Positions 1-64,000 of a DNA stretch of 64,000 bases are shown here, piece by piece. Position 1 is the first letter of the stretch. Each line of letters opens with the position of its first letter. Position numbers and translations under genes: made by a program. The notes beneath the pieces are model-generated. The model did not search any database. It was not told where the DNA came from and was given only the letters and a program-made list of their open reading frames with translations. Source of the stretch: Caldilineaceae bacterium (GTDB lineage: Bacteria; Chloroflexota; Anaerolineae; Caldilineales; Caldilineaceae); assembly GCA_019637695.1 (NCBI GenBank), contig JAHBVG010000028.1, positions 1 through 64,000 of the forward strand. The letters are read 5' to 3'.

Positions 1-26
1 CTAAGTACGCTGGGAAGGAGTAGCCT

Positions 27-1448
27 ATGAGCGCACGCAATCTTTCGCGAGATGTAACCTCCTTTTATCGTGATACTCGTTTCCTCGCCATTATTGCGCA
101 AATTCTCTTCGCGCTCGTCATGGTTTTGATATTTGCCTTCTTCATTCGCAACATGCTGGTTGGGTTGCGCGCCAGCAACATTCCGATTGGGTGGGGCTTC
201 CTCAGCCAGGAAGCCGGTTTTGCCATAGCGGAAGGTCCTGCGTTCAGCCCTTCGGATACCTACCTGCGCGCCTATCTTGTGGGTGTTGCCAACACAATTC
301 GCGTGGCGGCCAGTGGTGTTGTTCTCGCTACGCTGGTCGGTCTTCTTGTGGGCATTTCCCGTCTATCTACCAATTGGTTACTGCGCACACTTGCTGGCGG
401 CTATATTGATCTGATCCGCAACACCCCGCTGCTAGTCCAACTTTTCTTCTGGTACTTCGCCGTGATCCTCAAACTGCCCGATGTTCGGGCCAGCATCGAG
501 ATCCCAGGGATCGGCTTCCTGAGCAACCGTGGAACCGCCCTGACCTGGGTCTATTTTTCAGAGGTGGGGCGCGGTTGGGTGGGTTGGCTGCTGGCGGCCT
601 TGATCATTGCCATTGTGATTGGGGTGATCCGTCGTCGCCAATTAAACGCTCAGGGCCTTGTGGGAACTACGGTGACATGGACGCTTCCTGCCTTCTTGAT
701 TGTTGCGGCGATTGGCTATTTTTTGGTGGATGCCAGCGCCAGCCTGCCTTCCAATGTAGCTTACGACTTGCGTCGCGGGGATCGAGGTACGCTCTTCGTT
801 GATGTCAACGGCAATGGCAGGTTCGACGCCGCTGTGGATCGTCCACTTGCGCGTGTGCCGGTGACACTCCTTGACGCTGACGGCGTCGAATTGGGCACCG
901 TTGACACTGACACCCAGGGCGAATTCCGCTTCTTTGAACTCGAAGGGGAAGGCGTGGAGCTACAATGGGATGTCCCCCCTCCACTCGTCGTCAGCCGCCC
1001 GGTGATTCAGGGCTTTAACTTCCGCGGTGGGCAGAGCGTTTCGCCGGAATTTTTCGCCCTGTTGCTGGGGTTGGTGATCTATACAGGCGCTTTTATTGCC
1101 GAGATTGTGCGCGCTGGCATCAACGCTGTGCCCAAAGGACAGTGGGAAGCCAGCCGGGCGCTGGGGTTGACCGGATCTCAGACCATGCGCATGATCGTGC
1201 TGCCGCAGGCGTTGCGTGTGATCATCCCTCCACTGACCAGCCAATATCTCAACCTGACGAAGAACTCTAGCCTGGCTATTGCCGTTGGCTACCCCGATCT
1301 CTTCAACGTCTCACGCACCATCTTCAACCAATCCGGTGCGGCGATTCAAGTCTTTATCATGATCATGGCGACCTATCTTTCTATCAGCCTGCTGACCTCG
1401 TTCTTTATGAACTGGTACAACAAGCGGGTCGCCCTTGTAGAACGTTAA
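27..1448 (+). CDS. aapQ: Amino-acid ABC transporter permease, AapQ-like, with an extracytoplasmic domain insertion
   Basis: Inner-membrane subunit of a polar amino-acid importer (PAAT/HAAT class), pairing with the next gene. The ATG follows AAGGAG. Hydrophobic segments lie near residues 20-41, 84-110, 121-148, 185-201 and 215-234, then a large soluble loop, then further segments from about 341. The ATPase-contacting EAA loop is at about residues 372-400 (EASRALG). AapQ-type permeases are longer than HisM-type ones, but this one has about 70 extra residues (roughly 250-318), containing VDVNGNGRFD at 258-267 and a beta-rich stretch resembling an SdrD-B/prealbumin-like domain. The solute-binding gene is not seen and should be upstream of the window. 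Subunit assignment is firm; amino-acid specificity is unknown. Confidence 0.9.
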   Translation: MSARNLSRDVTSFYRDTRFLAIIAQILFALVMVLIFAFFIRNMLVGLRASNIPIGWGFLSQEAGFAIAEGPAFSPSDTYLRAYLVGVANTIRVAASGVVLATLVGLLVGISRLSTNWLLRTLAGGYIDLIRNTPLLVQLFFWYFAVILKLPDVRASIEIPGIGFLSNRGTALTWVYFSEVGRGWVGWLLAALIIAIVIGVIRRRQLNAQGLVGTTVTWTLPAFLIVAAIGYFLVDASASLPSNVAYDLRRGDRGTLFVDVNGNGRFDAAVDRPLARVPVTLLDADGVELGTVDTDTQGEFRFFELEGEGVELQWDVPPPLVVSRPVIQGFNFRGGQSVSPEFFALLLGLVIYTGAFIAEIVRAGINAVPKGQWEASRALGLTGSQTMRMIVLPQALRVIIPPLTSQYLNLTKNSSLAIAVGYPDLFNVSRTIFNQSGAAIQVFIMIMATYLSISLLTSFFMNWYNKRVALVER

Positions 1449-1462
1449 CTCAGGAGCAGTCT

Positions 1463-2731
1463 ATGGCGCGCTCGAACGTTGAAACGAGCCCTGTTTGGGT
1501 CAACACCCGGCATCCTAGCCCCGCCCAAAAGCCGCCTACCAGCCAGACAGGTGTGATCGGTTGGCTGCGGGCCAATCTATTCAGCAGCATCTTCAACTCG
1601 ATCCTCACGATCTTATCGTTGATCCTCATCTACTATTTTTTCACAGGGATCTTTGAATGGGTCTTTTTTGAAGCATTTTGGCGACCGGTTTGGGTGAACC
1701 GCAAATTGTTAGCCGTAGGCACCTATCCTATGGCGCAATTGTGGCAACCCGCTATCCTGCTGGCGGTGATCAGCCTGTTGTTTGGGTTGAGCGGTGGGCG
1801 ATGGGGCGGCATTATGCGTAGCGTCTCTATTGGCGTCGCTGCACTGCTGCTGGTGCTGGCGATCTTGCCGGTGGGGATCGGCGCGCAGATTTATTTAGGC
1901 GTTAGCTTTGCCCTGCTGGCGGGCGGTTATGTGATCGGGCTGCGGCTGCCGATCCCCCATCGTCTGCTCGTGATTGCATGGCTCTTGAGCATCCCCTTCG
2001 CGCTGATTATGCTCAAAGGTGGGATCGAACTCCGCACGTTTGGCCTGAGTACATTTTTTGCAAGACCCGTCCAGGCCAGTAACTACGGGGGGCTGCTGCT
2101 GACGATGTTGTTAGCCGTGGTGGGCATCACCTTCAGCTTTCCCCTGGGACTAGGGCTGGCGCTGGGACGGCGCAGTTCGCTGCCCGTGGTCAAATATTTC
2201 TGCATCGCCTATATTGAGATGATTCGCGGCGTGCCGTTGATCTCGATCCTCTTCATGGCGATGATTGTGTTGCCGCTCTTCCTCCCTTTGGGGATGCCCA
2301 GCCCCACCAATGTAACGCGAGCCATGGTCGGGATCACGCTCTTCAGCGCGGCCTATCTGGCTGAAAATGTGCGCGGTGGGCTGCAATCCGTTCCCAAAGG
2401 GCAGTACGAAGCTGCCGACGCGCTGGGGTTGAGTACGTGGAACAAGTATCGCATGATCATTCTGCCCCAGGCCCTGCGCGCCGTGATCCCCGCCATCGTT
2501 GGTCAGTTCATTGCCCTCTTCAAGGACACGTCGCTGGTCGCCCTGGTCGGTCTCGTCGATCTGCTCGGGATTGCTCGCTCCATTATTCAGCAACCCGATT
2601 GGGTCAACACACCGGGTGGCATTACGCGGGAGGTCTATGTATCGATTGCCGTGATCTATTTCATCTTTAGTTATGGGATGAGTTGGAGCAGCCGCCAGTT
2701 GGAAGCGCGGCTCGGCGTGGGGAAACGTTAA
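1463..2731 (+). CDS. aapM: Amino-acid ABC transporter permease, AapM-like
   Basis: Second membrane subunit of the importer, 14 bp after the first permease and preceded by AGGAGC. The N-terminal half (residues 35-195) holds several extra hydrophobic segments, as is usual for AapM-type permeases. The conserved permease core occupies the C-terminal 220 residues, with the EAA loop near 313-345 (YEAADALGLS, then LPQALRAVIP). The two permeases should form the heterodimeric channel served by the ATPase that follows. No frameshift or odd composition was seen. Family assignment is firm; the substrate could be glutamate, general L-amino acids or similar. Confidence 0.92.
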   Translation: MARSNVETSPVWVNTRHPSPAQKPPTSQTGVIGWLRANLFSSIFNSILTILSLILIYYFFTGIFEWVFFEAFWRPVWVNRKLLAVGTYPMAQLWQPAILLAVISLLFGLSGGRWGGIMRSVSIGVAALLLVLAILPVGIGAQIYLGVSFALLAGGYVIGLRLPIPHRLLVIAWLLSIPFALIMLKGGIELRTFGLSTFFARPVQASNYGGLLLTMLLAVVGITFSFPLGLGLALGRRSSLPVVKYFCIAYIEMIRGVPLISILFMAMIVLPLFLPLGMPSPTNVTRAMVGITLFSAAYLAENVRGGLQSVPKGQYEAADALGLSTWNKYRMIILPQALRAVIPAIVGQFIALFKDTSLVALVGLVDLLGIARSIIQQPDWVNTPGGITREVYVSIAVIYFIFSYGMSWSSRQLEARLGVGKR

Positions 2732-2802
2732 ATTGAAACGTAATGCGTGAACTGTGATTTTCACCTTTCACGCCGCATTCGAGACCGTATCAGGAGTACA
2801 TT

Positions 2803-3552
2803 ATGTCTGGTCAAATGGGAAGTGACGAGATCATCGTCTGTAGAAATGTAAACAAATGGTATGCCGATTTCCATGCGCTGCGTGATGTCAATCTGACGGT
2901 GAGAAAGCGCGAAGTGGTGGTGGTGATCGGTCCTTCGGGATCGGGGAAATCAACCTTCATCCGCTGTATCAACCGACTTGAGGAACACCAATCCGGCGAA
3001 ATCTTGGTGGATGGCATCCCACTCACCCATGATGTGCGCAACATCGAACAGATCCGCTCGGAGACGGGGATGGTTTTTCAGCAGTTCAACCTCTTTCCCC
3101 ATTTGACCGTGTTGGAAAATATCACGCTGGCGCCGATCTATGTGCGCAAAAAACGCAAACCCGAAGCCGAAAAGAAGGCCATGGAATTGCTAGAGCGGGT
3201 GGGCATCCCTGAGCAGGCGAAAAAGTACCCGGGGCAACTCTCCGGTGGACAGCAGCAGCGTGTGGCGATTGCCCGTTCGCTGGCGATGGAACCCAAGATC
3301 ATGCTCTTTGACGAGCCGACCTCGGCCCTCGACCCTGAGATGATCAAAGAGGTCCTCGATGTGATGCAGGAATTAGCCGAGAGCGGCATGACAATGTTGG
3401 TCGTCACCCACGAAATGGGCTTCGCCAAAGAGGTAGCGGATCGCATCGTCTTCATGGACGCTGGTGAGGTGGTGGAAGTAGGCACGCCAGAACACTTCTT
3501 CACCGCCCCGCAACACGAGCGGACAAAGCTGTTCCTTAGCCAGATTTTGTAG
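2803..3552 (+). CDS. aapP: Amino-acid ABC transporter ATP-binding protein, AapP/GlnQ-like
   Basis: Cytoplasmic ATPase of the importer, 249 residues, the usual length for the family. Walker [10 protein letters not shown] is at residues 43-51, the Q-loop follows in [10 protein letters not shown], the ABC signature [12 protein letters not shown] is near 146, Walker [13 protein letters not shown] near 168 and the switch histidine in VVTHEMGFA. The ATG is preceded by AGGAG. The 71-bp gap after the second permease shows no terminator, so the three genes are probably one operon, closed by the hairpin downstream. Confidence 0.96.
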
Positions 3553-3580
3553 GAATAGGGGGGAAACTCAGGTTGACATC

Positions 3581-3627
3581 AAAAGGTCTGCATAGGCCAT
3601 GAACTCTCTTCCCATGCAGACCTTTTT
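3581..3627. terminator. Intrinsic terminator between convergent genes
   Basis: A perfect 13-bp inverted repeat (AAAAGGTCTGCAT / ATGCAGACCTTTT) with a 20-nt loop. It ends in a T-run on the plus strand and carries A residues at its left edge, so it could work in both directions, for the ABC operon and for the convergent vapBC pair. Confidence 0.85.
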
Positions 3628-3649
3628 GTTTACCTTGAGGTTTGAAGAG

Positions 3650-4045
3650 TTAGCGGATTTCTGCCAACTGTAAATCAGTATGGCTGAAATCTTCTCCTTT
3701 GCAGAGTAGTTGTTCCCTTGTCACTTTCGCCAAAGCATAAGCAAAACAGTCTCCAAAATTAAGACTCGCTTTGTGTTTCCCCTTGCCGTAGCTTTGATAG
3801 GCGAGTCGAGCTACGGATACCTGTTCCACCGTAACCGATTCTATGCGAATCTGAGCCGTTTCGACCAGCAGATCTAGCTTTTGACCGCCCGCAGTTCCAT
3901 AACGATTCTCGATAACGATAGCTGTTTCCAACAAAGATGCTGCTGAAAGCAGCCGTGTAGAATCGAGCGCGATGTCCCCTGTAAACGATTCTGCTTCAGG
4001 TTCAGCAGATAGAATGGCAATAAACGCAGAAGAATCTATGACCAT
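3650..4045 (-). CDS. PIN-domain toxin (VapC family)
   Basis: 131-residue PIN-domain ribonuclease, the toxin of a type II toxin-antitoxin pair. The acidic active-site residues are visible: D4 in the N-terminal VIDSSAFIAIL, E40, D99 in NFGDCFAYALA and D119. VapC toxins typically cleave tRNA or rRNA; the target here cannot be inferred. The start codon overlaps the antitoxin stop by one base (TAATG), implying translational coupling. Nothing suggests the gene is broken. Confidence 0.9.
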   Translation of the reverse strand: MVIDSSAFIAILSAEPEAESFTGDIALDSTRLLSAASLLETAIVIENRYGTAGGQKLDLLVETAQIRIESVTVEQVSVARLAYQSYGKGKHKASLNFGDCFAYALAKVTREQLLCKGEDFSHTDLQLAEIR

Positions 4046-4302
4046 TAAGAGGGCAGCCCCTGTTCGTTATAACCTAAAATAACTTCCGGTGTTCGGTCAT
4101 CGAGAATTGGCAGGGCGGCGCATTCTCTTCCAATCTGCAATAATTGTTGGGCAAGTTCTCTTGCATGTTTGCGTCGGATCCTTTCACGGTCAAGACGTTC
4201 CTGCAGTGCAGTCGTTACCGCTTGCTGCAACGATTCCCCTGTATAGTTGATAAGTTCTTGAGCCAGTTTCTCGACTTCAGGATTGTTGATCTGGATCGTC
4301 AT
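4045..4302 (-). CDS. VapB-type antitoxin
   Basis: 85-residue antitoxin of the PIN pair. The N-terminal strand MTIQINNPEVEKLAQEL followed by a helix fits the ribbon-helix-helix fold of the Rv0623/PSK-type antitoxins. The charged middle and the C-terminal tail (TPEVILGYNEQGLP) would wrap the toxin. It is expected to neutralise the toxin and autorepress the promoter just upstream. AAGGA precedes the start. Gene order antitoxin then toxin is standard. Confidence 0.85.
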   Translation of the reverse strand: MTIQINNPEVEKLAQELINYTGESLQQAVTTALQERLDRERIRRKHARELAQQLLQIGRECAALPILDDRTPEVILGYNEQGLPS

Positions 4303-4339
4303 TGTTTCGTCCTTGCATCCCTCTCTCCGCTACAGTCGC

Positions 4340-4368
4340 AGTATACGCCAATCTTATTCTCGATTCAA
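4340..4368 (-). promoter_or_regulatory. Sigma-70 promoter of the vapBC pair
   Basis: On the minus strand, TTGAAT (4363-4368), a 17-base spacer and TATACT (4340-4345), about 40 bp before the antitoxin start. The rest of the gap up to the LacI gene (4369-4541) shows nothing recognisable. Confidence 0.65.
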
Positions 4369-4541
4369 CAGATTTCACCCCTTCCAACTGCGATAACGCC
4401 TCCCTTGCGTGTGAAATCTACCAGTTCACATGGATGGTTGCGCGCCAGACCTGGTGGTAACGTTCGAGCCGAGGACGCAGTTCCTCGACCAGAAACCGAA
4501 CTCGCCGCCGGATGCATGTATGTCAGGGGCAAAATGGGGAT

Positions 4542-5603
4542 CTACCCGCGAGGCGGCCCGCACGATTCGCGCACGACAAGATGGCCGAGCAGCACAGTAC
4601 GCGCCGGCGGATAAGCATCGGGCGAAGTGATCAGATTGTGCATGATCATCACCGTCATTTCGCCCATGCGATATTTCGGCACGTGGTAGGTTGTGAGCGG
4701 CGGGAAGGTATACGCACTTGACCGTACATCATCAATGCCCACAATCGAGATGTCGTCGGGGATGCGCAGCCCGGCGTCTTTGATGGCCTCCATGGCCCCA
4801 AAGGCGCTCTTATCGCTGACGGCAAAGACCGCGGTGGGCGGTTCGGGCAGCGCCAGCAGTTGCTGCATCTGCAAATATCCTTTGTGCGGACGGCCCGAAA
4901 CAGGCGGCGGCTGAAGCTGTGGATCGATGGATAGGTCGTGTTCGAGCAGGGCGATCAGATGACCGCGCAGCCGGTGATGCAAGCTACTGTATTTGTCCGG
5001 CCCGGCCAGTGTGCCGATGCGTCGGTGGCCCAGTTGAATCAGGTGTTCGGTAACGCGACGCCCGGCGGTGAAGTTGTCGGCTGTGACCGAGTGGATACCG
5101 TCTTCCAGGTAGTTTTCCACAAGCACCACCGGGCAACCTGCCGCGGCAATCTTGCAGATCACCTCCTCGGTAATGTCGCCGTCGTTGGCAATGATCAACC
5201 CATCCACATCGCGGCCCATCAACTCGCGGATGCTGTTGAGCGGGTCCACATTGGGGCGATAGAGATGCAGCAACAGATGATGGCCCAACCGATAGGCGCT
5301 CTCCTCGATCCCAGCCACCACCTGTTGGTAAAAGCCTTCGTCGCTGCTGGGGACGGTCAGCGACTCCATCAGCAGCCCAAAGACTTTTGGCGCGAGGATA
5401 CCGTTGCGACGACGGTCCGGCACATAGCCGAGTTCGTTCATCACATGTAGAACGCGCGAACGGGTCTCTTCGCCAATGCCGGGCTTGCCGTTAACCACAA
5501 GCGAAACCGTTGAAAGCGAAACACCCGCCGCTTTGGCAACGGCGCGCATATTAGGCTCGGATTTGGTGGTGATTTTCTCTGGCTTGGACAAGCGACCTCC
5601 CAA
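4542..5603 (-). CDS. LacI-family transcriptional regulator
   Basis: 353-residue repressor/activator. The LacI helix-turn-helix spans about residues 19-38 (MRAVAKAAGVSLSTVS), followed by the hinge region (VVNGKPGIG...LGYVPD) and a periplasmic-binding-protein-like sensor domain from about 70 to the end. It is transcribed away from the ABC importer at 6464-12449 and the arabinofuranosidase, so it probably senses a sugar or oligosaccharide from that pathway. A start at M19 is possible, because the first 18 residues are not conserved LacI sequence. Its operator could not be proven; see the palindrome at 6067-6087. Confidence 0.93.
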   Translation of the reverse strand: MGGRLSKPEKITTKSEPNMRAVAKAAGVSLSTVSLVVNGKPGIGEETRSRVLHVMNELGYVPDRRRNGILAPKVFGLLMESLTVPSSDEGFYQQVVAGIEESAYRLGHHLLLHLYRPNVDPLNSIRELMGRDVDGLIIANDGDITEEVICKIAAAGCPVVLVENYLEDGIHSVTADNFTAGRRVTEHLIQLGHRRIGTLAGPDKYSSLHHRLRGHLIALLEHDLSIDPQLQPPPVSGRPHKGYLQMQQLLALPEPPTAVFAVSDKSAFGAMEAIKDAGLRIPDDISIVGIDDVRSSAYTFPPLTTYHVPKYRMGEMTVMIMHNLITSPDAYPPARTVLLGHLVVRESCGPPRG

Positions 5604-5630
5604 CCTTAAGATAGGACATAAATATTGACT

Positions 5631-5765
5631 GGGTGTATTCAGAATGGGTTGATGATTCGTAAGGGTTTGGGTGGACGGCAGACGAGCAATGGCTTACGCA
5701 GATGATTTTTGTGAGCCGTCCACCCAAACCCCTCCCCAGACGGCCAACTCATTTTGAACACACCC
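5631..5765. mobile_element. MITE-like palindromic element, family 1, copy 1 (complete)
   Basis: 135-bp element with imperfect terminal inverted repeats (GGGTGTATTCAGAATGGGTT on the left, matching the right end CAACTCATTTTGAACACACC) and an inner stem GGTTTGGGTGGACGGC / GCCGTCCACCCAAACC. It is flanked by ATATTGACT (5622-5630) and ATATTAACT (5766-5774), a 9-bp near-identical direct repeat that looks like a target-site duplication. It codes for nothing. Related copies are at 12474-12596 and 26363-26478. Confidence 0.8.
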
Positions 5766-5774
5766 ATATTAACT

Positions 5775-6034
5775 GCTACCATATACGATCTGCTTTGAGT
5801 TGCAAAAAATGGGGAATGGGGAGAAAACTAAACCCGCCAAACAATCATTAAAATTCTACTACCCTGTTTAGCCATTGTCAACGGATCTGCTAAATTTCAT
5901 TGTCAATCGTCCAAATTTACATTCAACTCATCTTGGAGCTAATCCAGTTTTTCCCTGGTAAGCAGCAAGTCACAATACGGCTTGTAAACCATTCCTGTTA
6001 GAACAATGCCGAAAATTTTAATAAAACAGTCTAT
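5775..6034. other. AT-rich intergenic stretch between MITE and promoter
   Basis: No ORF, RNA gene or clear repeat was seen here. It is noticeably richer in A/T than the neighbouring genes, as expected for the regulatory gap between the divergent LacI gene and the ABC importer. Confidence 0.5.
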
Positions 6035-6064
6035 TGACATTGGCATTACTTTAGTGTAGATTGG
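6035..6064 (+). promoter_or_regulatory. Sigma-70 promoter of the importer operon
   Basis: A consensus TTGACA box followed after about 17 bases by TAGATT. It lies about 400 bp before the binding-protein gene, in the LacI/importer divergent gap, and is immediately followed by a palindrome. Confidence 0.6.
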
Positions 6065-6066
6065 AA

Positions 6067-6087
6067 CTGTGTCAATCACCGACACAG
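6067..6087. promoter_or_regulatory. Palindrome at the presumed transcript start; operator candidate
   Basis: CTGTGTC and GACACAG separated by 7 bases, placed just after the -10 box. This is a plausible repressor site for the divergent LacI gene, although the 7-base spacer is not the classical LacI arrangement with a central CG. Confidence 0.4.
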
Positions 6088-6257
6088 GACGATCCCAGGT
6101 CCTATTTTAAGCAGCCACTACAACCATTTTATTCCCAACCTATCTGTACCGAAGTCGGTGTTCAGCTTATTGCTGTGTCCGTACTTTCCCCTACGGTCGC
6201 GGCAATGCTCCCAAGAAGAGCCGGGTTCTCAAATCACATATCCGGCTATTTCCTATC

Positions 6258-6384
6258 TGTACTGACAAGCCAGGTTGGATACGAACCGAAGGGGCGCTGG
6301 CAGACGCAGCGTCCGCTTGCTGCGCCAGCAGGGTTCAGCAAGCAGAACCCGTACCATCCCTATCTAACCAAACTTGTCAGTACA
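6258..6384. mobile_element. MITE-like element, family 2
   Basis: 127-bp element with terminal inverted repeats: 12 bp perfect (TGTACTGACAAG / CTTGTCAGTACA), extending with mismatches to about 24 bp. It is flanked by perfect CCTATC direct repeats (6252-6257 and 6385-6390), a 6-bp target-site duplication. The interior is itself palindromic (GCGCTGGC..., GCGCCAGC). No coding capacity. It sits in the leader between the promoter and the binding-protein gene. Confidence 0.8.
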
Positions 6385-6463
6385 CCTATCCCGTTGCGTA
6401 GGTTCGACTTGCTGGAACTGCCAGCATCTATCAGCTTCACCTTAGCCATCTCAGGAGGAATCA

Positions 6464-8452
6464 ATGAGAGAGTACAGGATTTCGCGACGCGCGTTTTTAG
6501 CCCAGTTGGGCCTTGTTACGGCGGGTGGTGTACTGGCCGCCTGCGCGCCGGCTGGCGGTCCGGGCGCAGCGCCACAGCCGGGCGTGGATGCGCCAGCCCC
6601 CGGTGCAGCCGCGCTACCGGATCGAGAGATCGCACCCGGAGTGCTGCGTTCGCAGACGCTGATCTTGGAGAACCCCACCGGCCGCGTCGTCCCTGCGGAT
6701 GATTTCAACCGCTGGCGACCCGGCATTCAGAGTTCTTCCACCGGCCTTCAGCAGTTGGGGTTGGATGCACTCTGGTACATCGATCCCGACGCTGGCATCG
6801 ACGGGGTCTGGGACAATTCGCTGGCCGCCGAGGAACCGATCTACAACGATGACTTCACCCAGATGACCGTGAAGCTGCGCGAAGGCATCTATTGGAGCGA
6901 CGGCGTAGAGTTCACCGCCGACGATCTGATCTACACCGTGGAAACCCAAAAGAATACCCCTGGGTTTGCCTACACCGGTCAGTTCTCCCGCTATGTGGAG
7001 AGCATCGACAGGGTCGACGACTATACCGTTACCTTCAATCTCACTGAGCCGAACTCCCGCTTCCACGGCCTCTTCACCGTGCGCTGGAGCGCCTGCTTTA
7101 TGATGCCCAAGCATATCTTCGAGGCGCAGCCGGATCCGCTGGCTTTCACCTTCAATCCGCCCGTCAGCCTGGGGCCGTATGTCATACGAGAGTTCGATCC
7201 CAATGGCAACTGGTATCTGTGGGAACGCCGCGAGGACTGGGAACGCACAAGCCTGGCCCGCTTTGGGATGCCCGCTCCCCAATTTGCCATGTACATCGCC
7301 CCTGGCCCCAGCGATCTAAAGGTGATTGCCCAGACCAACAAAGAGCTGGACGTGATCCACGACATTGCACCGGAAGGCATGATCACCCTGGCGCGCACCA
7401 ACCCCACCTCCAAGGGCTGGTTCCCCTCCTTCCCATGGGCGCACCCGGATCCCACCCTGCCCTCGGTACTCTACAACAACGAGAAGCCAGGGCTGGACAA
7501 CCGCGATGTGCGCTGGGCGTTGACACTCGCCATTGATATCGTGCGGGTGGCGATGGCCGCCTATCGCGGCGCGGCCACGATTTCAGCCATCCATGTGCCG
7601 CCCACTGGCATGTACCCGCAGTATTACTTTGAGCCGATGCAAGAATGGCTCAATGACTTCACCCTGGAGATCAACGGGGAAGCGTACGCTCCCTACGATC
7701 CTGAAGCGGCTCTCCGCATCGCCGAAGCGGCCCGCGCCTCGCTGGGCGACATGGTTCCCACCGATCCCGCCGAGATCCGCAAATCGATTGGCTACGGCTG
7801 GTGGAAGTACGATCTGGACGCCGCCGAGCAGTTAATGCTACAAGCCGGCTGCACCCGCAACTCGGCGGGCAAGTGGTTGTTGCCCGATGGCAATCTCTTC
7901 ACGATTGCGCTCATGGCCGAAGGTGAGACCCGCCCGATTATGAACCGTGGGGCCAGCATGATCGTCGAGAACTGGCAGGAGTTCGGCATTGAAGCTACCC
8001 TGGACGTGCGCGACAACGCCACTCGCACCCGCCTGGCCCTGCTCGGCGAATTCGATGCAGACTTTCACTGGACAATTGAGACCTGGGGCGGTCATCCCGA
8101 TCTCTTCTTCTTCCTGGAATCCTGGCACTCCAGCCTGTACAGACCCTCCGGCGAAAACGCTGTAGGCCGCAACCGTATGCGCTGGCAACACCCAGACCTG
8201 GATCGCATTATCGAATCGATCCAGCGGCTCGGCTTCGACGATCCTCGGGTCATCGATCTGGGCATCGAGTTCATCAAGCTGGCTGCGACCGAAATGCCGA
8301 TCACGCCGATTATGTCCTACAACGTCTTCTCGGTCTGTGACGAAACCTATTGGGAAGGCTTCCCCACTTCGGAGGATCCCTACACCAATCCGGTTGCCAA
8401 CTGGGCCAATACCAAGTACATGTTCGTGAAGATTCGACCGGTCGGTGGCTAA
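6464..8452 (+). CDS. ABC transporter substrate-binding lipoprotein, family 5
   Basis: 662-residue solute-binding protein of the peptide/nickel/oligosaccharide class. The N-terminus has a twin-arginine motif (SRRAFLAQL, R8-R9), a hydrophobic stretch and a lipobox LAAC with C27, so it is probably exported by Tat and lipid-anchored. The rest matches SBP family 5 (LREGIYWSDGVEFTADDL, RDVRWALTLAID). Family-5 proteins bind peptides but, in thermophiles and Chloroflexi, often oligosaccharides. The downstream GH51 gene and upstream LacI gene favour an arabino- or xylo-oligosaccharide ligand; that is inference. Start follows AGGAGG. Confidence 0.92.
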   Translation: MREYRISRRAFLAQLGLVTAGGVLAACAPAGGPGAAPQPGVDAPAPGAAALPDREIAPGVLRSQTLILENPTGRVVPADDFNRWRPGIQSSSTGLQQLGLDALWYIDPDAGIDGVWDNSLAAEEPIYNDDFTQMTVKLREGIYWSDGVEFTADDLIYTVETQKNTPGFAYTGQFSRYVESIDRVDDYTVTFNLTEPNSRFHGLFTVRWSACFMMPKHIFEAQPDPLAFTFNPPVSLGPYVIREFDPNGNWYLWERREDWERTSLARFGMPAPQFAMYIAPGPSDLKVIAQTNKELDVIHDIAPEGMITLARTNPTSKGWFPSFPWAHPDPTLPSVLYNNEKPGLDNRDVRWALTLAIDIVRVAMAAYRGAATISAIHVPPTGMYPQYYFEPMQEWLNDFTLEINGEAYAPYDPEAALRIAEAARASLGDMVPTDPAEIRKSIGYGWWKYDLDAAEQLMLQAGCTRNSAGKWLLPDGNLFTIALMAEGETRPIMNRGASMIVENWQEFGIEATLDVRDNATRTRLALLGEFDADFHWTIETWGGHPDLFFFLESWHSSLYRPSGENAVGRNRMRWQHPDLDRIIESIQRLGFDDPRVIDLGIEFIKLAATEMPITPIMSYNVFSVCDETYWEGFPTSEDPYTNPVANWANTKYMFVKIRPVGG

Positions 8453-8529
8453 GTCGATGGTTCTCCACCTTCAGTCCCGCTTGTACCCTGACGAGGGAAT
8501 ATCCCTCTTCATCCGGTAAGCCATCTGCG

Positions 8530-8573
8530 GCGAAGATACTCTCTGCGATCCGGATCGCGGGGAGTACCTTCGC
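8530..8573 (+). promoter_or_regulatory. Intercistronic hairpin
   Basis: Two 22-nt arms meeting at GGATCC with no loop and only a few mismatches, in the gap between the binding-protein and permease genes. No T-run follows. It could stabilise the upstream message or damp transcription into the permeases, giving more binding protein than channel. Confidence 0.6.
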
Positions 8574-8593
8574 TTGTGGAAGGAGGATCACAC

Positions 8594-9604
8594 GTGCAAA
8601 AATTCATCTTACGATATCTCATTCCTCGCATCGGCCAATACTTCATGGTCATCTTCCTGGGCGTCACGCTGACGTTTATTATTCCCCGTCTCTCGCCCAA
8701 TGATCCGGTTGAGCAGCAGGTCAGCCAGATTATGATGAGCGGCTCCCAGGTCAGCCCAGACGCTATCCAGCATCTGCGCGAGGCGTTGACCGAGATGTAT
8801 GGGCTTTCGGGCAGCGCCTGGGAGCAATACCTGGCATTTTGGGGACGCCTCTTCCGCGGGGACCTGGGACCGTCGCTCTCGACCTTCCCCACCCCGGTGA
8901 CAAGGCTGATTGCGACCTCGCTGCCGTGGACGTTAGGGCTGTTGATGACGGCGGCGATCCTGTCGTGGATCATCGGCAATCTATTGGGCGGCCTCGCCGG
9001 CTATTACACCGATAGCGCCACCATGAAGGTGATCGATGTCCTCAGTCAGGCGGTGCGGCCCATCCCATACTATATTATGGCTCTGGTGCTGCTGATCTTC
9101 TTCGCCTATTATATCCCGATCTTCCCCTTCAGCGGCGCATACCCGCCGGGGACGCGTGTCGCCTTCAGCATTCCCTTCATGTTGACGGTGATCTGGCACT
9201 CGCTGCTGCCAGCCCTTAGCCTCATGGTGATCGGGATCGGCGGCTGGTTTATTGGGATGCGCGCCCTGGCCTCCAATATCATCTCGGAAGATTATGTAGT
9301 CTATGCCGAAAACGCCGGGCTGCCCGAACGTAAGATCGTCTTCGACTATGTGATCCGCAACGCCATGCTGCCCCAGATCACCGGGCTGGCGATGCAATTG
9401 GGTCTCATCTTTAACGGCGCGCTGATCATGGAGGTGGTCTTCGGCTATCCAGGCATGGGACGGCTGACCCTGCAAGCGGTGATGGCGAACGATTACACGC
9501 TGATCATGGGGATCACCATCTTCTCGATCATCGGCGTGGCGACCGCTGTGCTGATTCTCGATCTCATTTACCCGCTCTTCGATCCGCGGGTTCGTCATCA
9601 GTAA
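8594..9604 (+). CDS. ABC transporter permease, DppB/OppB-like
   Basis: 336-residue membrane subunit. GTG at 8594 is chosen because AAGGAGG lies 7-8 bases upstream; a longer reading from 8576 would bury that ribosome site inside the gene. The N-terminal transmembrane helix, a long extracytoplasmic loop and four or five further helices from about residue 110 are typical. The C-terminal EAA region reads [20 protein letters not shown] and the conserved GYPGMG follows. It pairs with the next permease. Confidence 0.92.
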
Positions 9605-9615
9605 AAAGGTGAAGT

Positions 9616-10473
9616 ATGCTGACAACGCTGCGCGATTTACTCAAATACGATGGTCGCTTTCGGATTGCCTTCATCTTTCTGCTGGCCGTGTTGATCCTGG
9701 CGCTGCTTTCCTTCTTTTCACCCTACCGGCCCAACCGCACCTTTACCGTGCCCATTGATCGGCCCCCCTCTCTGGATCATCCGTTTGGCACCAATTCTCG
9801 CGGCCAGGATATCTTCTGGTGGATGGCCTTCGCCGTGCGCAATTCGTTGGCGCTTGGGCTGATCACAGCGGCGGTCTCGCGGGTGATCGCCGTCCTGGTT
9901 GGGCTGACGGCAGGCTACCGAGGCGGCTTTATCGACAGGGCTTTGATGTCGATCAACGATAGCTTTGTGGTGATGCCGGTGCTGCCGATCCTGATCCTGC
10001 TCAGTTTTCTCATCCGCGGACAGTTGAACCTGGTGACGCTAGGGGTGATCATGGGGCTCTTTGGCTGGCCGTGGGACGCGCGCCTGATCCGCGCCCAGGT
10101 GTTGAGCCTCAAAGAGCGTCCGTTTACACAGACGGCGGTCTATTCCGGCTCAACACCGTTTCGCATCACCTTGAACGAGCATTTGCCCTTTGTGCTGCCG
10201 ATTGTCTTCGCCACTACCATCAACAATCTGATCTGGGCCATCGGCATGGAAGTCACCCTCAGCGTCCTCGGCCTTTCGGACGTAACGCTGCCCACGATTG
10301 GCACGGCCATCTTCTGGGCCAATCAACATCAAGCGCTGGTGGCGGGGATCTGGTGGTGGCTGGCGGCGCCGGTGTTGGTGGCTGTGCTGCTCTTCCTGGG
10401 TCTTTATCTCTTCTTCTCCAGCGTCAACGAGTACATCGACCCGCGTACACGTCTGCGGTTGATGGGAGGGTAA
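9616..10473 (+). CDS. ABC transporter permease, DppC/OppC-like
   Basis: 285-residue second membrane subunit, 11 bp after the first. It has the DppC-type N-terminal helix (residues 15-38), the motif [17 protein letters not shown] typical of the family (HPLGTDxxGRD), and the permease domain from about 70 with the EAA-like stretch [19 protein letters not shown]. Length is normal. With its neighbours it completes a five-gene importer. Confidence 0.93.
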
Positions 10474-10476
10474 ACC

Positions 10477-11469
10477 ATGCCCCTATTGGATGTACAAGAC
10501 CTGCGCGCCTATTATCGCACCGAAATGTACGGCATCTCGCGCACGGTGCGCGCCGTGGATGACGTCTCGTTTCAACTCCAGTCGAACGAAATTTACGGCG
10601 TAGCCGGTGAATCGAGCTGCGGCAAGACCACGCTGATCAAGGTGATCTCCGGCACGATCAAGCCGCCTTTGAAGGTGGAAGCCGGGCATGTCCGCTATCA
10701 CTTTAAGTCGGGCGAAGTGGACATGGCGACTGCCAGCCCCGCCGATATGCGCACCAATGTACGCTGGAAAGAGATCTCCTATATCATGCAGGGGTCGATG
10801 AGCGTACTGAACCCGGTGCGGCGAATCATCCGCACCTTTGAGGATATTGTGGGCACCCACCAGGGCATCCCCAACCGCCGCGCCTTTCTGGAACAGACGC
10901 GCGCCCATGTCAAAGTGCTGGGCCTGCCCCCCGATGTGCTGGATCTCTATCCCCACCAGCTTTCGGGCGGAATGCGTCAGCGTGTGGCGATTGCGCTGGC
11001 GACGGTCTTCCATCCCAGTCTGATCATCGCAGACGAACCCACGACGGCCCTGGATGTGGTGGTACAGCGCGGCGTGCTGCAAATGATCAAAGATATTCAG
11101 GCCGAAAGCGCCAATACAGTGCTGCTTGTCACCCATGATCTTGCCGTTCACGCCAACGTGGCCGACCGCGTGGCGATTATGTACGCCGGGCGTATCGTCG
11201 AGGAAGCTCCCACCGAGACTATCTTCAACGCGCCGCGCCATCCGTATACCCAACACCTCATCCACTCGCTGCCCATGATCGGGGACAGGTCGAGCAAGGC
11301 GAGTTTGGGCGGCGCCCCGCCCAATCTCGCCAATCCACCCACGGGCTGCCGCTTTCATCCCCGCTGCCCCCACGCTATGAACAGATGTCAGACCGAGGTC
11401 CCTGAGATGTTGACGCTGGGCGACCGTCACCGCGTCGCCTGCCATCTGGTCGAGGAGGCTGTCGTATGA
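10477..11469 (+). CDS. ABC transporter ATP-binding protein, DppD/OppD-like
   Basis: 330-residue ATPase, 3 bp after the permease. Walker A GESSCGKT is at residues 44-51, with SC where the family usually has GS; the catalytic G-K-T is intact. Signature [12 protein letters not shown] is near 163 and Walker [13 protein letters not shown] near 185. The C-terminal oligopeptide/dipeptide region keeps its cysteine cluster ([14 protein letters not shown]). Its stop overlaps the next start. Confidence 0.94.
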
Positions 11470-12449
11470 GCGCAGGAAGCAAATTACTCGACGTGCAAAA
11501 TGTCTCGGTGGAATTTCAGATCGGCAGCTTCCTCAGCAACACGCGCCTGATCGCTGTCAACAATGTCTCGTTTTCACTGGACAGCGACCGCCCGGAGATC
11601 TACACGCTGGCCGGTGAAAGCGGCAGCGGCAAAACTACCCTGGCCCGCCTTCTGCTCCATTCGCTTGACCCTACGCGCGGTCAGATCTTGTTTGAAGGGC
11701 GCAACCTGGCAGAGATCAAAAGCCGGCGCGACAACATGGAGTTTATGAAAAAGGTGCAGCCGGTCTTCCAAAACCCCTTCGAGACCTTCAGCCCTTTGCG
11801 CCGGGTCGAGGAATATCTTTTCGATACGGCTGCCAGTTTCCGTGGGGTGAAGAAGCGCCGCCAGGCCGCTGAGATCGTCGATGAAGCCCTGCGCCAGGTG
11901 GGGCTATCGCTGGAAGAAGTCCATCGCCGCTACCCCCACGAACTCTCCGGCGGGCAGATCCAGCGCGTCTCGGTAGCGCGGGCGTTGATCCCCCAACCGC
12001 GGCTGATCCTGGCCGATGAGCCTGTCTCGATGGTGGATGCATCGTTGCGCATGGCGATTGTCAACGTCTTCCGCAAGCTGCGCGATGAACAAAAGGTGAG
12101 CGTCCTCTACATCACCCATGACCTCGCCACGGCCTATTACATCAGCGACCGCATTAGCATTATGCAGCGGGGATATATTGTCGAATCCGGCCCGGTGGAA
12201 GCGGTTCTCGACCGCCCGCTGCATCCGTACACGCAATTGTTGAAGGAATCGGTTCCCAACCCGGCGCCCACGGATCGGCAGTCGTGGGCCAAACAGATCG
12301 ACCTGGGGACGCTGGAGGCCAAAGAGTATACACGGGTGGGCTGCAAGTTTGCCGGGCGCTGTCCGCACGTGATGGAGATCTGCCGCCAGTCCGATCCGCC
12401 GGATTTTCAGGCGGACGGCAGGGCTGTCAAGTGTTATCTTTATCAGTGA
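11466..12449 (+). CDS. ABC transporter ATP-binding protein, DppF/OppF-like
   Basis: 327-residue partner ATPase with a 4-bp overlap (ATGA) with the preceding gene. Walker A GESGSGKT is at residues 50-57, signature [12 protein letters not shown] near 160 and Walker [17 protein letters not shown] near 180. The C-terminal cysteine motif ([14 protein letters not shown]) is present. The two different ATPases complete the heterodimeric motor of the importer. Transcription could continue across the repeats to the arabinofuranosidase at 12684, but a family-1 MITE and a repeat tract intervene. Confidence 0.94.
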
Positions 12450-12473
12450 GCGGGGAGTGGGCACTGGGGATCG

Positions 12474-12596
12474 AATGGGTTGATGATTCGTAAGGGTTTG
12501 GGTGGACGGCAGACGAGCAATGGCTTACGCAAACAATATTTGTGAGCCGTCCACCCAAACCCCTACCCAGACCGCCAACTCATTTTGAACACACCC
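12474..12596. mobile_element. MITE-like palindromic element, family 1, copy 2
   Basis: Almost identical to the copy at 5631-5765 from AATGGGTTGATGATTCGTAA to the right terminal repeat ending GAACACACCC. The first 8-10 bases of the left terminus are missing or diverged. The central loop differs slightly (AAACAATAT instead of AGATGATTT). Confidence 0.8.
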
Positions 12597-12672
12597 TAGA
12601 GATTAGGAAATTTCAGAAGCTATATTCGATCCCCAGTCCCCAGCCCCCAATCACCAATCACCAATCACCTAG
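12597..12672. repeat. Half copy of the composite heptamer repeat
   Basis: Starts with AGAGATTAGGAAATTTCAGA, the core shared with repeats at 36300, 43832 and 62666, and continues into CCCCAGT/CCCCCAAT-type heptamers just before the arabinofuranosidase. Only one arm is present, so no long hairpin forms. Confidence 0.65.
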
Positions 12673-12683
12673 ATGGGGAAGCC

Positions 12684-14168
12684 ATGAACGAAATTACCTT
12701 AGACGTGAAAATTGCCAAAACAAAGATCGACCGCAATATCTACGGCCATTTTGCCGAGCATTTGGGCCGCTGTATCTATGAAGGGATCTGGGTGGGCGAG
12801 GATTCTTCGATCCCCAACGTGCGCGGCATCCGCAAGGACGTGGTCTCCGCGCTGCGGCGGATCAAAGTGCCGGTGCTGCGCTGGCCGGGCGGCTGCTTTG
12901 CTGACGAGTACCATTGGATGGACGGCATTGGCCCACGCCAGGATCGTCCTTCTATGGTCAACACCCATTGGGGCGGCGTGGTGGAGAACAACCACTTCGG
13001 CACCCACGAATTTATGGATCTCTGTGAGCAACTAGATTGCGAACCCTACATCTGCGGCAACGTGGGCAGCGGCACTGTCAAAGAGATGTCACAGTGGGTC
13101 GAGTATGTTACCTTCGACGGCAAAAACCCCATGGCCGATCTGCGCGCGGCCAACGGTCACAGCGACCCCTGGCGGCTGAAATATTTCGGCGTGGGCAACG
13201 AGAACTGGGGTTGCGGTGGCCGCATGACGCCCGAATATTATTCGGATCTCTACCGCCAATATGGCCTCTACGCCCGCAACTATGGCGAAAACAAACTCTA
13301 CCGCATCGCCTGCGGCGCCCGCAACGACGACTACCATTGGACGGAAGTCCTGATGGCGAAGGCAGCGAATTATATGGATGGGCTGGCGCTGCACTATTAC
13401 ACGTCGGTCAAACGGTTGCCCGATGGCTCGCGCGAAGGCTCCGCCACCCAATTCGATGAAGCCGGCTGGATCGAGATCATCTCCAAGGGTCTCTTCATGG
13501 ATGAACTCGTGCGCAAGCACGGCACGATCATGGACAAATATGATCCAGAGAAGAAGGTCGCCATGATCGTCGACGAATGGGGAACCTGGTACGCAGTGGA
13601 GCCGGGCACCCATCCCCGCTTCCTCTACCAGCAGAACACCATGCGCGACGCCATTGTGGCAGCGACGACCTTCGATATTTTCAACAAACACTGCGACCGC
13701 GTGCGCATGGCAAACATCGCCCAGACAGTCAACGTGCTGCAAGCAATGGTTCTCACCCAGGGCGAGAAGATGCTGCTCACGCCCAGCTTCCATGTCTTCG
13801 AGATGTACGCCGTCCACCAGGACGCCACGATGGTCCCCGTGGATGTGCAGAGCGAACGCTATGAACACGCCGGCTACAACGTGCCTGCTATCTCCGCCTC
13901 GGCTTCGGTGGATGCCGACGGCAAACTGAACATCACCCTGAGCAATGCCAATCCGCACAAAGATGTCACTGTTTCGCTCTTTGTGCGCGGATTCAAGGGC
14001 AGCCAGGTGAGCGGGCGCGTCCTCCACGCCGAGGCCATGAACGCGCATAACACCTTCGAGAACCCCAATGTCGTGGAGCCGAAAACCTTCAACGGCGCTC
14101 AACTCAACGGTGAAGGGATCGAGATCGCCATGCCGAAGATGTCTGTGGCGGCGCTCGCGGTGAGTTAG
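12684..14168 (+). CDS. abfA: Alpha-L-arabinofuranosidase, GH51
   Basis: 494-residue intracellular retaining arabinofuranosidase; no signal peptide. The (beta/alpha)8 domain carries the acid/base E173 in GNENWG and the nucleophile E298 in VDEWGTWY, both in their family contexts, plus [14 protein letters not shown] near residue 72. The C-terminal 110 residues form the usual beta-sandwich. Length is typical of AbfA. It would release arabinose from short arabinan or arabinoxylan oligosaccharides brought in by the upstream importer, with the LacI regulator as the likely controller. GGGGAAG precedes the ATG. Confidence 0.95.
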
Positions 14169-14213
14169 GCGACCGCAGACAATCGTAGGTGCGATTAAAT
14201 ATCGCACAACTTC

Positions 14214-14263
14214 TCCCTACGCAAAGGACCACCGGCCATGGCCGGTGGTCCTTTGCGTAGGGA
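14214..14263. terminator. Perfect 50-bp palindrome after the arabinofuranosidase gene
   Basis: Two perfectly complementary 25-nt halves centred on GGCCATGGCC. There is no T-run, so it is either a U-less terminator or another transcript-end structure. A smaller hairpin GTGCGAT...ATCGCAC (14189-14207) precedes it. Confidence 0.55.
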
Positions 14264-14292
14264 AGCCCTTTCCCTGTACAGCGATTTGTCAA

Positions 14293-14321
14293 TTGACATC
14301 CTCTCTTTTCTCCTCTACGCT
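14293..14321 (+). promoter_or_regulatory. Promoter candidate for the LuxR regulator
   Basis: Consensus TTGACA (14293-14298), a 17-base pyrimidine-rich spacer and a weak TACGCT (14316-14321), 55 bp before the gene. The ribosome site AGGAGGT lies nearer the ATG. Confidence 0.45.
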
Positions 14322-14375
14322 GATAGCGATCCTTGCAAATCAGCTTAAGTAGACTGAATTCAGGAGGTCTATTCG

Positions 14376-17138
14376 ATGATCATTCCGTTAGTGCAGACGA
14401 AGTTTCATGTCCCTCGTTTGAACCAGAGTGGGCAGCTACGTCTTGTACCGCGAACTCGCTTGTGGGAGAAGTTGAACACAGGGCAGCCGGGCCAGTTGAC
14501 CCTCATCTCGGCGCCGGCGGGCTTCGGCAAAACGACATTGATTGCAGAATGGATCTCTGTTATGGGCGAGCGGGGACCCTTGTCTCGTCAGCGCGCCGCC
14601 TGGCTCATGCTGGACGAAGGGGATAACGATCCTGTCCGCTTCTTTGCTTATTTGATTGCAGCGCTTCAATGCGTCGCCCCTACGATCGGCCAGAATCTTG
14701 CATCCAGCATCCATGCCCCCGGGTTGCTCCCACCCGAAGCCATCACAGCCCAGTTGATCAACGAGATAGGCCAGCATAGCGAGAAGTTGATCCTGGTGTT
14801 GGATGATTATCACACCATCAATTCGACGGTCATCCACACCAATCTGCGTTATTTGCTCGAACATTTGCCGCCCCAATTACAGTTGATCTTGATTACGAGG
14901 AGCGATCCGCCTGTTCCGCTGGCGCGCCTGCGTGCGCAGGGGAGCATTGTTGAGATCCGGGCTGCCGATCTCTCCTTCAATGCTGAAGAGACAGGGATCT
15001 TCCTCAATGAAATTATGCAGCTCAACCTTGCGGTCGATGATGTGGTCATCTTGATGCAGCGGACCGAAGGCTGGGCTGTGGGGCTACAATTGGCCGCGCT
15101 CTACTTGAACAGCGGTGTGGATGCGCAGCGCTTTATCCCAGGATTTTCGGGCGGTCATGCCTACATTATCGATTATCTGGTGGAAGAAGTGCTGGCGCGC
15201 CAGCCCGAAGAGGTAAAACAATTCCTGCTCTACACCTCAATTCTGGATAGGATCTGTGCTTCGTTGGCCGATGCGATCTGTAGCCGTCGCGATTCGCAAC
15301 GTCTGTTGGAGGCCTTAGAGCGAGCCAATCTCTTTTTGATCCCGCTTGACCAGGAACGCAAGTGGTACCGGTATCATCATCTCTTCGCTGAAATGTTGCG
15401 GCGCATGTTGGAATTGAGCGAACCGCAGCAGGTCCCTGTGCTACACGAATGGGCGGCCATCTGGTTCGAACAGAACGAATATCCGGATGAAGCCCTCCGC
15501 CATGCGTTTGCCTCGACCCAAATCGACCACGCCGCCAGCCTGCTGGAGATCTATGCTGAACGTTTGATCGCACGCGGTGAGTTCACCTCGTTGACAGAGT
15601 GGCTCAACAAACTGCCCGCTGAAACCATGCGCCAATCCCCACGGCTGACCCTGGCTCAGGCTGAGTGTTTCCTTTTTCACCACCAACTTGATAAGGGCGA
15701 AGCCTCTCTCGCAGCGGTTGAAGAGCAGGTGTCAACACTGCCGCCCGATCCAGCGCATGTGCGACTTTTGGGGAAGGTCGCTGTGCTGCGTTCGGATATT
15801 GCTGTCAATCGCGGGGATCTGGACGGAACCATCGCGCTGACAGAGCGGGCGTTGGCGATCCTCCCCGTAGATGAGGAGCGACTGCGGGCGCGGGCGCTTT
15901 TGCTACAAGGCGTTGGCTATTTCTGGCTCGACGAGTACACCCAGGCCTGCCGTGCCTATGCCGAATCCGCCCGGTGGGGAATGCAAGCAGGCGATCTGCT
16001 CGATACCATCTATGCCATCTGTAACCTTGCCCAGGTTTTATATATCCAGGGGCAGATCCAACAAGCTGTGGTCACCATTCAACGTGCTTTTGCTTTCGCC
16101 GCCGATCATCATGCGGATCGCTCGATTGTTCTGGCAAGTTCTTTGGTCATGTATGGGGAACTGCTCTACGCACGGAACCAAATGGACGAGGCAGGCCAAC
16201 AGATCGATGAGGCCATCCGCCGGGCGCAGTTAGCGAAAAACCCGCGCACGCTGCTGCGGTCATATACGGTTCGACTCTCCTGGCTGTATGCCCAGGGCGG
16301 AATCGCAGAGGTAGAAGCGACGGGAACGCTTGTTGAGAGGTTGGCGCAGGACTATTCACTCCCACCTACCATGCTGGACAATTTCGCCATTGAGCAGATG
16401 CGAATCTGGCTGCGCGAGAAGAGATTCGGGTGGGTTGCTGATTGGCTCAGGCAGAAGGAGATCCATGAGGATAACGCGATCCCCGCCGGGCAGGTGCGGC
16501 TCTATGGCCTGCTGGCGGAACTCCACTTCGCCCGCCAGGAATATCCGGCTGCGCTGCGCGTGATCGACGCGGTGGTGGCTGCACAAGAAAAGTATGGACC
16601 CACGCTCAATCTGCTCCTCTTTCAGGCTGTGAAAAGTTTGATCCTGGCGGCAACCGGAAATGCCGACGCCAGCATCGATCTCCTGCGCAGGGTGTTGGTC
16701 AAATCCGAATCCGAAGGGATAATCCGTCCATTGGTGGATCTTGGCGATCCGATGCGCCATCTCCTTCTGACCTATGGCGCGGCTCTTGGCAGTCACCCCG
16801 ATACTCTGGTATCTGCTTTTTACATTGACAAGCTTCTGGCTGCATTTCCCCCATCCGCTCTGACTGTGGGCGAACCCAAAGAGAGCGGTCCTGTAGAATG
16901 CTCTGTTCACGCGCCCACGGACACGCTGATCGAACCCCTCTCTGCGCGTGAATTAGAGGTGCTGTATTGGGTGCAACAAGGACTTTCCGATAGCCAGATC
17001 GCCAGCCAGTTGATCCTGGCGGTTGGCACCGTCAAACGCCACCTCAACAACATCTATGGAAAGTTGGGGGTGCGCAGCCGCACCCAGGCCCTTGCCCGCG
17101 CCCGCGCCCTCAACCTGCTGACAACGGACGGCACATGA
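14376..17138 (+). CDS. MalT-like LuxR-family ATPase regulator
   Basis: 920-residue signal-transduction ATPase with a DNA-binding tail (LAL/STAND type). Walker A APAGFGKTT is at residues 46-54 and Walker B LILVLDDYH near 135. The winged-helix part follows, and the region of about 380-820 is a TPR-like helical sensor. The LuxR helix-turn-helix is at about 855-915 (LSARELEVLYWVQQGL...VKRHLNNIYGKL). Such proteins bind an inducer on the helical repeats, then ATP, and activate promoters. The inducer is unknown; in MalT it is maltotriose. The 75-residue gene just downstream is a likely functional partner. Confidence 0.93.
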   Translation: MIIPLVQTKFHVPRLNQSGQLRLVPRTRLWEKLNTGQPGQLTLISAPAGFGKTTLIAEWISVMGERGPLSRQRAAWLMLDEGDNDPVRFFAYLIAALQCVAPTIGQNLASSIHAPGLLPPEAITAQLINEIGQHSEKLILVLDDYHTINSTVIHTNLRYLLEHLPPQLQLILITRSDPPVPLARLRAQGSIVEIRAADLSFNAEETGIFLNEIMQLNLAVDDVVILMQRTEGWAVGLQLAALYLNSGVDAQRFIPGFSGGHAYIIDYLVEEVLARQPEEVKQFLLYTSILDRICASLADAICSRRDSQRLLEALERANLFLIPLDQERKWYRYHHLFAEMLRRMLELSEPQQVPVLHEWAAIWFEQNEYPDEALRHAFASTQIDHAASLLEIYAERLIARGEFTSLTEWLNKLPAETMRQSPRLTLAQAECFLFHHQLDKGEASLAAVEEQVSTLPPDPAHVRLLGKVAVLRSDIAVNRGDLDGTIALTERALAILPVDEERLRARALLLQGVGYFWLDEYTQACRAYAESARWGMQAGDLLDTIYAICNLAQVLYIQGQIQQAVVTIQRAFAFAADHHADRSIVLASSLVMYGELLYARNQMDEAGQQIDEAIRRAQLAKNPRTLLRSYTVRLSWLYAQGGIAEVEATGTLVERLAQDYSLPPTMLDNFAIEQMRIWLREKRFGWVADWLRQKEIHEDNAIPAGQVRLYGLLAELHFARQEYPAALRVIDAVVAAQEKYGPTLNLLLFQAVKSLILAATGNADASIDLLRRVLVKSESEGIIRPLVDLGDPMRHLLLTYGAALGSHPDTLVSAFYIDKLLAAFPPSALTVGEPKESGPVECSVHAPTDTLIEPLSARELEVLYWVQQGLSDSQIASQLILAVGTVKRHLNNIYGKLGVRSRTQALARARALNLLTTDGT

Positions 17139-17151
17139 ACAATGCTTTGAA

Positions 17152-17272
17152 CGCAGATTGACGCAGATGCACGCAGATTTTTCTATCGTGGTGGATGGTG
17201 GTTGGTGGATTGGTTTCCAGTCCCCAGTCACCGATCCCTAATCCCCATTCCCTAATCTCCAATCCCCTAAAA
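17152..17272. repeat. Decamer and heptamer repeats after the LuxR gene
   Basis: ACGCAGAT occurs three times at 10-bp intervals (17152-17181). From about 17217 there is a tract of degenerate CCCCAGT/CCCTAAT/CCCCATT heptamers to about 17272. No hairpin or coding potential is evident. Confidence 0.65.
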
Positions 17273-17394
17273 ATCAACCAGTTTAGCCGCGCCGATGTGT
17301 CTTTTGATACATGCGGCTTTGTCCGGTTGACGCGTACCCTTACTGCAAGCCATTCAACGATTTCGGTTCTTCTCAAAAAAGTCTTGGAGGAAAC

Positions 17395-17622
17395 ATGCCA
17401 AACACCTTGAACTACGAGTTTCGCTTGCGCGGGGAATTACCATCGTATTGGTCGGATTGGTTCGACGGCTTGACCATCCATCATGTTGTCGATGGCGAAA
17501 CCCTTCTGTCGGGTCACGTGTCCGATCAGGCTGCGTTACACGGCATCCTAAACAAGATCCGCGACCTGGGCCTGATCCTGCTCTCCGTAGAACCCATTGA
17601 AGAGGAACCGCCGATGCCATGA
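17395..17622 (+). CDS. Small conserved-looking protein beside the LuxR regulator
   Basis: 75 residues, cytoplasmic, no cysteine or signal. The ATG at 17395 is chosen for the GGAGG 4 bases upstream; a longer reading from 17311 lacks support. It begins MPNTLNYEFRLRGELPSYW, then SDWFDGLTIHHVVDGETLLSG, and ends in a helix (ALHGILNKIRDLGLILLSVE). The pattern suggests a compact alpha/beta fold. From memory, small proteins of this kind occur next to MalT-like regulators in Chloroflexi; no function is known to me. Confidence 0.75.
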   Translation: MPNTLNYEFRLRGELPSYWSDWFDGLTIHHVVDGETLLSGHVSDQAALHGILNKIRDLGLILLSVEPIEEEPPMP

Positions 17623-17639
17623 AAAACCAATGGAGAGAT

Positions 17640-17700
17640 AGCAGGTGGCAAGTCGCAGGTTTGCAAGTGACAACCGTCTACGCACTACGCACTACGTGGT
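17640..17700. repeat. Heptamer repeats GGCAAGT / ACGCACT
   Basis: Two 7-bp-period tracts side by side: GGTGGCAAGTCGCAGGT-like units, then CTACGCACTACGCACTACG. Both kinds recur at 60893-60948. Confidence 0.6.
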
Positions 17701-17722
17701 GACTGCACACAAGGAGAAATAA

Positions 17723-20700
17723 ATGTACGCACATAGCCTGTTTATGAATCTACCCTGGCGCGCTCGCCTTGCGGAGAGTATGGGAAAAGTATTGGCGCTG
17801 CTTGTGATCGCCACCCTGCTTCTGCAACCCTTTGCCCAGTTGATCGACAGCGGTGCGCCGACGATCCCAGCCGCCCAGCCCAGGATCGAATCAGCCACAC
17901 TTGCCAGCGCCGATCTATCGCCTTCTGCCCCGGCGACGCCAAAACTGCCGACCTACGCGCTTCCATCGGAACTGGTGGGCAAAGCGGAGATCCCGATCCT
18001 GCGCACGGCGAACAGCGCTACTTTTGACATGGGCAACGGTGAGTTTGCCATCCTCGAAGATAGCGTCCCCTTGCACTATCAGGATAGCGCCGGGGAGTGG
18101 CAGCCAATCGATCCCACCTTCACCGCGCACGCGCTGGGGTGGATCAACAGTACCAACAGCCTGCGCTCGATCCTGGATCGGCAACGCAGCCGCGCCCACA
18201 TCGGTGCAGATGGCATGGGCGTAAGTTGGGAACCCTCGGCGTTGCTGCTGACGACACAGCGAGGCGAGCGCACAATTGCTTCCCCGCGCACGGATGGCGC
18301 AACGGCCTTGCAGAGCGGCGACGGGCGCACTGTCCGCTATGCCGACGCATGGAGTTTATCCGACCTTCAGGATCAATGGCAGAACGGCCCCGGCCAGGTG
18401 GAGTACAGCATGCGCCTGCCCCAACTGCCTGAGGTCCGCTGGTGGCAAGAAACGCCCGACGCGCTCGATTTGAAAGTGATTTTGCAACTTCAAGCAGGTA
18501 CACACTTCACCCTCGATGGGGAAGCCGTCGCGCTGCCGCTGGAAACTCAGGAGCCGCTCATCCTGCGTGGCGCGGACGGCGAGGAGATGATCTTGCAGCC
18601 GCCGTTCACCTACGAACAGGATCGCCCCGGCCAACGCGTCGCTGGCAGCTATCTGTTGCAGGAAGGCGTCAACCCTGGCGAAATCGAACTGCGCGTGCGC
18701 ACGCCCTGGTCCTGGCTGGCGGCGCCGGAGCGGAACTTCCCGGTAATCATCGATCCTATGTTTCAGATGCGCTCGTCTACGTCGATGCTCACCTGGGGCT
18801 ACAACCTCAACACAATGACCGGGCAGATCAAGGTCAACGCTCCTCATGCGCTGGGGCGCACCACGGACGCCGTCAGTCGGCTGCTGCTCCGCTTCGCCAT
18901 CCCGCGGCTGCCCAGTGGATCGAACATTACCAGGGGCACGCTGCTGGTCAAACCCGCCGACATCGTCGAACTCTCTTATTTTAAGATCGATGGGCTGATT
19001 GGCGCTGTCAAGGCATACCCAATCAAGGATGGCACAGGGCCGTGGCGAACAAACAACGATCCCAACAGCGCTACCCCTGAAATTGTGGAAGCCAGCGCCT
19101 TTGCGCCTGGGCAGCAACCCCTGGGGTTCCTGCGGCATGGCAGCCAGCGCGGCATCCAATGGGATGTGACATCCGCGGTTCAGGGTTGGCGAACGCCCAA
19201 TGTCGATGGCGGCATGGTCGTCAACCACGGCGTCATCCTTCAAACGAACATGGAGACTTGCCTTCCTAATTCACCTGCGTTTATCTCGTGCGGCGCGTTC
19301 CTCTTCGAGCAGCAGTATACAAACTGGCCGATCTCGGAACTGGAATTCACCCAGCAGGGCAGCAGTGACCCGTTGGACATCCAGAAGACAAAGACCGGCG
19401 GGGTGCGGCTGATCGTCCAATACACGGCGGCGTCTTTGCAAGAGAACGCGCCCGTAATGATGAACTATCTGGGCGCCAACAATGTGCCGTCTGGCGTGGA
19501 CCCTTACTACAAACTCAACCATCTCTACAATCTGCCCGCCATTCCCAACTACTGGCAAGCGGTGGTGGCGCGCAGCTTTGGGCCTTCGGTCGGGCAGAAT
19601 CCCCCACCAGCGGAAGGGCAGATCTTCCGGCGGCCATTACAGGGTGGGCTACCCTTGAGCATCCGCACACCGTCGGCCAACAATAACGAATCTTATATCG
19701 AGTGGCGCACTGTAACGCCGACAGCCGGGCAGGTCAGCTATGCGTTGATCAACGGGCGCGGCGCAGCGAACATTGCCCCGGCCCTGCAAGTGGCGATAGG
19801 CGGCAACACAGACGAACCACAGCCCGTGGGTTACGAGATCCGTTTGCAGAAGGAATTGGGCACTATCAACACCAACACGCCCGCTTTTGCCCAGAACGGT
19901 CAGTTTTCTCAGACGCTTTCGTATACTTTCAACAGCTACGATCCGCTGGCCTTGTGGAATTTGAACCTGCCGCCGGGCAGCAACACCGAAGTCCGCGTGA
20001 CGGTGGAAAGCGACACAAGTTCCACCAATGGCTACATGCCTTTCGCAGATAGTTTCGCACCCAGCATCATCAACAGCGACGGCAAATTAGAGTTTCCTAA
20101 CGTCTATGGCGACGGCGCGGACGAATTCATGCGCGTGGAAAAGGAGAGCCTTCAATCCCCCTTCTTCGGCAAGGACGAGCGCCCGCGCAAGTTTTCACAG
20201 ATGATCGTGCCGCGGGGCGGGCAGACAGCGCTGGCGTTGGCCTACAATGGGCCCGCGATCACCCTCAACGATGTGATTATCCCCACGGCGGCAAGTGTTG
20301 ATTCGGTTGCCGGCAATGTCGGCCCGATTGGCTTCAAGCTGAAGGTCCAGGTGATCTCGTGTGCAGCGGGAAGCTACCCGAATTCCGCCGGTAACTGCAT
20401 CCGCATAGAATGCCCCACCAGCAGTTTCCTCGCCGCTAATATTGTCACCGCGGGCGGTGTCCGCCTGTGGAACGCCGCCGGGTGGAACAAATCGGGCACG
20501 TCGGGTACGAGTATCTCTGGAGCGACAGCACGCATGATGGGGCCGCTCAATGGTCCCCCAACGGTGATGCTGTTAGGCGTCGTCAGCTACAATACGGGGA
20601 CCAATCCCCATACGGTCTCGGTAGCGACCAGCGATAAGGCGATCCTTGTGCAATGCCCAACGCCGGGCGCCAACACCACGTCACCGCTGCAAGTCTTCCC

Positions 20701-23700
20701 AGTGACAAATGGCAGCCTGGTTCGTCAGACCGTCGAGAACAAAGCTGGCTTTACCTTCTCGGCGAATGCTGGGAACACGATCTACAACAACCCCTGGTCA
20801 ACGGACGACCGTCAGGACATTGCGCAGAGTTTTCACATCTTCCCGGCGGATGGCAAGGCCGTGGGCAGCGGATTGCTCAACCGCTACACAGGACCCAATG
20901 TCGGGGATGCGCGCAATCTGTGCTTTGACACTGCCTGGTCTTGGACGGCGGCGGGGTGGTCCTCGCTGGCTATCGAAAAATTGACGCCGCGTAACGATAA
21001 CCCGTTGCCGTTGCCCATTGCCAGCGTCAATCTCTCGCTGGGTACGCAGTTTGAATTCGATGTGGAGCCTGCCAACGGCAATTCCTATCGACAGATTAAG
21101 GCCCTGCGCGCAAAGACGGCGACGTTGACCCAACCGCAGTCCATGGGTGGGGCCAGCCGCAACGTGCAAGCGGTGATCCTACCACGCAATGAGTATGTGC
21201 CTACGGTGCCGGCCATCTCCTGCTTCCGCAGTTGTATCGATCTGCGCGGACCGACAGATTCGGTGACGCGGCTGGATCGGGTGTGGGAGATGCCCGATGT
21301 CCACGTTTCGGTGGGGGCCAACACTGTCCTCATGCGCAGCGAGGGGGTGATGCAGGTCTACAGTACGGATCATCCCATGGCGAGCGGGGCCTTTACGCAG
21401 GATTACAGCTTCGACGCCTACAAGGCCAGCGTCAGCGTGGACAAAGATTACTGCACCAAAGAAGATGAGGCCCTGGGCAGCCCCAAGGTGCTGGTCATCC
21501 GCGGCGAGACGCGCATGGCGTTGCCCAACATCGGCTCGACCAACGATCCCAATGCCGCTATCAGCGCTGGCTTCAAACTCTGTGAAACGTCGCTACGCAA
21601 TGTCCACATGAGCTTCAAGACGCCGGTTGGCCTGCCGATTGGAACCAGCGGCCTCTTCCTGACCGGGCTGGATGGCAGCATCGACATCTCGCCAATCAAC
21701 ACCCGCGTCACCCTTGGGCTGGACTTTCAGGCCGCGCCCGGCGGCGATGGGGGACTCTTCAAAGTCCGCGGACAGGTGACCATTGACACGTTGGGTCTCT
21801 TTGAATTCCAGGGTAAAGGCTCTGTCCTCGGCACGGTGAACGCCGATGGGCGGATCTGGGTGGCGTGGAATCCATTGGATACGGGCTTCGAGATCTCCGT
21901 TTCCGTCGGCAGATGGTTGGAAGGCTTCGCCCGCGCCCACATTTGGGTCGGGCGGGGCTTCGGCGGCAAATACACCTGGCTGCCCGACAACAACGAAAAG
22001 CATTTTGCCGGGCAGATCAAAGCGACGCTCACGATCCCCGAGGGCATCATCATCGACTGGGGTCCGATTGTGATTCCTCCCGACGATATTAGCTTTTCGG
22101 TGGAGGTGGCCTTTGGCGAATTCTGCACCAACAGTAGCTGCACCCGCTACGAGTGGGGGATCAAGGGAAAGTTTACTCTCTTGGGCTACGATGTGGGCCT
22201 CTACTACGGCTTCGACAAGGGGCTGGACTTTATCCTGGGCAACGATGATCACATTCTGATCGACCAATACGGCGGCAGATCGGTGATGAGCAGCGCCGCC
22301 GGTGAGATCGTGCAGGTGCAGGAGGGTCCGCAGGCTGTGGATGGGGTGGTAGACATCCCCTTCACGGTGAAAGCCAGCACAGAGCAGATCCTCGTGGCAG
22401 TGGGCTGGCAGGCGGGATCGCCACAACTCACGTTGGTCAACCCCGATGGCGCGGTGATCAACCCGATCAGCGGCGGCGCGGTGGAGGCGTACACCAACGG
22501 CAGTAGCACCATCATTACCGTGCAGACGCCCAAGGCCGGCGCGTGGATCGCCCGCCTCGGCAATCTGAGCGAAGCTGGCATCGAACATTACAGATTCCTC
22601 TACCTGGCGAACGAGGGCGCGCCCGGCACACCGGCCAACCGTGGACGCATCCTAAAGCCGGGTGTGGCCGATGAAAGCGGCACGAACAGTTACACCATCA
22701 CCTGGGAAGCGCCCGCCGACGCCACAGACGCAGCGACGATCAGCCTCTTTTATAGCCGCACCGAGCCGAATTCCCAGGTGATCACCGGCGCAATTGGGAT
22801 CGAAGTGCCGATTGTGCAGAACCTGCCCTTCAAGGCTGGCAGCTTCAACTGGGATACACGCGGGCTGCGTAATGGTTCGTATCAGATCAAAGCAGTGGTG
22901 GATGACGGCATCAACGATCTGCCGCTGGAGCAGATCAGCCAGCCCGACGATGTCTGTATGCCGGCGACGAGTGGACTGCCTTTCCTGCGCGCCTTTGCTG
23001 CCGACCGCTTCCCCGGCACGGTGGTCATGACCTCCACAGGTACCGTCCGCATCAACGATACGACGCCACCGGTCACCCCCACCGGGCTACAGGTGAATGT
23101 GGGGCTGGGCGCGCTGGTGGCGCAGTGGAACCCGCTGCCTGCCGATTCCGACGCTACCCAATACCTGCTGCGTTGGGGACCGCGCAATGGAGGCAATCCG
23201 GCTATCTTCGATGTGGAAAATCAGACGATGGTGACAGTGGGGGCAGAAACAAAATTACGCCTGGGCGCAGTGAAGGTGAACGTCCCCTATGGGGTGGACA
23301 TCAGCGCCGTAGATGCCAATGGCAACATCAGCGCCCAGAGTGCGCCGGTCTTTGCCACGGCGACGGGACAGGGTGAACCCGTCCCCTTTGCGCCGCCCAC
23401 CTTCGCTCTGATCAGCGTCAACGGCGCATCTGCATCCTTCCAGTGGTCGCTGGCCCTCGGTCCTGTACCGGCGGGGTACCGGCTCACTTACACAAAGCTG
23501 GGCAACGAACCTGAAGTCAAAATCCTCAATGTGGCAAATTCACCGGCCACGATCACGGATCTAACCATCGGCGCTACCTACGATGTTGCCCTGACAGCGT
23601 TCAACAGCGAAGGATGGCAGAGTACAGTGGTCAGCCCAACCATCCGCCTGGTTGCCACCAATGGCGTGGACAGCAACGGCGACGGCCTCCCCGACGACTG

Positions 23701-24256
23701 GGCGGCAGCGAATGGCGTGGCGGGCGGCGCTGTGGACAGCGATGGCGATGGCGCGACCAATGCGGCTGAGTTCGCCGCTGGCACCCATCCCAAGCTACAG
23801 GATAGCGACGGCGATGGGTTGAGCGATGGCGAGGAGCTGGCTGCTGGCAGCGATCCGTTGAATGGCAGCGACTATGGTACATCCCGAAGCCAGCCGCGGC
23901 TGTTGCTGCTCGACAACCGGCTCTCGTTCACCGCTAAGAAACAGACAGGCGGCCAGGCAGCCCCCAAGAGCGTGGAATGGCTCAATGTGGGCGGCGGCAC
24001 ACTCAACTTACAGGCGACACCCGACGCCGCGTGGGTCAACGCCAGCGTTGTGAGCAACACTGTCCAGATCAGCGTCAACCACGCCAACCTGGACCCTGGC
24101 TTCCATTCCAGTGTGGTACGGCTGGGCGCTGCGCCGGGCAGCGATCCGCTGATTGGCTCGCAAGCCTGTATCCGGGTCAACGCCTGGGTGCTGCGCGCCG
24201 ACGACGACATTCCACCGCCGATGCAGAAGCTATACCTGCCCGCAGTTCACCGCTAA
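17723..24256 (+). CDS. Giant secreted multidomain protein with DNRLRE-like, FN3 and calcium-repeat regions
   Basis: 2177 residues. A hydrophobic segment at about 24-38 acts as signal or anchor. Residues 80-350 resemble the N-terminal part of DNRLRE/RHS-type wall proteins (VPLHYQDSAGEWQPIDPTF); a DNRLRE-like jelly-roll follows at about 350-580 (RLLLRFAIPRLPSGSNITRG). The region of about 600-1500 is beta-rich and unrecognised. Two fibronectin type III modules lie near 1780-1970, then aspartate-rich calcium repeats at about 1980-2060 (DSNGDGLPDDW, DSDGDGLSDGEE), then a BACON-like C-terminus. It is surface-exposed or secreted; enzymatic activity is not evident. AAGGAG precedes the ATG, and the LuxR gene pair lies directly upstream. 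Confidence 0.85.
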   Translation: MYAHSLFMNLPWRARLAESMGKVLALLVIATLLLQPFAQLIDSGAPTIPAAQPRIESATLASADLSPSAPATPKLPTYALPSELVGKAEIPILRTANSATFDMGNGEFAILEDSVPLHYQDSAGEWQPIDPTFTAHALGWINSTNSLRSILDRQRSRAHIGADGMGVSWEPSALLLTTQRGERTIASPRTDGATALQSGDGRTVRYADAWSLSDLQDQWQNGPGQVEYSMRLPQLPEVRWWQETPDALDLKVILQLQAGTHFTLDGEAVALPLETQEPLILRGADGEEMILQPPFTYEQDRPGQRVAGSYLLQEGVNPGEIELRVRTPWSWLAAPERNFPVIIDPMFQMRSSTSMLTWGYNLNTMTGQIKVNAPHALGRTTDAVSRLLLRFAIPRLPSGSNITRGTLLVKPADIVELSYFKIDGLIGAVKAYPIKDGTGPWRTNNDPNSATPEIVEASAFAPGQQPLGFLRHGSQRGIQWDVTSAVQGWRTPNVDGGMVVNHGVILQTNMETCLPNSPAFISCGAFLFEQQYTNWPISELEFTQQGSSDPLDIQKTKTGGVRLIVQYTAASLQENAPVMMNYLGANNVPSGVDPYYKLNHLYNLPAIPNYWQAVVARSFGPSVGQNPPPAEGQIFRRPLQGGLPLSIRTPSANNNESYIEWRTVTPTAGQVSYALINGRGAANIAPALQVAIGGNTDEPQPVGYEIRLQKELGTINTNTPAFAQNGQFSQTLSYTFNSYDPLALWNLNLPPGSNTEVRVTVESDTSSTNGYMPFADSFAPSIINSDGKLEFPNVYGDGADEFMRVEKESLQSPFFGKDERPRKFSQMIVPRGGQTALALAYNGPAITLNDVIIPTAASVDSVAGNVGPIGFKLKVQVISCAAGSYPNSAGNCIRIECPTSSFLAANIVTAGGVRLWNAAGWNKSGTSGTSISGATARMMGPLNGPPTVMLLGVVSYNTGTNPHTVSVATSDKAILVQCPTPGANTTSPLQVFPVTNGSLVRQTVENKAGFTFSANAGNTIYNNPWSTDDRQDIAQSFHIFPADGKAVGSGLLNRYTGPNVGDARNLCFDTAWSWTAAGWSSLAIEKLTPRNDNPLPLPIASVNLSLGTQFEFDVEPANGNSYRQIKALRAKTATLTQPQSMGGASRNVQAVILPRNEYVPTVPAISCFRSCIDLRGPTDSVTRLDRVWEMPDVHVSVGANTVLMRSEGVMQVYSTDHPMASGAFTQDYSFDAYKASVSVDKDYCTKEDEALGSPKVLVIRGETRMALPNIGSTNDPNAAISAGFKLCETSLRNVHMSFKTPVGLPIGTSGLFLTGLDGSIDISPINTRVTLGLDFQAAPGGDGGLFKVRGQVTIDTLGLFEFQGKGSVLGTVNADGRIWVAWNPLDTGFEISVSVGRWLEGFARAHIWVGRGFGGKYTWLPDNNEKHFAGQIKATLTIPEGIIIDWGPIVIPPDDISFSVEVAFGEFCTNSSCTRYEWGIKGKFTLLGYDVGLYYGFDKGLDFILGNDDHILIDQYGGRSVMSSAAGEIVQVQEGPQAVDGVVDIPFTVKASTEQILVAVGWQAGSPQLTLVNPDGAVINPISGGAVEAYTNGSSTIITVQTPKAGAWIARLGNLSEAGIEHYRFLYLANEGAPGTPANRGRILKPGVADESGTNSYTITWEAPADATDAATISLFYSRTEPNSQVITGAIGIEVPIVQNLPFKAGSFNWDTRGLRNGSYQIKAVVDDGINDLPLEQISQPDDVCMPATSGLPFLRAFAADRFPGTVVMTSTGTVRINDTTPPVTPTGLQVNVGLGALVAQWNPLPADSDATQYLLRWGPRNGGNPAIFDVENQTMVTVGAETKLRLGAVKVNVPYGVDISAVDANGNISAQSAPVFATATGQGEPVPFAPPTFALISVNGASASFQWSLALGPVPAGYRLTYTKLGNEPEVKILNVANSPATITDLTIGATYDVALTAFNSEGWQSTVVSPTIRLVATNGVDSNGDGLPDDWAAANGVAGGAVDSDGDGATNAAEFAAGTHPKLQDSDGDGLSDGEELAAGSDPLNGSDYGTSRSQPRLLLLDNRLSFTAKKQTGGQAAPKSVEWLNVGGGTLNLQATPDAAWVNASVVSNTVQISVNHANLDPGFHSSVVRLGAAPGSDPLIGSQACIRVNAWVLRADDDIPPPMQKLYLPAVHR

Positions 24257-24301
24257 CGGAATCAGGTTAGTTCATCTGTTGCGGGTTCTGCTTTACAAGT
24301 G

Positions 24302-24353
24302 ACAAGACGAGAGGCTGGGGCGTTGACAACAACGGCCCAGCCTCTCGTCTTGT
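24302..24353. terminator. Terminator-like hairpin after the giant gene
   Basis: 18-bp perfect arms (ACAAGACGAGAGGCTGGG / CCCAGCCTCTCGTCTTGT) with a 16-nt loop, 45 bp after the stop. There is no T-run. A smaller GGACGG/CCGTCC hairpin follows directly. Confidence 0.65.
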
Positions 24354-24394
24354 AGGACGGCTTGATAGTCCGTCCACACAGGTGGAATGAGGAG

Positions 24395-24520
24395 CGACTG
24401 TTTCTACGGGTGCGTCCTAGATTGGGGGCGCTCAGGTCGGGTCCGTGACCCGGCCGCCGCCGGTCACGGACCGGCGAGGAGCATTCTCACCCCAAATTTG
24501 AGGCGCGACTGTTTCTACCC
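24395..24520. repeat. Direct repeats bracketing a GC-rich hairpin
   Basis: GCGACTGTTTCTAC occurs near 24395-24410 and again near 24505-24518, where it runs into the sigma-factor stop codon. Between them is the hairpin GGTCCGTGACCCGG / CCGGTCACGGACC (24438-24474), whose sequence recurs at 53992-54029. Confidence 0.6.
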
Positions 24521-25807
24521 GCTATCTTGTCCGGCTGCACGGGCGCGCTCCAGCAGGATTACACGCTCGCGGGCATTGCTCGTGAGCGCGGCTGCGTGTT
24601 TGAACTCGACTTGCGCTTCGTCCAGACGCCCCAGTTTCGCCAGCAGATCGCCGCGTACACTGGGCAGCAGATGATAGTTTTGTAGCGCTGGCTCAGTTCT
24701 CAACGCGTCGACGATGACAAGCCCCGCCGCAGGACCATAGGCCATGGACACGGCCACGGCGCGGTTCAACTCCACCACGGGGGAGGGGGCAACCTGGGCC
24801 AGCGCATCGTAGAGCGCGGCAATGCGCGGCCAATCGGTCTCTTCGGGGGTACGCGCCTGTGCATGGCATGCGCCAATTGCAGCCTGTAGGGCATAGGGTC
24901 CGAATGCACCGCCCAGTTTCTCTGCGCGCGCCAGCGCCGTTAGACCCCGTCCGATCAGAAGCCAGTCCCAGCGTGTGCGGTTCTGATCCATGAGCAGAAT
25001 CGGCTCGCCAGATGGGCTGACCCGCGCCCGGATGCGCGAGGATTGGATCTCCATCAACGCCACCAGCCCATGCACCTCCGCTTCGTGGGGCGTCAGTTCC
25101 GCGAGGATGCGCCCCAGACGCAACGCATCCTCGCACAGCGACGGCCGTACCCAGTCATCGCCGGCGGTAGCAGCGTACCCTTCGTTGAAGATCAGATAGA
25201 TGACCTCAAGGACCGACGACAGGCGCGCCGCACGCTCAGATCCGTGGGGCGTCTCAAAGGGGACCTGTGCGGCCACAAGGGTGCGCTTGGCCCGTACAAT
25301 GCGCTGGGCAATGGTCGTCTTCGCGGTGAGGAAGGCGCGTGCGATCTCTTCAGTGGTAAGCCCGCCGAGTAAGCGCAAGGTAAGCGCGACCCGCGCCTCT
25401 GTCGAGAGAACAGGGTGACAGGTCATGAAGATAAGGCGGAGCAGATCGTCGCCCAGATCTTCTTCGAGCGCGGCGTCGAACTCGGTCGCGCGCGCCGCTT
25501 GTTGCAGATCCAACTGGTGCGCAAGCTCTTCCTGCTTGCGCACCAGGGTGACATTGCGCCGGACCCGATCAATGGCTCGATGCTTGGCAGTGGCCGTCAA
25601 CCAGGCGCCCGGTTTGTCGGGGATGCCCACATCCGGCCATCGTTCCAGCGCAATGACCAGGGCATCGTGCGCCACCTCCTCGGCGGTGTCGATGTCGCCC
25701 ACGATCCGTATCAGGGTAGCGATGATCTGCGCCGACTCGATACGCCAGACAGCATCAAGGGTGCGACGGACGACGTCGGCTGTGGAGGAGATATCCACTG
25801 TGTTCAT
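24515..25807 (-). CDS. ECF sigma factor with C-terminal extension (ECF42-like)
   Basis: 430-residue RNA polymerase sigma factor. Region 2 is at about residues 20-90 (DTAEEVAHDALVIALERWP, then GAWLTATAKHRAID) and region 4 at about 130-185 (LRLLGGLTTEEIARAFL). A 240-residue helical C-terminal extension (DUF6596/TPR-like) follows. Such sigmas form the ECF42 class, usually encoded next to DGPF/YCII proteins and without an anti-sigma factor, with the extension needed for activity. Exactly that neighbour precedes it by 43 bp. The signal is unknown. No good ribosome site was found before the ATG, so coupling to the upstream gene is possible. Confidence 0.93.
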   Translation of the reverse strand: MNTVDISSTADVVRRTLDAVWRIESAQIIATLIRIVGDIDTAEEVAHDALVIALERWPDVGIPDKPGAWLTATAKHRAIDRVRRNVTLVRKQEELAHQLDLQQAARATEFDAALEEDLGDDLLRLIFMTCHPVLSTEARVALTLRLLGGLTTEEIARAFLTAKTTIAQRIVRAKRTLVAAQVPFETPHGSERAARLSSVLEVIYLIFNEGYAATAGDDWVRPSLCEDALRLGRILAELTPHEAEVHGLVALMEIQSSRIRARVSPSGEPILLMDQNRTRWDWLLIGRGLTALARAEKLGGAFGPYALQAAIGACHAQARTPEETDWPRIAALYDALAQVAPSPVVELNRAVAVSMAYGPAAGLVIVDALRTEPALQNYHLLPSVRGDLLAKLGRLDEAQVEFKHAAALTSNARERVILLERARAAGQDSG

Positions 25808-25850
25808 GATAAGCAGCGCTTGAGATCAAGATGGACTGCTTGCACGGCAG

Positions 25851-26282
25851 CTACCTTTTTGTATTCGCCTCAACCTGGGCGCGCAGGGCTTGCTCCTGTG
25901 CGCGAAGTTCCGGCGTGAACGCATCGCCAAAGTCCTCCTCCTCGAACACTGGACGAATCTCGACTACGCCGTGGGCGTTGGTTGGGTTCGGCATACGTCG
26001 CACCCATTCGACAGCTTCGTCCATCGATTTGACCTGCCAGAGCCAGAAGCCAGCGATCAGTTCCTTGGTTTCAGCAAAGGGACCATCGATCACGGTTCGC
26101 TTTGTGCCGGAGAAGGCAACGCGCTTGCCTTTAGCGCTAGGGTGCAGTCCCTCGCCCGCCAGCATTATGCCAGCCTTGACAAGCTCCTCGTTATAGGCGC
26201 CCATCTCGGCTAACATCTCCTCGCTCGGCATCACGTTGGCTTCGGTGTCTTCGTTCGCCTTGATCAATACCATTACACGCAT
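25851..26282 (-). CDS. DGPF/YCII-family protein, ECF42 partner
   Basis: 143-residue alpha/beta protein of the YCII superfamily with the DGPF motif intact (VIDGPFAETKELIAGFWLW), a ferredoxin-like fold. The first gene of the sigma-factor unit, preceded by AAGGAGAG. Proteins of this kind are standard companions of ECF42 sigma factors; whether they signal to the sigma or are its targets is not settled to my knowledge. Length and motif look normal. Confidence 0.92.
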   Translation of the reverse strand: MRVMVLIKANEDTEANVMPSEEMLAEMGAYNEELVKAGIMLAGEGLHPSAKGKRVAFSGTKRTVIDGPFAETKELIAGFWLWQVKSMDEAVEWVRRMPNPTNAHGVVEIRPVFEEEDFGDAFTPELRAQEQALRAQVEANTKR

Positions 26283-26362
26283 TAGTTTCTCTCCTTTTGA
26301 TGGTTTGAGATCGGGGCTGCCGGTCCATTCCGGCGTTTATAAACCCTCGCTCTACGTAACCG

Positions 26363-26478
26363 TCGAATGGGAAACCTTGCAATCGACAGGGTTTGGGTGG
26401 ATGGCAGATGAGCAATGGCTTACGCAGAAGATTTTTGTGAGCCATCCACCCAAACTCCTACTTAGACGACCAACTCAT
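26363..26478. mobile_element. MITE-like palindromic element, family 1, copy 3 (diverged)
   Basis: Contains GGGTTTGGGTGGATGGC, GAGCAATGGCTTACGCAGA and GAGCCATCCACCCAAAC, with paired base changes in both stem arms (GGATGGC/GCCATCC versus GGACGGC/GCCGTCC elsewhere), so the stem is kept. Its right end CAACTCATT runs into the stop codon of the LysM gene. The outer terminal repeats are eroded. Confidence 0.75.
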
Positions 26479-27896
26479 TACGGCTGCGGGATGATCAACG
26501 CCTGCCCAGGTTGCAGGAATTGGGCTGTCTCGGGCGTGAGATTATTGGCAAACAAGATCGAATCGACTGTCACGCCATATTGAAGTGCAATCATGTCGAG
26601 CGTTTCACCGAATTGAATGGTGTGGAAATTAGGGGGCGCTGGCGTCGGCACCGGGAACTGCGAAGGGTCAGGCGTCGGATCTAAAAATGGCGTGGGCGTC
26701 GGCGCAGCCACAGCGCTTGCAGGCGTTTCCACCATTACAAAGGTGACGGCCAGGGTCACGGCAACTTCCACCTCGGTGGGCGTGTCCGCGCTGAGCGGCA
26801 TGAACTCAGTCTGATCGGCCAGATTCAGGCAACTCCCCGACACCGGAATGGACGGCACATTTTCACTGACCGAGAGGACCGGCCCCAGGCCGACGTTGAG
26901 TACCTGCGCCATAGGTTCGGCGCGAGCGCGGGCCGCGAGGACGGCAGCGCGCATGGCTTCCACTTCGAGCGGAGCGCAATTGTCGATGCCAAACTGCACG
27001 GCCATATCCACCACGCGCACGTTCGGATTGCCCGCCAGTCGGTTGAGCGCGTCGGACAAAAATGCAGAGAGATCCCCCGGCTGCCGATAGAGGAAGCGGA
27101 TCTCGCCCACGCCCGCGGCGCCATCGGGGCGGCGGCTAAAGGGGATGATCCTGATCTCCTCTAGAGGGACGCCAGTGGCCTGCAATGTTAAAACCGCCTG
27201 TTGCAGATCGGCCTCGCTGGCAAAGCGGAAGCCCACTGTGTTGGGATCGGCGGCGCTGGCAATGAAGAGGCGTACCCGTACATGATTGGGAGGAGCGCTG
27301 GCCGCGCCGCGACCCAACAGGGTTATCGTGCGCGCCACCGTCCCCGTAATCGGACGCCCTATCCCGATCTGTGCTGAGGCAGCGTCCGCGGTGGGCGTGA
27401 TCAACCCCGTGGGATCGGTGGTGCTGGCAAAGGGTGTAATCACCGCTGTCGGCATGACTGGGGGATTGACTGAAATATTCTCGACAAAGAACTCGGCATA
27501 ATTGCCATCATTTTGGACGACGCGCAGCCGCAACGTATAGTCACCCGGCGCGAGATTCCTGGTATCCCAGATCCCTAATTGACCGTTGATCACGACATTG
27601 ACACCCTCATCAAAGTAGGTGTAAGTATCATCAGCGGCGAACGCTGGTTTGTAGTAGAGTTCGTAGCGCTGGAAGTTACCAATCGTGGCCGTCCCGATAA
27701 TAGGAACTTCCCCCCGCGCCACACTGCCCGCCGCCGGCGACGTGATCCCCGACGAGATCTGGGCATGAGCAGTCATCGCCCCACTATCTCGGCCAGTGGC
27801 GATCCAAAGGGTGAGGAGGATCAGGGCTATCGCACCCGTACTCAGGAGCAAACGGCGGTTCCAAATTGATTTTGAAGCTTCTAACCACATAGTCAC
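26478..27896 (-). CDS. Membrane-anchored SIMPL (DUF541) and LysM protein
   Basis: 472 residues. A transmembrane segment at about 16-33 is followed by an Ig-like module (50-150, ITSPAAGSVARGEVPIIG), a SIMPL/DUF541-like domain (about 187-400, starting ITLLGRGAAS), a Pro/Thr-rich linker and a C-terminal LysM motif (428-470, HTIQFGETLDMIALQYGV). LysM binds peptidoglycan or similar glycans, so the protein probably sits outside the membrane on the wall. The role of SIMPL is poorly known. The ATG follows GAGGTG. The stop codon is formed at the edge of a MITE copy, so the original C-terminus may have differed slightly. Confidence 0.85.
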   Translation of the reverse strand: MTMWLEASKSIWNRRLLLSTGAIALILLTLWIATGRDSGAMTAHAQISSGITSPAAGSVARGEVPIIGTATIGNFQRYELYYKPAFAADDTYTYFDEGVNVVINGQLGIWDTRNLAPGDYTLRLRVVQNDGNYAEFFVENISVNPPVMPTAVITPFASTTDPTGLITPTADAASAQIGIGRPITGTVARTITLLGRGAASAPPNHVRVRLFIASAADPNTVGFRFASEADLQQAVLTLQATGVPLEEIRIIPFSRRPDGAAGVGEIRFLYRQPGDLSAFLSDALNRLAGNPNVRVVDMAVQFGIDNCAPLEVEAMRAAVLAARARAEPMAQVLNVGLGPVLSVSENVPSIPVSGSCLNLADQTEFMPLSADTPTEVEVAVTLAVTFVMVETPASAVAAPTPTPFLDPTPDPSQFPVPTPAPPNFHTIQFGETLDMIALQYGVTVDSILFANNLTPETAQFLQPGQALIIPQP

Positions 27897-27945
27897 ACCT
27901 CGTCGGGCAGTTGCCCTCTATAGCCGACCGTTGGGGTCGGATTAT

Positions 27946-28677
27946 TCAAACCGATTCACCGGATTCGATCAGACGGCGTGCGCTGGCAAAGATCTCATCC
28001 ATCATGGCGGCGGTCAACACACCGGTCTGCGTATTCTGACGGCTAGGATGGTACGCGATCAGCACCTGCGGCAGCGGACGACCCAATGGACCATCCCCAG
28101 CGAAGTCGGCGAGATCATAGCGCAGACCGTGTCCAAAGTCGAGCCGCGGCAGATCGTACCCCATCTCGCGCAGGGCGCGCAATGTATGATCAAAGGCGAT
28201 CTGCCCCAAGGGGAGGATCACCTTGACCTGATCCAATAATAGGAGGCTGCTCTGGAAGAAGGGGCGGCAGTTGGCGATCTCCTGGGGCGTGGGCCGATTT
28301 TGTGGTGGGACGCAGCGCGCTACGCCGGTGATGTAGCAGTCGCGCAGTTCAAGACCATCCCCGCGCCCGGTCGCCTGGGGCTGATTGGCGAACCCGGCGC
28401 GATAGAGCGCAGCAAAGAGGAAATCGCCCGATCCATCGCCCGTGAAGACCCGTCCTGTGCGGTTGGCGCCGTGTGCGCCGGGGGCCATCCCGACCAGCAG
28501 CAGGCGCGCCTGGGGATCGCCGAATCCTGGCACCGCTTTGCCCCAGTATTCCTGATCTTGATAGGCGCGGCGTTTGGTGATCGCCACTTCCTCGCGCCAT
28601 GTCACCAACCGCGGGCAAGCCCGGCAGGCAACAATGGCTTCGTCGAGTTCGTCGAGCGTTGAGTAAGGATTTTGCAT
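27946..28677 (-). CDS. Uracil-DNA glycosylase, type 5 (UdgB-like)
   Basis: 243-residue base-excision repair enzyme removing uracil, and in this family also hypoxanthine, from DNA. Cysteines for the 4Fe-4S cluster are visible: C18 and C21 in CRACPRL, and a second pair in the CVPP...NC region. Motif A reads GMAPGAHGANRTGR, lacking the polar catalytic Asp/Asn of family 1, as expected for type 5. Motif B is HPSRQNTQTG. The start at 28677 is chosen because the 36 residues upstream are translated from a heptamer repeat tract. Confidence 0.93.
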   Translation of the reverse strand: MQNPYSTLDELDEAIVACRACPRLVTWREEVAITKRRAYQDQEYWGKAVPGFGDPQARLLLVGMAPGAHGANRTGRVFTGDGSGDFLFAALYRAGFANQPQATGRGDGLELRDCYITGVARCVPPQNRPTPQEIANCRPFFQSSLLLLDQVKVILPLGQIAFDHTLRALREMGYDLPRLDFGHGLRYDLADFAGDGPLGRPLPQVLIAYHPSRQNTQTGVLTAAMMDEIFASARRLIESGESV

Positions 28678-28683
28678 GATGGG

Positions 28684-28792
28684 AGTTGAGTATTGGATAT
28701 TGGATATTAGATATTGGGGATCTCGATTCGGCTTGTATTCGTTCAACCCTTGTGATACATCGATACTCAATACCCCGATACCCAATACCCTT
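28684..28792. repeat. Inverted GTATTGG heptamer repeats
   Basis: GAGTATTGGATATTGGATAT on the left and ATACTCAATACCCCGATACC on the right are inverted relative to each other around a 40-bp centre, and can fold into a hairpin between the GguC-like and UDG genes. Confidence 0.65.
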
Positions 28793-29793
28793 TATAAAGT
28801 TTGAACATGCACGAGTTGATCCGGTTGGCTATCCGCAGTCAACCTGTTGCGCAGGGGACGACCAAAACCGGGCGCGGAGATCTCGAAGATGTCGCCCGGC
28901 TGGGTGGCGATCCCGGCGGCGAAGCTGAGCGTAGCCGTGCCAAAGAAGTGACAATGGACATCACCCGGCCGGCGGAACGCTGGATACTTGAAATGATGAT
29001 GCTCGATGTTGGCGAGAGTATGGGTCATGTTGGCCTCGCCGGTGAGGAAGGGCGCAGACCAGATCTCCACGCCGTCGCGCAAAATGCAGACGGTCCCTTC
29101 GATGGAGGGCGGCGCATCGCCGAGCCGCACTTCTGGTCCAAAGGATGCCTGGCGCAGCTTAGAATGAGCCAAATAGAGATAGTTTTGCCGCTCCAACACA
29201 TGATCAGCGAATTCGTTGCCCAGAGCAAAGCCCACCCGCAGCACCTCGCCCTCGTCCCCGATCACGTAGAGACCCACCAATTCGGATTCCTCGCCGCCAT
29301 CCAGCGCAAAGGAGGGCAGGGTAATGCTGCCGCCCGGCGGGACGATCCAACTGCCATCGCCCTTATAAAACCATTCCGGCTGTACGCCGATTTCGCCGGG
29401 CGCGGGTTTGCCCCCTTCCAACCCCAAGCGGAACATCTTCATCGAGTCGGTGAGCGTTTCGCTTTCGGCCTGGAGTTTGGCGTGCATGGCGTCGCGGGCC
29501 TGCGCGCTGCCCAGGTGATCCAACCCGGTGCCGCTGACAATACAATGGGCTGGGTCCGGGTGATCGAGCGGGGGCAGCAGCCGATTTTCAGCCATGATCG
29601 CCCCGTAATCTGTCGATTCGTCGCCGGTCTGCGCTTCGATCAACTGCGCCAGTGATTGGCCCTTCCTGTGTGCGGTCAAGGCCAGATCGTAGACTCGCTC
29701 GGCGTCACGCACGATCTGCACACTTTCCCCATCCTCATTGACACGGCCAACGCGGCGGCTGCCATCCGTATGGATAAATTGCACCAATCTCAT
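28792..29793 (-). CDS. gguC: FAH-superfamily protein, GguC/AraD1 family
   Basis: 333-residue protein of the fumarylacetoacetate-hydrolase fold. The family (GguC, also called AraD1) is found with sugar uptake and pentonate breakdown genes, acting on 2-keto-3-deoxy sugar acids or related intermediates. Family-like stretches are IVSGTGLDHLGSAQARDAM, GEIGVQPEWFYKGDGS and GGEESELVGLYVIGDEG, which carries acidic metal ligands. AAAGGA precedes the ATG. It is not in an obvious sugar operon here. Exact substrate is not certain. Confidence 0.85.
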   Translation of the reverse strand: MRLVQFIHTDGSRRVGRVNEDGESVQIVRDAERVYDLALTAHRKGQSLAQLIEAQTGDESTDYGAIMAENRLLPPLDHPDPAHCIVSGTGLDHLGSAQARDAMHAKLQAESETLTDSMKMFRLGLEGGKPAPGEIGVQPEWFYKGDGSWIVPPGGSITLPSFALDGGEESELVGLYVIGDEGEVLRVGFALGNEFADHVLERQNYLYLAHSKLRQASFGPEVRLGDAPPSIEGTVCILRDGVEIWSAPFLTGEANMTHTLANIEHHHFKYPAFRRPGDVHCHFFGTATLSFAAGIATQPGDIFEISAPGFGRPLRNRLTADSQPDQLVHVQTL

Positions 29794-29860
29794 ATTTCAA
29801 TCCTTTTGTGGCGTTGTGGATGGATTTGATTCTGGGTTCAGATTAGCACAGATCAGATGG

Positions 29861-29900
29861 GGGAAAAAACAGAGGCGGCAGTCGATGACTGCCGCCTCTG
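29861..29900 (-). terminator. Intrinsic terminator of the PA14 gene
   Basis: Perfect 14-bp arms (CAGAGGCGGCAGTC / GACTGCCGCCTCTG) around a 3-nt loop, followed on the minus strand by a run of six T, 17 bp after the stop. Confidence 0.93.
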
Positions 29901-29916
29901 CTTCAAACCGAATGCG

Positions 29917-31692
29917 TTAGCGGGGTTCCCATTTCACAGCGTCCCAGGCGATCAAGCGGGAGAGATAAGGTTCATGGGTCACATCGGCCAATGAGACGTA
30001 ATCCTCGCGTCCGCCGACGAAATTATAGATTCCCAGCGAGACCCAACGCCCACCGTTGGCGGATTGGTTGACAGCGCGCAGGGTAAATCCACCCGCATGG
30101 GACACCCAATAGCGCGCGTTGCTTGTGGTGGTGTAGCGGTCTGGAATATAGACGAAGACTTCGTAGCGACCTGCGTTGAGGGTCGGATACCAGCGCCCCC
30201 AGTTGTAACCGCTCTGGGCGCGTGTGTTGTTGCGCGTCCAGTAGAGATGGCCGTTGTAGCCTTCGGCAGCCGCATTCCAGCCCGAGGTGTTGCCGCCGCG
30301 CTGGAATCCGCTGTCGCGATTATCCACGATCACCGCGCCGGTAGCCGGGGGAGGGGTTGGGGTTGGCGCAGGCGTCGGTCCGGGCGGAGCGCTGCCCAGG
30401 CGTTCCCAGAGCAGGCGGGCTTCGGCCATGCCCGTGTTTTCGTAGTAGTCCATGCGCACATCGAGCGCGCCCCCGGCATGGTAGATCGAGCTTTCGTAGG
30501 TGGCGGCAGCCTGATCGCGCCAGGCCTCGATCACGAGCCGCCCGTTCAAGTAGAGCCGTCCACCGTCATCCACCGTCATGCTGAATTTATACCAACCCGA
30601 CGGCAGATCGAGTTGACGCGTCCAACGCGCCGAGAAGCGATCCGTGCCCAGGAGTTCCGGCGCGGGCGATCCTGCGCCCCAGCGAAAGTCGATGAAGGGT
30701 TCATTGCGCACCAGCACCGGCGTCCCCGAGAGGGAGGGATTGTTCCAATACTCGCCCTTCCATTGGGTGATGGGCGGTTGCTGACCGTCGATGCGGCTCC
30801 ACGTGAGTTGGGCCAAAGCCGATCCTGTGCGATCAAAATATTCCATCTGCACGGTGATAGAACCGCCGGGCAGATAGATGTCGCCAGTGTAGGTTGTGGC
30901 GGCCTGTTCCTTCCATGCATCGATCAGCGTGTGGCCGTTGACAAAGAGCCGCCCGCCATCGTCTACCGCCATACGGAAGCGGTAGTTGCCCGCCGGCAGA
31001 TCGATGTTGCGGGTCCACCGCGCCGAGAAATTATCGACGTTCACCAGCGGCGAAGGACTGCCCGTGCCCCAGTTGAAGTCCACTGCCGGTTCCTGGCGCA
31101 CCAGCACAGGCGATCCGTTCAGCGTGACGTTGTTGAAATATTCACCCCGCCACGGACCTGTCCCCGGGCCTGGGTCGCTCGGTTGCACCAACTGCCACGA
31201 GACCTTCGCCACCGCGCCCTCGGACTGCTCAAAATATTCGACGACGACAAGGTGATGGCCCGGTCCCAAATAGAGAGCAGCCGAATAAGTTGTGGGTGGC
31301 TGCACCTTCCAGGCGTCGATGATCAACTGCCCGTCTACCCAAATGCGGATGCCGTCATCCGCCGTCACCGTGAAGCGATAGTTGCCCGGCGTCACGTCAA
31401 TGTAGCGTGTCCACCGCGCTGAGAAATTATCGGCGGGGATGCCCGGCCCTGGCGATCCAAAGCCCCAATCAAAATTGATCGTTGCGTCTGTTCGCACCAA
31501 CGCCGGTTGACCGCTCAACGTGGGGTTGTTCCAATACTGCGCCTGCCAGGTCGGGTCTGTATGGCGCGGACCCACATCCTGCGCCAGCACAGGGGTCGCT
31601 TTGATCATCGAAACCAGGATCAGCAACGCCAGCAGCGCCGCTATCCACAGCGTCCGCTGGGCGCTCAAAAAAGATGATCGGTTGTGTTCCAT
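29917..31692 (-). CDS. Secreted protein with three PA14 domains and a golvesin-like C-terminus
   Basis: 591 residues. An N-terminal signal/anchor lies at about 14-37 (LWIAALLALLILV). Three PA14-type modules follow at about 49-168, 180-298 and 310-430, each with the pattern YWNNPTLSG...VDFNWG...FSARWTR...DDGGRLFVNG. A Pro/Thr linker leads to a golvesin C-terminal-like domain (about 460-591, IVDNRDSGFQRGG). PA14 modules bind glycans, so a role in adhesion or polysaccharide capture at the cell surface is likely. No catalytic residues were seen. GGAGG precedes the ATG. Confidence 0.9.
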   Translation of the reverse strand: MEHNRSSFLSAQRTLWIAALLALLILVSMIKATPVLAQDVGPRHTDPTWQAQYWNNPTLSGQPALVRTDATINFDWGFGSPGPGIPADNFSARWTRYIDVTPGNYRFTVTADDGIRIWVDGQLIIDAWKVQPPTTYSAALYLGPGHHLVVVEYFEQSEGAVAKVSWQLVQPSDPGPGTGPWRGEYFNNVTLNGSPVLVRQEPAVDFNWGTGSPSPLVNVDNFSARWTRNIDLPAGNYRFRMAVDDGGRLFVNGHTLIDAWKEQAATTYTGDIYLPGGSITVQMEYFDRTGSALAQLTWSRIDGQQPPITQWKGEYWNNPSLSGTPVLVRNEPFIDFRWGAGSPAPELLGTDRFSARWTRQLDLPSGWYKFSMTVDDGGRLYLNGRLVIEAWRDQAAATYESSIYHAGGALDVRMDYYENTGMAEARLLWERLGSAPPGPTPAPTPTPPPATGAVIVDNRDSGFQRGGNTSGWNAAAEGYNGHLYWTRNNTRAQSGYNWGRWYPTLNAGRYEVFVYIPDRYTTTSNARYWVSHAGGFTLRAVNQSANGGRWVSLGIYNFVGGREDYVSLADVTHEPYLSRLIAWDAVKWEPR

Positions 31693-31842
31693 AACGCCTC
31701 CTCAGAAGCATGGATGATGGGGGAAGAAAATAAACGAATGGCATCAGGCGATGCCATCTGGTTCTAGATCTACGACGAAGATAGACGGGCGAATGTTCCC
31801 AAGAGTTTGCCGCGATTTGACGAAGACGGTACACTCTAGAGG

Positions 31843-31915
31843 AATGGATATTAGATATTGGGAACCTGCCACTTGCAACCTGCAACTTGCCACATTTTTG
31901 CCCTTTGCCTTTTGC
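31843..31915. repeat. Mixed heptamer tract before rqcH
   Basis: ATATTAGATATTGGG units, then ACCTGCCACTTGCAACCTGC-like units, then CCCTTTGCCTTTTGCC, all with a 7-bp period and ending about 20 bp before the rqcH start. Confidence 0.6.
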
Positions 31916-31936
31916 CTTTCCTGCAACGGAGTTCCT

Positions 31937-33667
31937 ATGCATTTTGACGCGTTGACGCTGGCCGCGGTTGTGGATGAATTGCGCCGCGCCTTATCGAATG
32001 GACGGGTACAGCAGGTGCTGCTGCCGGATGAGCGGAGCATCGGGCTAGAGATCTACGCGGACCGGCAGCGCCATTATCTGCTGCTTTCGGCCCATCCACA
32101 GGCCAGCCGCATCCATTTAATGGAACAAAAATTGCGCCGCGGCGTGGAAAAAGAGACGCCTATGCTCCTCCTCCTGCGCAAATATGTGCGCGGGGCGCTG
32201 CTCGACCGTGTGGAACAGCCGATCCCCTACGAACGGGTACTCAACCTCCACTTCGATCACCCCGATCATGGGATCAGCACATTGGCGATCGAACCCATGG
32301 GCCGACTGAGCAACATCTTCCTGCTCGACGCCGGGGGCAAGATCCGCGGCGTCCTCATCCCTGTGCCACCGGGCGACAATGCCGAACGGGTGTTACTGCC
32401 CAAGCGGCCCTACACCTTTCCTCCGCCTCAGGACAAAGTTCCGCCGTTGGATGACGGCAGCAGCAACTATGATGAACGGCTCAAGCTGGCGTTGCAGGGT
32501 GATCCGAAACTGTGGAAAGCGCTCATGGCTGGCGTCGCCGGCATCAGCCCGACGCTGGCGCGCGAGATCGCCTGGCGCGCCAGCGAGGATGAAGACGCCA
32601 ACGGGGCCGATGTGGATCTGCTGGCAGTGATTGCGTCCATGCAATCGCTTTGGCATTTGCCTAATACAGGTGAATGGCAGCCAGGCGTTGCACTGGACGA
32701 TGAGGGCGACATTGTGGGATATGCGCCTTACGAGTTGCATTTTCTGGGCGATTTCGCGCCGACAGAGACGATCAGCGCGGCGATTGCCGAATTCTATGGG
32801 GAGAAGAAGCGAGACGCCGCTGGCGGCAAAGATCCCTACGCCAACATGCGCAACAACGTCGCCGCCCTGCTCAAAGACGCCTTGAGTCGCATCGACCGCC
32901 AATTGGCTGCCCTGACTGAGGATGAACCCGCGCCCGGCGAACCTGCGCTGGTACGTACCCAGGCCGAATGGTTGATGGCCCTGAGCAGCCAGATCGCACC
33001 GGGCCAACGCCAATTGATCGTTCCTTTGGATGAGGAGACCCTCACCATCCGTCTGGACGAGCGATTGTCGCCCATTGAGCAGGCGGAACGTCTCTTCGAC
33101 CGCGCGGCCAAGATGGAACGCGCCGCCGAGATCATCCCTGTGCGGCGGGCCGAATTAGAGGCAGATCGGGCTTTTGTTATGCAATTGCAGAGCGATCTCG
33201 CCCTGGCCGAGAACCAGCCTGAGATCGCCTCTGTACGCGAGGAATTGCGCGGGGCCGGCTATCTGCGCGTACGCCCCAAACGGCATCAGCGCGCCGCGCC
33301 GGATCGTTCACAGCCAATGCGTTTCCTCTCGCCGGATGGGTTTACGATCCTGGTGGGGCGCAACGCTCGCCAAAATGAGATAGTCACCTTCAACGAAGCC
33401 AACGCCGAAGATCTCTGGCTGCATATTCGTGATCTGCCTGGCGCCCATGTGGTGATCCGCAACGGCGGGCAGAACGTCAGCGCCGAGACGGTTGAAGCGG
33501 CGGCGCGTCTTGCCGCTTACTTCTCAAGCCAGCGCGGCGAGCGAGCCGTCCCTGTGGCGATAACCCAACGCCGCTTTGTCACGAGGATGCCCGGTGGACA
33601 CCCAGGCCAGGTTCACTTTCGCAACGAAGAGACCATCACTGTGGCGGGGACCATGCCAGAGTTGTAA
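31937..33667 (+). CDS. rqcH: NFACT-family ribosome quality-control protein RqcH
   Basis: 576 residues. Binds obstructed large ribosomal subunits and directs C-terminal alanine tailing of stalled chains; formerly called fibronectin-binding protein. The NFACT-N domain starts at MHFDALTLAAVVDELRRAL, the middle is HhH and coiled coil (about 210-440), and the NFACT-R domain is C-terminal (about 455-560, DLWLHIRDLPGAHVVI). The Asp-Arg pair needed for tailing in characterised RqcH/Rqc2 appears here as E99-R100 in PIPYERVLNL, if my alignment is right. The start at 31937 excludes 62 residues read from repeat sequence. Confidence 0.93.
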   Translation: MHFDALTLAAVVDELRRALSNGRVQQVLLPDERSIGLEIYADRQRHYLLLSAHPQASRIHLMEQKLRRGVEKETPMLLLLRKYVRGALLDRVEQPIPYERVLNLHFDHPDHGISTLAIEPMGRLSNIFLLDAGGKIRGVLIPVPPGDNAERVLLPKRPYTFPPPQDKVPPLDDGSSNYDERLKLALQGDPKLWKALMAGVAGISPTLAREIAWRASEDEDANGADVDLLAVIASMQSLWHLPNTGEWQPGVALDDEGDIVGYAPYELHFLGDFAPTETISAAIAEFYGEKKRDAAGGKDPYANMRNNVAALLKDALSRIDRQLAALTEDEPAPGEPALVRTQAEWLMALSSQIAPGQRQLIVPLDEETLTIRLDERLSPIEQAERLFDRAAKMERAAEIIPVRRAELEADRAFVMQLQSDLALAENQPEIASVREELRGAGYLRVRPKRHQRAAPDRSQPMRFLSPDGFTILVGRNARQNEIVTFNEANAEDLWLHIRDLPGAHVVIRNGGQNVSAETVEAAARLAAYFSSQRGERAVPVAITQRRFVTRMPGGHPGQVHFRNEETITVAGTMPEL

Positions 33668-33740
33668 AAGGGGCAAGGGGCAGGGGGCAAGGGGGCAAGT
33701 GAAGTCGTTTCTGCCGTCTGCGGTCTGCCGTCTGCCGTCG
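33668..33740. repeat. Heptamer repeats GGCAAGG and GTCTGCC
   Basis: GGGGCAAGGGGCAGGGGGCA-type units directly after the rqcH stop, followed by GTCTGCGGTCTGCCGTCTGC. Both families recur elsewhere in the window. Confidence 0.6.
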
Positions 33741-33852
33741 CCTCTCCTCAATCACGAACCCCAGTTATTCAATGGAACCGGGGTGACACATTTACCCACA
33801 AGCGGTACAATAGTGAGGACAATATCCCTTACCCCTACGGAAGGAGAGATCG

Positions 33853-34911
33853 ATGACGATCAAAATTGGGTTGATTGGTTGTGGCAGCATCATGCGCTAT
33901 CACGTTGAAGGATGGGCGGCTATGGCGGGCCGCGCCGAAATCGTAGCGGTGGCCGACGTGGCCGAGGAGAATATCAAGGCGCGCGTCGCCGAGATCGGAC
34001 GCGATGTAACCATCTATCGCAATTATCACGATCTGCTGGCGGATGACTCCATCGACGCCGTGGACATTGCCCTGCCCCATCACCTGCACTGTGAGTCGAT
34101 CACATCGGCGGCGCGGGCGGGTAAACATTTGATGACCGAGAAACCGCTCTGCCTGAGCCTCACCGAAGCGGAGTCGATCCGGCAGGCCGTCGAAACCAGC
34201 GGCATCATTATGATGGCGGCGCATAATCAACTCTTCTTCCCCGCGGTATTACAGGCCAAACAGATGATCCTCCACGGCGATCTGGGCCAGATCTATGCCA
34301 TCCACTCGTATGATTGTGACGCCCGTCGCGGCAGACTGGGATCCAACAAAGCCACCTGGGAACAGGAAATGCGACCCTCGCTGGGCGGCTGGCGTATCGA
34401 CCCGGCGCAAATGGGCGGCGGCGAATTCATCGACACGGGCTACCACCCTACCTATCGCCTGCTCTTCCTGGCCGGGGAGACGCCCGCCGAAGTCAGCGCC
34501 ATGCTGGGGACATACCGCTTGAATATGGATCGCGAAGATACAGCCTATCTTCTCGCCAAATTTGCCGACGGGCGGATCGGGCAGGTGATGACAAGTTGGG
34601 CGATCCGCTCGCCCGGCGCACGGCGGACGCTCTTCCACATTATGGCCGAGGCGGGCCAACTTTGGGGCGAAACGGATCGCCTATACTATCAGCCGGTCAA
34701 CTTCAGCGCGCCGGCAACCATCGATTACCCCGGCTGGACATCGTCGATCCCCACCTTCGCCGCCGAGATCAAACATTTCGTCGAAGCCATCGAGGGCGGT
34801 TTCCAGCCCTATCATTCGGTCGCCGAAGCCACCGAGACCCTGCGCTTGATCCTGGCTGGCTATCAATCGGTAGAGACGGGCAAGACAGTGCGGGTAGATT
34901 CGCTGTCGTAA
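33853..34911 (+). CDS. Gfo/Idh/MocA-family oxidoreductase
   Basis: 352-residue NAD(P)-dependent dehydrogenase of the sugar/inositol type. The Rossmann motif is at residues 6-11 (LIGCGSIM). The catalytic-region motif is EKPLCLSL with the family Glu-Lys-Pro near residue 96. The C-terminal dimerisation domain begins at about 120, with a GGGEFIDTGYHPTY segment carrying the catalytic Asp and His. A strong GGAAGGAGAG precedes the ATG. It starts the same-strand run of carbohydrate genes; substrate unknown. Confidence 0.92.
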   Translation: MTIKIGLIGCGSIMRYHVEGWAAMAGRAEIVAVADVAEENIKARVAEIGRDVTIYRNYHDLLADDSIDAVDIALPHHLHCESITSAARAGKHLMTEKPLCLSLTEAESIRQAVETSGIIMMAAHNQLFFPAVLQAKQMILHGDLGQIYAIHSYDCDARRGRLGSNKATWEQEMRPSLGGWRIDPAQMGGGEFIDTGYHPTYRLLFLAGETPAEVSAMLGTYRLNMDREDTAYLLAKFADGRIGQVMTSWAIRSPGARRTLFHIMAEAGQLWGETDRLYYQPVNFSAPATIDYPGWTSSIPTFAAEIKHFVEAIEGGFQPYHSVAEATETLRLILAGYQSVETGKTVRVDSLS

Positions 34912-34927
34912 AGATTGTGATCAAGTC

Positions 34928-36301
34928 ATGAATGAATTGGATACGGAGCGCCGCGCGCAGCTTTGGACGATCCTCGTGATCGGCATACCACTTCTGCTGT
35001 TGGCGCTTTACGGCTCCTTCATCTTCGGCGCATGGGATTGGCTGAAACGCTGCCCGCCCGACTGCGCCAATGTCCAATATCCGCGGGCTTATCTGGCGGG
35101 TGAGGATTTCACTGGAGCCAATCTGGATACTGCCAATCTGGCCGGAGCCTATCTCGTGGAGGCCAGGCTGGCGCGGGCAAATCTCTATTTTGCCAACTTG
35201 CAGGGAGCGGATCTCACAGGGGCGGATCTGGCTGGAGCGAATCTGCGTGCTGCCAATTTGCAAGAGAGCAATCTCAGCAATGCCCTACTTCAGAGGGCGG
35301 ATCTGAATGGAGCGCGCTTGTTCAATGCGCAGTTGGCCGGGGCGGATCTGCGCGGCGCGCTTTTGGCGACGGCTTCTTTAGAGCGGAGCAATCTGCGCGG
35401 CGCACTCATTGATGAAAACACACAGATCGACGAGAAATGGCGGCTGGTCTGGGATTTGGTCAACCAAGGCGGGCAGGGACGTAATCTGGTCGGGAGCGAT
35501 CTGAGCAACGCCGATCTGCGCGACACGGACTTTCGCAACGCAGATCTGCGGCAGGTCCGTTTTGACGGCGCGGACCTGCGCGGATCTGATTTTGTCGGCG
35601 CCCAGTTGGCAGGCGCCAGGCTTACCGGCGCGTTGCTTGACGAAAGCACGCAGATCGATGGGAAATGGCGGCTGGTCTGGACGATCCTCAATCAGACGCA
35701 ATGGAACCGTAAACTCGCCGGCGCGGATCTCTCTGACGCTTACTTGAGTGGAGTTGTGTTGCGAACGGCGGATCTGAGCGGGGCGGATCTCTCAAACAGT
35801 GTGCTGGTCAGCGCCGATCTCCGTCAGGCAGCGCTAACGGGCGCCAATCTGCGCGGCCTAGACCTTACTGAAGCATCGTTGCGCGGCGCAGATCTGACCG
35901 GTGTTGATCTCACCGGCGCGCATCTGCAAGGGGCGGATCTTTCTCTCGTCAATCTGGCCGGCGTCCTTTGGGATGAGACGACTGTCGTGGCCGCAAAATG
36001 GCGCACCGTCCGCCAACTCATCACCGATGGCGGCGCTGAGGCTGATCTGGCCGGGCGCAACCTGAGCTACGCCAATCTCGCCGGTGCCGATCTGCGCGGC
36101 GCGGATCTCAGCAGCGCCGATCTTCAGGGCATCGACCTGCGCGGCGCGGATCTACGTGGCGCCAATCTGACCAATGCCAAAATCACCGACGCCATCCTCG
36201 ACAACGCCGATCTCACCGACGCCATCCTCACTGGCGTGGACTGGGCGCGGACGAGTCTGGAGGGCGCGATTTTATCAGATAATGAGGGGATAGGTGATTA
36301 G
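34928..36301 (+). CDS. Membrane-anchored pentapeptide-repeat protein
   Basis: 457 residues, 16 bp after the oxidoreductase. A transmembrane helix at about 13-35 is followed by A(D/N)LXX repeats forming a right-handed beta-helix through to the C-terminus. The helix is broken three times at near-regular spacing by a non-pentapeptide segment with the pattern DExTxxxxKWRxVxxLxxxG (about residues 162-180, 238-256 and 351-369). The anchor direction is not certain. Pentapeptide proteins have diverse roles and no function can be given. No strong ribosome site is visible. Confidence 0.88.
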   Translation: MNELDTERRAQLWTILVIGIPLLLLALYGSFIFGAWDWLKRCPPDCANVQYPRAYLAGEDFTGANLDTANLAGAYLVEARLARANLYFANLQGADLTGADLAGANLRAANLQESNLSNALLQRADLNGARLFNAQLAGADLRGALLATASLERSNLRGALIDENTQIDEKWRLVWDLVNQGGQGRNLVGSDLSNADLRDTDFRNADLRQVRFDGADLRGSDFVGAQLAGARLTGALLDESTQIDGKWRLVWTILNQTQWNRKLAGADLSDAYLSGVVLRTADLSGADLSNSVLVSADLRQAALTGANLRGLDLTEASLRGADLTGVDLTGAHLQGADLSLVNLAGVLWDETTVVAAKWRTVRQLITDGGAEADLAGRNLSYANLAGADLRGADLSSADLQGIDLRGADLRGANLTNAKITDAILDNADLTDAILTGVDWARTSLEGAILSDNEGIGD

Positions 36302-36445
36302 TGATTGGGGACTGGGCAATCATGTAGACTTTCTGAATCTCCTAATCGCCCAATCTCTATCAAGAGAGACTGAGCGATTGGGAGATTTCAGAGGCTTCAC
36401 CCAATCCCCAATCCCCAGTCACCTGTCACCTGTCATCAACCACCC
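36297..36445. repeat. Composite heptamer repeat, copy A
   Basis: Left GGGGACTGGGCAAT-type units, a central stem (AATCTCCTAATCGCCCAATC facing GCGATTGGGAGATTT), the core GATTTCAGAGGCTTCACCC and right CCCAATCCCCAATCCCCAGT units. Inverted halves can form one long hairpin between the pentapeptide and PhyH genes. Confidence 0.75.
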
Positions 36446-36457
36446 ACAGGAGAGACC

Positions 36458-37267
36458 ATGCTTACCCAACAACAAGTCGAGTTTTACCGAGAGAACGGCT
36501 ATCTGCTGGTGGAGGGGATGTTCTCCGCCGAGGAGGCCGCCCAGTTCCGCCAGGAGGCACACGCGTTGATCGAACGCTTGCAGAAGATCAGCGAGGTGGA
36601 TGCGACCTGGGCCAGCGCCCGCGAGGTCGCCATGACCAAGACTTCGCTGCTCCACTGCCACAATGTACAATTCCACTCGGCGCTCTTCACGCGGCTGCTC
36701 GTGGATGAACGACTGACCTCGGCGGCGGCGCAGATCATCAGTTCGCCCAATGTGCAGCTCCACCACAACAAGCTTTTCATCAAACCGCCGGAAAAGGGAT
36801 CGCCCTTCCCCATGCACCAGGACGAACCCTTCTTCCCCCACGACAACCACAGCATGATCGCCGCCGTTGTCCACTTTGACAACGCGCCGCTGGAAAAGGG
36901 CTGCATCCGCGTGGTGCCGGGCAGCTACAAACAAGGACCGATCCCCCATGTGCAGGAAGGCGGCTGGCATCTGCCCTTCGATCAATACCCATTGGAGTCG
37001 TCGGTAGCCTGCCCTGCCAAAGCTGGGGACGTGCTCTTTTTTAGCTACCTCACCATCCACGGATCGGGCGTCAACACCAGCAACGAAGCCCGCACCACCC
37101 TGCTGATCCAGATGCGTGACCCAGCGGACCCGCCATCCAAACTCGTCCACCTCTCGCGCGGGCAGGGGATGATGCTGCGCGGCTTCGATCCCACCGCCGA
37201 CACCGCCAGCCAGGTCCACGCTGAGAAACCGGCGGCGATGGGTGGCACGATGACGATGGGTATGTAA
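36458..37267 (+). CDS. Phytanoyl-CoA dioxygenase (PhyH) family protein
   Basis: 269-residue Fe(II)/2-oxoglutarate-dependent oxygenase. The iron-binding HxD is at about H120/D122 in MHQDEPFFPH; the distal histidine lies in TIHGSGVNTS near 201, followed by an Arg for 2-oxoglutarate. No signal peptide. In sugar-utilisation clusters such enzymes hydroxylate small molecules of unknown identity; the name does not imply phytanoyl-CoA as substrate. AGGAGAG precedes the ATG. Confidence 0.9.
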   Translation: MLTQQQVEFYRENGYLLVEGMFSAEEAAQFRQEAHALIERLQKISEVDATWASAREVAMTKTSLLHCHNVQFHSALFTRLLVDERLTSAAAQIISSPNVQLHHNKLFIKPPEKGSPFPMHQDEPFFPHDNHSMIAAVVHFDNAPLEKGCIRVVPGSYKQGPIPHVQEGGWHLPFDQYPLESSVACPAKAGDVLFFSYLTIHGSGVNTSNEARTTLLIQMRDPADPPSKLVHLSRGQGMMLRGFDPTADTASQVHAEKPAAMGGTMTMGM

Positions 37268-37272
37268 ACATC

Positions 37273-37355
37273 AAATGAGTAACGAGTAATGAGTAGGTTG
37301 ACGAATTACTTTCCCAATTGGCGACTCTGCCATTGACTTACTCATTACTCATTTT
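37273..37355. repeat. Inverted GAGTAAT heptamer repeats
   Basis: GAGTAACGAGTAATGAGTAG on the left faces ACTTACTCATTACTCATT on the right; the two halves can pair. The tract ends about 15 bp before the GH38 ribosome site. Confidence 0.65.
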
Positions 37356-37383
37356 TCATCCTCACAGAAAGGAAATTCTCCCC

Positions 37384-40300
37384 GTGCTCCACAAAATGCG
37401 CTGGACCCCGCAGAAGATCGCACAGCGGATTGCGTTGATCGAGCCGCTGGCCTACCGCCGACAACAATTGATCTCCTCGTTCCATTATTTGGATCTGCCC
37501 GATCCCGAAACTGCGCCCATCATCGGCGCGGATGTGGATCGCAGCGGTTGGCAGAGCATCCAATCCAACAGCCATTGGGGCAACAAATTCGGCAACTTTA
37601 TGCTCAGCACCGAATTCAACATCCCCGCGGATTGGCGTGACGATGCGCCGGTTGCGCTCTACCTGCCCCTGGGTGAAGCGGCCAGTTTCAGCCATCCAGA
37701 GGCGCTGGCCTATGTGGATGGCGTCGCCTATGCCGCCTGCGACCGCCACCATCAAGAGTTTCGCCTCAAGGATGAGTGGCGCGGCGGCCAATCTCACCAT
37801 CTCGATTTGCATGGCTTCTTCGGCGGGATTACACTGCGGCCTGATTTTATCCTCTTCCTCGGCCCGTGCGCCGTGGCGCAGATCGATCAGCCGACGCGCG
37901 ACTTCGCGGCGCTGGCGCGGGTCGCCCTCGGCATCGCCAACAATTTAGATGCGAACCATCCCGCCAAAGGACATCTGCTCAACGCGCTCAATGACGCCTT
38001 CAACCGCGTGGATCTGCGCGAGCGCATTGCGGAGGTGGCCGAAACTCCCTTCGGCGATGACTTCTACGCCAGCATCCCCGCTGCATTGGAGACGCTGCGC
38101 GAGGGCATCGCCAACGCCGGCGCGCCCATGAATGTGAGCATCGTCGCCGCCGGCCACGCCCACATCGACGTGGCCTGGCTGTGGACACTCTGGCAGACGC
38201 GACGCAAGGCCGGGCGCACCTTCCACACCGCCTTGCGGTTGATGGAGCAGTTCCCCGACTATCATTTCACCCAGAGCCAGCCGCAGTTGTACGACTACGT
38301 GCGCCAGGATTACCCCGAACTCTTCGAGGCGATTAAAGAACGGGTGGCCGACGGGCGCTGGGAAACCATCGGCGGCATGTGGGTGGAGGCCGACTGCAAC
38401 CTCAGCGGCGGCGAATCGCTGGCGCGCCAACTTCTGCTCGGTCGCACCTTTTACCGCGATCACTTTGGACCCGAAGCGGAGACGCCTGTCCTCTGGCTGC
38501 CCGATGTCTTCGGCTACGCCTGGAATCTGCCCCAACTGATCCACGAAGCGGGGATGAAATACTTCTTCACCATCAAGATTGGCTGGAGCCAATACAACCG
38601 GCTACCCTACGATTCCTTTTGGTGGCAGGGGCTGGACGGAACCAAAGTGCTCACCCACTTCAGCACGACGCCCGAAGTTGGCAGCGCCTACGCCAGCACC
38701 TATAACGCCGACGCTTCGCCGCGCGCCGCCCTGGGCACATGGACGAACTTCCAGCAAAAGGAACTTCAGCACGAATTGCTGATGGCCTATGGCTATGGCG
38801 ACGGCGGCGGCGGCCCCACCCGCGAGATGCTCGAAAATATCGAGACCATGCGTCACTTCCCCGCGGCGCCGCAGATGAAGCCGGGCAAGGTCACCGATTT
38901 CTATCATAAGTTAGAGGCCGAATCGGGCGACCGCTTGCCGACGTGGAACGGCGAACTCTACCTGGAACTGCACCGCGGCACCTACACCACGCAGGGACGC
39001 AACAAGCGGGCCAACCGCAAGAGCGAATTCCTGCTACACGATGTGGAATTTTTGGCGGCGCTGGCCGCGTTGATCGACCCGACTTATGACTATCCGCAGG
39101 CGACGATCAACAAGGCATGGGAATTGATCTGCCTCAACCAATTCCACGACATCATCCCCGGCAGCAGCATTGGGCCGGTCTATGTTGAGTCATTACAGCA
39201 GTACGCGCAGATCCGCGATCTGGCCGAAACGGTGAAAGCGGACGCGCTCACGGTCATCGCCGCGGGGTTGAGCGAGGAAAATCTGCTGTTGGCCGTCAAC
39301 CCCACTGGCTTCGCCCGCGGCGAGGTCATCTTCTGGGATGGACATCTTCAGTCGGATCAACATCTCTGCCGCGCCGATGGCACGATGATCCACTGCCAGG
39401 GGGGCGAGCGCGGCACCTTCATCGACGCCGGTGAACTGGCCCCGTACAGTGTCACACCGATCCAGATTTGTGATGGACAGGTGCTGCACATGCACTCCGG
39501 CCTTTCCGCCTCGCCGCTCCATTTGGAAAACGATCATCTGCGCGTGGATCTGAACGAGGACGGCGACATCATCGCCATCTTCGACAAGGCCAATCATCGC
39601 GATGTGCTGGCCGCGGGCGGCATTGCCAACCAATTCCAGGCCTTCGAGGATCGCCCCATCAACTGGGACGCCTGGGATGTGGACATCTTCTACGACGACA
39701 AGCGCTACCTGGCCGATCCGGCAACGTCGGTGCGCGTCGTTGATGCGGGTCCGTTGCGGGCCACGCTGGAGATCCGGCGGCGCATCCTGCACAGCGAGTA
39801 TACCCAGCGCATCAGCCTGAGTCACAACAGTCCCCGCCTGGACTTTGAGACGCAGATCGACTGGCGCGAACGCCACGCGCTGCTCAAGGTTGCCTTCCCG
39901 GTGGATGTGCTTTCGCCCACAGCAACCTATGAGATCCAATGGGGCAATGTGCAGCGCCCCACCCACCGCAACACCAGTTGGGATTGGGCGCGCTTCGAGA
40001 CCTGCGCCCAAAAGTGGGTGGATCTGAGCGAAGGCGGCTACGGCGTCAGCCTGCTCAACGACTGCAAGTACGGCCACGACATTCACAACAACGTGATGCG
40101 CATCTCGCTCTTGCGCAGCCCCACCATGCCCGATCCTACGGCGGATCTGGGCGAGCATCACTTTAGCTATAGCCTCTTCCCCCACAGCGGGGGGTGGGAC
40201 GAACGCACGATCCGCGAGGCGTACGCGCTCAACGATCCCATCCTCGTAGAGGCGACGCGGGAATCGGCGCATCATCGCCGACCGCTGCTGTCGGACGTCA

Positions 40301-40566
40301 TCGCATCATCCCTCGTCTCCGTGGACGCGCCCAACGTCGTCATCGAAACCGTCAAACAGGCCGAGGACGGCGACGGTATCATTGTCCGCCTCTACGAGAC
40401 CCAGCGCCGCCGCGGATCAGTGACACTTTCTACAGGCTTCAAGCTGGCCGGCGCGGAACAGGTCAACCTGCTCGAAGAGACCAAAGAAGCCCTAACCGTT
40501 GACGGCAATCAGGTGACGTTTGCGATTCGTCCGTACCAGATTGTGACGTTGCGATTGAAGACGTAA
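37384..40566 (+). CDS. Alpha-mannosidase, GH38
   Basis: 1060-residue cytoplasmic retaining alpha-mannosidase. GTG at 37384 is chosen because AAAGGA lies 8-10 bases upstream; ATG at 37396 is an alternative. Zinc ligands H260 and D262 are in AHIDVAWLW, and the nucleophile D374 is in LWLPDVFGYAW, which also supplies a zinc ligand. The helical middle domain contains NQFHDIIPGSSIGPVY. Beta domains fill the C-terminal 450 residues. Length matches bacterial GH38 enzymes. It probably trims mannosides entering with other sugars handled by the surrounding genes. Confidence 0.95.
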   Translation: MLHKMRWTPQKIAQRIALIEPLAYRRQQLISSFHYLDLPDPETAPIIGADVDRSGWQSIQSNSHWGNKFGNFMLSTEFNIPADWRDDAPVALYLPLGEAASFSHPEALAYVDGVAYAACDRHHQEFRLKDEWRGGQSHHLDLHGFFGGITLRPDFILFLGPCAVAQIDQPTRDFAALARVALGIANNLDANHPAKGHLLNALNDAFNRVDLRERIAEVAETPFGDDFYASIPAALETLREGIANAGAPMNVSIVAAGHAHIDVAWLWTLWQTRRKAGRTFHTALRLMEQFPDYHFTQSQPQLYDYVRQDYPELFEAIKERVADGRWETIGGMWVEADCNLSGGESLARQLLLGRTFYRDHFGPEAETPVLWLPDVFGYAWNLPQLIHEAGMKYFFTIKIGWSQYNRLPYDSFWWQGLDGTKVLTHFSTTPEVGSAYASTYNADASPRAALGTWTNFQQKELQHELLMAYGYGDGGGGPTREMLENIETMRHFPAAPQMKPGKVTDFYHKLEAESGDRLPTWNGELYLELHRGTYTTQGRNKRANRKSEFLLHDVEFLAALAALIDPTYDYPQATINKAWELICLNQFHDIIPGSSIGPVYVESLQQYAQIRDLAETVKADALTVIAAGLSEENLLLAVNPTGFARGEVIFWDGHLQSDQHLCRADGTMIHCQGGERGTFIDAGELAPYSVTPIQICDGQVLHMHSGLSASPLHLENDHLRVDLNEDGDIIAIFDKANHRDVLAAGGIANQFQAFEDRPINWDAWDVDIFYDDKRYLADPATSVRVVDAGPLRATLEIRRRILHSEYTQRISLSHNSPRLDFETQIDWRERHALLKVAFPVDVLSPTATYEIQWGNVQRPTHRNTSWDWARFETCAQKWVDLSEGGYGVSLLNDCKYGHDIHNNVMRISLLRSPTMPDPTADLGEHHFSYSLFPHSGGWDERTIREAYALNDPILVEATRESAHHRRPLLSDVIASSLVSVDAPNVVIETVKQAEDGDGIIVRLYETQRRRGSVTLSTGFKLAGAEQVNLLEETKEALTVDGNQVTFAIRPYQIVTLRLKT

Positions 40567-40665
40567 TGAGTAAGGAGTAAGGAGTAAGGTCTTGTCGACG
40601 AAATAGGTTCCCAAGCGGCGAAAAATATAGTATTGATACTCATTACTCCTTACTCATTACTCTAC
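40562..40665. repeat. Inverted GAGTAAG heptamer repeats
   Basis: ATGAGTAAGGAGTAAGGAGT overlaps the GH38 stop and faces ACTCATTACTCCTTACTCAT near 40638. The arms can pair over a 45-bp centre, giving a transcript-end structure. Confidence 0.65.
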
Positions 40666-40679
40666 CAAGGAGGTTCCCC

Positions 40680-41741
40680 ATGTCCACCCTTTCCTCTCGC
40701 GAACGTGTGTTTCGGGCAATCCGTCGCCAGCCCACCGATTGTGTGGCGGCGATGCCCTATATGTACGATATTGCGGCGCAGACGGCGGGGATTCCTGTGC
40801 TGGAATTCAGCACCAATCCAGAGGCGATGGTGCGTGCGCAGTTGACGCTCCACGAGCAACTGGGCCAGGATGTAATCGCCATCGGCGCGGACAACTATTA
40901 CATCGCCGAGGGCTTCGGCTGTGGAACCACACGCAACGAGGGCGAGATCCCCGTGCTGATCAAGCCGCCGCTGCAAAGCATGGACGGCGTCTTCGATCTC
41001 GAAGTACCCGATCCCCAGCGCCATGGACGGATGCCGGTGATGCTGGAAGCGCTCAAACTGGCGCGCAAAGCCGTGGGGGATACCGTCGCCCTGCGCTCAC
41101 CGGGGACCGGTCCCTTTGCGCTGGCGTCGTACTTTATCGGCTCGCAGCAGTGGCTATTGGAGATTGCGATGGTAGAGCATGGCTTGGAAGGAGCCAATAA
41201 GGCCGCTGTACTCCACGCGTTGGAACTTTCCACCGAGGCGTTGATCCGCTTTGGCAAAGCCTGCCACGACGCCGGCGCGGACATCCTCCACTGCGGCGAT
41301 TCGCTGGCCTCGTGCAATGTTATCTCGCCGGGGACGTACAAGCGCTTTTCGTGGCCCTATTCCAAGCGGGTCTTCGAGGCGTGGCATGCCCACGGCGCGC
41401 AGAATACGCTGCTCCATATCTGCGGGGACAGCACACGCGTCCTCGATCTCTACGCCGACACCGGCGCGGATATAGTGGAGATCGATAACGCCGTCAACAT
41501 GGCAACCGCCAAGGGGCGCATCGGCGACCGCACCGCCATCGTTGGCAACGTCCACACGGTGGTGGAACTGCTCGAAGGCACGCCGGAGATGGTACGCGCC
41601 TCGGCGCAGCGCTGTATCGACGAGGCCGGCGCGGGCGGCGGCTTCCTCCTCGGCTCCGGCTGCATCGTCCCTCGCCACGCGCCGCTGGAAAACGTGCGCG
41701 CCATGATCGAAGTCGCGCACAGTCAGCCCTATCCGAATTAG
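40680..41741 (+). CDS. Uroporphyrinogen decarboxylase-family protein, methyltransferase-like
   Basis: 353-residue TIM-barrel protein of the UroD/MtaA superfamily. The zinc-ligand region is recognisable (LLHICGDSTRVLDLYADTGA) with a second Cys in GSGCIVPRHAPLENVRAM, the arrangement of corrinoid methyltransferases rather than of true HemE. The heme-pathway residues of HemE are not evident. In glycoside clusters of Chloroflexi and Thermotogae such proteins are common but unassigned. AAGGAGGT precedes the ATG. Function beyond the superfamily is uncertain. Confidence 0.85.
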   Translation: MSTLSSRERVFRAIRRQPTDCVAAMPYMYDIAAQTAGIPVLEFSTNPEAMVRAQLTLHEQLGQDVIAIGADNYYIAEGFGCGTTRNEGEIPVLIKPPLQSMDGVFDLEVPDPQRHGRMPVMLEALKLARKAVGDTVALRSPGTGPFALASYFIGSQQWLLEIAMVEHGLEGANKAAVLHALELSTEALIRFGKACHDAGADILHCGDSLASCNVISPGTYKRFSWPYSKRVFEAWHAHGAQNTLLHICGDSTRVLDLYADTGADIVEIDNAVNMATAKGRIGDRTAIVGNVHTVVELLEGTPEMVRASAQRCIDEAGAGGGFLLGSGCIVPRHAPLENVRAMIEVAHSQPYPN

Positions 41742-41808
41742 GGACTGGGGACTGGGGACTGGGGATCGGGTATTGCATCTACGTCCGTCGTCCGCCGTCT
41801 GCCGTCAA
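41742..41808. repeat. GGGACTG and GTCTGCC heptamers
   Basis: GGGACTGGGGACTGGGGACT and then CGTCCGTCGTCCGCCGTCTG, both with a 7-bp period, directly after the UroD-like gene. Confidence 0.65.
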
Positions 41809-41821
41809 GAAAGGATTACAT

Positions 41822-42676
41822 ATGCCTCGCATTTCAACTTCTTCGTGGAGCCTGCACCGTGCGCTGGGACGTCCGCCGTTGTTTGGGCCGGGTGAAGCGC
41901 CGCAAGGGCCCTCCGCTGCGGCAGAGATCTCATTGCTGGAACTGCCGTTACGGTTGGCCACAATTGGGATCAACACGTTGGAGATCGTCCATTTTCACTT
42001 CCCGTCCACCGATGGCGCTTATCTGGATGCGCTGCGCGCGGCAGTGAAGGATGCGGGGGTCGAACTCTTCAGCGTCCTCATCGACGCCGGCGACATTACC
42101 CACGCCGACGCTGCCCAGCGAGAAGAAGCGCTGACCTGGATTCGTTCTTGGATCGACGTAGCGGAACGGGTGGGTGCGTCTCATGCGCGGGTGGTGGCGG
42201 GCTATACGCCGGTGGAACGGGATGGCGGCTACCTCCGCCATCACCCCATCATTCAACAGAGCGCCAATAATCTCCTCACCCTTACCGATCACGCCGATCC
42301 GCTGGGCGTGCGCGTGATCACCGAGAACTTCCGCGAGACGGGAAGTCGCGCCGATCAACTGCTGGCGATCCTTGAATTGTGCGAAGGACGGGTGGGGCTG
42401 TGCGCGGATTTCGGCAACGCCAAAGGCGCGGACAAGTACGACGAACTGGCCGCGCTCTTTCCCCACGCCGATTCAGCCCACGTCAAGGCTGAGTACGACG
42501 CAGCCGGCAATGTGGATCACACCGAGTTGGCGCGCTCGCTGGGATTGCTGCGCGCAACATCCTTCAACGGCCCCATGTCGCTAATCTTCGACTCGCCGTT
42601 GCGCCCTGGCGAAACCGAGTGGGACAACCTCGTGATCCTGCGCGATCTGGTGGGGAAAGAGATGAATGAGGAATGA
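41822..42676 (+). CDS. Sugar phosphate isomerase/epimerase, TIM-barrel (AP endonuclease family 2)
   Basis: 284-residue xylose-isomerase-like TIM barrel. Probable metal ligands are in VITENFRETGS (Glu), GLCADFGNAKG (Asp), DSAHVKAEYD (His) and the C-terminal LIFDSPL. These enzymes interconvert keto- and aldo-sugars or their epimers; the exact sugar cannot be inferred. AAAGGA precedes the ATG. It ends about 55 bp before the GH172 start, so the two are probably co-transcribed. Confidence 0.87.
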   Translation: MPRISTSSWSLHRALGRPPLFGPGEAPQGPSAAAEISLLELPLRLATIGINTLEIVHFHFPSTDGAYLDALRAAVKDAGVELFSVLIDAGDITHADAAQREEALTWIRSWIDVAERVGASHARVVAGYTPVERDGGYLRHHPIIQQSANNLLTLTDHADPLGVRVITENFRETGSRADQLLAILELCEGRVGLCADFGNAKGADKYDELAALFPHADSAHVKAEYDAAGNVDHTELARSLGLLRATSFNGPMSLIFDSPLRPGETEWDNLVILRDLVGKEMNEE

Positions 42677-42732
42677 TGAGTGGGTTTTATAGTGAAACGT
42701 TTTTCAAAGCAAACTCGATAGGAGCCGAAACG

Positions 42733-43830
42733 ATGCAACCAACGTTCAATGGCCTGGGCATGCACCTGGGCAATCTTTCTCAACTTTCCAACGCTCAGAC
42801 CCATTCGATCAGCGCGGAGAATTTCCGCGGCGAAAAGGGCAAGGGCGGCATGGCGACCGAAGGCACCGGCGCGGACGCCGCCCGCGAACTGGGACAGGGC
42901 TGGAAGGTCTCGCCGTCGATCCACATTGGGGGACGGCAGACCGTCACCCTGGCCGAGATCGATGGGCCCGGCGCCATTCAGCACATCTGGCTTACCGTCC
43001 ACCCGCAGCATTGGCGGCGGCTGGTGCTGCGCATGTATTGGGACAACGAGGAGACGCCGTCGGTGGAGACGCCCATCGGCGATTTCTTCTGCAACGGCTG
43101 GGGGGAACGCTGCAACATTACGTCGCTGGCGGTAGCGGTGAACCCGGCGGGCGGCTTCAACGCCTATTGGGAGATGCCCTTCCGCCGCCATGCCCGTATC
43201 ACCGTCGAAAACCTTGCGGCCGACGAGGTGCGCGGTTTCTATTATCAGATCACCTACGCGCTGACCGACGTGCCCTCAGATCGGGCTTACTTCCACGCGC
43301 AGTGGCGGCGCAGCAACCCGCTCCCCTATCAGACCGACCATGTGCTGCTCGACGGCGTCCAGGGACAGGGCCACTACGTGGGGACCTACCTGGCCTGGGG
43401 CGTCAACAGCACCGGCTGGTGGGGTGAAGGGGAGATCAAGTTCTTCATGGATGGCGACGAGTGGCCCACGATCTGCGGCACGGGCACTGAGGATTACTTC
43501 GGCGGCGCGTGGAACTTTGAATTCCCCAAAGGGGAGTATGGCGTCTTCTCGTCGCCCTACTCTGGCCTGCCCCAAGTGATCAAGCCGGATGGCCTCTATC
43601 GCAGCCAGCAGCGCTTTGGCATGTACCGCTGGCACATCACCGATCCCATCCGCTTCCGCGAGGATCTGCGGGTGACGATCCAGGCGCTCGGCTGGCGTTC
43701 GCAATTGGAAGGTAAATCGCGCTATCTTCCCCTGAAGGATGACATCGCATCCACCGTTTTCTGGTATCAAACCGAACCACACGCGGCCTTCCCCACCTTG
43801 CCCGGCCTCAACGATCTTGAGGTGATTTAG
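42733..43830 (+). CDS. GH172-family protein (DUF2961)
   Basis: 365-residue double jelly-roll protein. The ATG at 42733 is chosen for the GGAG 9 bases upstream. Family hallmarks are EIDGPGAIQHIWLT, LRMYWDNEETPSVETPIGDF and the active-site region CGTGTEDYFGGAWNF. Characterised GH172 enzymes are difructose-dianhydride or alpha-D-fructofuranosidases and D-arabinofuranosidases, working as trimers or hexamers. No signal peptide, so it acts inside the cell. With the arabinofuranosidase at 12684 it hints at furanoside use, but the two loci are 28 kb apart. Confidence 0.92.
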   Translation: MQPTFNGLGMHLGNLSQLSNAQTHSISAENFRGEKGKGGMATEGTGADAARELGQGWKVSPSIHIGGRQTVTLAEIDGPGAIQHIWLTVHPQHWRRLVLRMYWDNEETPSVETPIGDFFCNGWGERCNITSLAVAVNPAGGFNAYWEMPFRRHARITVENLAADEVRGFYYQITYALTDVPSDRAYFHAQWRRSNPLPYQTDHVLLDGVQGQGHYVGTYLAWGVNSTGWWGEGEIKFFMDGDEWPTICGTGTEDYFGGAWNFEFPKGEYGVFSSPYSGLPQVIKPDGLYRSQQRFGMYRWHITDPIRFREDLRVTIQALGWRSQLEGKSRYLPLKDDIASTVFWYQTEPHAAFPTLPGLNDLEVI

Positions 43831-43831
43831 A

Positions 43832-43978
43832 ACTGGGGATTGGAGATCGGGGATCGGGTCATGTTTCTTGAATCTTCTAATTCTTGATCGCTATCAACAA
43901 GATATCGGATATTGGAGATTAGCAATTGTGTACCCGATCCCCAGTCCCCGATCTCTGATCCCCAATCCCCAGTCCCTT
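43832..43978. repeat. Composite heptamer repeat, copy B
   Basis: Left GGGGATTGGAGATCGGGGAT units, a central part with TTGATCGCTATCAA and GATATTGGAGATTAG, and right CCCGATCCCCAGTCCCCGAT units. The arrangement matches copies at 36297 and 62666. It fills most of the gap between GH172 and the PRC-barrel gene. Confidence 0.75.
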
Positions 43979-44150
43979 ATGTCCGCATTTATGCCCGCCT
44001 TCTATACCCCTGTATATGGTCGAGGATCTGCCTATCTGCTAGTGTAGGGCTACATCCTATTGGATAAATGTGATCCCGAACTACTATTCCACGATGGGCG
44101 ACTGCCATAATTCGAGTGGATGCCCGTCCTGTGGGAGGAGGCATAATCTC

Positions 44151-44948
44151 ATGTTACGACGAATTGAGGACCTACGCGGATTCAATCTACGTGCAACCGA
44201 TGGTGATATTGGTCAGATCGATGACTTCTATTTTGGCGATGATGATTGGCAAGTCTGTTATATTGTCGTGGATACAGGTCCCTGGCTTTTTGGGCGCAAA
44301 GTTTTAATTTCGCCCCATGTCGCACATCCGCCTCTGTGGGAGGAGCGCGTACTGGCGGTGGATCTGACTAAAGAGCAGATAGAAAACAGCCCGGACATTG
44401 ATCTGGACCGGCCCGTTTCGCGCCAGCATCAGATTGCGCTGCATAGCCATTATGGCTGGCCTGCTTTTTGGGCCGGCGGCGCAGTGTTAGGACCTACCGG
44501 CGCGATGCCGCTGGATTATCCGTCGACGGGTGCAGGATTGGCTGCTGAACAGACATACGTTGTCGATGACGCAATGCCAATCGAGGAAGACCTCGCCGCG
44601 ACCCATGCTGGGGATGATCCACATCTGCGCAGCGCCAAAGAGGTGACGGGGTATTACATTCAAGCCACTGACGGCGAAATCGGCCACGTTGAAGATTTCT
44701 TCGTCAGCGAGACCGAGTGGAACATCCAATATGTAATGGTGGATACGCGCAACTGGCTGCCAGGGCGCAAGGTATTGATCTTGCCTGATCGCATCCGTGA
44801 GATCGACTGGGAAGGCTCCCAGGTCTTTGTAGATCATACGCGCGACGAGATCAAGGATAGTCCTGAGTTTGATCCCCAGGGTTCGCCAGATCGCGCTTAT
44901 GAGGCGCGCTACTTCGATTACTATGAGCGCCCTTATTATTGGCTGTAG
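44151..44948 (+). CDS. Protein with two PRC-barrel domains
   Basis: 265 residues. The ATG at 44151 has GGAGGAGG upstream and is preferred to a reading from 44070. Two homologous halves (about 1-80 and 160-245) share the pattern ATDGDIGQIDDFYF...VDTGPWLFGRKVLI, typical of photosynthetic-reaction-centre H-type barrels. A Gly/Pro-rich linker lies between. Stand-alone PRC-barrel proteins are widespread and usually unassigned; stress or RNA-related roles have been suggested for relatives. It ends in an aromatic-rich tail. Confidence 0.87.
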   Translation: MLRRIEDLRGFNLRATDGDIGQIDDFYFGDDDWQVCYIVVDTGPWLFGRKVLISPHVAHPPLWEERVLAVDLTKEQIENSPDIDLDRPVSRQHQIALHSHYGWPAFWAGGAVLGPTGAMPLDYPSTGAGLAAEQTYVVDDAMPIEEDLAATHAGDDPHLRSAKEVTGYYIQATDGEIGHVEDFFVSETEWNIQYVMVDTRNWLPGRKVLILPDRIREIDWEGSQVFVDHTRDEIKDSPEFDPQGSPDRAYEARYFDYYERPYYWL

Positions 44949-44989
44949 GCATAGAACAGGAGATTTTAGACCTGTTCCCCGATTCCCAC

Positions 44990-45826
44990 TCACCAATCCC
45001 CTCTGCCATACCGCGGATCGTATCCGAAGGCGGCGCGGGCTTTGGCGATGCTCAGTGGGGATCGCCGTCCCTCCAACTCAGAACGGATTTGGGTGCGCTC
45101 GCCGAAGAAACGACGGATCAAGTCTTCGCTCTCTTCGTCCAAAACGACCTCGGCGCCGGTGATGTTGTAGACGCCCGGCTCAACTGAACCCACTTCAATG
45201 GCCTGACGGCAGGCGCAGGCGGCATCGCGAGCGTCGGTGCGCGTCCATAGCAGCCAGGACCCGCCTGCTGGATTCTGCGCCATGGCTGCGACTTCGGGCG
45301 CAAGCCGGGGTATAGGACGCACGCCCATGAACCGGAACGAGAGGATCGTCAGCCCGAAGTTGTGGACAAAGTAATCGGCCGCCTGTTCCCCGGCCATTTT
45401 GGAAAGCGCATAGCTGTTGATTGGTCGCAGCGGGTGCGCTTCATCCACTGGCGCGTAGAGGGGCGGCGCGCCGGCAAAACCGTAGACCTGGGCGCTCGAC
45501 GCCGAAACAATGCGCTTGATCCCCATATCGGCGCAGGCCTGGAAGATGTTGAAAGTCCCCTGCACATTCTCGCCATAGGTGCGCGGATCAGGGACCTTGC
45601 CAGCGTCGGCCCACGCGCCCATGTGGATCACAGCGTCTGCCTCTGCGCGCGCCAGCGCATTGTAGACTTCGCCAGCCTGGGTCAGATCCACGCGCAAATA
45701 GCGCCCCGGCGCATCTTCCACCGGCGGATTCAGATCTACCCCTAGCACTGTATAACCGGCCTCGACCAGATCTTGGACGATGTAACGGCCAATACCGCCG
45801 TTGCTCCCTGTAACCAAGACATTCAT
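44990..45826 (-). CDS. NAD-dependent epimerase/dehydratase (extended SDR)
   Basis: 278 residues. The NAD-binding Rossmann motif GSNGGIG is at residues 7-13; the catalytic Ser lies in SASSAQVYG and the YxxxK in NSYALSKMAGEQ. Size and motifs fit UDP-glucose-4-epimerase-like enzymes, though substrate residues are not diagnostic. It is first on the minus strand before the glycosyltransferase cluster and could supply a nucleotide sugar. GAGGAG precedes the ATG; the stop lies inside a short CCCAATC-type tract. Confidence 0.88.
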   Translation of the reverse strand: MNVLVTGSNGGIGRYIVQDLVEAGYTVLGVDLNPPVEDAPGRYLRVDLTQAGEVYNALARAEADAVIHMGAWADAGKVPDPRTYGENVQGTFNIFQACADMGIKRIVSASSAQVYGFAGAPPLYAPVDEAHPLRPINSYALSKMAGEQAADYFVHNFGLTILSFRFMGVRPIPRLAPEVAAMAQNPAGGSWLLWTRTDARDAACACRQAIEVGSVEPGVYNITGAEVVLDEESEDLIRRFFGERTQIRSELEGRRSPLSIAKARAAFGYDPRYGRGDW

Positions 45827-45950
45827 TGTTTACTCCTCTCGTAGTTGATGTGGATAACAGGTGACTTGTTCAGCTTCGATTGTGTAGATCCAATGCTGGC
45901 TGTCCCTGTCAGGTGATGGCGCACATGGAGGTCAGAGATGTGGGTTACTT

Positions 45951-48284
45951 TCACCTGAATTTTGGCCTTTCGTCTAGGACAAGATAATCGCCCACCAGAT
46001 GGCCCTCGGTGGTGAAGAGCGAGAAGGCTTCTCCGGTGGCGGCATTGTAACTCTTAAGGATGAGAAGATAGCTCCCCGACGGCGCGGCGATGGCGATGCG
46101 GTCGAGTGTTCCCCGATCGTTGGTCAGCGAGCCGGGCGGCTGATCATGTTGGGTGAGCAACTGCCCATTCTGGTCGAGGATCTGCACCGAAAGGCGCGAA
46201 TCGGGATCGTCCACCCCTCGCCATTCTAATTCGATCAGCCGGAAACGCGCATCCTTGCCCGGACGCACGGTAAAGTTGTCGAGCCAGAGATCATCGCCAA
46301 AGCGGAAGGAGGCTGTCGATGTCGCAATTGGCTCGGCGGCAGGCAGCAGATATTCTACAAGCCGCTGTGTGCCAAACCAGATCTGCCGTCCGCGGAAGGC
46401 CCAGCCATCCAACCAACGCTCGGTGGTCGATTCGAGCGAGCCGGGCGGCGTCATCGCCAGCGAGAGCCAGACCCGGTTATAATCGTCGAGCCAATCGGTT
46501 AGGGGCAGCGGATCTTCGCCCACCGGCGTGCGCACCCAACCGATGTAGGGGAGTTGCGGCGGGCCGGCGTTCATCCACGCCGCAGTGCGCCCTAGCATGT
46601 CGTAGTATAGCAGCATGTCCACAACGGCGATGTCGTCCCGCTGCGCCGTCTCGGTCAGGTAAGCCCAAAGCTGTTGATTGTCCTCCGGCTCGGCGCCCCG
46701 TTCGTGCCAGCGTGGATCGCCCTGCGCCGCAATGGGCAGCATCCCCATGAAGAAGATGAGGCTGATCGCGGCGATGACGAACGCCCGTGGTTGTAACCGC
46801 CGTTGCCATGCCATGCCCAATCCGTAGAAGATCGAAATTGTCGCGATCAGCGCCATCCCCAGCGTGATGACGATCCGCCAGAGGGGTTGCTGCCAAAAGA
46901 AGGGTTGCAGCCAGAGCGGTTCCACAATCCGATCCATTAGCAGGCTGCGCCAGTGCGAGATGAGCGGCGCGTGGGGCCACGTCCACAGCCGCTGCTCCTG
47001 GGTGACGCCGATGTAGAATTCCCAGCCTTCGAGTACACCGGTATTGACGAGCACGCCCGGCAGTTGGGCAAGGATGGAGACGAGCAGCGCTGTGATCACG
47101 GCGATCCGCCGCCAGCCTGCGCCGTCGACGATCTGCGCCAGCGCGGGCAAGGCCATGAGGATCAGCGCAGGTGTGGTGAAGAGGATCAACCGCGGTCCCC
47201 AGGCCGTACCGCCGGGCCAGTCCCACCAGAGGCTGTAGAGCAGCAGGGGGATGACGAAGACTGCGAACGCCAGCAGAAATTCGGGCAGGCGACGCTGCCG
47301 CCGCCAATGGGGCAGCCCCAATGGGATGACGAGAACCAGCGGCAGATACCAGAGCAACCCTTTACCGGGGCTGATCAGCAACCCTGCCAGCCCAACGACG
47401 ATCGGCGTGGTGAAGCCTTCCACCGGGTCGAGGGGATGGCCGAGGAGATGCCCAAAGTGGGCGTAGCTCTGCGCCATCATCCACAACAGCGCCAGCACGG
47501 GCAGCGCCCCCAACGCCAGCGCCTCGCGCCAGAGCCGGGCCGGGCGCAAGGCGGCGCGATCTTCCCAGAGTAGATAGAGCCAATAGAGGCCAAAGGGGAG
47601 CAGCGTCACGGTATTGGCCTGCCGCGCCAGCATGATCAGCGCCATCCCCCCGCCAGCGACAAAAAGCCAGCGCACGCTCCTCTGCGGAAAGCGGCGCGCG
47701 CTCACCATCCCAAAGAGCGCAAGGCAGAGACCGAATGCTGCCACCGGTTCGCTGAAGAGGGTGCGGGCGTAGGGCCAGGCTGGTGTCGCCGTTCCCCACG
47801 CCAGCGCGCCGAGGATGGCCGTTCCCGGCGCAAAGTTGAGCCTCCGCGCCAATTGATAGAAGAGATAAGCCGTCGCCGCCGAGATCAGCGGGATCAAAAG
47901 CAGCGCCGTCTGCACAGCGCCGATCCCCGGCCAGAGTTTGCCCAGCGCGAAAAAAGGCAGCGCCAGCAGCGGGATCGCCGTTCCCTTCTTCGAGTAGAGG
48001 TTGCCGTCGAGACCGATGGCGTTTTGCGACGGCTCCCAGATCTGCTCCCAGGCCATCTGATTGGTGCGCCAGCGCCCTTCGATCAGCAAACTCTCGGTAA
48101 CGGCCAGGCTGGCGTGTTCGTCAATGGAGTGGAAGAGGCCGGAGTAGCCGAGCAGATAGAAAAGCAGCAGCGCAAGCGCAAGCCAAAGGCCGATCCAGTG
48201 ATCCGCGGTTGCGACGCGTAACGCGGGCGCGCTGAGCGCTTGCGACGTGCGTGGCTGGGGCATGGCGCTTTTCATCGGCGCCAA
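45951..48284 (-). CDS. Polytopic GT39-like glycosyltransferase A
   Basis: 777 residues with about a dozen hydrophobic segments between 25 and 530 and a soluble C-terminal domain of about 230 residues. The first extracytoplasmic loop begins SIDEHASLAVTESLL, with the acidic pair typical of GT-C enzymes that use lipid-linked sugars (PMT/ArnT type). The C-terminal part ends in a beta-sandwich (VQILDQNGQLLTQHDQPPG) related to that of the next gene. It overlaps the upstream gene by 13 bp. Acceptor and donor are unknown; a cell-envelope role is inferred. Confidence 0.82.
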   Translation of the reverse strand: MAPMKSAMPQPRTSQALSAPALRVATADHWIGLWLALALLLFYLLGYSGLFHSIDEHASLAVTESLLIEGRWRTNQMAWEQIWEPSQNAIGLDGNLYSKKGTAIPLLALPFFALGKLWPGIGAVQTALLLIPLISAATAYLFYQLARRLNFAPGTAILGALAWGTATPAWPYARTLFSEPVAAFGLCLALFGMVSARRFPQRSVRWLFVAGGGMALIMLARQANTVTLLPFGLYWLYLLWEDRAALRPARLWREALALGALPVLALLWMMAQSYAHFGHLLGHPLDPVEGFTTPIVVGLAGLLISPGKGLLWYLPLVLVIPLGLPHWRRQRRLPEFLLAFAVFVIPLLLYSLWWDWPGGTAWGPRLILFTTPALILMALPALAQIVDGAGWRRIAVITALLVSILAQLPGVLVNTGVLEGWEFYIGVTQEQRLWTWPHAPLISHWRSLLMDRIVEPLWLQPFFWQQPLWRIVITLGMALIATISIFYGLGMAWQRRLQPRAFVIAAISLIFFMGMLPIAAQGDPRWHERGAEPEDNQQLWAYLTETAQRDDIAVVDMLLYYDMLGRTAAWMNAGPPQLPYIGWVRTPVGEDPLPLTDWLDDYNRVWLSLAMTPPGSLESTTERWLDGWAFRGRQIWFGTQRLVEYLLPAAEPIATSTASFRFGDDLWLDNFTVRPGKDARFRLIELEWRGVDDPDSRLSVQILDQNGQLLTQHDQPPGSLTNDRGTLDRIAIAAPSGSYLLILKSYNAATGEAFSLFTTEGHLVGDYLVLDERPKFR

Positions 48285-50233
48285 CGGGTGAGGAGGATCT
48301 GATGGTGGATACCCCCATCTTCAAGTTGCACAGGCAGGCGATCCCCGCTGGCAGGGTCATACATCCCGGCGATCAACTGATATTCCCCTGCGGGCAGCGC
48401 GGAGATGGGCAGCCAATACTCGTCGCGGATCACTTCGCCCGGCAGCCAGCCCGACGTGGGGCAGGTGGCGCGGCAGGGTGGATTGTCCCAACCGGCGACG
48501 CGCTGGCCGTTCTGATCCAAAAGTTGGCTGAAGACGGTATAGGACTGCGCTGGCGTTTGCATCGCCTGCCAATAGAGGCCCAGGTGCAAGTAGTGTTCCT
48601 CGTTCACTATGCGCTCGGTCAAATCGTAGCCGAGGAAGAGGATGCCATCTTCGAGTGGAACGCGCAAGGGGACAGACGGCGCAGGAGGCTCAAATTGCGG
48701 CGGCAGATAGATGCGCAATTCCTGCAAGTGCGGGCCAATGTTGGGGATGGTAATGGCCCAGCGAAAGTTACGATGCAGCGCGTCGAGGATTTCGGCGCGT
48801 GCGCCGTAGAGCATATTGAGGTCGAAAGTCGTCATCGCCGCTACGGCTACACGGGGATCGTCGAGTAGCGCCAACAGCCGGTTGTTGTTGATCCCCCCGT
48901 ATCGCCGCGCCGCTTCGTCCGTCCATGTGGGGTGGTACGAGAAGATCGACATCTCCATGCCCGCAGGCAGGTCGAGATCAGCTTCCAGCGCCAGGTGAGT
49001 GTTGAACGAGAGCAGCAGATCGCCCGCTTCCACGTAGCTGCGCAGGAAGGTAACAGCCTCGCGCACTTCGTCCATGCGGTTCTGGGGCGGAACGCTGACC
49101 AGATCCTCGCGCAGGATGCCGCCGATCTGCAAGCCACCGTTGACGGTGAGAGCGGCCAGAACAATTGCGATGGCCCATCCACGCGTGAGACGGGCAAGGA
49201 TCGGCGCTGCGCTCACGGCGACGAGCAGGGCGAGCAGCGGCGTCTGCAAACTGTTGTAATAGCTCCCTGTGGTGCGCGGCAGCAAATGGACGGCGAAGAG
49301 GCTCAGCACCATCCCGGAGACGGCAAGCCAGGGCAGCCCCCACGTTGGCAGCGAACGCCGGCGACGGATCAGCCAAATCAGCGCCAATGCCGTGATCCCC
49401 AGGGGAAGGGCAAAGTCGATGAGGGTATGGCGCAGCACCAAGAGCATGGTGAAGAGATGGGTGGTGTAGCCCAGCGCGCCCGCTGTGTGAAATTCGAGGA
49501 TGCTGTAACGCATCTGCTCGCCTGCGGCGATCCAAAAGGGACCGAAGAGGATCGCCGCCCCGATCACACCGCTGATCCCCACAGTGACGGCGGCGCGCAG
49601 GCGATCCCGGCTAGAGAGGATTAAATAGAGCGCGAAAGGGATCAGGGCAACAGCAACCGAAAGACGGGTGGCGATGGCGCAGCAGAAAAAGAGGATTGCC
49701 GCAGCGTTGCGCACTGTCTCTGCTGAGACGGTGGGCGGTAGCGCCACGTAGAGCGCCAGCGCCAGCCACAATGCCGTCAACGCGTAGGTGGCGGTGTAGA
49801 CGAAGTGTGCGGCGGCGTAGACCGAACTCCCCAGCAGCAACAATGTGAGGACGGCGGCCCACGGCCCGGCCAGTTTGCGGGCGCAACCGCTGACGATCCC
49901 CCAGGCGAGGAGGGCGAGTACCATTGTCGTCAGCCGCCCCTCCACAAGTCCAACGCCAGTGATCGTTTGGATCAGTCCATAGACATAGGGCAGCAGCGGG
50001 GTCTGGGTATAAGCGAAGTCTCGATAGAGCAGCTTGCCCGCGTAGACCGAACGACTTGCCCACAGATACCAGCCTTCGTCGAGGTTGAGCTGTCGAAAAA
50101 AGAAGAGGAAGATCAGGGTCGTAGCGCAGACAAAGACCGAACCGATCCACGCCGCCGCCAAAACAAGGTGAGTGGATGGGCGGGCAGCAAAGGCGCGTTC
50201 CGGTGTCATGAGGGGAGTGGCAAACTTGAACAT
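48272..50233 (-). CDS. Polytopic GT39-like glycosyltransferase B
   Basis: 653 residues, a paralogue of the neighbour in general design: helices from about 26 to 400, with the first-loop motif LDEGWYLWASRSVYAGKL typical of GT-C enzymes, and a C-terminal soluble region with a beta domain (FSQLLDQNGQRVAGWDNPP). It is probably co-transcribed and translationally coupled with the downstream gene. No clear ribosome site is seen; ATG at residue 9 (50209) is an alternative start. Confidence 0.82.
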   Translation of the reverse strand: MFKFATPLMTPERAFAARPSTHLVLAAAWIGSVFVCATTLIFLFFFRQLNLDEGWYLWASRSVYAGKLLYRDFAYTQTPLLPYVYGLIQTITGVGLVEGRLTTMVLALLAWGIVSGCARKLAGPWAAVLTLLLLGSSVYAAAHFVYTATYALTALWLALALYVALPPTVSAETVRNAAAILFFCCAIATRLSVAVALIPFALYLILSSRDRLRAAVTVGISGVIGAAILFGPFWIAAGEQMRYSILEFHTAGALGYTTHLFTMLLVLRHTLIDFALPLGITALALIWLIRRRRSLPTWGLPWLAVSGMVLSLFAVHLLPRTTGSYYNSLQTPLLALLVAVSAAPILARLTRGWAIAIVLAALTVNGGLQIGGILREDLVSVPPQNRMDEVREAVTFLRSYVEAGDLLLSFNTHLALEADLDLPAGMEMSIFSYHPTWTDEAARRYGGINNNRLLALLDDPRVAVAAMTTFDLNMLYGARAEILDALHRNFRWAITIPNIGPHLQELRIYLPPQFEPPAPSVPLRVPLEDGILFLGYDLTERIVNEEHYLHLGLYWQAMQTPAQSYTVFSQLLDQNGQRVAGWDNPPCRATCPTSGWLPGEVIRDEYWLPISALPAGEYQLIAGMYDPASGDRLPVQLEDGGIHHQILLTRWRR

Positions 50234-50320
50234 GGATGGTGAGAATCAGACAACACACAGCGGAAGGATAGCCGGGGTGCGCTCTCCTTCCGCTGTGTCA
50301 ATTCGTTCATTGGAACCGGG

Positions 50321-51931
50321 TTACGGGTTGAAGTAGGGACACCCCTGGCCCTGCAATTCGTTGAAATAGAGACAGAGTACGATGAAGGAATCGCGGAAGT
50401 CAAGGCGATCCACCGGGCTCGGCTCCATAATCGCCCACCAATATTGTTCCTCGTCGCGTGGATTGCCGTCGTTCAGCCAGTCTAGATTGGGCATGGTGAG
50501 CATACTCATCAGGCCGATCCACGGGCGCCAGTTATCCTTGGCCCACTTGTAGGCGCCCACCAGATAGAGCGCTTTGGTACGTTCGTCGATGCCTGCGTCC
50601 GCGCCGTGCCACTTATACGAAGGATTCACCGAATCGCTCGTCCAGCCGAATTCGAGGATCACCACCTTTTTGTTGGCGTCGCCATAACGGACCATAATGG
50701 CGCGGATGTCCTCGACGCGGCGGAAGGAGAAGAAGCGATAGCCACCATAGCGAGGATTGGCCGCAGCTTCCGCTGGATCGAGTTCGGGCGGGGCGGCAAA
50801 ACCGGCGCCGTGGACGCCCAACATGTCGAAGTAGCCGCTGCTGTTGCCGCCCATGGCCTGATACATCAGATCGTAGAATTTGTCGTCGGGCATGGCGAGG
50901 GCGCTGTCATCGCCCGTGGGGGCCATCCCTGCGCTGATGACAATGGCGTTGGGGTGGACGGCTTTGATGGCGCGGTAGGCTTTGCCCAGAAATTGGGCAT
51001 ACTCCGCCGGGTTGGGACGGTTGTTGCCCCATTCACGCGCCAGATTTGGCTCGTTCCAAATTTGGAAGGCCTGGATACATCCTTGCGCCTGGGGGGTACA
51101 GTTATAGCGTTGGGCCACCGTACGGACGAAATCGGCGAAATGATCGCCGCTGGCTGGCGGATGACCCGCCCAGAAGTTGTGCAGATCGGGGTCAACGCCG
51201 ACGCGCGCCAGCAGTTTTAGACCATCCTTATTGACCTCGCCCACCACACGGTCGGCAATGCTCCAATCGAATTGTCCTTTGCCTGCGCCTTCGATAGTCT
51301 CCCAAGCGAAGGCCTGTTTGACCCAGTTGAAGCCAGCATCCTTCATGAGCTTGAGATCGCGGTCGCTCACCTCAGGCCGCCACCAGAGGAATGCCTGCGC
51401 GCCGAAATCGGGGCTTTCCATCGTGGCGGGCAGATAAGTCACCGGTCCTGATGAAGGCGTTGGCGTCGGGGCGGGTTGGGCCTGCGGACTCTCGGCAATC
51501 GTATCGGTCCGGCCCACATTGGCTAACTCCCCCTGGATGGTGATGAAGTCAACAGAGACCCATCCGCGCGGCGCGCCATTCTGAGCGATCTGCGCCCATG
51601 TTCGATCATCCGAGAGGGCGATCAGATCGAATTGCTGGCCTTGTGAGGCTGTACTTACCACGTCGAACGTTGTGCCTGGCCCGCTGCGCACGTTCAACTG
51701 AGACACGTTGATCATAGCGCGCACCGGTTGTCCGGCGTTTTGCCCTTGGGGTTGAGCGGAGGAGCCTCCACCGGTTTGGGTCTGCGCGGCGGGCGCAGGG
51801 GTCTCGGTTGGTTGCACTGCCACAGCAGGCGTCTTCGTCGGCGTGGGCGTGGGCGCTTCCTCGGGCCCACAGGCAGAGAGGATCAGGAGCAGCAGCGCGA
51901 CTGGCAACAATTGAAAAATTCGGATATTCAT
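50321..51931 (-). CDS. Lipoprotein with SH3b domain and clan-A glycosidase (A)
   Basis: 536 residues. The lipobox LLILSAC has the modified C21, then a Thr/Pro-rich linker, an SH3b domain (about 75-135, [14 protein letters not shown]), and a GH-A TIM barrel (about 175-536). The acid/base is in [14 protein letters not shown] and the nucleophile in [11 protein letters not shown]. It resembles GH39/PslG-type or cellulase-family hydrolases. It is anchored outside the membrane. The SH3b module probably binds wall or polysaccharide. It lies beside two GT39-like genes and two paralogues, which suggests polysaccharide remodelling. Confidence 0.88.
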
Positions 51932-52081
51932 GGTTGTTCCTAAAGGGCCTTATTGTCGAAGCAACGGAATGAAACCCGCTTGCTCAAAATGTCGATCTGA
52001 AGTTAAAGCATATTCAGTACTTCACGATTTGATGCGGGGTAGGCTCTGATTATACACTGGTTTCAGTGGTGTACAGAGAAT

Positions 52082-53893
52082 CTACTTTGGCATATCGCGC
52101 AGCGCGTGGAAGACCGGCAGCGGCGTCCAGTCGTTGTTGACGATGCCCCATTGCGCCTTTTCGGTGCCGTTGGCAACAACGCGGAAGTTGAGGTTCCACA
52201 AGAAGGCCGGGCCCACCCATCCCCAATTCTTCATCATCTGGAAGGCTTCCACCGTCCACGCCGCCTGTTCTTCGTAGCTGTTGTCGTTGGCGTAGGCATA
52301 GCGAGGATCAAAGGCGCCGCCTGCCGCCCAGCCAAATTCCGTGGGCCAGATGCGTTTGTTGGCCGCGCCATACCGCACAGCAAGGTTCCGATAACCTTCC
52401 ATTGTACTGCGGAAACTCCACGAGTGGTGCGGCGTATCGCAAGCGCCGTTGAAGCTGTTGCCGGTCTGCTGAATGACCGCACACGCCCGATCCCAGGTGA
52501 CGCTGGGCGGCACATTGTATCCGCTGGGATGAGCGCCAATCCCGTCGGCGTACTGCGCCAGGCCATTTTGGAACATTCCCTCTAAATAACGAAAATCATC
52601 TATCGCAAAGTTCCCATTGTCTCCCGCCGGCGTCAGCGCGCCGCTGATCACGTACATGGATGGGCATGCGTTTTTGATAGCAGCATAGGCCGGACGCAAC
52701 AGGTTCATGTATTCGGCAGGGCTGAGCGGACGGTTGCCCCACTCATAATGTAGATTCTGCTCGTTCCACACTTCAATGGCCTTGAGCGATGTGCCGCAAT
52801 ACTCGCGCGCCAACGCGCCGACAAAGTTGGCATAGGTCCGCGGATCCTGCGGCGGACCGCCCACGTTGGGATCAAAGCCGGTTTCGCGCGCCCAATCCGG
52901 CGCATTGACCACGCTGAAGAGCAGGTTGACGCCGCGGCTGTTGGCCGCGCCCACGATTGGACCAATATCGCCGAAGCCATATTGACCGGGGCTTGATTCG
53001 AAAATCTTCCACTCGATCTGTTGCTTCATCCAGTTGAAGCCCAGTTCGCGCGTCTTCTCCATGATCAGGTCTTGCTGCCCGGTATGGATGATATGGGCCT
53101 GAAGACCGTAACCAAACTCCCCGCCGCCGCTGGGCAGAGGCGCGTTGACAACTGTCGAAGATGCAGCCGCAGGCGCTGAACGCTGTTGCACCGCTGCCTG
53201 TGGACGCGGCGGGATCTCGCTTTCGCTCAACCGTGGCAGATCGGCCAGCGATCCCTGCACGGTGGTCAGGTCACGGAAAAGCCAGACAGGGGAACCCTGT
53301 CCGCTCAGTTCCACCTGGAGCCATTGATCGTTGGATGCCAACGCCAATACTCTCGCCTGGGTGCCTGCCGCTGCCGTCGTGACCACGTTATAATCGGTGC
53401 CGGGGCCGCCGCGCACATTCATACGGCTGGGACGGGTAACGGCTACCGTTGAGCCCGCGTTCTCCCCCTCAGCCGCCATGACATCCGTTGCCACAGACGC
53501 CGCCGCCACTGCAAGCGTCCCCGCCGCTACACCCGTGTTGAGCAGCCATTTGGCCATCCACGCGCTCTCCACGACGCCGGCAATGTTCACCTGGACCCAG
53601 GTTCCATCTTCATTCTCTGCCAAAATCTCCACCTGCGTACCTGCGGGAACCTGCGTCACCACCCTAAAACTAAGGCCGGGGCCACTGCGCACATTTGTCA
53701 GGCTAGATTGAGTATAAGCGACGCGGGCTGGTTCTGATGCAGTTTGCGGCGAATCATCCTGGCGGATCGGGCTGCTCACAGAGGCCGCACCGGCTGGCTT
53801 CGCTAAAATGAACACCGACAGCACGATCACCAAAAACAGCGCGAACAGTTGAACAGGGGTCTGGAGGTACATGCGGCGGAACAACGAATCCAT
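52082..53893 (-). CDS. Secreted protein with two SH3b domains and clan-A glycosidase (B)
   Basis: 603 residues. The start at 53893 has GGGAGAA upstream; a longer reading is not supported. Signal/anchor at about 16-36 ([19 protein letters not shown]). Two SH3b modules lie at about 60-118 ([17 protein letters not shown]) and 155-215. The glycosidase domain runs from about 275 to the end, with acid/base in [13 protein letters not shown] and nucleophile in [11 protein letters not shown]. The C-terminal 300 residues are very similar to those of the next gene upstream, so the two arose by duplication. Confidence 0.88.
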
Positions 53894-53959
53894 GATTTTC
53901 TCCCGTACAAATTGGATTGGAAAGACACAAAGCGGGGGAGTGCGTCTTCTGACCGTATG

Positions 53960-54063
53960 AAATTCAGTAGTTCGTAATTTACGCTCTCGCTGGGTCCGTG
54001 ACCCGGTGAAAGGCCCGGTCACGGACCGGCCCAGAGCGCATAGAATCGTGAATTACTGAAATT
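53960..54063. repeat. Structured inverted-repeat element
   Basis: Outer inverted halves (AATTCAGTAGTTCGTAATTT against GAATCGTGAATTACTGAAAT) surround the hairpin GGGTCCGTGACCCGG / CCCGGTCACGGACC (53992-54029), whose stem recurs at 24438-24474. Lies between two SH3b-glycosidase genes. Confidence 0.6.
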
Positions 54064-54126
54064 GCGCCAATGAGGCGACTGTCCTATTTTACGAAAGGAG
54101 GGCCAAAACGAGAAATCAGTAGGCAT

Positions 54127-54163
54127 AAAGAAAACAGGCCGAGCATTCTGGCCTGTTTTCTTT
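54127..54163 (-). terminator. Intrinsic terminator of the large SH3b-glycosidase gene
   Basis: 14-bp perfect arms (AAAGAAAACAGGCC / GGCCTGTTTTCTTT) around a 9-nt loop, 23 bp after the stop at 54187. The stem itself is T-rich on the minus strand at its 3' end. Confidence 0.85.
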
Positions 54164-54186
54164 GGATCAATTCAGTTGGTTAGACT

Positions 54187-57100
54187 TTACTTGGGCATAT
54201 CGCGCAGGGCGTTGTAGACCGGCAGCGGTCCCCAATTGGGATCTACGATGCCCCACTGCGCCTTCTCGGTGCCATTGGCAACCACGCGGAAGTTAAGGTT
54301 CCACAGGATGGCAGGGCCAACCCATCCCCAACTGCGCATCATTTGGTAGGCTTCTACCGTCCAGGCGGCCTGTTCCTCGTAGCTGTTGTCGTTGGCGTAA
54401 GCGTAGCGAGGATCAAACGCGCCACCCGCCGCCCAACCAAACTCGGTGGGCCAGATGAGCTTGTTGCCTGCGCCATACTTCACTGCCAGATTGCGGTAGC
54501 CTTCCATTGTGCTGCGGAAACTCCACGAATGGTGGGGGCTGTCACAGGCGCCGTTGAAGCTGTTGCCATGTCGTTGAATCGCCTCACAGGCGGTCTGCCA
54601 GGTTGCACTCGGCGGTACATTATAGCCACTGGGGTGAGCGCCGATGCCGTCAATGTAGTTATTCATCCCAGCCTGGAACATCTGCTCCAAATATACCATG
54701 TCGTCAATAGCATAGTTGCCATTGTTGCCCGCCGGGGTCAGCGCGCCGCTAATGACCTTCATCGATGGGCAGGCAGCCTTAATGGCAGCATAGGACGGAC
54801 GCAGAAGGGCGACATATTCGCCAGCATTCAGCGGTTTGTTCCCCCACTCGTAATGCAGGTTCTGCTCGTTCCACACTTCGATGGCCTTGACCGAACTGCC
54901 ACAATAACGGCCAGCCACCGCGCCGAGGAAGTTGGCAAAGGTCTGCGGATCTTGCGGCGGCCCGCCGACGCTGCGATCAAACCCAGGTTCGCGCGCCCAG
55001 TCTGGCGCATTCACAATGCTGAAGAGTAGATTCACCCCTGCGCCGTTGGCGGCATTGACGATTCCCTCCATCGATCCCCAGTCGATTTGCCCTGGGTTCG
55101 CTTCAAAGACCTTCCATTCGATCTGCTGTTTGACCCAGTTGAAGCCCATACCTGTGGTCATCTGCATGACCTTGCCCGCCTGATCGTTGTGGACCATGTG
55201 GGCCTGTACGCCGTAGCCAAAGTTGCCGCCGCCGGTCGGTGCGGGTGCGGCAACCGGCGCCGGAGCGGGCGCTGCTGCGGGCGCTGGCTCGGCAGGAGCT
55301 TCACGCGCCTGCTCAACCGGGGCAGCGGCTACGACCACGGGCGCTGGCGGCGCAGGGATATCGGTGATCACGGCAACGCTGCCCGTATCCCCGGCAGGGT
55401 TAACAAGGCTACCAATTGTCCAGCCAGTCTGCCCATTGAGGTCGATCTGCCACCAATCGCCAGCCTGATTCTTGCCCAGAATGCGATAGATCGCGCCTGG
55501 CTGAACCTGTCCAATCACGGGATATTGGGTACTCGGCCCTTGCCGTGCGTTGACGATCTGTCCACTGCTCAAGCGGACGAAGTCGGGGGTAGGCTCAGGG
55601 GCTACCTCAGCAGCGCGAGCTGCCGGGGCCGTGAAAGCCAGGGCGATGCTGTTGGCCAAACCAACGGGTCGGCTGTTTTCTACCAATTGCGCTTCCACTT
55701 TCAGGCCGCTGACGCTACTAGGGGCGGCAAAGGCATAGCGCGGATTGTCCAACGGGCGAATATCCTGCACCAGGACAGAGCCATCCTGATCTTTGATGGT
55801 ATAGGCCACCGAGAGGCTACTGCTGCCCCGCGTCATCAGCACACCTTCTTGGAACTGGCGCGCGATCTCCCAAATATTGGGGTCCACGTCGCCCCGATCC
55901 AGATCGCGGATCATCACCTGGGTGATGTTGTACTTGTCTAATAGACTCAATTTGTGCGCAAAGCTGCTGGCATTCTCGATAGTAACTGTACGCTCGAAGC
56001 CTTGATCATCTAAATAACTGTAAGAATAGGCGGCGGTGGCCTCGTTGTAGTTCAGCCGATTGAGGATGCGCGGATTCTCCAGCGTCACTTCAATGGGTTG
56101 ACCAGGGCTTGCCCCGCCCTCAGTTTGGATCTGGCCGATCAGCGGCATCAGCGCGTCTTCGTATCCCTTGAGCAGCAGATAGCTGCCACTGCGTTCCACC
56201 GAGCGACCGGGCAATTCGATCTGAATCTTGCTGCGTTCGACCTGGCTGGCTGCCCATGCCAGCAGCGCTTCCATTTCGGCGCCGGGCTGGTACGCTCGCG
56301 GATCAACCGGAGCGGGTACGATCAGCGTATCCACAACCTCGCCAAGCGCCAGCCAGTCGTAACCAAGCGTGTTCCAATCCTGTGAAGAGACCTGATGAGG
56401 ATATTCAACACGCACTGCCAGACGCTTGTTCAGGTCCGGCGCATGTAGCCGTTCGGCCAACAAAGTGACAAAACGCACAAAGTCGGCGCGAGCGGTGACA
56501 TTGGCATCCACCCCTCGATAGTCGATGACGACCGCTGGGAATGGATTGGCAATCAACAGATCCGTGACGGCGTTGAGTTGATTGTCCATCAAGCCGGGAT
56601 CGATGAGCATGTTGTTGAGCAGATCAATACGGGGCATCGAGCCTTCGTGCCAGTTGCGCAACACCGGCACGATCTCATAATTCCCCTGAGGAACGCCCTG
56701 GAGTTGGCCTTCGAGCGCGCCATCCCCACGCAGATAAAGGCCAGCAACGGCAATGCTCACAACCGAATTATCGGCATTGACTGGGATTTGCTGACCGACG
56801 CCGATATTGGCGGCGACACGCGGCAGCAGCGCGCTCGTCTGCATCACGACGAAGTTGGTGGGTACGCGCCCGATTACCTGAGATTCCAGGCGGTCATCCG
56901 CTTGGAGCAAGACTGTGGGCAAATGACTCCACTCGCTGCCCGTCCAGGTGTAGACGCCAAGCGTCTCATAGGGCTCGCTGTCATTGGGGATAGGGATCTG
57001 TAACACGGCTCCGCCAGGGGCAGCGCCGCGTACGCCCAATTGATAGAGTGGGCTGCGCGGCGTCAATGTGTTGGGCAATGCATCCGCAGCCTTACGCCAT

Positions 57101-57417
57101 GCCTCGCCCGCCTCGCCCGAGAGGAAGGTTGTCCGCGGGACGCTCTCGATGGCAACGCGGAATGGCGTCTGCACCAGTTCCCCAGGGAAGGTCACCATCG
57201 TGCCATCCGGATCGACAATGGTTGCACCCCGTTCATCAACCTCAGTCAGCGTGAGTGATTGAATGCGCTCCAGCAAATTCACAGGCGGGAGCAGCAACGC
57301 GACAGCCAACAACGCCGGAATCAACAACAGTGTGATCAGCGAAGCGGCTGAGTTCTCCAAAAAGCTGGCCAGGTTACCCCAGAAGGACCCAGGGCGGTCG
57401 TAGTTAGTTCTCTGCAT
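54187..57417 (-). CDS. Membrane-anchored GH18-like, SH3b and clan-A glycosidase protein (C)
   Basis: 1076 residues. The start at 57417 has GGAGGAAG upstream. A transmembrane anchor lies at about 25-45. Residues 60-560 form an unassigned N-terminal region whose centre resembles a GH18 barrel of the spore-germination type: AVVIDYRGVDAN at 295-306, but with Arg at the place of the catalytic Glu. An SH3b domain follows (about 665-720, NARQGPSTQYPVIG), then an Ala/Pro linker and a glycosidase domain (about 780-1076) with [13 protein letters not shown] and [11 protein letters not shown]. It is transcribed divergently from the gene at 57784 and is probably exposed outside the membrane. Confidence 0.87.
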   Translation of the reverse strand: MQRTNYDRPGSFWGNLASFLENSAASLITLLLIPALLAVALLLPPVNLLERIQSLTLTEVDERGATIVDPDGTMVTFPGELVQTPFRVAIESVPRTTFLSGEAGEAWRKAADALPNTLTPRSPLYQLGVRGAAPGGAVLQIPIPNDSEPYETLGVYTWTGSEWSHLPTVLLQADDRLESQVIGRVPTNFVVMQTSALLPRVAANIGVGQQIPVNADNSVVSIAVAGLYLRGDGALEGQLQGVPQGNYEIVPVLRNWHEGSMPRIDLLNNMLIDPGLMDNQLNAVTDLLIANPFPAVVIDYRGVDANVTARADFVRFVTLLAERLHAPDLNKRLAVRVEYPHQVSSQDWNTLGYDWLALGEVVDTLIVPAPVDPRAYQPGAEMEALLAWAASQVERSKIQIELPGRSVERSGSYLLLKGYEDALMPLIGQIQTEGGASPGQPIEVTLENPRILNRLNYNEATAAYSYSYLDDQGFERTVTIENASSFAHKLSLLDKYNITQVMIRDLDRGDVDPNIWEIARQFQEGVLMTRGSSSLSVAYTIKDQDGSVLVQDIRPLDNPRYAFAAPSSVSGLKVEAQLVENSRPVGLANSIALAFTAPAARAAEVAPEPTPDFVRLSSGQIVNARQGPSTQYPVIGQVQPGAIYRILGKNQAGDWWQIDLNGQTGWTIGSLVNPAGDTGSVAVITDIPAPPAPVVVAAAPVEQAREAPAEPAPAAAPAPAPVAAPAPTGGGNFGYGVQAHMVHNDQAGKVMQMTTGMGFNWVKQQIEWKVFEANPGQIDWGSMEGIVNAANGAGVNLLFSIVNAPDWAREPGFDRSVGGPPQDPQTFANFLGAVAGRYCGSSVKAIEVWNEQNLHYEWGNKPLNAGEYVALLRPSYAAIKAACPSMKVISGALTPAGNNGNYAIDDMVYLEQMFQAGMNNYIDGIGAHPSGYNVPPSATWQTACEAIQRHGNSFNGACDSPHHSWSFRSTMEGYRNLAVKYGAGNKLIWPTEFGWAAGGAFDPRYAYANDNSYEEQAAWTVEAYQMMRSWGWVGPAILWNLNFRVVANGTEKAQWGIVDPNWGPLPVYNALRDMPK

Positions 57418-57783
57418 TAATCTCTTCCTCCAATTCTTGCTACTGCAAGACATCCAGACGTAATACAAGACTCGAAGTCCCGGCGCTGCGCCAAGAACTA
57501 CTCGCAGGGCAAGATCCCATTCAGACAATTATCATAGCACAGTCAAAGAGGTGGACAAAAATCAACGAATGATACCTCTCAAATCCAGTGCGGAGTCGCG
57601 ACCACCCATCCCTGGCTTTACCCGTCCATAGAAGGCCGTGCTATACTGCTCCAAATGTGAAGGTTATTCACATCCATACCCAATACGGAACAAAGTGTAA
57701 GAGTAACCCATTTATAGGGTCACTTTTACTTTACTATCAGACGCTTACCTGACGCGATCTCAACGATTGAACTTATAGACAGC
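57418..57783. promoter_or_regulatory. Divergent control region with a dyad
   Basis: 366 bp without a gene. It contains GTAAGAGTAACCC (57697-57709) and GGGTCACTTTTAC (57717-57729), a dyad with 11 of 13 pairs, placed about 55 bp before the plus-strand gene. It could be an operator for either side. No clear -35/-10 pair was identified and no repeats of the heptamer type are present. Confidence 0.4.
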
Positions 57784-59124
57784 ATGAAGGAAATGTCCTA
57801 CCAACTGCAAGAAGAAAGAAAAACAGCCCCACCTCGCTTTCGTTGGCTGCAATTGTTGCTTCTGTTTGGCTTCTTATTTAGCCTGCTGATTGGTCTGATC
57901 GCGCTGGCCGGTCTCTATTTGCTCGACTCCATCGAACCGCAACAAAGCAGTGTTAACACCCCTCCAGCCCTGATCCAACCTGCGCAGATCCCTCCTCACC
58001 TGGCCTTGCTGCAATTGGCCGGCGCGGACGCCGAAGCCTTAGGACGGCAGGCCACCAGCGCCCGTGAACGCGCGCTCGCCTACGCCATCATCCAATATGA
58101 CAATCAGATCGCGGCGCCACGGCGCGCCGCCGAAATGCTACGCCTGGGCGGGCAGTTCCTTGAAGCGGGAGAGATGACCCAGGCGATGGCAGCCTATCGC
58201 GTTGTGCGCACAGTGGGCATCTTGTCGCCGGAAATCCCCGCGCTCGAGCGAGGACAGATCCTGATGCGCGCTGCTGTCGGTCTGCTTGAGAGCGGCGCCA
58301 CCCAAGAAGCTGTGGAAACTGCCCAGCAGGCGCAATATGTCGCCATCCAACTGCCTGGGCTGCTGCCTGCCCAGCGCGCCGAGATCCTCAGCAGTGTGGC
58401 GCCGATCCTCAGGGGGCACGGCTCGCCCGAAATGATCCGCCAGATCGACGAGTTACTGCGCAATCCTAATTTGCGCCTCAACCGCGTGATGCTGATCAGC
58501 CAGTGGTCGCAACTTCAAGAAGCCGCGCCGGTTGATCCCGCTCTGGAAGAAGTGGCAGCTCGACGTCAGGCAGCCGCCCAGGCGCTGATCGACCGCCTCG
58601 TCGCCACCCGCGGACAGGACTATGAAATGGAGCGGGAGGCCCTGCGCCAGATCCTTCTTGAGGAGGATCAATTGCACAGCGTACGCTATGAACGCATGAA
58701 TGAAGTAGAAACCCTGGGCCAACAGCATACGCTGATCGAGGAACAACGCGCCTGGCTGCTGCTTAAATTGCGGATCGCTCTAGGCGGTTTCGGTGTGGAC
58801 CTGGTGCCGGAATGGTCGGGACAGCCCGACGCGCTGCGCCTTTCCCTCAACCAGGTTACCGCCAATTTGATGATCATCTTGCAGGCGCAGATTGCCGCTA
58901 AATCTGACGAAGCTGAAGCGGCTATGTTGCGGGCAGAAGTCTACCGCTGGCTGGCCTACCAGAGCGAACTAGGTTTTTATCCCAATCCGCCGATGGGGGA
59001 ACTGGCTACCCAAATCGACGCTGCCGAAGCTGAATTGGAACGGTTGAACCTGCCGCCCGCCCTGCCCGCCTTCTACGATGTCAACGCCACGCCGCCCGGC
59101 TTCCGCATTGCGCGACGGTATTAG
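57784..59124 (+). CDS. Membrane-anchored helical-repeat protein, function unknown
   Basis: 446 residues. A transmembrane helix lies at about 22-47 (LQLLLLFGFLFSLLIGLIALAG), with a short cytoplasmic N-terminus and a long Ala/Glu/Gln-rich helical region (60-440) of TPR-like character (LAYAIIQYDNQIAAPRRAAE). No enzymatic motifs are seen. It is divergent from glycosidase C and followed by the SIS-like gene, so it may scaffold proteins of that locus. No strong ribosome site; ATG at 57793 is an alternative. I do not recognise the family. Confidence 0.75.
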   Translation: MKEMSYQLQEERKTAPPRFRWLQLLLLFGFLFSLLIGLIALAGLYLLDSIEPQQSSVNTPPALIQPAQIPPHLALLQLAGADAEALGRQATSARERALAYAIIQYDNQIAAPRRAAEMLRLGGQFLEAGEMTQAMAAYRVVRTVGILSPEIPALERGQILMRAAVGLLESGATQEAVETAQQAQYVAIQLPGLLPAQRAEILSSVAPILRGHGSPEMIRQIDELLRNPNLRLNRVMLISQWSQLQEAAPVDPALEEVAARRQAAAQALIDRLVATRGQDYEMEREALRQILLEEDQLHSVRYERMNEVETLGQQHTLIEEQRAWLLLKLRIALGGFGVDLVPEWSGQPDALRLSLNQVTANLMIILQAQIAAKSDEAEAAMLRAEVYRWLAYQSELGFYPNPPMGELATQIDAAEAELERLNLPPALPAFYDVNATPPGFRIARRY

Positions 59125-59128
59125 GAAT

Positions 59129-59190
59129 GAATGAAGAATGATGAATGGGTAGTGCGAGTTGTCACACTACCCATTCATCATTCTTCATTC
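59129..59190. repeat. Perfect inverted GAATGAT heptamer repeat
   Basis: 26-bp perfectly complementary arms (59129-59154 and 59165-59190) around a 10-nt loop, built from GAATGAA/GAATGAT units plus GGGTAGTG. It lies directly after the helical-repeat gene and may end or stabilise its transcript. Confidence 0.75.
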
Positions 59191-59213
59191 ATCATTCATA
59201 ACTCTGGAATCCT

Positions 59214-60188
59214 ATGCTCGATATTGACGACCCCTCCCAGATTGCGCTTTCCGATCGACAAGGATGGCTGGCGCGGGCGGCGCGGATCAATGGGCGTTGG
59301 GCTGAAGCCATTGCCGGGGGACAGTTGGCGGCCCAGGGCTTGCCCGATCCTGCAGGCGCAGCGGTGATCTGGTTGGTGCTGCCCATTCCGCTTGCCGGTA
59401 TTGGCGGGGCAGTTCAGGCAGCCAGCGCTCATTTGCCAGGGCCACGGGTGATCTGCTGGCAACCCACCCTGGCAACCCTGCCCGTGCAGGGAATCTGGCT
59501 CGATCCCTATGCATTGATGGATGCGACCCAGCCACAACGGTTGATGATTCCATCCCCGCCTGCGCCGGAATCGCACCCAACCACCCTCTTCCTCTTTTTG
59601 CTGGCAATATTGGATACCTGGCTGGGGCGCACGCTGGCTGAGGACGCGATCAAGCTGTCGGCAGCCTGCATCGACGAACTGGCATCCTCAACCGCGTCCG
59701 TTCCACTGGCTGAGAATCCGGCCAAACAGATCGCTTATCGCCTGCATGAGCGGCTTCCTCTCTTTTGGGCCGAGGAGCCGCTGACGGGGATCGCCTATGA
59801 CTGGTGGCAACGCTACACGCTCTACGCCGAGGCCAAAGCGGAATGGAGTACAGCAGCGCCGATCCGCCAGGTGACGGCGACGGCGCGCTTTCCTCGCTAT
59901 TGGCTCCAGGCAGGGACATTTGTGCGTCTCGCTCAAAACGCAGAGGAAGGCCCACCCTGGCTAAACGCATTGGATCGACTCTTCCACCGTCGCAAGCTGC
60001 AAGGGATGACAGTCGCCGCCCAAGAAGAAAGGCTGCCTGCGGCGCTGCTCTATCTGCTTGAAATAGGCGAATGGGTAGCGATCTACGCGGCGGCGCTGCT
60101 CGGCGTCGATCCAGCGGAACGGGTTGCACTCGATTTTCTTGACGCCTTCGTTGCGCCGCCATCCCCATCCTCATCGTCGATGACGTAG
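59214..60188 (+). CDS. Degenerate SIS-type protein resembling phosphoglucose/phosphomannose isomerase
   Basis: 324 residues, cytoplasmic. The C-terminal half (about 165-320) resembles the bacterial bifunctional PGI/PMI C-terminal domain: NPAKQIAYRLHERLPLFWAE, then YDWWQRYTLYAEAKAEW and GEWVAIYAAALLGVDPAERV. The usual RWKxQxNENAK-type catalytic segment is altered and the N-terminal SIS half is eroded, so enzyme activity is doubtful. It could be a regulatory remnant, or an unrelated protein with chance resemblance. The ribosome site is weak (GGAATCCTATG). Confidence 0.7.
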   Translation: MLDIDDPSQIALSDRQGWLARAARINGRWAEAIAGGQLAAQGLPDPAGAAVIWLVLPIPLAGIGGAVQAASAHLPGPRVICWQPTLATLPVQGIWLDPYALMDATQPQRLMIPSPPAPESHPTTLFLFLLAILDTWLGRTLAEDAIKLSAACIDELASSTASVPLAENPAKQIAYRLHERLPLFWAEEPLTGIAYDWWQRYTLYAEAKAEWSTAAPIRQVTATARFPRYWLQAGTFVRLAQNAEEGPPWLNALDRLFHRRKLQGMTVAAQEERLPAALLYLLEIGEWVAIYAAALLGVDPAERVALDFLDAFVAPPSPSSSSMT

Positions 60189-60232
60189 GCAAAAAGACCG
60201 AAAACCGTCACCCAAACATGCGTAAAAAACGG

Positions 60233-60261
60233 TTGACAGCCTTCTCGTTACCATTTATACT
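60233..60261 (+). promoter_or_regulatory. Near-consensus sigma-70 promoter of a tiny transcription unit
   Basis: TTGACA (60233-60238), a spacer of exactly 17 bases and TATACT (60256-60261). This is the strongest promoter match in the window. It starts about 165 nt before the terminator at 60417. Confidence 0.8.
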
Positions 60262-60359
60262 GAGTCACAAGTTCCTCACCCCACGGACGATCTAGCACTA
60301 CAGTTCTATAGCATAACTGGTGAGGATCCGTTGAGCCGCCGTCTGAAGAAGGAAGGAAC

Positions 60360-60416
60360 ATGCTCTTCATGTCAGTGTGCAAGAAGCCAATCTTAAACGG
60401 AATAGACGTTCTCTAG
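60360..60416 (+). CDS. 18-residue small ORF
   Basis: ATG preceded by AAGGAAGGA with good spacing and ended by TAG, immediately followed by the terminator. The peptide is MLFMSVCKKPILNGIDVL: one Cys, two Lys, a hydrophobic start. The tight packing of promoter, ribosome site, ORF and terminator argues that it is read. There is no run of a single amino acid that would mark a classical attenuator. No known family. Confidence 0.5.
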   Translation: MLFMSVCKKPILNGIDVL

Positions 60417-60448
60417 TCCCAGGTGCGCCCGCGTGCCTGGGATTTTTT
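60417..60448 (+). terminator. Intrinsic terminator of the tiny transcription unit
   Basis: TCCCAGG (60417-60423) pairs with CCTGGGA (60436-60442), extended inward by G-C and G-T pairs, and is followed by six T. It touches the stop codon of the 18-residue ORF. Confidence 0.9.
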
Positions 60449-60565
60449 GTATTCGTGAGCATCTCAGAGCTTCCAATATCTGTTTTATCCCCACTTGTAG
60501 ACGCTTATGTGCAGTTTCGTTTCAGCGGTATTTACCTATCTTAAATGTGAAAGGACAGGACAAAC

Positions 60566-60817
60566 ATGGACGCAATTGCAAGTCGCCTCATCAAAGCTCG
60601 TCAATATGCAGCCGAACGAGATCAGCGTGTTCGGGTTCACAGCTTTGAAGTCGAGATCCAGGGTGAGAATGCCAATCATATCGTCACCTATGATCGGGGT
60701 GAATGGGGTTGCGACTGCGAAGAATTCATGCGCCGTGGCCTCTGCGCGCACGTCATGGCGATGGAAGAAATTTTGGGCGATGCGGTAGAGCCGGCGCTGC
60801 TTCCACTGGTCGGGTAA
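60566..60817 (+). CDS. Stand-alone SWIM zinc-finger protein
   Basis: 83 residues. The SWIM pattern CxCx(n)CxH is complete: CDCEEFMRRGLCAHVMAM at about residues 51-68. SWIM domains bind zinc and mediate DNA or protein contacts. Here it stands alone with a short beta-rich N-terminus (VRVHSFEVEIQGENANHIV). AAAGGACAGGAC precedes the ATG. A terminator follows within 60 bp. Target unknown. Confidence 0.85.
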   Translation: MDAIASRLIKARQYAAERDQRVRVHSFEVEIQGENANHIVTYDRGEWGCDCEEFMRRGLCAHVMAMEEILGDAVEPALLPLVG

Positions 60818-60849
60818 CGACCATCAGACGTATACAACCGATATTGAGA

Positions 60850-60878
60850 AGAGGCCGGGCAAATGCTCGGCCTCTTTG
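60850..60878 (+). terminator. Intrinsic terminator after the SWIM gene
   Basis: AGAGGCCGGGC and GCTCGGCCTCT (one mismatch) around a 4-nt loop, followed by TTTGTG. It may also serve the convergent aspS gene. Confidence 0.75.
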
Positions 60879-60892
60879 TGTTAATGGGGCAA

Positions 60893-60948
60893 GCGGCAGG
60901 TTTGCAAGTGGCAGGTTGTAGTTGAGAATCATCTACGCACTACGCACT
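60893..60948. repeat. Heptamer repeats GGCAAGT and ACGCACT
   Basis: GCGGCAGGTTTGCAAGTGGC-type units and then CTACGCACTACGCACTACT. The same two families lie together at 17640-17700. Confidence 0.6.
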
Positions 60949-60952
60949 ACTC

Positions 60953-62266
60953 CTACGGCGTCACCCGCGCCAGATCGCGCGGGAAGAGCGTGGATAGACG
61001 TACATTGGGCAGGTTCAGCAACTGCATGAGCAGCCGCTCCGAGCCGATGGCAAAGCCGCCGTGGGGCGGCATTCCATAGCGGAACGCCTCAAGGTATGTG
61101 GCGAATGGCTCCAACCGATAGCCAGCGCGGTTGAGGGCGGCCTCGTAATCGGCGTAGCGATGAAGACGCTGCCCACCGGTCACCAATTCGGTGCCGCGGA
61201 AGAGCAGGTCGAAGGAGTTGGAATAGGCTGGTCGCTCTGGGTCGGGATGGGTGTAAAATGGTCGTTTCCCCATTGGGTAGCCTGGCACAAAGAGGAAGTC
61301 GCTGCCATACTCGGCCTGCGCCCATTCGCCCAGCCAGCGTTCATCCTGGGGAGAGAGATCCGGCTCTCCGCGCACGTCCACGCCGTGACGCTGCCAGATC
61401 AATTCCTGTGCATCGCTGAAGTGGATGTGCGGGATCGTCTCAGGCACGGTCGGCAACCTGGCCCCCAACAGAGCGAGTTCGGCGCTGTATCCCTCTTGCA
61501 ACGTGACAAAGATCCCCGCCAGCACCTCGCGCAGCATCGCCATCACAGTAAAGTGGTTCTCGATGAAGCCAAATTCCACGTCGAGGCTGACATATTCGTT
61601 GACATGGCGGATGGTGTCGTGGGGTTCCGCCCGAAAAACAGGACCCACCTCATAAACCCGCTCGAAGACGCCCACCATGATCTGCTTGTAAAACTGCGGA
61701 CTCTGCGCCAGGAAGGCCGTTTGGTCAAAATAGTTGATCTTGAAGACGTTGGCGCCACTCTCGGTAGCGGAAGCAACGATCTTGGGCGTCTGGATTTCGG
61801 TGAAGCCTTTGCGGTTGAGCGTCTCGCGGAAGCCAGCCATGACGCCCGCCGCCAGCCGGAAGATGGCTCGCCGCGCCGGATGCCGGTTGACGACCACAGC
61901 GTGATCGAGTTGAGCGGCCAACCCGGCCTGCACCTCGCGCTTGTTGATGATCACCGGCAAAGGCTCGGTCACTGGGGTGATCACCTCTACTTGGGGATGG
62001 TGAATTTCCACGCCGCCAGGGGCCTGCGCCATCTCGACCACGACGCCGCGCAATTCGATCACCGATTCAGCGCTGACGCCCCCCTCCAACACGGCCAGCA
62101 GATCCGCCTCACTTTCGGTGACAGCCTGCACCGTTCCCCAGCCATCGCGCAGCACCACAAAGACAACGCCCCCTAACCGGCGTACTGTGTGCAACCAGCC
62201 GCGCAGATGGACCTCCTGTCCCACATAGTTTTTTACCTCTGTCGTGCGGATTGTCGCTTGCCCCAT
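60953..62266 (-). CDS. aspS: Aspartyl-tRNA synthetase, archaeal/non-discriminating type
   Basis: 437 residues, clearly shorter than the usual bacterial AspRS (about 590), because the bacterial GAD insertion is missing. An N-terminal OB-fold (residues 15-110) binds the anticodon. The class II core has motif 2 in VFRAEPHDTIRHVNEY and motif 3 in GGFAIGSERLLMQLL, with SLFPRD-like LFPRD near the end. AspRS of this type commonly also charges tRNA-Asn, with GatCAB converting Asp to Asn; whether that is so here cannot be told. GGAGG precedes the ATG. A T-box leader lies upstream, so the enzyme should rise when charged tRNA-Asp is short. Confidence 0.95.
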   Translation of the reverse strand: MGQATIRTTEVKNYVGQEVHLRGWLHTVRRLGGVVFVVLRDGWGTVQAVTESEADLLAVLEGGVSAESVIELRGVVVEMAQAPGGVEIHHPQVEVITPVTEPLPVIINKREVQAGLAAQLDHAVVVNRHPARRAIFRLAAGVMAGFRETLNRKGFTEIQTPKIVASATESGANVFKINYFDQTAFLAQSPQFYKQIMVGVFERVYEVGPVFRAEPHDTIRHVNEYVSLDVEFGFIENHFTVMAMLREVLAGIFVTLQEGYSAELALLGARLPTVPETIPHIHFSDAQELIWQRHGVDVRGEPDLSPQDERWLGEWAQAEYGSDFLFVPGYPMGKRPFYTHPDPERPAYSNSFDLLFRGTELVTGGQRLHRYADYEAALNRAGYRLEPFATYLEAFRYGMPPHGGFAIGSERLLMQLLNLPNVRLSTLFPRDLARVTP

Positions 62267-62317
62267 GATTGCCTCCTTGTGGGTAATATAGGACGAACTG
62301 TCAGTCCGCCCTACACA

Positions 62318-62620
62318 AAAGAAAAGCCCCCGTCCCCAGGAGGACGAGGGCTTACGGCCACATCGTGGTACCACCACCTTTGCCCCAAACCGGGGCCTCA
62401 GCCAGTCAACACAAGCGAGGGCCGTGCAGACTGTAACGCGATAACGGGCGCACCCGAAGCCGGCTACTCTCATCCTGGTTTCACCGGTTGGCTCCGGGGT
62501 GTCACTGCAACGGATCGGCGGCGATGTTCGCAGCCAGGGCATCGCTCTCTGGGCGCCGGTGGGCCGTTCAGCCTCTCCCCATCATGGCCTTTGGTCTGGC
62601 TCAATTGAGCAGAAGCATAC
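62318..62620 (-). promoter_or_regulatory. T-box leader with Asp (GAC) specifier
   Basis: On the minus strand: the stem I distal motif AGAGAGC (62544-62550) followed by a GGCTGCGAA loop segment, a candidate specifier GAC at 62501-62503 within GTGACACC, the T-box AAAGGTGGTGGTACCACG (about 62364-62381), and a terminator CCCTCGTCC / GGACGGGGGC with TTTTCTTTT (62317-62352). Uncharged tRNA pairing with the specifier and the T-box would disrupt the terminator and allow aspS transcription. The reading frame of aspS continues through part of it, so a naive gene call could run too far. A weak TAGACT...TATGCT promoter lies upstream. Confidence 0.9.
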
Positions 62621-62665
62621 CATAGTCTGAGAGAAGAAGTCTACATCGTTTGGACGATTTTTTGC

Positions 62666-62802
62666 GTTGGGGATTGGGGATCGGGTCGAAGGATCTGAAA
62701 TCGCCTAATCTCTCGTCAACAGGAGATTAGGCAATTAGACGCTTGAGGAAGTTCAACCCGATTCCCAATCCCCAGTCCCCGATCCCTGATCCCTAATCCC
62801 CT
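62666..62802. repeat. Composite heptamer repeat, copy C
   Basis: Left GGGGATTGGGGATCGGGTC, core GGATCTGAAATCGCCTAATC with a stem to GGAGATTAGGC, and right ACCCGATTCCCAATCCCCAG units. Reverse orientation of the core found at 12597. It overlaps the end of the acetyltransferase gene. Confidence 0.75.
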
Positions 62803-63632
62803 CTCTTTTTCCACTGATATTCGCGGATGCCAAAGTCGATGAGACCAAAGCCGAGTTTGGCGTAGACGCTGCGCCCTAGATTTGACGCCCAGATCCATGA
62901 ATGGTGATAGCCGAAATCACGGGCATGTTGCAGGGTGGAGTGGGTAATGGCGCTACCCAATCCCTGCCGACGCAGTGTTGTCGGTGTGGAGATATTATAG
63001 GCGCTGGCGGTCATGCCATCGGCAAGCAGGGTCGAGGAGGTGACGGGTTCACCGTTCATGTAGCCGATGAAGTGCGTCACCTCTGCGTGGGGACCAAAGC
63101 CGTGCCGGGAATAGGCGGCGTGGAAGGCTGAGTAATCGTCGCTGCCGAAGCCTCTGGCGTTGATGTCGGTCCACTCGCTTAACATGGCCTGATCCGTGAC
63201 CTGCCTGACATAGAAGCCAGCCGGGGGTGTATACGGAGGCAACGCGTCGAGATTGATGACCATCCACGTGCCAGGCTGGACGCCAATATTGCCGTGCAGC
63301 ATCCACTCTCCATTCGACTCAGCATAGGCAAGCAGCCGCTCGCCCAGATTGGAGGGCTGGCAATCGGGGAAGATCAGCCAGTCCATTGTATTCGTGTCCT
63401 CCCCGATCCGGCGCAGGGTTTCGTCGATCTGCCTGTCAACAGTGGCAGAGGTGAAGCAGGTGCGCAGGATATTGTTGCCGGGCGCCCCATTGCTGATCGC
63501 CCAGGTGATCTCCTCATTTTCAACGAGCGTGATGCCGGGTAGATCGACAAAGTGGCGAAAGTAACTGATAAAATTGGCCTGCACCTGTTGGGGCGAGATT
63601 GGCTGGGCAGGCGATTGCGCGAGAATTGTCAT
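62793..63632 (-). CDS. GNAT-family N-acetyltransferase
   Basis: 279 residues. The acetyl-CoA pyrophosphate motif RRQGLGSAITHSTLQHA is near residue 214, followed by the beta-bulge and ASNLGRSVYAKLGF typical of motif B. The N-terminal 130 residues form a degenerate second GNAT-like half (tandem architecture). Substrate unknown. It is preceded by a 26-codon ORF and a hairpin, suggesting control of its expression. Confidence 0.9.
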   Translation of the reverse strand: MTILAQSPAQPISPQQVQANFISYFRHFVDLPGITLVENEEITWAISNGAPGNNILRTCFTSATVDRQIDETLRRIGEDTNTMDWLIFPDCQPSNLGERLLAYAESNGEWMLHGNIGVQPGTWMVINLDALPPYTPPAGFYVRQVTDQAMLSEWTDINARGFGSDDYSAFHAAYSRHGFGPHAEVTHFIGYMNGEPVTSSTLLADGMTASAYNISTPTTLRRQGLGSAITHSTLQHARDFGYHHSWIWASNLGRSVYAKLGFGLIDFGIREYQWKKRGD

Positions 63633-63677
63633 GTGAGATGTCCTTTCTTCTCAGGATTAAACATAGCCGCCAAGGTG

Positions 63678-63738
63678 GAATACACCTGCGGCCAGTTCAC
63701 ATGACATAGGAATCAGTGGCTGTGGCGGAGGTGTATTC
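63678..63738 (-). promoter_or_regulatory. Hairpin overlapping the leader ORF
   Basis: On the minus strand, GAATACACCT (63738-63729) and AGGTGTATTC (63687-63678) are perfect arms with further GC pairing inside. The first arm lies in the last codons of the 26-codon ORF, so ribosome position could decide whether it folds. Confidence 0.55.
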
Positions 63739-63793
63739 TTGAAGTCAACCATTCCCAAACAACTGACTGGTGGAAAATGCGCCAAACTTTCAT
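63713..63793 (-). CDS. 26-residue leader ORF with strong ribosome site
   Basis: ATG preceded by AAAGGAGGTG, a near-perfect Shine-Dalgarno at ideal spacing. The peptide begins MKVWRIFHQSVVWEWL and ends HLRHSH: three Trp, four His and three Arg in 26 residues. It lies 80 bp before the acetyltransferase gene and overlaps a hairpin. Either a small functional peptide or a leader for attenuation. A longer in-frame reading from 63901 is not supported. Confidence 0.55.
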   Translation of the reverse strand: MKVWRIFHQSVVWEWLTSRIHLRHSH

Positions 63794-64000
63794 AAAGGCA
63801 CCTCCTTTCTGGGGTAGAAAACTTTGATGAGTGGTAACTGGGCAGGCAAGATTTACTCTAGCAGTCTGTCGGAGAGAGAGCAGTTTTACCGAATTTTGCA
63901 CGAAACATGAATCAATATGAGCTAAGTTATGCGGCTAATTCGACCATTCTGGCACCATTTCGGGTATGAGGGACCCTGCATGTGCGGCTTTGTGCCGGTA

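Follow-up and report, generated by a model that had tools for sequence, protein, structure and literature searches.

The leader ORF of the Escherichia coli pyrBI operon, pyrL, has 44 codons, reads past an intrinsic terminator and controls pyrimidine genes in response to UTP-dependent pausing; an antiterminator is not needed. Coupling across the pyrL leader peptide stops termination (PMC5021804), in that a close ribosome blocks the hairpin (PMC5021804, PMC4824070). In the same organism, a trailing ribosome almost abolishes termination a few bp past a stop codon; translation suppresses a terminator by only ~10% if this lies in the first ~100 bp of a coding region, unless the polymerase pauses, and a terminator located 30 bp past the start codon lost ~10% of its efficiency, as the first ribosome lags behind (PMC4824070).

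Other attenuators use leader ORFs in different ways. In the trp, his and ilv operons, a leader peptide and a terminator are combined with a codon run and an antiterminator. In whiB7/wblC of actinomycetes, a uORF and a Rho-independent terminator precede the gene for a small regulatory protein; in that system, termination is promoted once the uORF has been fully translated, and stress gives rise to an antiterminator (PMC11550727). The duf1127-1 uORF of Sinorhizobium meliloti senses translation and sets premature termination before a small-protein gene, with Rho proposed in place of an intrinsic terminator and with a stop codon that does not lie on a hairpin (PMC12218461). Lastly, in the account given in the same article, a ribosome at the leader stop codon of E. 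coli tnaC occludes the adjacent termination signal (PMC12218461); this system is Rho-dependent and relies on tryptophan-induced arrest at a conserved peptide.

Here, we compare these systems with a 216-bp element found in a 64,000-nt stretch of DNA from a Caldilineaceae bacterium, referred to as the window in this text. On the basis of sequence comparisons, we consider it likely that this element is an attenuator of the gene for a SWIM-type zinc-finger protein, acting by ribosome-dependent transcription attenuation through a direct encounter between ribosome and terminator, and not through a switch between RNA structures. The locus consists of the following features:

60233..60261, forward strand: sigma-70-type near-consensus promoter, TTGACA-17-TATACT, shared with a congener
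60268..60450, forward strand: predicted attenuated leader transcript of ~180 nt, its start placed from the promoter and terminator positions
60274..60325, forward strand: 5' stem, CCTCAC (60274-60279) / GTGAGG (60320-60325), also present in the congener, where the insert that separates the arms is longer
60353..60357, forward strand: Shine-Dalgarno sequence of the leader ORF, AAGGA (in the congener, AAGGAG)
60369..60416, forward strand: predicted leader ORF of 15 codons, MSVCKKPILNGIDVL, with stop codon TAG at the terminator base; start and stop kept in the congener
60415..60448, forward strand: intrinsic terminator (the putative attenuator), stem-loop AGTCCCAGGTGCG-CCCG-CGTGCCTGGGATT and T-run, kept in the congener
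60550-60555, forward strand: the SWIM gene's own Shine-Dalgarno sequence, AAAGGA
60566..60817, forward strand: putatively regulated gene, encoding an 83-aa SWIM-type zinc-finger protein, with C49, C51, C60 and H62 invariant in sequence comparison

The promoter, which an earlier sequence-only reading of the window had described as near-consensus, agrees with the consensus in 11 of 12 bases: the -35 hexamer TTGACA occupies 60233-60238 and, after a spacer of 17 nt, the -10 hexamer TATACT occupies 60256-60261. For comparison, the chance expectation of our promoter scan is 1.3 matches with at least 9 of 12 bases per 3.5 kb. Sites of the type TTGACA-N17-TATANT are rare, with 36 occurrences in the 6.8-Mb genome and none for the reversed pattern. 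The 30 of these 36 sites that were inspected mostly belong to ordinary genes, and a second copy of the layout was not recognised among them; a search of the organism's own genome for other copies of the element also returned none. Downstream of another near-consensus promoter in the genome (L231), a leader of ~200 nt that contains terminators precedes the gene for a GatC-like product; this is possibly another attenuator or a T-box.

Two further observations concern the surroundings of the element in the window. Upstream of it, a long near-perfect inverted repeat (GAATGAATGAAGAATGATGAATGGGTAGTG...) at 59123-59200 lies in the gap between two genes; it could represent a repeat element or act as a terminator in both directions. 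On the reverse strand, the leader (62320-62500) of an Asp/Asn-type tRNA synthetase gene (60953-62268, reverse strand) holds GGTGGTACCACG, after which come a hairpin of terminator type and a T-run; this leader resembles a T-box, although Rfam makes no call for it at the gathering cut-off.

All parts that the earlier reading had named were found in their places within the 216 bp, including AAGGAAGGA, which it had listed between promoter and ORF. This holds also for its observation of a T-run terminator touching the stop codon: the stem of the terminator, a hairpin of about -20 kcal/mol, spans 60415-60444, its T-run spans 60443-60448, and the stop codon TAG (60414-60416) reaches into the base of the stem. 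The proposed ORF of 18 codons holds as a short ORF, but probably not with this start. Counted from its first ATG, it spans 60360-60416; this ATG lies just 2 nt past the Shine-Dalgarno sequence and is missing from the congener. The second in-frame ATG at 60369 has AAGGA 11 nt upstream. In the congener, the corresponding sequence is AAGGAG at a distance of 9 nt, and both this ATG and the stop codon are retained without an indel (congener peptide MTVCKMPISNEVQDL). Given the poor spacing and the absence of the first ATG in the congener, and the conservation of the second ATG and the stop, translation probably starts at 60369 and yields 15 rather than 18 codons.

In the downstream gene product, the SWIM signature C-x-C...C-x-H is invariant. 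The window protein scores just under the cut-off of the Pfam SWIM family, which 14 of 17 relatives match at an E-value of 0.01 or better. Its AlphaFold model, with a pLDDT of 89, shows a compact helix-sheet-helix domain, for which a PDB fold search gave no match (best E-value 0.7); a PDB sequence search with the protein gave no relative. The gene is widespread, being present in 90 of 100 relatives and in 196 of 251 Chloroflexota genomes (~78%). Two loci, L026 (G005) and L045 (G012), carry tandem SWIM units in one open frame, of 181 and 173 aa, respectively.

Detectable DNA similarity to the element is confined to the congener, which keeps the promoter, the first 20 transcribed bases, the last 130 bases and the terminator, with conservation of the 3' part at the level of 78%. 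The arrangement of promoter, leader, terminator and SWIM gene recurs in other genera: all Caldilineaceae loci inspected, apart from those of genus g16, have a promoter that matches 11 of 12 consensus bases and then a terminator upstream of SWIM. In a locus set widened with named genomes, in which the family corresponds to Caldilineaceae and the class to Anaerolineae, a near-consensus promoter, a leader and an intrinsic terminator precede SWIM in 99 of 112 distinct loci, nearly all of them from Anaerolineae. Of 1773 random windows, 16 show this order, and of 102 other ORF starts in the same DNA, none does. The SWIM loci are phylogenetically related and the samples not independent, the rule for choosing ORFs is crude and the terminator finder simple, and some of the genomes are incomplete MAGs. 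In other classes and families of Chloroflexota, 19 of 40 loci pass the same strict thresholds, and the loci of other classes that do not pass include several that have a terminator but match the promoter less well, and roughly a dozen that have no terminator.

By the criteria used, the architecture is missing in 13 of the 112 loci. These include genus g16 of the same family (L047, L048, L049 and L051), whose SWIM gene is divergent and has no promoter-leader-terminator unit, and which by this comparison appears to be a natural loss of the attenuator. At another locus (L073), a near-consensus promoter lies at -49 from SWIM, without leader ORF or terminator, possibly as an attenuator-free version. 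The joint recurrence of promoter, leader and terminator upstream of SWIM argues against a self-contained mini-gene, as which the element had originally been described, and its conservation throughout the phylum lends strong support to another early suggestion, namely that of a leader that would control the SWIM gene.

To score the position of the leader stop codon relative to the terminator, we applied a fixed rule that picks, for every leader, the start with the best Shine-Dalgarno sequence. In the class set, the stop falls between -14 and +10 nt from the hairpin base in 24 of 99 leaders, compared to 6.8 ± 2.6 in shuffled leaders, and the ORF reads further on in 50 of 99, compared to 24.9 ± 4.2. 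Under a relaxed rule, which allows an ATG without Shine-Dalgarno sequence and takes the whole hairpin as the target, these stops number 44 of 99 (14.5 ± 3.3 in shuffled leaders). With the same relaxed rule, the stop lies at the hairpin in 18 of 27 leaders of the other-class set (6.5 ± 2.3, with a maximum of 14 in 200 shuffles), an independent sample that is not fully blind, as the hypothesis was formed on Anaerolineae and the other-class loci were read by eye before they were scored. Overall, 81 of 97 and 23 of 27 leader stops are at most 3 nt from, within or past the hairpin. The leader ORFs are mostly 9-27 codons long, those that end at the hairpin mostly 10-25, and they use all three stop codons. 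The median end lies inside the hairpin by 0 to 5 nt, whereas for ordinary long genes in the same DNA the stop precedes the terminator by 4-70 nt in 44 of 51 cases.

This register bears on the view that the ORF, together with a terminator of its own, is an independent gene for a small peptide, which SWIM follows by synteny and from which it is read via leak-through. Promoter, Shine-Dalgarno sequence, ORF and terminator do constitute a complete gene, and terminators commonly follow stop codons; yet the stops of ordinary genes are not placed on or inside the hairpin as they are here, and the peptides of different lineages are unrelated while promoter, terminator and SWIM stay linked across the phylum. 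As SWIM also has no promoter of its own above chance, we regard an independent gene as very unlikely.

Judging from the loci compared, the conserved feature is the position of the stop codon, while the peptides vary between lineages. Examples are MKTCVTTWLRGV and MGAKTNIAISTSLRGA from two groups of family f55 (by inferred name probably Chloroflexia), MLKILIFYHLNKLRV and MRVVSPRENGC from family f50 (likewise probably Dehalococcoides and Dehalogenimonas), as well as MRTPTRKAAVKQFKHA and MRLFYGEPRVC. The sequence K-x-P near the N-terminus is frequent in the Caldilineaceae peptides and is not found so in other classes, and a search of the peptides for a shared arrest motif or a regulatory codon run revealed none that is common to all. 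Within genus g7 of the Caldilineaceae, six species share LxDRTIPHKAPxxC, and 51% of the single changes are synonymous, compared to an expectation of 25%; the other frames give 8% and 24%. Outside g7, the peptides are weakly constrained at the amino-acid level (p = 0.10 in a pooled codon-position test and p = 0.04 for codons 2-9), and start, frame and stop are kept; one f50 lineage maintains its stop through a TGA/TAA exchange. This pattern fits selection that would favour translation as such and the place where it ends, more than selection for the peptide. Peptide conservation in Chloroflexota, for which the earlier reading had asked, thus ends at the genus level, and its idea of an abundant small peptide loses ground, since the geometry of ORF and terminator is kept between genera and the peptide is not.

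The leader RNA gives a similar picture. It had been called foldable, but its predicted fold is no more stable than that of shuffled sequences (z = -0.70), and no alignment is obtained for leaders from different genera; the idea of a stable conserved RNA fold was therefore rejected. As the earlier reading had expected, no RNA family was recognised: Rfam searches returned no match for the window or for 20 relatives. A 6S RNA, which had been considered specifically, was rejected as well, as RF00013 does not match the RNA here and the genome has its own 6S RNA elsewhere (on C71, 62.9 bits). With neither an RNA family nor a shared fold, the idea of a dual-function RNA was not sustained. We also considered a protein- or ligand-sensing leader RNA, either a riboswitch or a target for SWIM autoregulation on leader or terminator, with a secondary role for the ORF. 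Such a mechanism could explain why the terminator sequence CCCAGGYGCG is kept within the family and why several Caldilineaceae genera (g1, g7 and g9) have a hairpin at the 5' end whose loop is rich in C (ACCCC), as at 60274-60325; small zinc-finger proteins are moreover able to bind nucleic acid. However, this explanation seems to us a poor candidate in view of the Rfam results, of leaders that neither align between genera nor fold above chance, and of their length, which is often too short for a complex receptor.

The comparison shows a promoter-leader-terminator-SWIM unit and a predicted leader ORF in register with the terminator, and it detects neither an antiterminator nor a separate SWIM promoter. 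As a promoter, a short ORF predicted to be translated and a terminator precede the putatively regulated gene, the locus has the general makeup of a ribosome-dependent attenuator. In the gap between terminator and SWIM, promoter matches do not exceed chance, and 12 of 126 such gaps are shorter than 30 nt; both observations imply that SWIM would be read through the terminator, and a plausible agent for this read-through is a ribosome that ends its translation on the terminator. Attenuation as such appears well supported by the comparison, and we consider it highly likely that transcription of SWIM is attenuated in a translation-linked manner; its direction, its signal and the function of SWIM we infer. 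In the mechanism that we propose, RNA polymerase would start at the very strong promoter and, by default, halt at the intrinsic terminator before SWIM, releasing a leader of ~180 nt. The leader is presumably also translated in vivo, and if a ribosome arrived at the last codons of the ORF with the polymerase still at the terminator, it would cover the 5' arm of the hairpin; the hairpin could then not form, and transcription would continue into SWIM. SWIM expression would thereby report how tightly translation follows transcription. We favour direct occlusion with this sign, in which the ribosome promotes read-through, as the more probable form of the mechanism. Considering the weak suppression of early terminators in E. 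coli, occlusion at the end of 15-codon ORFs would need a pause or fast ribosome loading, and the switch would perhaps be mostly off, with read-through upon polymerase pausing or fast loading.

Classical leader-peptide attenuation, as in trp or whiB7/wblC, would have the opposite sign: an early stall, caused by a scarce amino acid or an antibiotic, leads to an antiterminator, while completed translation leads to termination. A leader ORF and an intrinsic terminator, which it requires, are present. In genus g7 (L013, L015, L016, L018, L023 and L029), the leader ORF also contains a hairpin, GCACC..GGUGC, with paired changes CCG/CGG and CCC/GGG, just before the terminator; its 3' arm could weakly pair with CACC of the terminator, or the hairpin could serve to pause RNA polymerase. 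However, an antiterminator, sought as leader pairing with the terminator 5' arm, the one type of pairing tested, remained below the level of shuffled sequences (mean z = +0.38; 1 of 99 below -1.64). As the stall-induced sign requires an antiterminator, it is the less likely one; many leaders measure only 40-80 nt, and the peptides contain no single-codon run or universal motif. We therefore consider classical attenuation improbable.

Read-through by direct occlusion would place the element next to pyrBI, with which it shares an ORF that reaches or crosses an intrinsic terminator and the absence of a need for an antiterminator. It differs from pyrBI in its shorter ORFs of ~15 codons, which mostly stop on the hairpin rather than read past it, and in its regulated gene, a SWIM gene of Chloroflexota instead of a pyrimidine gene. 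With whiB7/wblC it has in common the order of uORF, terminator and small-protein gene, but no antiterminator was found here, and with the trp, his and ilv attenuators it shares leader peptide and terminator, but neither codon run nor antiterminator. It is similar to duf1127-1 in that a uORF would set premature termination before a small-protein gene, although here on an intrinsic terminator that carries the stop codon, and to tnaC in the proposed occlusion by a ribosome at the leader stop, although tnaC depends on Rho and on arrest at a conserved peptide. In the open-access literature that we searched, we found no attenuator of a SWIM gene; an earlier description may exist elsewhere.

The putative attenuator covers several classes of one phylum, and what is conserved in it is where a stop codon sits on a terminator, not a peptide or RNA fold. 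Searches for conserved RNA structures or peptides would overlook such elements. The element would provide a natural test case for attenuation by ribosome position alone. More speculatively, it could be an ancient, phylum-wide coupling sensor whose product SWIM acts back on transcription or translation in a feedback loop specific to Chloroflexota, a scenario to which we assign a low probability. For the biology of the Chloroflexota, the link between expression and translation that is proposed here would offer a first functional handle on a near-universal, uncharacterised gene.
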